Part shown: piece after piece, positions 1 through 23,883 of the stretch
How positions within the stretch are numbered: the first letter of the stretch is position 1
Layout: each line of letters opens with the position of its first letter
IMG/VR virus record: IMGVR_UViG_3300025853_000653
Coordinates: 1-23,883 of that record
Length of the DNA stretch: 23,883 nucleotides
Direction: 5' to 3' (one strand)
Source of the DNA: a virus
Notes under the pieces: model-generated
Seen by the model: the letters and a program-made list of their open reading frames with translations, nothing else
What the model was told of the DNA's origin: nothing
The model's database searches: none
Made by a program: the position numbers and the translations under genes

Positions 1-590
1 TACCAGTTGGTGACTTTATCAAAGATGCTCTCAAAACTGAAGTACCAGAAATGGCAAGGGACATTCTTCTGTCCAATATCAAGGACGAAGAGAACCATGA
101 CCTTGCACTCGGTTACATCGCCAATGCTATCGGCGTTGATGAAGAAGCTGAGGCAGAAGCAAAACGACTTCGTGACGCCTGGGTTGCTCATCCAGATCAC
201 ACGCTCCTCAAAGCACTTGTTGCCGAGCGTGCAATTTTCTTTGTGCTCCTCCCGTTCTTCCGATTTAACGGTGATGCTGGACTCCGAACAGTAAGCGCTG
301 ATATCAGTCGTGATGAACAAGTACATGTTGCTACCAATAGCCTTGTTTGTCGTGAGTTGGGGCTTGATATCAGTCCTTCTCTTGATAAACTGCGTAAGGC
401 AACTATCAACTGGGTGATGCAACCATTGAGTTCTAGTAACTCCCTTAAATATTTGAACAAAAAATTTTGGCTGGATTCCAGCGATAGCTTGATGTATCAA
501 GGGAAGGCACCTGAACTTTCTGACACACGTCGGGCACGTATGCCTGCTTTCTTTGAACATGCAAACCCCAACCTCCCCCAATACGCTTAG
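1..590 (+). CDS. Ribonucleotide reductase R2-like (ferritin-like di-iron) protein, 5' end cut by window edge
   Basis: The frame is open from base 3 to the TAA at 588-590, so the gene starts outside the window. About 195 residues are visible. They contain two ExxH motifs of a di-iron carboxylate fold: EENH in a helix near the start, and DEQVH in the context SRDEQVHV, which resembles the RDEALH segment of class I ribonucleotide reductase R2. Between them a helix with AERAIFF could give the bridging Glu. A first-helix Glu would lie upstream of the window. R2 proteins house the metal cofactor that starts reduction of ribonucleotides to deoxynucleotides, which suits a phage that must make DNA quickly. 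T7-like cyanophages are known to carry an nrd gene just before the structural genes. The remote R2-type assignment is inferred from motifs; another ferritin-like oxidase is possible. An internal ATG at 51 is probably not the start, because the frame continues upstream. Confidence 0.7.
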   Translation, partial: PVGDFIKDALKTEVPEMARDILLSNIKDEENHDLALGYIANAIGVDEEAEAEAKRLRDAWVAHPDHTLLKALVAERAIFFVLLPFFRFNGDAGLRTVSADISRDEQVHVATNSLVCRELGLDISPSLDKLRKATINWVMQPLSSSNSLKYLNKKFWLDSSDSLMYQGKAPELSDTRRARMPAFFEHANPNLPQYA

Positions 591-762
591 TCTACTAGAT
601 GTACGTGGCATGACAGCTAATGCCATGCTTACCAAGTTAGACGAGATATTTCCACCAACCAACCCTACACCTGATATGACAATGGAACAAGTTATGTACC
701 GATCTGGTCAACGTAGTGTCGTTGAGTGGGTCATCAATTATATGGAGGAGAACGATGGCTAA
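559..762 (+). CDS. Small hypothetical protein, 67 aa
   Basis: This short frame starts inside the end of the R2-like gene (32-base overlap) and its stop overlaps the next start (ATGGCTAA, 8 bases). That tight coupling is typical of phage genes. A TTG two codons upstream (553) is the only alternative start; ATG 559 is preferred. The middle reads as a helix-rich segment (MEQVMYRSGQRSVVEWVI), the C-terminus is acidic (MEENDG), and there is no membrane segment. I do not recognise a family. Its place before the portal is where T7-like phages keep small virion or assembly genes, but no function can be assigned. Support is from overlap architecture and open frame only. Confidence 0.6.
   Translation: MQTPTSPNTLSLLDVRGMTANAMLTKLDEIFPPTNPTPDMTMEQVMYRSGQRSVVEWVINYMEENDG
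744..750 (+). promoter_or_regulatory. Strong Shine-Dalgarno (GGAGGAG) fixing the start at 755
   Basis: GGAGGAG lies 4 bases before ATG 755. It chooses this ATG over an in-frame TTG 39 bases upstream. It also lies within the 3' end of the preceding 67-aa gene, so the two genes are translationally coupled. Confidence 0.8.
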
Positions 763-1582
763 GTCGTTATCTGAACTGATCAGAGAAGTTGGCGGCACTC
801 TTAGTGGGAAAGAGGCTGAAAAAATTGCTAAACAAACTGGTAAAAGTGTAGCTGAAGTTCTTGCCAAAGCTCAAAAACTTAATATTGATATTGGTGCGGG
901 TGCTGTAAAAACTTATAATGCATCGATATCTACACCTGCACCTTCAGCTAGTGCTGCCGAAGCGGCTGCTAAACAGGCTTTAGCACCTTTGGAAGGTCTG
1001 GTTATTGACCCTGGAAATGTTTACCAGGGTACCAGCGGTACTCAAAATGGAGTTCCAATAGTTAACATTGCCCCACGTGGCTCCAACCAACCCCAAACTC
1101 TAACTTCTGCTTCGGATCCTAATTTAGCTGCGGCTTCCTCTTCTTCCCCAATGACGCCATCCCAGCAACAACTTGGTGGTTCGCAAGCACCAGCTGGCCC
1201 TGACTACACCAGCATTATGGCTCCATTCTTGGAGATGATGGCGGCATCTACAGCTGCTAATCAACAACAAATGGCTGATCTAAGTGCTATGATGACAGCA
1301 GGTATTGCTAATTCACAAGCAATGTACCAGCAACAGATGGCACAAAACGCTGCCCTTGCAGAGCAAGAAGCTGCTGATAATCGCGCATTCATGATTAACT
1401 CTAGTCGTCAGACATCTCCTGCTAACCTTCAACTTGGTATTGGATATAACCAGAATAAACTTGCTGGTACTGAGGGATTTAAATATCGTCCTCAGTCAGC
1501 TCCTTCTGTACCTATTGCCTTTACTTCACCTACATTGTCTGCCTCTGCAGCTTCACAAGTACCTACTGTTATTAACGTCTGA
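755..1582 (+). CDS. Gln/Ala-rich putative virion assembly protein upstream of the portal, 275 aa
   Basis: The protein starts MAKSLSELIREVGG after a strong ribosome binding site. Residues 1-50 look helical (GKEAEKIAKQTGKSVAEVLAKAQ). Residues 60-150 are Ala/Ser/Pro/Gly-rich and low-complexity. Residues about 155-215 are Met/Gln/Ala-rich and probably helical (QQQMADLSAMM, MYQQQMAQNAALAEQEAADNR). The tail has an SSRQTSPANLQLGIGYN segment. The stop overlaps the portal start by one base (TGATG). In T7 the genes just before the portal (6.7, 7.3) encode small virion proteins needed for tail assembly and adsorption. I infer an equivalent role from position and composition, not from clear homology. It could be cyanophage-specific. 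Confidence 0.6.
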   Translation: MAKSLSELIREVGGTLSGKEAEKIAKQTGKSVAEVLAKAQKLNIDIGAGAVKTYNASISTPAPSASAAEAAAKQALAPLEGLVIDPGNVYQGTSGTQNGVPIVNIAPRGSNQPQTLTSASDPNLAAASSSSPMTPSQQQLGGSQAPAGPDYTSIMAPFLEMMAASTAANQQQMADLSAMMTAGIANSQAMYQQQMAQNAALAEQEAADNRAFMINSSRQTSPANLQLGIGYNQNKLAGTEGFKYRPQSAPSVPIAFTSPTLSASAASQVPTVINV

Positions 1583-3162
1583 TGACTGCTAAAATTCGTT
1601 ATGACAGATTGTCTTCAGACCGTGCCCAGTTTCTAAACACTGCTAGACAGGCAGCCGATCTAACTCTTCCTTATCTTATCCGAGAGGATGAGGTCTACAC
1701 CAAAGGATCTATCAAACTAACAACCCCGTGGCAAAGCGTTGGTGCAAAGGGGGTAGTCACTCTAGCATCTAAATTGATGTTAGCTCTACTACCACCTCAA
1801 ACCAGTTTCTTTAAGCTACAGGTTAATGATATCAACCTTGGTCAAGAACTAGGTCCTGAGATTAGATCAGAACTTGACTTGTCGTTTGCTAAAGTAGAAC
1901 GTATTATCATGGAGGCTATTGCAGCTTCAGGTGATCGTGTCGTTGTACACCAAGCACTTAAGCATCTTGTTGTAGCTGGTAATGCTCTTATCTTTATGGG
2001 TAAGGATGGGCTTAAGCTTTATCCTTTGAACCGTTATGTAGTAGATAGAGATGGCAACGGTAATGTTATTGAGATCGTAACAAAGGAAACAATCTCGAAA
2101 AAAATACTGAAAAAATTTTACCCCAATTATAAAGATCCTCAACCCAATGAGCCAATGGATGAATCCAGGTCTCATGAAGATGAGGTTGATGTCTACACAC
2201 ATTGTACTTTAGATAACAATCGTTGGATCTGGCATCAAGAAATCAATGGGGAACAACTACCTGGATCTCAAGGTAAAGCACCGAAGGAATCAACACCTTG
2301 GTTGGTGCTTAGGTTTAACCATGTAGATGGTGAAGTCTATGGTCGTGGTCGTGTGGAAGAATTTATTGGTGATCTTAAGTCACTTGAAGCACTGTCACAA
2401 GCAGTGGTAGAGGGATCTGCTGCTGCTGCTAAAGTGGTCTTCACTGTCTCCCCATCAAGTACGACTAAACCTGCTACACTTGCTAAAGCTGGTAACGGTG
2501 CTATCATCCAAGGTCGCCCAGATGACATTGGTGTTGTACAAGTTGGTAAAACAGCAGACTTCCAAACTGCTTACCAAATGATTGGTACACTAACACAACG
2601 TCTAAGTGATGCATTCCTTATCCTTACTGTACGGCAAAGTGAACGCACCACAGCTGAGGAAGTACGACTCACACAACTTGAACTCGAACAACAACTCGGT
2701 GGACTATTTTCCCTTTTGACTGTTGAGTTTTTGGTACCGTATCTAAATCGTAAACTCAGTGTTGCACAAAAGGTTGGCGATATTCCTCGCTTACCTAAGG
2801 GTGACATTGTACGACCTACTATTGTTGCAGGCATCAATGCATTAGGTCGTGGTCAAGATCGTGAAAGCTTGGCACAATTCCTCGGTACTATTGCACAAAC
2901 AATGGGACCGGAAGCCCTTCAAACCTACATCAATCCTGAAGAGGTCATCAAACGATTAGCTGCTTCACAAGGTATTGAAGTCTTGAACCTTGTTAAGAGT
3001 ATGCAAGAAGTTCAGCAACAACAACAAGCCGCTATGCAACAACAAGCACAGATGGCTATGGCACAACAAGCTGGACAACTAGCACAAGTTGATCAACGTC
3101 GTGAACAAGCTAATGCTGAGATGGCTCAACAAATGATGCAACAACAACCACCACAAATGTAA
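1582..3162 (+). CDS. 8: Portal (head-tail connector) protein, T7 gp8 family
   Basis: At 526 residues it is close to T7 gp8 (536). The N-terminus (YDRLSSDRAQFLNTARQAADLTLPYL) is the family signature, followed by TPWQSVGAKGVVTLASKLMLALLPP. The core (VYGRGRVEEFIGDLKSLEALSQAVVEGSAAAAKVVF and RQSERTTAEEVRLTQLELEQQLGG) matches the conserved wing/stem region. From about residue 475 the tail is a Gln/Met/Ala-rich low-complexity helix. Twelve copies would form the ring at one head vertex through which DNA is packaged and ejected and on which gp11 docks. The start overlaps the previous stop (TGATG), and the scaffold gene follows after 9 bases, so the block is co-translated. Confidence 0.95.
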   Translation: MTAKIRYDRLSSDRAQFLNTARQAADLTLPYLIREDEVYTKGSIKLTTPWQSVGAKGVVTLASKLMLALLPPQTSFFKLQVNDINLGQELGPEIRSELDLSFAKVERIIMEAIAASGDRVVVHQALKHLVVAGNALIFMGKDGLKLYPLNRYVVDRDGNGNVIEIVTKETISKKILKKFYPNYKDPQPNEPMDESRSHEDEVDVYTHCTLDNNRWIWHQEINGEQLPGSQGKAPKESTPWLVLRFNHVDGEVYGRGRVEEFIGDLKSLEALSQAVVEGSAAAAKVVFTVSPSSTTKPATLAKAGNGAIIQGRPDDIGVVQVGKTADFQTAYQMIGTLTQRLSDAFLILTVRQSERTTAEEVRLTQLELEQQLGGLFSLLTVEFLVPYLNRKLSVAQKVGDIPRLPKGDIVRPTIVAGINALGRGQDRESLAQFLGTIAQTMGPEALQTYINPEEVIKRLAASQGIEVLNLVKSMQEVQQQQQAAMQQQAQMAMAQQAGQLAQVDQRREQANAEMAQQMMQQQPPQM

Positions 3163-3171
3163 CCACCACTT

Positions 3172-3822
3172 ATGAGTGAAACTCTAACTTATAACGAAGC
3201 ACCTGCAGATCAAGGTGAACTCAATGCTGATGAGCAAGATTCCCTGGCTGTAGCTGAAGCAGCTGAAGGTGAACGAAATCAAATGTATGCTGGTAAGTTC
3301 AAAGATGCTGAGTCTCTTGAACAAGCTTACCTTGCACTTCAAAAGAAATTAGGTGAACCACGTGATGAAGTACAACAAACCGATGAAGCCGAAGCCGGTG
3401 AAGAAGCCGACGAAGAAGTAGAGGAGTCTGAAGAAGAAGAAGCCCCTACTGAAAATCAACTTACTCAAGAACAAGCTGAACAGTTGTTCAAGATGGTAGG
3501 TGGTAAGAAAGCTTATCAATCTATGATCAGTTGGGCTGGACAAAACCTCTCCGAAGGTGAGATCCAGATGTATGATTCAGTGATGGGTAAAGGTGATCCT
3601 AGTGCTATCTTCTTTGCTGTACAAGCACTCGCTGCTAAGTACGGTGATGCAGTTGGTAAGGACGGTAACCTGTTGACTGGCCGTAGTGCTAGTAAAGAAG
3701 ACGCTACCTTCCGCAGCCAAGCTGAACTTGTACAAGCAATGAGTGACCCACGTTACGATAAAGACCCAGCTTACCGGCAAGATGTAATCCGTAAACTTGA
3801 AAACTCTGATCTTCAATTCTAA
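3172..3822 (+). CDS. 9: Capsid assembly scaffold protein, T7 gp9 family
   Basis: A 216-residue acidic protein, shorter than T7 gp9 (307), between portal and capsid as in all T7-like phages. Residues about 1-60 contain the cyanophage scaffold-type motif MYAGKFKDAESLEQAYLALQKKLGE. Residues about 65-100 are a run of Glu/Asp, and the rest is helical. The C-terminus (RSQAELVQAMSDPRYDKDPAYRQDVIRKLENSD) is the likely coat-binding region, by analogy with other scaffolds. It would act only in the procapsid and leave before DNA packaging. It ends by overlapping the hli start (TAATG). The cargo block therefore begins without any gap, directly inside the morphogenesis operon. Confidence 0.9.
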   Translation: MSETLTYNEAPADQGELNADEQDSLAVAEAAEGERNQMYAGKFKDAESLEQAYLALQKKLGEPRDEVQQTDEAEAGEEADEEVEESEEEEAPTENQLTQEQAEQLFKMVGGKKAYQSMISWAGQNLSEGEIQMYDSVMGKGDPSAIFFAVQALAAKYGDAVGKDGNLLTGRSASKEDATFRSQAELVQAMSDPRYDKDPAYRQDVIRKLENSDLQF

Positions 3823-3992
3823 TGACCACCAACATTTGGGCTAAAGAACCTACCATGTATATTGACAAAGACTACACTGTGCCTCATAACGAACGTGCTG
3901 AACTCCTTAATGGTCGCCTTGCTATGCTTGGTTTCGTGGCTGCTATTGGCGCTTACATTGTAACTGGTCAAATTATTCCTGGAGTATTCTAA
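3822..3992 (+). CDS. hli: High-light-inducible protein (Hli/HLIP), 56 aa
   Basis: This gene follows the scaffold stop with a one-base overlap. The 56-residue product has the chlorophyll-binding signature of the Hli/CAB family, ERAELLNGRLAMLGF (residues 24-38: E24, N30, R32, M35), within one transmembrane helix running to about residue 50 (VAAIGAYIVTGQIIPG). Hlips bind chlorophyll and carotenoid as dimers in the thylakoid membrane and quench excess energy near photosystem II. Phage copies are thought to protect photosynthesis during infection. They are typical cyanophage cargo next to psbA, and the phage type is of host origin. Identity is very likely; which host Hli type it descends from cannot be judged here. 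Confidence 0.95.
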   Translation: MTTNIWAKEPTMYIDKDYTVPHNERAELLNGRLAMLGFVAAIGAYIVTGQIIPGVF

Positions 3993-3994
3993 TC

Positions 3995-4045
3995 ATGTCT
4001 TGCGGAAAGAAAGGCCACAAAGGCGGCGGTACTAAGAAAAAGTAG
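3995..4045 (+). CDS. 16-aa Lys/Gly-rich microprotein
   Basis: Two bases after the hli stop, ATG 3995 opens a 17-codon frame ending at TAG 4043-4045: MSCGKKGHKGGGTKKK. A GGAG at 3981-3984, within the end of hli, is spaced 10 bases before the ATG and could serve as ribosome binding site. The peptide is highly basic (six Lys) with one Cys and one His, which suggests RNA or DNA contact or a disordered tail. No family is assigned. Being this short it may be chance, but the close spacing, SD-like sequence and biased composition argue for translation. Confidence 0.45.
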   Translation: MSCGKKGHKGGGTKKK

Positions 4046-4054
4046 TATTGCCAG

Positions 4055-4085
4055 ATCCGTCAATACTGCGAGTGTATTGGCGGAT
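4055..4085 (+). other. Hairpin without U-tract between the microprotein and the RlpA-like gene
   Basis: ATCCGTCAATAC (4055-4066) pairs with GTATTGGCGGAT (4074-4085) over 12 bp with one G-U wobble and a 7-base loop. The sequence after it (TAGTAGGAGTAAG) has no run of T, so it is not a standard intrinsic terminator. It could be an RNase III processing or 3'-end stabilising structure separating the hli transcript from the rlpA-psbA part. The rest of the 81-base gap shows only an AT-rich stretch before ATG 4127 and no convincing promoter. Confidence 0.6.
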
Positions 4086-4126
4086 TAGTAGGAGTAAGTA
4101 ATATAAAAGTTCTTCGCTTTATTATT

Positions 4127-4423
4127 ATGATTCCTGTTCTAACTACTCTATCGGTGATCGCTAGTTGGTATGGTCCTGGCTTCCATGGTAACCTTACTGC
4201 TAACGGTGAACGATATAATCAAAACGCCCTTACTACAGCGCACAAGACACTACCCTTTGGAACTAAACTTCGTGTATGTTTCAAGCGGTGTGCCGTTGTT
4301 CGGGTAAATGATCGTGGTCCTTACATTCATGGTAGGAATCTAGATCTAAGTAAAGGTGCGGCTGATGCTATCGGTCTCACTGGTTCTGGAGTTGGACAAG
4401 TCAAAGTAACTCGTCTTAACTAA
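4127..4423 (+). CDS. RlpA-like double-psi beta-barrel protein (putative peptidoglycan lytic enzyme)
   Basis: The 98 residues are almost exactly one RlpA-type double-psi beta-barrel: [10 protein letters not shown] (12-21), TANGERYN (24-31), [15 protein letters not shown] (36-50), [10 protein letters not shown] (57-66), then [13 protein letters not shown] and a closing strand QVKVTRLN. The Glu and Asp needed for lytic transglycosylase activity in bacterial RlpA appear conserved as E28 and D62. There is no lipobox Cys. The first 11 residues are hydrophobic but too short for a clear signal peptide, so export is uncertain; it could be a virion- or holin-dependent wall enzyme. No Shine-Dalgarno is seen near the ATG. 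psbA starts 5 bases after its stop, so the two are one transcription unit. Domain identity is secure; enzyme activity on host peptidoglycan is inferred. Confidence 0.88.
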
Positions 4424-4428
4424 CTTCA

Positions 4429-5484
4429 ATGGTTACTATTGCACAACCCCAAACTAAAAATCTTTGGGACGACTTCTGCGATTGGGTAACCAGTACAGAT
4501 AACCGTCTTTATGTCGGCTGGTTTGGGACACTGATGATTCCGTGTCTCCTTGCTGCAGCCATTTGTTTTATTATCGCTTTCATTGCTGCACCTCCGGTGG
4601 ACATTGATGGCATTCGTGAGCCTGTTGCTGGCTCTCTTCTTTATGGAAACAACATCATATCGGGAGCCGTCGTTCCGAGCAGCAATGCCATCGGACTACA
4701 CTTCTACCCAATTTGGGAAGCTAATTCACTTGATGAATGGCTCTACAACGGCGGTCCTTTCCAGCTTACCGTCTTCCACTTCCTCATTGGCATCTATGCT
4801 TACATGGGACGAGAGTGGGAACTTAGCTATCGACTAGGGATGAGGCCCTGGATTTGTGTCGCATACTCAGCACCAGTCGCTGCCGCCACGGCAGTTTTCC
4901 TTGTCTACCCGTTTGGTCAGGGTAGTTTCTCCGATGCTATGCCTCTCGGTATATCGGGTACCTTCAACTATATGCTCGTTTTCCAAGCCGAACATAACAT
5001 CCTCATGCACCCGTTCCACATGCTCGGTGTCGCTGGGGTATTTGGTGGGTCGCTATTTAGTGCGATGCACGGTTCACTTGTTACGTCCTCACTTGTACGT
5101 GAAACTACTGAAACGGAAAGCCAGAACTATGGTTACAAGTTTGGCCAAGAGGAAGAGACCTATAACATCGTGGCTGCCCACGGATATTTTGGGCGTCTCA
5201 TTTTCCAGTACGCAAGTTTTAATAATAGTCGCTCTCTGCACTTTTTCCTTGCTGCTTGGCCAGTGGTGGGTATTTGGTTCGCTGCTCTTGGCGTATCTAC
5301 TATGGCGTTCAACCTGAATGGGTTTAACTTCAATCAATCACTGGTATCTTCTGATGGTCGTGTCGTTAACACCTGGGCAGACATTCTCAACCGAGCTAAC
5401 CTCGGCTTTGAGGTGATGCACGAGCGCAACGCTCACAACTTCCCCCTTGATCTTGCTACACACACAGCCCCGGTGATTGGCTAA
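4429..5484 (+). CDS. psbA: Photosystem II D1 protein
   Basis: Complete 351-residue D1 with five membrane helices. Compared with cyanobacterial D1 it is one residue shorter at the N-terminus, so residue n here is n+1 in standard numbering. Visible landmarks: [16 protein letters not shown] with Glu at standard 130 (the high-light form; Gln is the other), the redox Tyr161 in FLVYPFG, Asp170 in GSFSDAM, the chlorophyll/iron His region ([11 protein letters not shown]), [18 protein letters not shown] near the QB site, and manganese-cluster ligands in [15 protein letters not shown]. The processing site after that Ala leaves only a short eight-residue tail (THTAPVIG). Phage D1 replaces rapidly turning-over host D1 so that light energy continues during infection. 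It overlaps the next gene (TAATG). Confidence 0.98.
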
Positions 5485-5633
5485 TGGCTAAACGTGGTCT
5501 CTACGCAAACATCCATGCAAAACGGATGAGAATTAAACAAGGGTCTGGTGAGAAGATGAGGAAGCCAGGAAGCGAAGGTGCTCCTACGGCTGCTCAATTT
5601 AAGAAGGCAGCTAAGACTGCTAAGAAGAAGTAA
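5484..5633 (+). CDS. 49-aa basic phage protein ([17 protein letters not shown] family)
   Basis: Starts on the last base of the psbA stop (TAATG). The product begins [17 protein letters not shown], continues GSGEKMRKPGSEGAPTAAQF and ends with KAAKTAKKK. It is strongly basic, with no hydrophobic segment. Proteins of this pattern are, to my knowledge, widespread in phages of aquatic bacteria as short conserved hypothetical proteins, often near structural genes; the function is unknown. Basic charge suggests nucleic-acid or ribosome contact, but that is a guess. It closes the hli-psbA translational chain immediately before the riboswitch-like element. Confidence 0.8.
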   Translation: MAKRGLYANIHAKRMRIKQGSGEKMRKPGSEGAPTAAQFKKAAKTAKKK

Positions 5634-5641
5634 GTAACGTA

Positions 5642-5691
5642 CGTTCATCCCTTTCGGGACGCATACCGCCTGAGCATGGAACGGGGCTCAG
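5642..5691 (+). ncRNA. Glutamine-II ('Downstream-peptide') riboswitch-like RNA
   Basis: Three helices form the H-type pseudoknot of the Downstream-peptide motif. P1: CGTTC 5642-5646 with GAACG 5679-5683. P2: TCCC 5648-5651 with GGGA 5656-5659, loop TTTC. P3, pseudoknot: CTGAGC 5670-5675 with GCTCAG 5686-5691. The strand CGTTCATCCC...GGGACGCA also resembles the conserved ligand-pocket sequence as I remember it for the glnA and Downstream-peptide RNAs, which bind L-glutamine and occur in cyanobacteria and marine phages. A peptide gene starts 17 bases after P3, exactly the context that named the motif. Pairings are seen directly; ligand and family are recognised from memory and need a covariance search. 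Confidence 0.85.
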
Positions 5692-5708
5692 ACACTTCTT
5701 TCCTTACA

Positions 5709-5813
5709 ATGACACAAGTCGAATTGGATGCCCGTGTACGGGAGCAGAAAGCTCAACAGAAAGAGCAGAAGCTGAAGTATCGCGGCGTTGCTTACACACC
5801 TAAACAGAAATAA
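5709..5813 (+). CDS. 34-aa YRG-motif 'downstream peptide', putative target of the riboswitch
   Basis: A 34-residue protein starting MTQVELDARVREQ. It has a charged Gln/Lys/Glu helix (about residues 5-22), then LKYRGVAYTPKQK. The L-x-YRG-V-x-Y motif is typical of cyanobacterial DUF4278-type small proteins and of peptides found behind Downstream-peptide riboswitches. Some cyanobacterial small proteins under glutamine riboswitches modulate nitrogen metabolism (glutamine synthetase inactivating factors, PII-binding peptides). By analogy this may act on host nitrogen control, but that is inference. No Shine-Dalgarno is visible (TTCTTTCCTTACA before ATG). An in-frame ATG at 5676 lies within the pseudoknot and would destroy the RNA's logic as a leader, so 5709 is preferred. 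Confidence 0.75.
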   Translation: MTQVELDARVREQKAQQKEQKLKYRGVAYTPKQK

Positions 5814-6046
5814 ACTTTAATAAGGGAATGTCTTATTAAAGGTTCCCCCTCCTATCTTTAATAGTGGGGCTGAAATCCACAGAGATGTGGTTGGAGCTAG
5901 GCACCTCAGAGTCGGACCTAGCTCTTATTGGCGTTGGCCTCTACGGAGACAACCTTCGCCGTCTAGACGGTGGGATAGACCACAATAAAAACTAAAACAA
6001 TTTCCAAACGTTTGGGAGCAAGTCTTATTACTTAACTCCTTTAAAA
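5814..6046 (+). promoter_or_regulatory. Structured 233-base leader of the capsid gene
   Basis: This gap between the 34-aa peptide and the capsid start is dense in inverted repeats. (a) CTTTAATAAG 5815-5824 with CTTATTAAAG 5832-5841, perfect 10 bp. (b) CCCC near 5846-5849 with GGGG 5866-5869 around a CTAT/ATAG stem. (c) CCACA-GAGA-TGTGG, a GNRA-type tetraloop, 5877-5890. (d) GAGCTAGG 5894-5901 with CCTAGCTC 5917-5924. (e) GGCG 5929-5932 with CGCC 5957-5960, with an inner CTC-TACG-GAG tetraloop hairpin. (f) Palindromes CCGTCTAGACGG 5959-5970 and CCAAACGTTTGG 6004-6015. GTCTTATTA occurs at 5830-5838 and again at 6022-6030, so the left arm of (a) could pair either locally or with the 3' end. No clear promoter or Shine-Dalgarno was found. 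A regulatory or processing RNA is likely; its class is unknown to me. Confidence 0.6.
5885..5995 (+). CDS. Possible 36-aa microprotein overlapping the structured leader
   Basis: ATG 5885 opens a frame to TAA 5993-5995: MWLELGTSESDLALIGVGLY, then GDNLRRLDGGIDHNKN. The composition looks protein-like and the frame is also open upstream to 5840, where a GTG at 5864 is an alternative start giving 43 aa. Against it: no ribosome binding site, no family recognised, and the same bases form strong hairpins. Third-position bases do not show the T preference of the neighbouring tail genes. It is listed as a candidate only. Confidence 0.3.
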   Translation: MWLELGTSESDLALIGVGLYGDNLRRLDGGIDHNKN

Positions 6047-7171
6047 ATGGCTTTTCAATCTTCTGTGAACCCCGCACAACTTACTGTACCGGGTTCTAAT
6101 AATTTCGGCGCGGATCGCCGTGCCCTTTACCTGAAACTGTTTTCGGGTGAGATGTTCAAAGGTTTCCAGCATAACACTATTGCTCGTGACCTGATCATGA
6201 AGCGTACCCTGAAGAACGGCAAGTCTCTGCAGTTCATCTTCACGGGTCGTACTAAGTCTGAGTTCCATACTCCTGGTAACAGCATCCTGGGTGATACCAA
6301 TGGTGCACCCCCGGTGGCTGAGAAGACTATCACCTGTGATGATCTTCTGATTAGCTCTGCCTTTGTGTATGAACTGGATGAGGTGCTTGCTCATTACGAT
6401 CTTCGTAGTGAGATCTCTCGTAAGATTGGTTATGCTCTTGCTGAGAAGTATGACCGTCTTGCTTTCCGTGCTATCACTCGTGGTGCACGTAAGGCTAGCC
6501 CCATCACCGCTACTAACTATGTAGAGCCCGGTGGTACTCAGATTCGTGTGGGTTCTACCGCTAACGATTCTGATGCTTATGTGGCTGCCAACCTGGTGTC
6601 TGCATTCTATGATGCAGCTGCTGCTCTGGATGAAAAGGGTGTGTCTAGCGATGGTCGTGTGGCTGTGCTGAACCCCCGTCAGTACTATGAGCTGATCCAA
6701 GCTGTTGGTACTAATGGTCTGGTAAACCGTGACGTTCAAGGTACTGCTCTGCAGTCCGGTCAGGGTATCATCGAGATCGCTGGTATCAAGATCTACAAGT
6801 CCATGAACATTCCGTTCCTGGGTAAGTATGGTACTGCTTATGGTGGTACCACTGGTGTGACTTCCCCCACCAATACTGGTGACTTCGTTGGTGAAGCTCT
6901 GGAGAATGCATCTGATGCTTCTACTGGTATCAACAACGATTATGGTACCGCTGCTGAAGTGGGTACCAAGTCCTGCGGTCTTATCTTCCAGAAGGAAGCT
7001 GCAGGTATGGTGGAAGCCATTGGTCCTCAGGTGCAAGTTACCAACGGTGATGTGTCTGTCATCTACCAAGGTGATGTGATGCTGGGTCGTCTTGCTTGCG
7101 GTTGCGATTACCTGAACCCTGCTGCAGCTGTTGAGCTGTACGTGGGTGGTACTGCTCCTTCTGCATTCTGA
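6047..7171 (+). CDS. 10: Major capsid protein, T7 gp10 family
   Basis: 374 residues compared with about 345 for T7 gp10A. The N-terminal part has ADRRALYLKLFSGEMFKGFQ and the GKSLQFIFTGRTKSEFHTPG loop, followed by EKTITCDDLLISSAFVYELDE and SEISRKIGYALAEKYDRLAFRAI. These are the typical N-arm, E-loop and spine helix of the HK97 fold in T7-like capsids. It builds the icosahedral head. It stands alone between a structured leader and a strong terminator, which suggests a very abundant separate transcript. Codon choice differs from the flanking genes: CTG is the main Leu codon and C/G third positions are frequent, as expected for a very highly expressed gene. No Shine-Dalgarno is seen directly before ATG 6047. 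No sign of a gp10B-type frameshift was noted. Confidence 0.95.
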   Translation: MAFQSSVNPAQLTVPGSNNFGADRRALYLKLFSGEMFKGFQHNTIARDLIMKRTLKNGKSLQFIFTGRTKSEFHTPGNSILGDTNGAPPVAEKTITCDDLLISSAFVYELDEVLAHYDLRSEISRKIGYALAEKYDRLAFRAITRGARKASPITATNYVEPGGTQIRVGSTANDSDAYVAANLVSAFYDAAAALDEKGVSSDGRVAVLNPRQYYELIQAVGTNGLVNRDVQGTALQSGQGIIEIAGIKIYKSMNIPFLGKYGTAYGGTTGVTSPTNTGDFVGEALENASDASTGINNDYGTAAEVGTKSCGLIFQKEAAGMVEAIGPQVQVTNGDVSVIYQGDVMLGRLACGCDYLNPAAAVELYVGGTAPSAF

Positions 7172-7188
7172 TCTATCATTGAATTATG

Positions 7189-7215
7189 GGAGTCTCTTCG
7201 GAGGCTCCTTTTTTT
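7189..7215 (+). terminator. Intrinsic terminator after the capsid gene (T-phi equivalent)
   Basis: GGAGTCTC (7189-7196), loop TTCG, GAGGCTCC (7201-7208): an 8-bp stem with one G-U pair closed by a UUCG tetraloop, followed directly by seven T (7209-7215). It sits between genes 10 and 11, exactly where T7 has its partial terminator T-phi, and would set capsid expression above that of the tail genes. Confidence 0.95.
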
Positions 7216-7241
7216 AATCTTAATATAACACTATTGTTATC

Positions 7242-8126
7242 ATGCCATTTCCTACCACTGGCTCCAACACTGAGCTACAAGCTGTTAATCAGATCCTGGC
7301 GTCAGTTGGTCAGGCTCCTGTTACAACGTTGACAACTGAAGAGACTCTTGTAATTAATGAAGTAAGTCGGTTCACTGGTTCTATTTCTGGTACAACACTT
7401 ACGACAACTACTGCTAACATTCCAGTTGGTACCTATATCGGTGGTACTGGTGTAACAAGTGGTACGTCTATTGCTACAGCTGGTGTAGAAGCTGTACCTG
7501 CTACAGATCCTGTAACGTATGAATACACTGTGAACATTTCACAGACTGTTTCAGAACGTACCTTGACTCAATCTAATGTTACAAGTAGAGTTGAAACTCC
7601 AACCAACCCGGACGTTGCGATTGTACTCAACACCCTCCGAGAAGTGTCACGTGAGGTACAGTCAGAAGGCTGGACATTTAATAAAGAATATGATTACCCA
7701 ATCACACCTGATTCTAACAATGAAGTGTTAATCCCTAACAATGCACTTCAGATGGATTTAAATCAAAACTACCCAGTTAATATGAATCGTGATGCTGTCA
7801 ATCGTGGAGGTAAACTTTATGATCGTACAGCACATTCATATACTTGGGATGATGAAACCATCTATGTAGATATTACTTGGTACTTTGATTGGGAGAATAT
7901 TCCAGCTCCTGTACAAGCATTCATCGTAGCACGTGCTGCTTCCATTGTATCTAGTCGTATTATTGGTGACGGTAGTCAGTACCAAATGCTTCAACAGAAG
8001 GAAGCGTTTGCCCGATCAATGGCGCTTGAATATGAGTGTAACCAAGGAGATTATACTTACTTTGGTAGTCCCCAAGGTCAAAACTATTATCAAAGTTATC
8101 AACCTTATCATACATTGTATCGCTGA
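7242..8126 (+). CDS. 11: Tail tubular protein A (gp11), with an inserted beta-rich domain
   Basis: At 294 residues it is about 100 longer than T7 gp11 (196). The N-terminus (NTELQAVNQILASVGQAPVTTL) and the later LREVSREVQSEGWTFNKEYDYPI, VNRGGKLYDRT and FARSMALEYECNQGDYTYF segments match the family. The extra length is one block, residues about 36-118, rich in Thr, Gly and Ser (GTYIGGTGVTSGTSIATAG) with the look of a small beta-sandwich. It sits in the place of a short loop of the T7 protein. gp11 forms the 12-mer adaptor between portal and nozzle. The insert probably points outwards, where it could decorate the neck or contact fibres. Translation starts after the terminator; the stop overlaps gene 12 (TGATG). 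Confidence 0.92.
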   Translation: MPFPTTGSNTELQAVNQILASVGQAPVTTLTTEETLVINEVSRFTGSISGTTLTTTTANIPVGTYIGGTGVTSGTSIATAGVEAVPATDPVTYEYTVNISQTVSERTLTQSNVTSRVETPTNPDVAIVLNTLREVSREVQSEGWTFNKEYDYPITPDSNNEVLIPNNALQMDLNQNYPVNMNRDAVNRGGKLYDRTAHSYTWDDETIYVDITWYFDWENIPAPVQAFIVARAASIVSSRIIGDGSQYQMLQQKEAFARSMALEYECNQGDYTYFGSPQGQNYYQSYQPYHTLYR

Positions 8127-10666
8127 TGCCTGCTGTAACCCAACTAACACCGAACTTTCTTGGTGGTGTCTCTCAACAAAATGATGACAAAAAATTAAAC
8201 GGTCAGCTTACTGAGTGCATTAATGGGTATCCTGACCCTACCTTTGGTCTTTTAAAAAGGAGTGGTCTTAGGTTTACTAATGTATTAAAGAAACCTGATG
8301 GATCTTTTTTCAGTAAAACTGAACTTGAAAATGCAGCTTGGTTTTTTATTGAACGTGATATATCTGGTTCATACATTGGTGCTATCAAAGATGATAACAT
8401 TTATGTATGGGTAGCAGCTAGTGGTGAGTGGTGTACTGTTATCAATAATGGTACCAGTTATCTTACTGGCACAAGCCAAGCTGATTATCATTTCCGTAGT
8501 GTGCAGGATACAACTGTTGTTACCAATAGGTCAGTAGTAACTGCTATGCAGCCTGCTGGTACCTACACTGAGAATACAGTAGCCACTGTCGTCTTAAGTG
8601 TGTTGACAGCTGACTTTAATTATTCCATCACTATTCAAGGTATTGAGTTCTCTGTAACACCACAAAGTACGACGACCTTTGATGACATGTTGATATTTGA
8701 TTCAGGGAGTATCAACACTAATCATAACCTAATTGACGCCCTTAGGGCTGGACTTTTAGCACAACAATCTGCTAGTAACCCTGACTTTGATGGTATATGG
8801 TACCTTGAAAGTTATACTAATAGTATCGTAATTAAACGTACCACAGGTGCTAATGCTGTTATCTTAGATAACTCTACACCTACTGGTACTCCAATCCCAT
8901 TTACTATCACAGCTAAAGGTGGTGTATCTAATGACTCCCTCTATGCCTTCCAAGATTCGGTTGAAGATGTAACACGTCTTCCTACTGAATCCTTTCAAGG
9001 TCATCGGGTTAAGGTACTGAATAGTACTGTAGCAGAAGATGACTTCCACCTTAAGTTTGAAGCATACGATAATGATAGGGGTCGTGGTGTGTGGGAAGAA
9101 GGTAGGGCACGTGATGCTTCACCTGGTCTAGACTCTACGACAATGCCTTATCAGCTCCTTCGTACAGGTATTACATCGTTTGAATTCAAACCAATTAATT
9201 GGACAGAACGTCTTACTGGTGATGAAGTAACCAGTATAGTTCCTGCTTTTGTTGGTTATACTATTAACTCTACATTCTTTTATAGCAATAGGTTTGGCAT
9301 CCTTTCAGAAGATAACATCATCATGAGTCGGGCTAATGACCCGTTTAACTTCTTTGTTAAATCAGCTCTTACACAAGTAGATTCAGATCCTATTGATTTG
9401 AATGTTGCTAGTATTAGACCTGCTACTTTGTATGATGTTCTACCTTCTCCTCAAGGTTTGCTTGTCTTTAGTGACCGTCAACAGTTCCAAGTTTTTACAA
9501 CAGATGGTAGTGTACTGACTCCATCTTCAGCTATTGTTAGGGCTATCTCTAACTATGAAATGGATGCTACTATCCCACCAGCTGATGTAGGTACAACTGC
9601 TGCTTTTGTTAGCCAGGTGTCTGGTTACAGTAAACTATTTACCCTACAACTACGTGATGTTGAGCAACCTCCTATTGTTGTAGATATCAGTAAAGCAGTT
9701 CTGGAGTGGATTCCATCTACTGTTAATGACTTAGCAGTTAGCCCACAGAACTCTGTGATCATGTTGGTTGATCGTGGTAGCTCTTATCTTTACCTGTTTA
9801 GGTATTATAACAATGGTGAGAAAGATATCTTCCAAGCATGGACTAAATGGGAACTACCTGGTACTATCCAAACAGCTAAGATTATCAATGACTCTATTGT
9901 TGTCGTAGCACAGCATGAAGATGAATACACTATTGGTTCTATCACCCTTGATGAGATCCCCTCAGGAGAGGTCACCTCTAATACATCTGATGTGATTGGA
10001 AACCCTTGTTTAGATATGTTTACACGTCCTGTCTCACCAGCAGCTGGTGTAGATGCGGTGGTGTATGATGCGGCAAATGATGTCACCAAGGTCTACGTTC
10101 CATATACACCATTTCAACAACGAGAGGCAGCAATGCTTCTCACTAAACCACAAGCTGATCTAAATGATGCAGAAGCTCTTCTAGATGCTGATGCTGGTTA
10201 TTGGTCTGCTGCTACTGAACGTACAGAAGTTGGTACAGGTTATAGATACTTTGAAGTAAAGGGTAACTTCCTACCTTATGCTGACGGTATCGTTGTAGGT
10301 TATAACTATAACTTTGATGTAACACTACCTAAGTTCTACTTTAGACGTGATCAAACCACGACTGATTTTACTGCTACGTTAACGATTTCAAGAGTTAAGT
10401 TCTCTGTAGGTAGAACAGGTGCTATCCGCTTCCAAGTAAAACCAACAGGATCTAGTGAATGGCGTGATATACAACACGTAGCAGATGCTGACTATTATTC
10501 ATCGGATAGTAATCCAGTCAAACCTGAACGTGTCTTTACCATCCCTGTCCACCAACGTAATACTAATTTTGAATTAAAAGTGACAAGTAATTTTCCATAT
10601 CCTGTATCGTTGGTATCAATGATGTGGGAAGGTAACTATTCACCACGTCTTTATAGGAGGGTTTGA
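8126..10666 (+). CDS. 12: Tail tubular protein B (gp12), nozzle
   Basis: 846 residues, slightly longer than T7 gp12 (794). The opening TPNFLGGVSQQNDDKKLNGQ, then INGYPDPTFGLLKRSGLRF, is the family hallmark (GGxSQQ... N...GL.KR). Later segments (FQGHRVKVLNS, GRGVWEEGRARDASPGLDSTTMPYQL, FFYSNRFGILSEDNIIMSRANDPFNFF, LLVFSDRQQFQVF) are the conserved propeller and knob parts. Six copies form the tail nozzle below gp11, through which DNA leaves. No frameshift or truncation is seen. It is joined to gene 11 by overlapping stop/start, and its 3' end carries the ribosome binding site for gene 14. Confidence 0.95.
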   Translation: MPAVTQLTPNFLGGVSQQNDDKKLNGQLTECINGYPDPTFGLLKRSGLRFTNVLKKPDGSFFSKTELENAAWFFIERDISGSYIGAIKDDNIYVWVAASGEWCTVINNGTSYLTGTSQADYHFRSVQDTTVVTNRSVVTAMQPAGTYTENTVATVVLSVLTADFNYSITIQGIEFSVTPQSTTTFDDMLIFDSGSINTNHNLIDALRAGLLAQQSASNPDFDGIWYLESYTNSIVIKRTTGANAVILDNSTPTGTPIPFTITAKGGVSNDSLYAFQDSVEDVTRLPTESFQGHRVKVLNSTVAEDDFHLKFEAYDNDRGRGVWEEGRARDASPGLDSTTMPYQLLRTGITSFEFKPINWTERLTGDEVTSIVPAFVGYTINSTFFYSNRFGILSEDNIIMSRANDPFNFFVKSALTQVDSDPIDLNVASIRPATLYDVLPSPQGLLVFSDRQQFQVFTTDGSVLTPSSAIVRAISNYEMDATIPPADVGTTAAFVSQVSGYSKLFTLQLRDVEQPPIVVDISKAVLEWIPSTVNDLAVSPQNSVIMLVDRGSSYLYLFRYYNNGEKDIFQAWTKWELPGTIQTAKIINDSIVVVAQHEDEYTIGSITLDEIPSGEVTSNTSDVIGNPCLDMFTRPVSPAAGVDAVVYDAANDVTKVYVPYTPFQQREAAMLLTKPQADLNDAEALLDADAGYWSAATERTEVGTGYRYFEVKGNFLPYADGIVVGYNYNFDVTLPKFYFRRDQTTTDFTATLTISRVKFSVGRTGAIRFQVKPTGSSEWRDIQHVADADYYSSDSNPVKPERVFTIPVHQRNTNFELKVTSNFPYPVSLVSMMWEGNYSPRLYRRV
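10655..10660 (+). promoter_or_regulatory. Shine-Dalgarno AGGAGG fixing the start of gene 14 at 10669
   Basis: A perfect AGGAGG lies 8 bases before ATG 10669, inside the end of gene 12 (stop 10664-10666). It selects this ATG over the TTG at 10663. Confidence 0.85.
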
Positions 10667-10668
10667 AG

Positions 10669-11097
10669 ATGGCAATAGATCCTATCACTGGTGCAGTAAT
10701 TTCTGGTGTACTCAGTATCGGACAAGGTCTCTTCGGTGCAAGTCAAGCTCAAAAAGAGAATGATGCCGCTAAAAGAGCTGCTGAGAAAGCCCAAGCTTTA
10801 GCTAAAGAGAACACTAAAATCTCTAATAAATACAACAAAGAATTATTTAAAGCGGAGAGAGAAGATTACTATGCTCAAAGGGATTACCAGTACCAAATTG
10901 CTGTACAAAACTGGGAATATGGTAAGCAAATCCAAGATTTCGAGTATCAGCAGGCAATGCGTCAATACGCTAAGTCTGTCGGAATCTATGAGCAACAGTT
11001 AAACTTTAACGATCTTGCTGCTGATATATCGTATGCCAACGAAAGTGCTGCTCTTGCTGGACTCTTCACCCAACAAGCAACAAGCTTTTGCACGTGA
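10669..11097 (+). CDS. 14: Internal core protein gp14-like, N-terminal part (ends early by frameshift)
   Basis: Starts MAIDPITGAVISGVLSIGQG after a perfect Shine-Dalgarno. A short glycine-rich hydrophobic helix (residues 3-20) is followed by a long Lys/Glu/Gln coiled coil to about residue 120. The frame then runs out at TGA 11095-11097 with an aberrant end (ATSFCT). The true continuation (FAREDQIMGLQKALTEV) is in the next frame. The cause is a 7-base tandem duplication at 11072-11085; deleting one copy gives a continuous 414-residue protein. Position after gene 12 and before the two giant core genes identifies it as the gp14 equivalent: the internal head protein that is ejected and helps form a channel in the outer membrane in T7. 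It is longer than T7 gp14 (196). Confidence 0.85.
   Translation: MAIDPITGAVISGVLSIGQGLFGASQAQKENDAAKRAAEKAQALAKENTKISNKYNKELFKAEREDYYAQRDYQYQIAVQNWEYGKQIQDFEYQQAMRQYAKSVGIYEQQLNFNDLAADISYANESAALAGLFTQQATSFCT
11072..11085 (+). repeat. Tandem duplication AACAAGC x2 causing a frameshift in gene 14
   Basis: AACAAGC at 11072-11078 is repeated at 11079-11085. With one copy removed the reading becomes GLFTQQAFARED and joins the two halves of gene 14 without a stop. The region also holds TTTT (11086-11089) directly after, a conceivable +1 slip site, but the duplication explains the shift fully. Confidence 0.9.
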
Positions 11098-11107
11098 AGA
11101 TCAAATC

Positions 11108-11920
11108 ATGGGTCTTCAAAAGGCGTTGACTGAGGTTGCATTAAACCGTAGGACAACTGACCTTGAGATGCAAAGTGTCATCAATAAAGGTATTATTGGC
11201 AGCACAGCTATTCAAGAGAACCTTAAGGAGTTTACTCAACAAACTGACTTTAAGAAGCAAAGTGCTTTAGTTGAAACCCTACAAGAACAAGGTAAGAACG
11301 AACTACGTCAAGCTGGTGGTTCAGCACGTAAAGGTGCTCAAGCTACTATGGCTGGATTCTACCGTGGTATGTCTGAACTCTCTTCTGCTTTGTCTGGTAA
11401 GCAACGTCAGGCAGCATTGCAACTAGCTGAACTTGGTCTTGAAACTTCTATCCTTGAGAAGAAACTTGAGGTCCAAATGGAAAGCCTTGATAACACTGCA
11501 ATGAGTGCTATCGCTGATGCTCAGTTTAACATGCGTGTCTTGGATGCTGATATTGCTAGTGCTGTTGCTCAATCTGAACGTAATATGCAACAGATTAGTC
11601 TTCAGAAGTATGGTGCTGATTTGAATGCAGCAGCTAACTTAATGATCAAACCTGAAGCACTACCTTATGCACCTGCCCCAACATTGGCACCTGAACGTAT
11701 CTTTGTGAAACCTCCAAGGTATAAAGCTGGGGCTGTTGCACAACCTGCCCAACAAAGTGTATGGGGACCGTTGGTTAGTGGTGTTGCTAGTGGTATTAGT
11801 TCTGGTATTTCTGCTTACACAGATCTTTACAAGACTCAAGGTCAGAATACTTTAGGAAATATCCTAAACAAACCGTTTGACACAAGTTCAATTACTGCAA
11901 CTTCATTCCCTCCAAGGTAA
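11108..11920 (+). CDS. 14: Internal core protein gp14-like, C-terminal part (after the frameshift)
   Basis: This is the second half of the interrupted gene. The frame is open from before 11015, but bases before about 11079 in this frame are out of register with the real gene. If translated on its own it could start at ATG 11108 (MGLQKALTEVALNRRTTD) with only a weak GAAG upstream. Residues are Ala/Gln/Glu/Leu-rich long helices (KKQSALVETLQEQGKNELRQ, SALSGKQRQAALQLAELGLE). A Pro-rich stretch (ALPYAPAPTLAPERIFVKPP) and a glycine-rich helix VSGVASGISSGISAYTDLYK follow near the C-terminus. The glycine-rich helices at both ends of the restored protein fit a membrane-active ejection protein. Gene 15 begins 6 bases after the stop. 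Confidence 0.85.
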   Translation: MGLQKALTEVALNRRTTDLEMQSVINKGIIGSTAIQENLKEFTQQTDFKKQSALVETLQEQGKNELRQAGGSARKGAQATMAGFYRGMSELSSALSGKQRQAALQLAELGLETSILEKKLEVQMESLDNTAMSAIADAQFNMRVLDADIASAVAQSERNMQQISLQKYGADLNAAANLMIKPEALPYAPAPTLAPERIFVKPPRYKAGAVAQPAQQSVWGPLVSGVASGISSGISAYTDLYKTQGQNTLGNILNKPFDTSSITATSFPPR

Positions 11921-11926
11921 ACCGTA

Positions 11927-14900
11927 ATGGCACGACTAACACATAACCCGACAAGACCTGACTCAACCTTCCGTCCTCTTGAAATCAGTACAGCTGAGAT
12001 TACTCGGATGCGAGAAGAGACAGCTCGTATTGTCGATAACATGGAGAGGAATCGACGTGCTGAGCTTGAGCAAGGTATGGCTAATCTCCAAGCTATGCGG
12101 GAGAATGCTGAATATCAGCAACGTCAGCAGCAACGTAACTTTGAGATTGAACAACAAAATCTAAAAGCTGAGCAGCTTGAAAAACAACTTGAAGCTCAAA
12201 CAGCTCAAAATCAAGCTAAAATTAATCGAGAAGCTGCACAACAAATCTTTGGTAGTCTTTCTGGTCTAAGTCAAACAGCAGCCCAAGCTACCGCAGAAAT
12301 TAAGGTAGAAAATGAGAAGCGTGATTTCTACGCGTCTTATATCTCTGCTGCTGTAAACCCTGACTATGTAAAAGAGACTTGGTACAAAGATAATGAAATC
12401 AAACTACTACAAAGTGGTGAGATTTATAGCAGCACTATAGCACAACAAGAAGCATTAGGCGCTGACCCTTTGTCTAGTGCTAAAGCAAGAATTAGCAACC
12501 CTGCTCTTACACACTTCTCTAATAAAGGTAATGCTACCTTTATCCTCAGTAATCAATACTCTTTAGCACTTGAAGCGGTATTGAATTCAGGAATTACTGT
12601 CCCTTATAAAGGGCAGACAGTAGATATCTCTCAAGCGAGACGCAACCCAGAACTTATGGGTATTGCCGGTACGTTTGCGTTGAGGACACTTCTTCAAAAA
12701 GCTAACTTGGTTGGTCTTGATGATCAATTCTTGATGCCTGGTTTGAAGGAAGCTAATCAATACCTTCTTTCACAACAAGCACAAGCTTCTAAGTTGCAGC
12801 GGGAGGATATCAACTTACAAAATGAAGAGCTAATTCTCAATACAATTCGTAACAACGTTGATGGTTTAGCTACTTATGGTCCTACGGGTTTCCGTCAGTT
12901 AGCATCCCTACCTCACCTTGGTTATGCTGGAGCACTTGATAAGTTTGAAAGCTTTGCTATTGAACGTGATCAGGATGGAAACTTTAGGTACTCCATGGAG
13001 GAGCTTAAGGGTCTAGATGTTCGCGGTAATGGACGTACCTTTGCAGAAGAATGGCCAAATCGTTGGACATCTATGCAAGAGGCTAGGGTTAAGTCCCAGA
13101 TTGAATACGATCGACGTGAACTTACTATTGATGATATCACGTTCACTAAAGATTCTGATCGTATCCTTGGTGGTCTTACAGAAGATCCAACTGAAGCTAA
13201 TGCTAATGCAGCGGTTGATTACTTCCGTAAAACTTATGGTAAAGTACCTCCTGAAATCCTTAAATTTCAAGCTTCTTATACTACTGAAGCAATCCAAAAG
13301 ATTGAAGCTATTAAGAAACTAGAGGCTATTCCTGATGGTCTCATTACTCAAGAGGCTGTAGCTGCTGCTGCTGCCTTGGATCCTACTGCTGCACGTGCTT
13401 TGCAACAACGCTATCAAGCACAGGAAGCACGATATAACTCTGGTATTTATAAGGAGACTGCCGAAGCGTTTAAATCTACTGCTAATGGTGTTACCTCCTT
13501 TGGTACGAACAAACCAAACACACCTTCTAGTGTCTTCCTTCAAGAACGGATGCGAGCTGAATATCGTAAACGTGTAGACCAAGCTGTAGCAGGTGGTATG
13601 AACTTTAACCAAGCTGCTACTACTATTGGTCAAGCTTTGGATGCAGAAGTTAAAGCAGGTGCTCGTGACCCTAACAGTCAGTGGTTCCGTAAGGCTGATT
13701 CCCCAGGTGGTTCTGCACAGTTCCCTAATCTTAATAAAGGTAGTCTGACTGCTCTTGAACGTGCTAACCGTAGGTTCACTGAACTTAAGAATAACATTAC
13801 TACCAACGGTCTTCAGCAAACAATTGATACAAAGAATACAATCATTACCGCTGAAGAAGCGCCTATCATTGCAAAGAACTATGGTAAACCTGGGTTCACT
13901 ATCCCTCAAGATGTCCTAGCTGTTTCTGGTATGTCTAATGGTTTGGATCCAATGGTGATCATTAACCGTCAATTCCAAGCACTTGGTCTTCCTCCCCTTC
14001 AACCACCCCCATCTCTACAGACTACTGGTCAAACAGTAAGCCCTGCTTTCCAACGTCTTCTTTATAAAACACCTAGTCCTGAACGTTCTACACGTGGTCT
14101 TGGTTCAACTAATATGTTTAACCCAACAGTTGTTCCTAATGGACTTGGTGTTATGTATCAACAAGCTGGTGAAGCAACTGGTGTAAATCCTGCATTTATT
14201 GCAGCATTGGGTGAAATTGAAAGCACACACAACACTAATAGTGTTAGCTATAATGGTTCTTCCTTTGGTGTGATGCAAATCAATAAAGCTGCTCATCCCA
14301 ACTTCTTTGCACAGAATGATTGGAAGAACCCCCAAGCTAACATTAACTACGGTGCTCAGTATTACAAGCAAATGCTTGATAGGTACGGTGATCCAGTAGC
14401 TGCTGCTATGGCATATAATGCTGGTCCTGGTAACTATGATGCTTATGTACGTGGTGAGATGCCTGATGGTCGTAAGAAGACTGAGATGGTTAACCACGGT
14501 AAGAAGTTCACTAAGGCTTTGTATAAGTACGGTGGTGCTAGTTCTGGAGTACTTAACAACCCCGCACTGATGCGTGATGGCTCTCAACTGCAATCTTCAC
14601 GAATGATGATGATTCCTGAACGTGCTCTTCGTACATTCTCTCCTCAAGTATCTTCCATTACTTTTGATACCGGACAGCCTGGTATTGACGTTTTCTTTGA
14701 AGATAAAAAATTTCCAGCTGTATTGCCTGGTGTCGTAAAAGATATCAGCTTCCAAGGTGGGCAAGGAAAAGGTTATGGTAACTATGTTGTTATCGAATCT
14801 ATTGATCCAGAAACTAATGAAAAAGTTGATATTCTCTATTCTCACTTAGCTTCTAAACCTAACCTTAACCCTGGTCAAACAGTAAGGCTTGGTCAAATCA

Positions 14901-15058
14901 TCGGACAACAAGGTGGTACTGGTAGGGTTGTGAGTGCAGATGGAACTATCGCTTCTATCGACTTTCTACGTCCTGCTCCACAAGGAAGTAAAGATATGAC
15001 GCCTTATAGGAATTACGACTCTCTTCGTCGTCGAATCGCTAGTCAACTACGATCTTAA
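11927..15058 (+). CDS. 15: Internal core protein gp15-like with lytic transglycosylase and degenerate M23 domains
   Basis: 1043 residues (T7 gp15 is 747). Residues about 25-125 form a Gln/Glu-rich coiled coil, followed by a long helical core. Residues about 745-870 are a soluble-lytic-transglycosylase domain: NPAFIAALGEIESTHN with catalytic Glu765, then SSFGVMQINKAAH and AMAYNAGPGNYDAYVRG. Residues about 915-1030 resemble an M23 peptidase (YGNYVVIES, LYSHLASKPNLNPGQTVRLG, GQIIGQQGGTG), but its zinc ligands are gone. The HRGID motif reads QPGID (Gln917, Asp921), and the HLH motif reads SID (1010-1012). The transglycosylase should open the peptidoglycan during DNA ejection; the M23-like part is probably a binding or structural module. 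In T7 the transglycosylase is in gp16 instead. Confidence 0.9.
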   Translation: MARLTHNPTRPDSTFRPLEISTAEITRMREETARIVDNMERNRRAELEQGMANLQAMRENAEYQQRQQQRNFEIEQQNLKAEQLEKQLEAQTAQNQAKINREAAQQIFGSLSGLSQTAAQATAEIKVENEKRDFYASYISAAVNPDYVKETWYKDNEIKLLQSGEIYSSTIAQQEALGADPLSSAKARISNPALTHFSNKGNATFILSNQYSLALEAVLNSGITVPYKGQTVDISQARRNPELMGIAGTFALRTLLQKANLVGLDDQFLMPGLKEANQYLLSQQAQASKLQREDINLQNEELILNTIRNNVDGLATYGPTGFRQLASLPHLGYAGALDKFESFAIERDQDGNFRYSMEELKGLDVRGNGRTFAEEWPNRWTSMQEARVKSQIEYDRRELTIDDITFTKDSDRILGGLTEDPTEANANAAVDYFRKTYGKVPPEILKFQASYTTEAIQKIEAIKKLEAIPDGLITQEAVAAAAALDPTAARALQQRYQAQEARYNSGIYKETAEAFKSTANGVTSFGTNKPNTPSSVFLQERMRAEYRKRVDQAVAGGMNFNQAATTIGQALDAEVKAGARDPNSQWFRKADSPGGSAQFPNLNKGSLTALERANRRFTELKNNITTNGLQQTIDTKNTIITAEEAPIIAKNYGKPGFTIPQDVLAVSGMSNGLDPMVIINRQFQALGLPPLQPPPSLQTTGQTVSPAFQRLLYKTPSPERSTRGLGSTNMFNPTVVPNGLGVMYQQAGEATGVNPAFIAALGEIESTHNTNSVSYNGSSFGVMQINKAAHPNFFAQNDWKNPQANINYGAQYYKQMLDRYGDPVAAAMAYNAGPGNYDAYVRGEMPDGRKKTEMVNHGKKFTKALYKYGGASSGVLNNPALMRDGSQLQSSRMMMIPERALRTFSPQVSSITFDTGQPGIDVFFEDKKFPAVLPGVVKDISFQGGQGKGYGNYVVIESIDPETNEKVDILYSHLASKPNLNPGQTVRLGQIIGQQGGTGRVVSADGTIASIDFLRPAPQGSKDMTPYRNYDSLRRRIASQLRS

Positions 15059-15069
15059 TTAATTAAACT

Positions 15070-18000
15070 ATGGAATACGATCCTACAGAGATGTTCAGGG
15101 TTGATCCAGGTGAAATGGAACTCTCTCCTGAGTTTCAAGCACAGCTAGAACAAGAGCGGCAGTCTGAACAAGTCGCCGCTCAAGCTGCTGCAATGGCTGG
15201 AACAACTACCCCTACGGGGGGACAACCTGGACAAGCTCAACCCTCTCAACCTGCTACGGCAGGTGAGCAACAAACTCCTTTTGATCCAGGTTTTGACATT
15301 GGTGATGCTGCTAGACAAGTAGTAGAAGGTGGTCTTTCAGTACCAGCTGGTCTTGTTGATTTTGGTGTTGACCTTATCAATAAACTTCCTGGTGTTAATG
15401 TACCTAAACCACCTGAATTTCAAACTAAACACCTCCAAGCACTTCGAGAGATTGCATCCGTTGTAGCACCTACTATTATCCTTTCTAAACTTGGTATTAA
15501 AGGTGGTACTGCAGCACATTCACGTGTTGGCTGGTCTCTTGGTAATAATGCTTTTGTTAAAGCAGCTAGTGGTCTAGGTATTGAACTTGGTGCTGGTGTT
15601 GCAGTTGGGGCTGTTAGCAGTGAGTATGAAGAGGATAACCTTACAGGTTCATTAAAACAGAACTTTCCAGAGACTTGGGATTTCATTCCTGATTCACTAG
15701 CTACACTTAAAGATGATCCCCCGGACCTTAAGCGTAAGAAGAACATCTATGAAGACCTCGGTATGGGCGCCTTCACCAGTGTTGCTGAGGGTGTCGTTAA
15801 GTTCACTGGGGCTATGGTTGATGCAGCCAGATCTCTTCGTAAATCCAATCGTCTTGTTGGTGAAACCCCTCAAGCTAAAGCATGGCTTGAAGCTAATGCT
15901 CCTAAACCTTCTTCAATGGATCCTGAAGATGTTATCACTGCATCTGCTATCAAACAAGAGGAAGCGTTGGATGAGCTTGGTTACTACAACATGTCCGAGA
16001 ACCCCAATATGGATGTACCACTTAAAGGTATCCATGATCTCTTTGACTACACCGAATTGGGTGTTCGTACTGTAGATGACTTTGGTGTTGTCGGTGCTGC
16101 TATTGACCAAGCACGAATTGCTAAGAACCTAGATACTGTCTACGGTCGTCTTGGTAACATGATCTCTGAACCTGCTCTTAAGTATGCACTGAAGAGTGGT
16201 GATAATGCTCAAGATATTGTTCTTGGTCTTGCTGATCAATTACAACAAGCTGGTCGTATTGGTATGGAAGGTGATGGTTGGAAAGTCACCTTTGATGATG
16301 TAATGGATGCTAACGAAGATCTAGCAATTCAATTGTTTGATCCTCGGATGAGTAAAGGAGAAGTACGTCAAGTTCTTGAACCCTTCATTATTCGTAGTGA
16401 AGATGGACGTGAAGTAATGGTTGAGGAAGGCTTCGCTATGGCTGCACGTGCATTGCGTGGCTTTGGTACTGAACTCACCAGTATGGATGTTGGTCGTGCT
16501 CAAGCATTACTTGCTGGTTCTCTGTCTGGACGTATCTCTGACCTTGCAGAAGGTGCACGTCTGATGGAAGGTACTTCCGCTGTTGAAGCTGCTCAAGAGA
16601 AAGTTATTGACTTGATGCAGTACGTTACTCAATTGTCTGGTTCTGCTAAATACTACAAGAACCGTAAGGCTAACCTGATTCAACTTGTTCAGAATGGTTT
16701 CCGTAACATTGAAGGTTACAACCTGGCTACTATTGAAGGGGCTGGTGATGTAGCACAAAGTATCTTTAAAGATTCTCAACGCTTTGCTGATACCCTAAGG
16801 CAGATCTCTTTCAATCAACCTCGTTTGATGGATGAGTTTTTGTTTGCTTATGAAATTACCGATGGTGATATTGATACCATTGTTAAGATGAATAAGTGGA
16901 TCCATGGAATGACGCTTGACCTAGGTAAAGGTATCATTAACCTTAACCCAGATGTACAGAACAAGCTAATTGCTGGTGTATGGTCTAACATCTTCAATAA
17001 CATGCTGTCTGCATTTAAGACACCTATTGAAGCTCTTGTAGGTAACTTTGGTGGTATCATCTCTCAACCTATCGCTCACTTTGCAGGTGCTGCAATGGCT
17101 GGGGATATTAAAGCTATGCAACGTGGTTGGATTGCTTATAGCTCCATCGGTGATACGTTGAAGAAAGCATTACCTTATGCTGGTGATGTCTTCATGCGTG
17201 CATCTAAGGAACCTAACTCTGTACGATCTGGTACACGTATTGACCTTCTCCTTTCACAAGAACGGGAGCTTGAATTCCTTAAGATGTCTGCACAACGTCA
17301 GGCACAAGAGGGTAATTATGGTCTTCAATACGTGGTTAATCAAATAGAGATGCTGAATGATCTTGGTAAGGATCCAGTATTGCGGTTTGGTGTTAATGGC
17401 ATGACTGCAACTGATGGTCTTACTGGAGCATTTAATGCAGCAGCTGAGGCACGTTTTCGTGCTATGGATGAACTTGTGTCAGCTGGTAAGGAAGTGACTA
17501 AAGAAAACGTCAAACCTATTGCTGATAAGTACTATGGTGAGATGTTTGGCGCTGATGGTCTACTTAAAGACGAAGCTGTTAAGTATGCTACTGATGAGAT
17601 GGCACTTAACATTGATAGTAACCTTTCTAAAGGTATGTCAGCACTAGTCAATATGGTTCCTGGTCTCCGTCCATTTATGATGTTCCCTACCACTGGTATG
17701 AACCTCATTGAAATGAGTGGTAAGTATGGACCGTGGATGCCTTTCCAACGTGATGTTAATGAATTAGCCTACGTTAAACTACAAGATCTCTTTGCTGATG
17801 AAGCACGTGTCGATGAATTGCTTCGTGCACGTAACATTGATGTAGAGAACCTTGATACTATTGCTAAGCAAAACAAACTTGCTGATCTTAAGTACACCAC
17901 AAGGGGACGTAAAGCTCTCGGTGCTGCAGCTGTAACAGGAGCTATTGGTCTTGTTTTAAATGATCGTATTACTGGTGATGGTATCTACGATAAAGAGATC

Positions 18001-18957
18001 CAACGTGCTCGGGAGAAGAACTCTAACTGGAAACCTCGTAGCATCAAAGGTGCTGATGGTAAGTGGTATTCCTACGAAGCAATGGGTCCGCTTGCTGATG
18101 CTATAGCACTTGTTGCTAACATCTCTGATAACTTTGATATGCTTGGTGAAGCGGCTGTTGAACGTCTCTTTGAGAAGACAGCTTTTATTATTGGTGCATC
18201 CATTACTGATCGTACCGCTCTTTCTACTATCAAACCATTGCTTGATATCGTTAGTGGTAACGAAGGTGCTTTGACTCGTTGGGCTGCTGGCTTTACTAAT
18301 AGTCTTGGTCCCCTAGCAGGACAACGTGCTGAATGGTCTCGTATCTTTAGTGAAGGTCTCCGTGAAGTAGATAATGACTTTCTCTCGTTGCTTGGTAACC
18401 GTAATAGCTATCTAGATATGTCTAACCGTCACCCCTATATTTATAGCCCGGTGACTGGTGAGAAGGCTAATGGCTATGGTCTATTGCAACGTGTCTGGAA
18501 TGCTTATAGTCCGATTAAAGTTCATGCTGAGCAATCTTCAGAGGAACGTTTCCTTCAAGAGATGGAGTTTGATATTAACACTACCTTCCGTACTAAAGAT
18601 GGTGTCAAACTTAAAGCAGCTGAACGTTCTGAGTTGTTCCGTTTGATGGGTACACGTGGTTTCTTCAAAGAAGAAATTCGTAACATCATGAGTGATGCTG
18701 GTAACTGGGATAGCATTGCTAAACTACGTGAAGCACGTCTGCGTGGTTTGAAGTCTGATGAAGTATCAATTAAAAAATGGCATGATCTTTATGCAAGGCT
18801 TTCTGATGCACGACGTGCTGCAGAAGAACTAGCTTATGCTGAGATGAGTGCTGAAATGTTCGGTCAAATTGAAGCACGTCAAATTGAACGTGATATGATC
18901 GAAGAAGCTAATATTGCTGGTGAAACACTTAACCCTGCTCTTTCTATTCGTAAGTAA
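15070..18957 (+). CDS. 16: Internal core protein gp16-like (DNA ejection protein), 1295 aa
   Basis: The length matches T7 gp16 (1318), but no transglycosylase motif is seen at the N-terminus. That part is acidic and Gln/Pro-rich (residues 1-75). Residues 90-185 hold hydrophobic, glycine-rich segments (SVVAPTIILSKLGIKGGTAA, ASGLGIELGAGVAVGAV) that could enter a membrane. The C-terminal third has VNMVPGLRPFMMFPTTGMNL, a short hydrophobic helix (GAAAVTGAIGLVL), and FTNSLGPLAGQRAEWSRIF, NGYGLLQRVWNAYSPIKV and MGTRGFFK motifs typical of podoviral gp16-type internal proteins. It would form the inner core and then line the periplasmic/inner-membrane channel that pulls DNA in. ATG 15070 follows an AT-rich gap (TTAATTAATTAA) of 11 bases without a clear Shine-Dalgarno. 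Confidence 0.9.
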   Translation: MEYDPTEMFRVDPGEMELSPEFQAQLEQERQSEQVAAQAAAMAGTTTPTGGQPGQAQPSQPATAGEQQTPFDPGFDIGDAARQVVEGGLSVPAGLVDFGVDLINKLPGVNVPKPPEFQTKHLQALREIASVVAPTIILSKLGIKGGTAAHSRVGWSLGNNAFVKAASGLGIELGAGVAVGAVSSEYEEDNLTGSLKQNFPETWDFIPDSLATLKDDPPDLKRKKNIYEDLGMGAFTSVAEGVVKFTGAMVDAARSLRKSNRLVGETPQAKAWLEANAPKPSSMDPEDVITASAIKQEEALDELGYYNMSENPNMDVPLKGIHDLFDYTELGVRTVDDFGVVGAAIDQARIAKNLDTVYGRLGNMISEPALKYALKSGDNAQDIVLGLADQLQQAGRIGMEGDGWKVTFDDVMDANEDLAIQLFDPRMSKGEVRQVLEPFIIRSEDGREVMVEEGFAMAARALRGFGTELTSMDVGRAQALLAGSLSGRISDLAEGARLMEGTSAVEAAQEKVIDLMQYVTQLSGSAKYYKNRKANLIQLVQNGFRNIEGYNLATIEGAGDVAQSIFKDSQRFADTLRQISFNQPRLMDEFLFAYEITDGDIDTIVKMNKWIHGMTLDLGKGIINLNPDVQNKLIAGVWSNIFNNMLSAFKTPIEALVGNFGGIISQPIAHFAGAAMAGDIKAMQRGWIAYSSIGDTLKKALPYAGDVFMRASKEPNSVRSGTRIDLLLSQERELEFLKMSAQRQAQEGNYGLQYVVNQIEMLNDLGKDPVLRFGVNGMTATDGLTGAFNAAAEARFRAMDELVSAGKEVTKENVKPIADKYYGEMFGADGLLKDEAVKYATDEMALNIDSNLSKGMSALVNMVPGLRPFMMFPTTGMNLIEMSGKYGPWMPFQRDVNELAYVKLQDLFADEARVDELLRARNIDVENLDTIAKQNKLADLKYTTRGRKALGAAAVTGAIGLVLNDRITGDGIYDKEIQRAREKNSNWKPRSIKGADGKWYSYEAMGPLADAIALVANISDNFDMLGEAAVERLFEKTAFIIGASITDRTALSTIKPLLDIVSGNEGALTRWAAGFTNSLGPLAGQRAEWSRIFSEGLREVDNDFLSLLGNRNSYLDMSNRHPYIYSPVTGEKANGYGLLQRVWNAYSPIKVHAEQSSEERFLQEMEFDINTTFRTKDGVKLKAAERSELFRLMGTRGFFKEEIRNIMSDAGNWDSIAKLREARLRGLKSDEVSIKKWHDLYARLSDARRAAEELAYAEMSAEMFGQIEARQIERDMIEEANIAGETLNPALSIRK

Positions 18958-18962
18958 CAATC

Positions 18963-21806
18963 ATGTCTTGTGCTGACGTACAAACAATTCAAGCAGGTAA
19001 TGGAGTAAAGACTCAGTTCTCTTTTGACTTCCCTTACCTTTTTAAATCAGAAGTTCAAGTTTCCTTTTGGAATGTCACAACTAAAGAATGGGACGTAATT
19101 GCACAAACTGATGCTACCTATCCTTGGCAGCTTACAGATGCTAACCCTACTATTGTAGAGTTTACAGGTACTGCACCTCCGACTCCTGCAACACCTGTTA
19201 ATCCTGATGAACCTACGGTTGATAATGTTCGGATTCGTCGTGTTACTAACATTGATAACATCCGAGCATTGTTCAACCCAGGTTCTGCTATCCGATCAGA
19301 TGATCTAAATAAGAACTTTGAACAGCTTCGTTATGCTATTCAAGAAGGTAATTGTCAAGAAGTACCTGCAGAGATCTATGACTTCCTGAGGGATTACTAT
19401 TGGAATACCTTTAGTGATGTTATCTACTCTACTGATAATTGGACAAGTGCTGATAACAAGATTGCTACTACTGCAGCAATTGACGGTCAAACTGCTCTTA
19501 ATTTTGATACACTTGTTCAAACAGCTACCCCATCTGGTAGTGATTGGCGTGTTGGTAAGACGTGGCTTCAGAACAATGCTGATCTAACTGTTTCTATTTG
19601 GAATGGTAGTGCATGGACAGGTGTTGCGTCAGGTGGTACATTTACTACTCAACCAAAGGTTGTCTATGTAGATGCGTCTAGTGGTGATGACACTAATGAT
19701 GGTCATCGTATTAGCCGTCCTAAAGCTACTATTAAAGCAGCTGTTGAACAAGTCAACGCTGATGCTACCTATGGTGATGGTAGTGTTATTGTTGTAGCAC
19801 CTGGTGTCTATGAAGAAGTAGCACCTATTGATATCACCCGAAAGGATGTGTCTATTGTTGGTACAACTTATCGTGGTTGTGTTGTCCATCCTACAGTAGC
19901 TACTGAAGAGAATGTATTGTTCCGTGTTAATAGTGGTACCTACATTCAAAACATCACATTTACTGGGATGAAAGCTAGTGGTGTACGGGGTGCTGCAGGT
20001 TCTGTTGATCCTGATGGTACCTACGGTCTACCTCCTAATCAAGGTTGGAACATTGCGTTCTATCCTAATGCAATGATTTATAAGTCACCTTATATTCAAA
20101 ATTGCATTAACTTCTCGGATTCTGAGATTGATAATAGTGCTTTGAATCCTAACACCCCAGCTGGTGGTGCTGCTGGTGATACTGATTCTGAACCGACTGG
20201 TGGTGGTATCCTTATTGATGGCTCTGCTGTTCATGCTAACAGCCCGCTACGTTCAATGGTATGTGATAGTTACTCTCAGGTTTGTTTGGATGGTCCTGGT
20301 ATTCTTGTTACTAATAACGGTTACTGTCAAGCGACAAGTACCTTTGCATTCTTTGCTCATTACCACCTGAAGTGTTTGAATGGTGGTCAAGCTAATATCA
20401 GTGGTTCTACTACTGACTTCGGTCGTTATGGTTTGATTGCTGATGGTAAGTCTACTTCTGCAATCTTTACTGCTACTACTACAGCTAATGCTGCTAATCA
20501 AGATATCACCTTTACGATTGGAGCACCTGTTGCAGGTGTTAACTGGTATGGTTCTGCTACACGTCCACAGAACAATATGGTTGTGGAAATTGGTGGTAAC
20601 ACATATCCAGTGTTATCTGCATCAGCTAATGGTTCTGGTTGGGATGTTACTATTCTTCGCCCAAATCCTGCTGATAAGTCAGAGAACCTTGGACTTGATG
20701 GTGCTGTAAGTAGTGGAGCTAGTGTTAGCTTCTACCTTCGTTCTATGATTGCCTCTAGTAATCACACAATGGAGTATTGCGGAGCTGGTACTAACTATTC
20801 TGCTCTTCCTGAGAATGGTGGTGTACCTGTTGAAGCAGCTCAAGTTGTTGAACGTAACAATGGTAAAGTTTGGGCAGCTATCACTGATCAAAGTGGTAAG
20901 TTTAAACTTGGTGACTTCTTTGTTGTTGATCAACAAAATAGCACTATTACACTTACAACTGGTACTATCCCACTTGATCTTAGTGAGCTAACTATTGCTC
21001 CTAATGGTGATGCACAACTCAATACTAACCTAGATCTTAACGGTAACCATATTCTTGATAGCACTGGTTCTGTCAGTATCAACGATACGTTGACGATGAA
21101 CCTTAATAAGATCACTAATGTTGGTGAACCTTCTAGTGCTCAAGATGCTGCTACTAAAAACTACGTTGATAGTTATGCAGTAACTGTTGCTGATATTGGT
21201 TCTAGTGTTCAAGCTTATGATGCTAACCTACCAGCTGGTAATACTATCCTTGTTGATGGTGATATTGGGGTAACTGTTGAAGCCTATGATGCAACTATCC
21301 TTAAAGATGCCGACATTGGTGTAACTGTTGAAGCCTATGACGCTACTATCCTTAAGGATGCTGATATTGGCGTAACAGTTGAGGCATATGATGCTACTAT
21401 TGTTAAAGATGCTGATATCGGTGTTACTGTCCAAGGTTATGACGCAGATACTGCTAAGACGGATGTTGCTCAAACCTTTACAGCAGGTCAACGTGGTGGT
21501 GTAACAGCACTAACTGATGCAGCTACTATTGTTCTTAACTTCAATGATAGTAACTACTTTAGTGTAACCCTTGGTGGTAACCGTGTGCTTGATAATCCAT
21601 CTAATGCAGTTGCCGGTCAATCCGGTGCTATCTTCATCACACAAGATGGTACTGGTGGTCGTACATTGAGTTACGGTGGTAATTGGTCTTGGTCTGATGG
21701 TAATGCACCTACCCTATCCCTCAGCCCTAATGCTGTAGACGTACTGATTTATATGGTACTGAGTCCTACATCAATCGTGGGTCATGTTATGAAGAATGTT
21801 CAGTAA
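18963..21806 (+). CDS. 17: Tail fibre protein (T7 gp17-type N-terminus), 947 aa
   Basis: Residues about 1-130 match the T7 tail-fibre attachment domain (QTIQAGNGVKTQFSFDFPYL, VRIRRVTNID, LNKNFEQLRYAIQEGN). Residues about 230-480 look like a right-handed beta-helix of the DUF1565/pectate-lyase type: VYVDASSGDDTNDG, RPKATIKAAVEQ, VIVVAPGVYEEV. Residues about 700-760 are a beta/coiled linker with NLDLNGNHILD and AQDAATKNYVDSYAV. Four 17-residue repeats of the type DIGVTVEAYDAT follow at 767-833. The C-terminus (VAQTFTAGQRGGVTAL, SVTLGGNRVLDNPSN, GAIFITQDGTGGRTLSYGG) is a domain shared by many marine phage fibres. The trimer would bind the host surface; receptor specificity is not readable. It begins 5 bases after gene 16. 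Confidence 0.92.
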   Translation: MSCADVQTIQAGNGVKTQFSFDFPYLFKSEVQVSFWNVTTKEWDVIAQTDATYPWQLTDANPTIVEFTGTAPPTPATPVNPDEPTVDNVRIRRVTNIDNIRALFNPGSAIRSDDLNKNFEQLRYAIQEGNCQEVPAEIYDFLRDYYWNTFSDVIYSTDNWTSADNKIATTAAIDGQTALNFDTLVQTATPSGSDWRVGKTWLQNNADLTVSIWNGSAWTGVASGGTFTTQPKVVYVDASSGDDTNDGHRISRPKATIKAAVEQVNADATYGDGSVIVVAPGVYEEVAPIDITRKDVSIVGTTYRGCVVHPTVATEENVLFRVNSGTYIQNITFTGMKASGVRGAAGSVDPDGTYGLPPNQGWNIAFYPNAMIYKSPYIQNCINFSDSEIDNSALNPNTPAGGAAGDTDSEPTGGGILIDGSAVHANSPLRSMVCDSYSQVCLDGPGILVTNNGYCQATSTFAFFAHYHLKCLNGGQANISGSTTDFGRYGLIADGKSTSAIFTATTTANAANQDITFTIGAPVAGVNWYGSATRPQNNMVVEIGGNTYPVLSASANGSGWDVTILRPNPADKSENLGLDGAVSSGASVSFYLRSMIASSNHTMEYCGAGTNYSALPENGGVPVEAAQVVERNNGKVWAAITDQSGKFKLGDFFVVDQQNSTITLTTGTIPLDLSELTIAPNGDAQLNTNLDLNGNHILDSTGSVSINDTLTMNLNKITNVGEPSSAQDAATKNYVDSYAVTVADIGSSVQAYDANLPAGNTILVDGDIGVTVEAYDATILKDADIGVTVEAYDATILKDADIGVTVEAYDATIVKDADIGVTVQGYDADTAKTDVAQTFTAGQRGGVTALTDAATIVLNFNDSNYFSVTLGGNRVLDNPSNAVAGQSGAIFITQDGTGGRTLSYGGNWSWSDGNAPTLSLSPNAVDVLIYMVLSPTSIVGHVMKNVQ
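21258..21461 (+). repeat. Four 51-base (17-codon) tandem repeats in the tail fibre gene
   Basis: Units start at 21258, 21309, 21360 and 21411. Units 1-3 encode (G/A)DIGVTVEAYDATI(L/V)KD; unit 4 diverges to VQGYDADTAKT. A weaker relative (DIGSSVQAYDANL) precedes them at about 21192. Synonymous differences between units show that the copies are not very recent. In-frame repeats of this kind can change fibre shaft length by recombination. Confidence 0.9.
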
Positions 21807-21819
21807 TGGAGAGTAAATC

Positions 21820-22665
21820 ATGATTCCTGGTGGTGTTATTCCCCTTCTTTTTTCAGCTGAAACATTACCCGCTGGAGCTGGGGCAACAGGTGGTACAATT
21901 ACTGATATCACAGATAACGGTGTTAATTATCGCGTTCATACTTTTACCAGTAGTGGATCCTTTATCCTTAATAAAGCTACTACTGTTGAATACCTAGTTG
22001 TTGGTGGTGGTGGTGGAGCTTCTGGCTATTTGACTAAACCTGCAGGTGGAGGCGGTGGAGCTGGTGGTCTGCTTTACACTGCAGCTGGTAGTGGTATACT
22101 TTTCCCATCTGCTATTTATACAATTACTGTTGGTGGAGGTGGAGTACGTTCTCTTGGTGGTCAAGGTGGTAACGGTCAAAACTCCTCTGTTGTTGGTAGT
22201 ACCATAAACCTTGCTGCAATTGGTGGTGGTGGCGGTGGTGCTTCAGACCCCAGTGCTGCTGGTTCTGCTGGTGGTAGCGGTGGTGGTGGTGGCGGTAGCC
22301 CAGCTAGAAGCGGCGGTGCTCGCACTGTTGGCCAAGGTTATGCAGGCGGTCCCGGATCTTTTAATGAATTTGGTGGAGGAGGTGGTGGTTCAGTTGGACC
22401 TGGTTCCCCTGCTACTAGCTCAGCATCGGGTCGTGGTGGAGCCGGTTTACTTATTAATATAACTGGTACCACAGTTCGATACGCTGCAGGTGGTCATGGT
22501 GGTACTTATACAGGTGCTACACAAACATCCGTTGGTGGCTCTACTCTTCCAGGCACTTCGCCCCCATTTAACAGCGGTAGTGGTGGCGGTGGTATGAGTT
22601 TTAGCCCTACAAAGTACCCAACTGGTGGTGCCAAAGGTATCGTTGTCCTTCGTTATCAAATCTAA
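21820..22665 (+). CDS. Glycine-rich tail tip adhesin-like protein, 281 aa
   Basis: Starts MIPGGVIPLLFSAETLPAGA after GGAG 21808-21811. Residues about 35-55 (YRVHTFTSSGSFILNKATTV) plus VEYLVVGGGGGASG form the usual entry strand of phage glycine-rich domains. The next 200 residues contain many GGGGG runs separated by short variable segments (AGGSGGGGGGSPARSGGART, EFGGGGGGSVGPGSPA, SGSGGGGMSF), and the protein closes with the strand GAKGIVVLRYQI. Proteins of this composition form stacked polyglycine-II helices with variable receptor-binding loops, as in the gp38-type adhesins of T-even phages. Directly behind the fibre gene, it probably sits at the fibre tip and decides host range. That role is inferred from composition and place. 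Confidence 0.8.
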   Translation: MIPGGVIPLLFSAETLPAGAGATGGTITDITDNGVNYRVHTFTSSGSFILNKATTVEYLVVGGGGGASGYLTKPAGGGGGAGGLLYTAAGSGILFPSAIYTITVGGGGVRSLGGQGGNGQNSSVVGSTINLAAIGGGGGGASDPSAAGSAGGSGGGGGGSPARSGGARTVGQGYAGGPGSFNEFGGGGGGSVGPGSPATSSASGRGGAGLLINITGTTVRYAAGGHGGTYTGATQTSVGGSTLPGTSPPFNSGSGGGGMSFSPTKYPTGGAKGIVVLRYQI

Positions 22666-22708
22666 CCCACCACTGCTACTTTTACTCATTTAATCTTTTT
22701 AAAAAACA

Positions 22709-23014
22709 ATGGCACAACTTTCTTACGCTAATCATGTTGAACCTCTTGGTAAAGTAGGTGCAGCACGTCAACTTACAGCTGGTTCTACTTCCGCTAATAC
22801 TGCTTTGACTGCTGGTGTCTTTCGTATTTCTATGAAAGCTGTTGGTGCTGATATCCGATATAGTATTGGTAGTAGTGCTCAAACTGCTACATCAACTAGT
22901 CATTATATCGCTATTGGTGAGCGTCTTGATGTTTCTGTACCTCCGGGTGCAAATATTGCAGTTATTCGTAATGGTACTACTAATGGGGTTCTGGAAGTAA
23001 CGGAGCTTGTCTGA
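22709..23014 (+). CDS. Small beta-rich hypothetical protein, 101 aa
   Basis: Starts MAQLSYANHVEPLGKVGAAR. Residues 20-100 alternate like a small beta barrel or sandwich: GVFRISMKAVGADIRYSIGS, HYIAIGERLDVSVPPGANIA, then VIRNGTTNGVLEVTELV. Similar short proteins occur near tail fibre and neck genes of marine phages, to my recollection, but I cannot name the family. No signal peptide or membrane segment is seen. It is separated from the adhesin by a 43-base AT-rich gap with no terminator hairpin, and its stop overlaps the next start (TGATG). A structural or decoration role is likely but unproven. Confidence 0.75.
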   Translation: MAQLSYANHVEPLGKVGAARQLTAGSTSANTALTAGVFRISMKAVGADIRYSIGSSAQTATSTSHYIAIGERLDVSVPPGANIAVIRNGTTNGVLEVTELV

Positions 23015-23883
23015 TGAGACTTAGTGGAACAAAATTATCTAGTATTTCACAGTCTAGTGGTCTCGGTAATCAACTTTGGGATTTATCCGGGATTCGCCCC
23101 TCCCTAGATCTTCCGTTTTCTGATACTAAATCTCTTGTTGATACTACTACTGGTAAGACACTTGTTGACTTCATCCGCGCCAGTTCAGGCACGTATGTCG
23201 GCAGCGACGGGCTGATTAAAACGGCGACGACGAATTTGCTGTTGAGGAGTGAGGAGTTTGATACTACGTGGTCATTGAGCAATATAAACGCATTCGGTAG
23301 TGGATCCACGGCTAATGCTACGCAAGCGCCAGACGGAAACTTAACTGCTGATCTAGTTACTGAAACCCTTGATGCGTCTAATACTCAGCATAATGTTTCT
23401 CAAGTTATCAATGTTAGCAGTGGAACTGTTTATACAATCAGTTTATTTGCAAAACTACCAGTAGGCTCAACTAGACAGCTTCAAATTCTCATTGCAAACA
23501 CTAATTTTACCGTTACACCTGCTGCAAATTTTGACCTGATTAGCGGGTCTGTCGCCTTTAGTAGTAACTGTACTGCTTCTATTGTGCCTTATCCAAATGG
23601 ATGGTATCGGTTAATTGTTACAACTGTTCCAGCGACAAGCAGTGGTTTGAATGGTTTTAATTTCAGGTTTCATGATGGTTCAAGCAATGCTTATATTGGC
23701 GACGGCACCTCTGGCTTCTACCTCTGGGGCGCCCAACTAGAGCAGTCGTCTACTGTTGGCGAATATGTGAAGACCACCAGCACGATCAACAGCGCACCAC
23801 GGTTTGATCATGACCCCACCACGGGTGAGAGCTTGGGGTTGTTGGTGGAGGAAAGTAGGACGAATTTGCTTCCCAGCAGTGAA
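23014..23883 (+). CDS. Modular host-interaction (tail/carbohydrate-binding) protein, 3' end cut by window edge
   Basis: ATG 23014 opens a frame without stop to the right edge (290 residues). After a 45-residue start comes VDFIRASSGTYVGSDGLIKT, then TTNLLLRSEEFDTTW. That opens a jelly-roll/carbohydrate-binding-like module ending GFYLWGAQLEQSSTVGEYVK. The segment GLLVEESRTNLLPSSE then begins a second, similar module. This pattern (FxRAStaTYV, NLLLRSEEF, LWGAQLE) is common in phage tail-associated proteins that bind or cleave surface sugars. The ends of the first module (about 23164-23280 and 23690-23883) are visibly richer in G and C than its middle and than the genes upstream, which suggests exchange of modules between phages. 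Total length and C-terminal domains are unknown. Confidence 0.8.
   Translation, partial: MRLSGTKLSSISQSSGLGNQLWDLSGIRPSLDLPFSDTKSLVDTTTGKTLVDFIRASSGTYVGSDGLIKTATTNLLLRSEEFDTTWSLSNINAFGSGSTANATQAPDGNLTADLVTETLDASNTQHNVSQVINVSSGTVYTISLFAKLPVGSTRQLQILIANTNFTVTPAANFDLISGSVAFSSNCTASIVPYPNGWYRLIVTTVPATSSGLNGFNFRFHDGSSNAYIGDGTSGFYLWGAQLEQSSTVGEYVKTTSTINSAPRFDHDPTTGESLGLLVEESRTNLLPSSE

Follow-up and report, generated by a model that had tools for sequence, protein, structure and literature searches.

A conserved M23-fold module without histidine zinc ligands at the C-terminus of a T7-like cyanophage gp15-like ejection protein

The gp15-like internal virion protein encoded by the window, the whole stretch of 23,883 nucleotides analysed here (IMG/VR record IMGVR_UViG_3300025853_000653), ends in a lytic transglycosylase domain followed by a compact module of the M23 peptidase fold. 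From comparison of sequences, this module appears to be a pseudo-enzyme that is under stronger purifying selection than the adjoining SLT enzyme. The same module is attached to gp15 bodies that bear no detectable resemblance to that of the window, and its candidate pocket residues do not vary.

The window is of T7-like cyanophage origin, carrying a photosystem II D1 gene, a ribonucleotide reductase beta fragment and a gp16-like gene. The features that define the genomic context are as follows.

51-590, ribonucleotide reductase beta fragment
4429-5484, photosystem II D1 gene (phrog_182)
11927..15058, + strand, gp15-like internal virion (ejection) protein of 1043 residues, a single ORF immediately preceding the gp16 homologue (PHROG matches phrog_90 and phrog_24152)
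15070..18957, + strand, gp16-like internal virion protein with no recognised lytic domain (phrog_6651)
18963-21806, tail-fibre-type ORF (matches to tail-fibre PHROGs)

The ejection proteins are arranged in the same gene order as in T7, with a gp15-sized ORF preceded by a gene at the gp14 position and followed by gp16 and then the tail fibre. The ORFs at the gp14 position match phrog_20153, a family of unknown function, and gp14 is thus named by position alone. The gp15 of the window is probably a protein that the cyanophage injects into its host. For gp16, Pfam gave nothing at E ≤ 1, and the sole PHROG at E ≤ 0.01 is phrog_6651, annotated as 'internal virion protein'.

Two domains joined by a linker make up the C-terminal part of gp15.

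14156..14455, + strand, SLT lytic-transglycosylase domain, gp15 residues 744-843 (PF01464, E 2.5e-17; fold match to Slt 5ohu)
14219..14221, + strand, codon of the catalytic Glu765 (E in 21/21 SLT rows of the alignment)
14546..14626, + strand, low-confidence linker between the SLT domain and the module, residues ~874-900 (block pLDDT 50-51, model residues 141-170)
14651..15052, + strand, M23-fold module without His zinc ligands, residues 909-1042 (PF01551, lysostaphin/LytM fold, 67 copies)

Family 1 lytic transglycosylases are characterized by a catalytic Glu and by the motifs G-[LVI]-M-Q and A-Y-N-x-G. All three are found in the SLT domain of gp15, where Glu765 is the second Glu of E763-I-E765-S, GVMQ occupies residues 781-784 and AYNAG starts at residue 829. 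Across the alignment of 21 SLT rows, E765, G781 and Q784 are each present in 21 and M783 in 17; AYNxG was checked in the gp15 of the window only. The Pfam match to PF01464 scores 62.9 bits against a cut-off of 21.3, and the SLT part of the gp15 model superposes on Slt (VIA-align Z-score of 17.1 with PDB entry 5ohu) and on residues 8-153 of a T7 core chain (Z-score of 13.9 and 26% identity with 9jyy_I). The preliminary description had placed a transglycosylase with Glu765 in gp15 and none in gp16; the first point is supported by the Pfam score and the intact Glu765, the second by the gp16 scan. In T7, by contrast, the transglycosylase domain lies at the N-terminus of gp16 (residues 1-156), and no M23-like module is mentioned for T7 in the excerpt available of the source (PMC8954989).

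The AlphaFold2 model of gp15, which covers residues 732-1043, has a mean pLDDT of 84.7 and a pTM of 0.51, with pLDDT mostly 76-92 in the blocks of the module. The low-confidence linker and the pTM value mean that no fixed arrangement of the SLT domain and the module is indicated. The M23 β fold that had been proposed for the gp15 C-terminus is present: Pfam family PF01551 (Peptidase_M23) matches residues 918-1000 above its cut-off (E 3.8e-7, 30.6 bits against 28.7), and model residues ~165-312 superpose on lysostaphin (Z-score of 14.0 over 129 residues at 2.8 Å with 4lxc), LytM (Z-score of 13.3 with 4zyb) and EnpA (Z-score of 13.3 with 6smk). M23 structures account for 5 of the 50 VIA-align matches listed, and the remaining 45 fit the SLT part. 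By sequence, DipM (7qrl) is a weak match to the module (E 0.34, and 0.067 in a PDB profile search). The top of the PDB profile search was occupied by repeat proteins ('Cake'), whose repeated weak matches were set aside.

In M23 enzymes, zinc is bound by the His and Asp of an H(x)nD motif and by one His of an HxH motif; the leading His of that motif activates the water instead of binding the metal, and a further His about 30 residues before HxH may assist (PMC9662197, in excerpt). The corresponding positions of the module are listed below.

14675..14677, + strand, Gln917, replacing the first His of HxxxD (Q in 67/67 distinct modules)
14687..14689, + strand, Asp921, the retained Asp of HxxxD (D in 67/67 distinct modules)
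14843..14845, + strand, His973 (Y-S-H-L), counterpart of the His preceding HxH (H in 67/67; aligned by hhalign to the canonical His)
14954..14962, + strand, S1010-I-D1012, replacing HxH, register uncertain by two residues (S1010 and D1012 in 67/67)

The H(x)nD motif is thus replaced by Q917-PGI-D921, the HxH motif is missing, with no His among residues 1001-1043 of the window gp15, and the His ahead of HxH is represented by H973. The equivalents of the M23 site are Gln917, Asp921, Asp1012 (or Ser1010), Ser1010 (or Ile1008) and His973, the alternatives arising from the register of HxH. This register is uncertain by two residues, because sequence alignments end near residue 1001 (the hhalign alignment with M23 profiles ends at G-T-G-R-V) and a joint MAFFT alignment sets HxH on I1008-A-S1010 instead of S1010-I-D1012. 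A resemblance to T-G-[AP]-H-L-D in S-CBP1 and DSL-LC07, judged by eye, weakly favours the S-I-D register. In either register, two of the three zinc ligands and the catalytic His of HxH are absent. Metal ligands elsewhere in the module were sought and rejected, since H973 is the only invariant His among the 67 distinct modules, 50 of which have no other His, and none of the 67 contains a Cys. The earlier assignment of Gln917 to the first His and of S-I-D (1010-1012) to HxH is therefore borne out in position, with the two-residue uncertainty for S-I-D and no His either way. An M23 fold with an incomplete ligand set is also the condition of degenerate LytM factors.

The set of 67 distinct modules comprises those of at least 100 residues among 176 rows from 217 sequences, including that of the window. 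Q917, D921, H973, S1010 and D1012 are unvarying in all 67, in an alignment in which 35 of the 134 columns are invariant; the hypergeometric probability is ~0.001 for five of five candidate pocket positions and 0.017 for three of three, which gives modest support because the sequences are related. The patterns by which loci were found spanned part of the motifs: Q917, H973 and D1012 lay outside those of the first scan, and D1012 was inside those of the later scan of relatives, in which 80 of 128 relatives were used. Modules with only the second pattern of the first scan keep Q917 and D921 (38/38), and those with only its first pattern keep S1010 and D1012 (3/3).

Selection was estimated by the NG86 method between the window and five close relatives (L042, L044, L046, L049 and L053), and the estimates are rough, with some dS values above 1. 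In that order, dN/dS is 0.020, 0.031, 0.047, 0.052 and 0.062 for the module, 0.198, 0.109, 0.226, 0.094 and 0.332 for the SLT domain, and 0.197, 0.073, 0.235, 0.126 and 0.283 for the gp15 body. Decay of a redundant domain was rejected on the basis of the invariant candidate pocket and the module dN/dS of 0.02-0.06. Against 14 distant modules, the module of the window has a pS of 0.55-0.87, and the 10 of these with a finite dS give a dN/dS of 0.11-0.23 at dS values near or past saturation. The high identity of the module is therefore attributed to constraint, and recent horizontal spread was rejected as its cause.

A scan of IMG/VR with the module gave 120 loci encoding relatives, 80 of which were used, yielding 60 distinct modules; some differ by few residues, so these are not 60 independent lineages. 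The module ends 0-5 residues before the C-terminus of gp15 in all 80 loci used. In 27 of the 60, the gp15 body has no BLAST match to that of the window (three more are too short), and the module is 63-74% identical to that of the window in these 27 cases. A gp16 could be recognised in 17 of them, 24-35% identical over the best segment, and went undetected in 10, one of which (L073) has only ~1 kb of downstream sequence present. The occurrence of one module on dissimilar gp15 bodies indicates, at the level of sequence, that the module is mobile.

The domain upstream of the 60 distinct modules is SLT in 23, lambda-lysozyme-like in seven, GH73 in one and SLT_3 in one. No glycan-cutting domain was recognised upstream in the other 28, a count that is an upper bound because Pfam missed the lambda-like domain. 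Eleven of these 28 were scanned with Pfam, and M23 was the only wall family, below its cut-off in three; seven gp16 proteins scanned from loci without a recognised cutter beside the module gave no hydrolase family. The preliminary description had suggested that the module is perhaps a peptidoglycan-binding clamp by which the active enzyme is positioned, a role that is unsupported in general, given the modules without a recognised cutter and the varied neighbours of the others. The unvarying pocket, the low dN/dS, the dissimilar bodies and the modules without a recognised cutter together argue that the module is neither decaying nor simply the clamp of its neighbour.

The C-terminal position is also occupied by other domains. 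The gp15 proteins of L006 and L007 keep the SLT domain (85% identity) but end in an NlpC/P60-like domain instead of the module, and such a C-terminal domain was found in 13 loci; the assignment is tentative, because the model of this domain is poor (pLDDT 63.5) and its best match is 4xcm NlpC/P60 at E 0.03. In S-RIP1, gp16 is 68% identical to that of the window, and gp15 has no M23 match and a lambda-lysozyme-like end. None of the 379 pattern matches obtained in genome contigs was a relative; the patterns are specific to the phage family, and the module may therefore still have a host ancestor.

Wall-lytic domains were surveyed with Pfam in 22 named phage gp15 proteins, one of them from a pelagiphage, with those of P60 and SS120-1 left out and P-SSP3, NATL2A-133 and some other records also outside the survey. 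Wall-hydrolase matches at or above cut-off were obtained in 9 of the 22.

S-CBP4 gp15, SLT and M23 (at or over cut-off)
S-CBP2 gp15, M23, the same degenerate module (at or over cut-off)
S-SBP1, S-RIP2 and S45C4 gp15, Hydrolase_2 (at or over cut-off)
S-SRP01 gp15, GH73 and M23 (at or over cut-off)
S-CBP1 and DSL-LC07 gp15, GH73 (at or over cut-off)
S-CBP3 gp15, SLT_3 (at or over cut-off)

Matches in S-B28 and Syn5 fall below cut-off, and 11 of the 22 have none; among these 11, a local lambda-lysozyme-like profile matches S-RIP1 (one of the seeds of that profile) and S-TIP37 (E 1.4e-6). The 14 gp16 proteins scanned, that of the window included, gave no match to a peptidoglycan-hydrolase family. 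Among the closest named counterparts are those of Synechococcus phages: the gp15 of S-CBP4 has the module with its Q..D / H / S-[IV]-D residues (65% identical) together with an SLT domain, and the gp15 of S-CBP2 has the same module (60% identical) but, unlike that of the window, lacks an SLT match and continues for ~200 residues beyond the module, an exception to its terminal position. Both domains are already annotated, as UniProt names these proteins 'Transglycosylase SLT domain-containing' (S-CBP4) and 'M23ase beta-sheet core domain-containing' (S-CBP2).

An M23 domain with intact zinc motifs, lost in the module of the window, is present in the gp15 of S-SRP01 (HEGND, HVH) and in a 1131-residue ORF of the Mastigocladus phage CHP58 (HAGID, HLH), so the gp15 site can house a normal M23 domain. 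The T7-like cyanophage TC-CHP58 is reported to have an 'internal protein-M23-peptidase' (PMC6129581, in excerpt). Permuted M23-like tails in S-CBP1 and DSL-LC07 have HxD where HxH is expected, and these pieces alone match the M23 profile weakly (E 0.03-0.09 where printed). Outside the cyanophages, the gp15 homologues of K1E and K1-5 (gp35) have lysozyme activity, and such swapping has been called thematic (PMC8954989, in excerpt); the OEP of PhiM1, which we read as a gp15 counterpart, has a lysozyme-like domain (Gly718-Ser903; PMC11440229, in excerpt). Neither excerpt mentions a degenerate M23 module, and no mention of one was found in a literature search that covered mostly titles and abstract beginnings, with few subscription journals. 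The placement of the cutter in gp15 thus stands, while the novelty implied by the preliminary description is reduced: with 9 of 22 gp15 proteins matching, homologues published and 14 gp16 proteins without a match, a cutter in gp15 is ordinary for cyanopodoviruses.

We tentatively favour, as the most likely reading, that the module is a non-hydrolytic, wall-binding pseudo-peptidase. An active hydrolase that cuts stem peptides or cross-links through a remodelled metal site (Gln917, Asp921 and Asp1012 with His973 being one such set) is unlikely. Judged by the M23 criteria (PMC9662197, in excerpt), the module lacks two zinc ligands out of three as well as the leading His of HxH, D1012 is a candidate ligand in only one of the two registers, and the HxD pieces of S-CBP1 and DSL-LC07 have a weak M23 match of their own. 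Nevertheless, five positions invariant in 67 of 67 modules, very low dN/dS, the parallel change from HxH to HxD in S-CBP1 and DSL-LC07 and the intact M23 domains of S-SRP01 and CHP58 are consistent with such an enzyme. Re-ligated activity would best explain the modules without another recognised cutter, namely the 28 of 60 with no other gp15 wall domain recognised, and the seven gp16 proteins scanned from such loci gave no hydrolase family. That the module caps the virion core or the ejected tube as a structural element, touching gp14, gp16 or the portal, is quite improbable: such a role would fit a strongly conserved domain found at the C-terminus of an ejection protein in all 80 loci, but gp16 is far more divergent than the module, L006 and L007 end in a different domain, and S-RIP1 lacks the module despite its similar gp16. 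A gp16 of such similarity can thus function in the absence of the module, although the module may still touch gp16.

A LytM-factor-like regulator or recruiter, whose groove would dock and tune a wall hydrolase (the SLT domain in cis or a host autolysin), is as unlikely as the active hydrolase. There is precedent for degenerate LytM domains that raise or lower the activity of SLTs: DipM, the weak sequence match of the module, interacts with SdpA and SdpB, stimulating the former, and loses this binding when the groove surrounding its inactive site is mutated (PMC10336132, in excerpt), and the LytM and CHAP domains of PrgK from plasmid pCF10 reduce SLT activity on Enterococcus faecalis wall (PMC11323569, in excerpt). 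PrgK is the nearest published architecture found, in that a degenerate LytM domain and an SLT domain share one polypeptide of a DNA-delivery machine; unlike gp15, it is a membrane protein of a Gram-positive T4SS with an additional CHAP domain, and regulation has been measured in it (PMC11323569, in excerpt). The damping was absent on Gram-negative wall and a mix of separate LytM and SLT was ineffective (PMC11323569, in excerpt), docking is not supported by a model with a pTM of 0.51, and regulation in cis is hard to reconcile with neighbours that are SLT, GH73, SLT_3, lambda-like or none. DipM, EnvC and NlpD also combine the M23 fold with an incomplete catalytic set (PMC10336132 and PMC9662197, in excerpt), but they are bacterial division regulators, whereas here every candidate pocket position is fixed across phages. 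That the module is a phage mimic of host LytM factors, recruiting or switching on cyanobacterial autolysins at the site of entry, would explain the 28 of 60 modules without a recognised cutter and the frozen pocket, and is improbable.

For the non-hydrolytic, wall-binding reading, the C-terminus of cyanopodovirus gp15 may be viewed as an exchangeable peptidoglycan-entry cassette, which in the phage of the window consists of a motif-intact SLT domain, a flexible linker and the putative M23-fold pseudo-peptidase. The module has lost its zinc and catalytic histidines while keeping the fixed candidate pocket set of Q917, D921, H973, S1010 and D1012, and is most likely non-cutting. It probably binds a chemically constant periplasmic ligand, the simplest candidate being the stem peptide of peptidoglycan, which is the substrate of M23 enzymes. 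Such binding would keep the gp15 tube, along with any lysin it carries, anchored at the sacculus during channel formation. A constant ligand is suggested over a co-evolving phage partner by the constancy of the module across dissimilar gp15 bodies and divergent gp16, and the constant pocket, mobile C-terminal module, changing neighbours and wall-enzyme site point to recognition of a constant wall ligand. Two observations weigh against the pseudo-peptidase: an invariant pocket that retains H973 could equally mean retained chemistry, and where no glycan hydrolase was recognised (28 of 60) the module might itself be the cutter.

To our knowledge, wall crossing by cyanopodoviruses has been little studied. 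These viruses affect the mortality of dominant marine primary producers (PMC9860041, in excerpt). The puzzle lies in the strong preservation of a 'dead' domain, the cutter in gp15 being ordinary, and the module is compact and carried by two phage isolates, S-CBP4 and S-CBP2. A conserved pseudo-enzyme on dissimilar gp15 proteins would imply a step in wall crossing that is masked by the annotation 'Peptidase M23'.

The M23-like module of the window's gp15 (residues 909–1042), which retains the M23 fold without the His zinc ligands, yielded a profile that weakly matches residues 682–745 of PDB entry 9k2v_E (E = 0.055). This solved protein, named 'Internal protein' (1,058 aa, 10 chains), may hold an M23-type domain.

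The gp15 of phage S-CBP1 (L028) has a GH73 domain followed by an M23-like domain (residues about 870–987), and the gp15 tail of DSL-LC07 (L038) likewise has an M23-like domain after GH73. In both tails, the motif S-T-G-[AP]-H-L-D precedes S-H-G-I-D ... L-H-G, which lies close to the end, and HxD replaces HxH, the second zinc/catalytic motif of canonical M23 enzymes. By motif order, the tail domain of both proteins looks like a circularly permuted M23. The M23 profile match spans the join in a self-joined DSL-LC07 copy (positions 16–111); it did not span the join in a self-joined S-CBP1 copy.

In L006 and L007, two related loci, the gp15 C-terminus carries an NlpC/P60-like domain where the window has the M23-like module, the SLT being common to both arrangements. 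The NlpC/P60-like set comprises 13 loci (L124–L136); the Cys and His are fixed in all nine aligned copies (9/9), and the structure model is of low confidence. A lambda-lysozyme-like domain occurs at the gp15 C-terminus of S-RIP1 (L018), and also in L060, L067, L070–L073 and L081, either by itself or preceding the M23-like module, depending on the locus. Pfam missed this domain in these gp15s; the name 'lambda-like' is a presumption from the sequence pattern, and its support consists of a local profile and phrog_90 ('endolysin').

Two further regions of the window comprise the following features.

4127–4423, RlpA-like DPBB_1 protein, 98 aa (PF03330, E = 2.8e-24)
10663–11097 and 11015–11920, gp14-position gene, two overlapping ORFs, both matching phrog_20153

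In the near-identical locus L001, the gp14-position gene is a single intact ORF of 418 aa, and its split in the window is probably a small indel or a sequencing error in the contig. The RlpA-like ORF is directly followed by the photosystem II D1 gene, and its product is a candidate lytic transglycosylase or endolysin.
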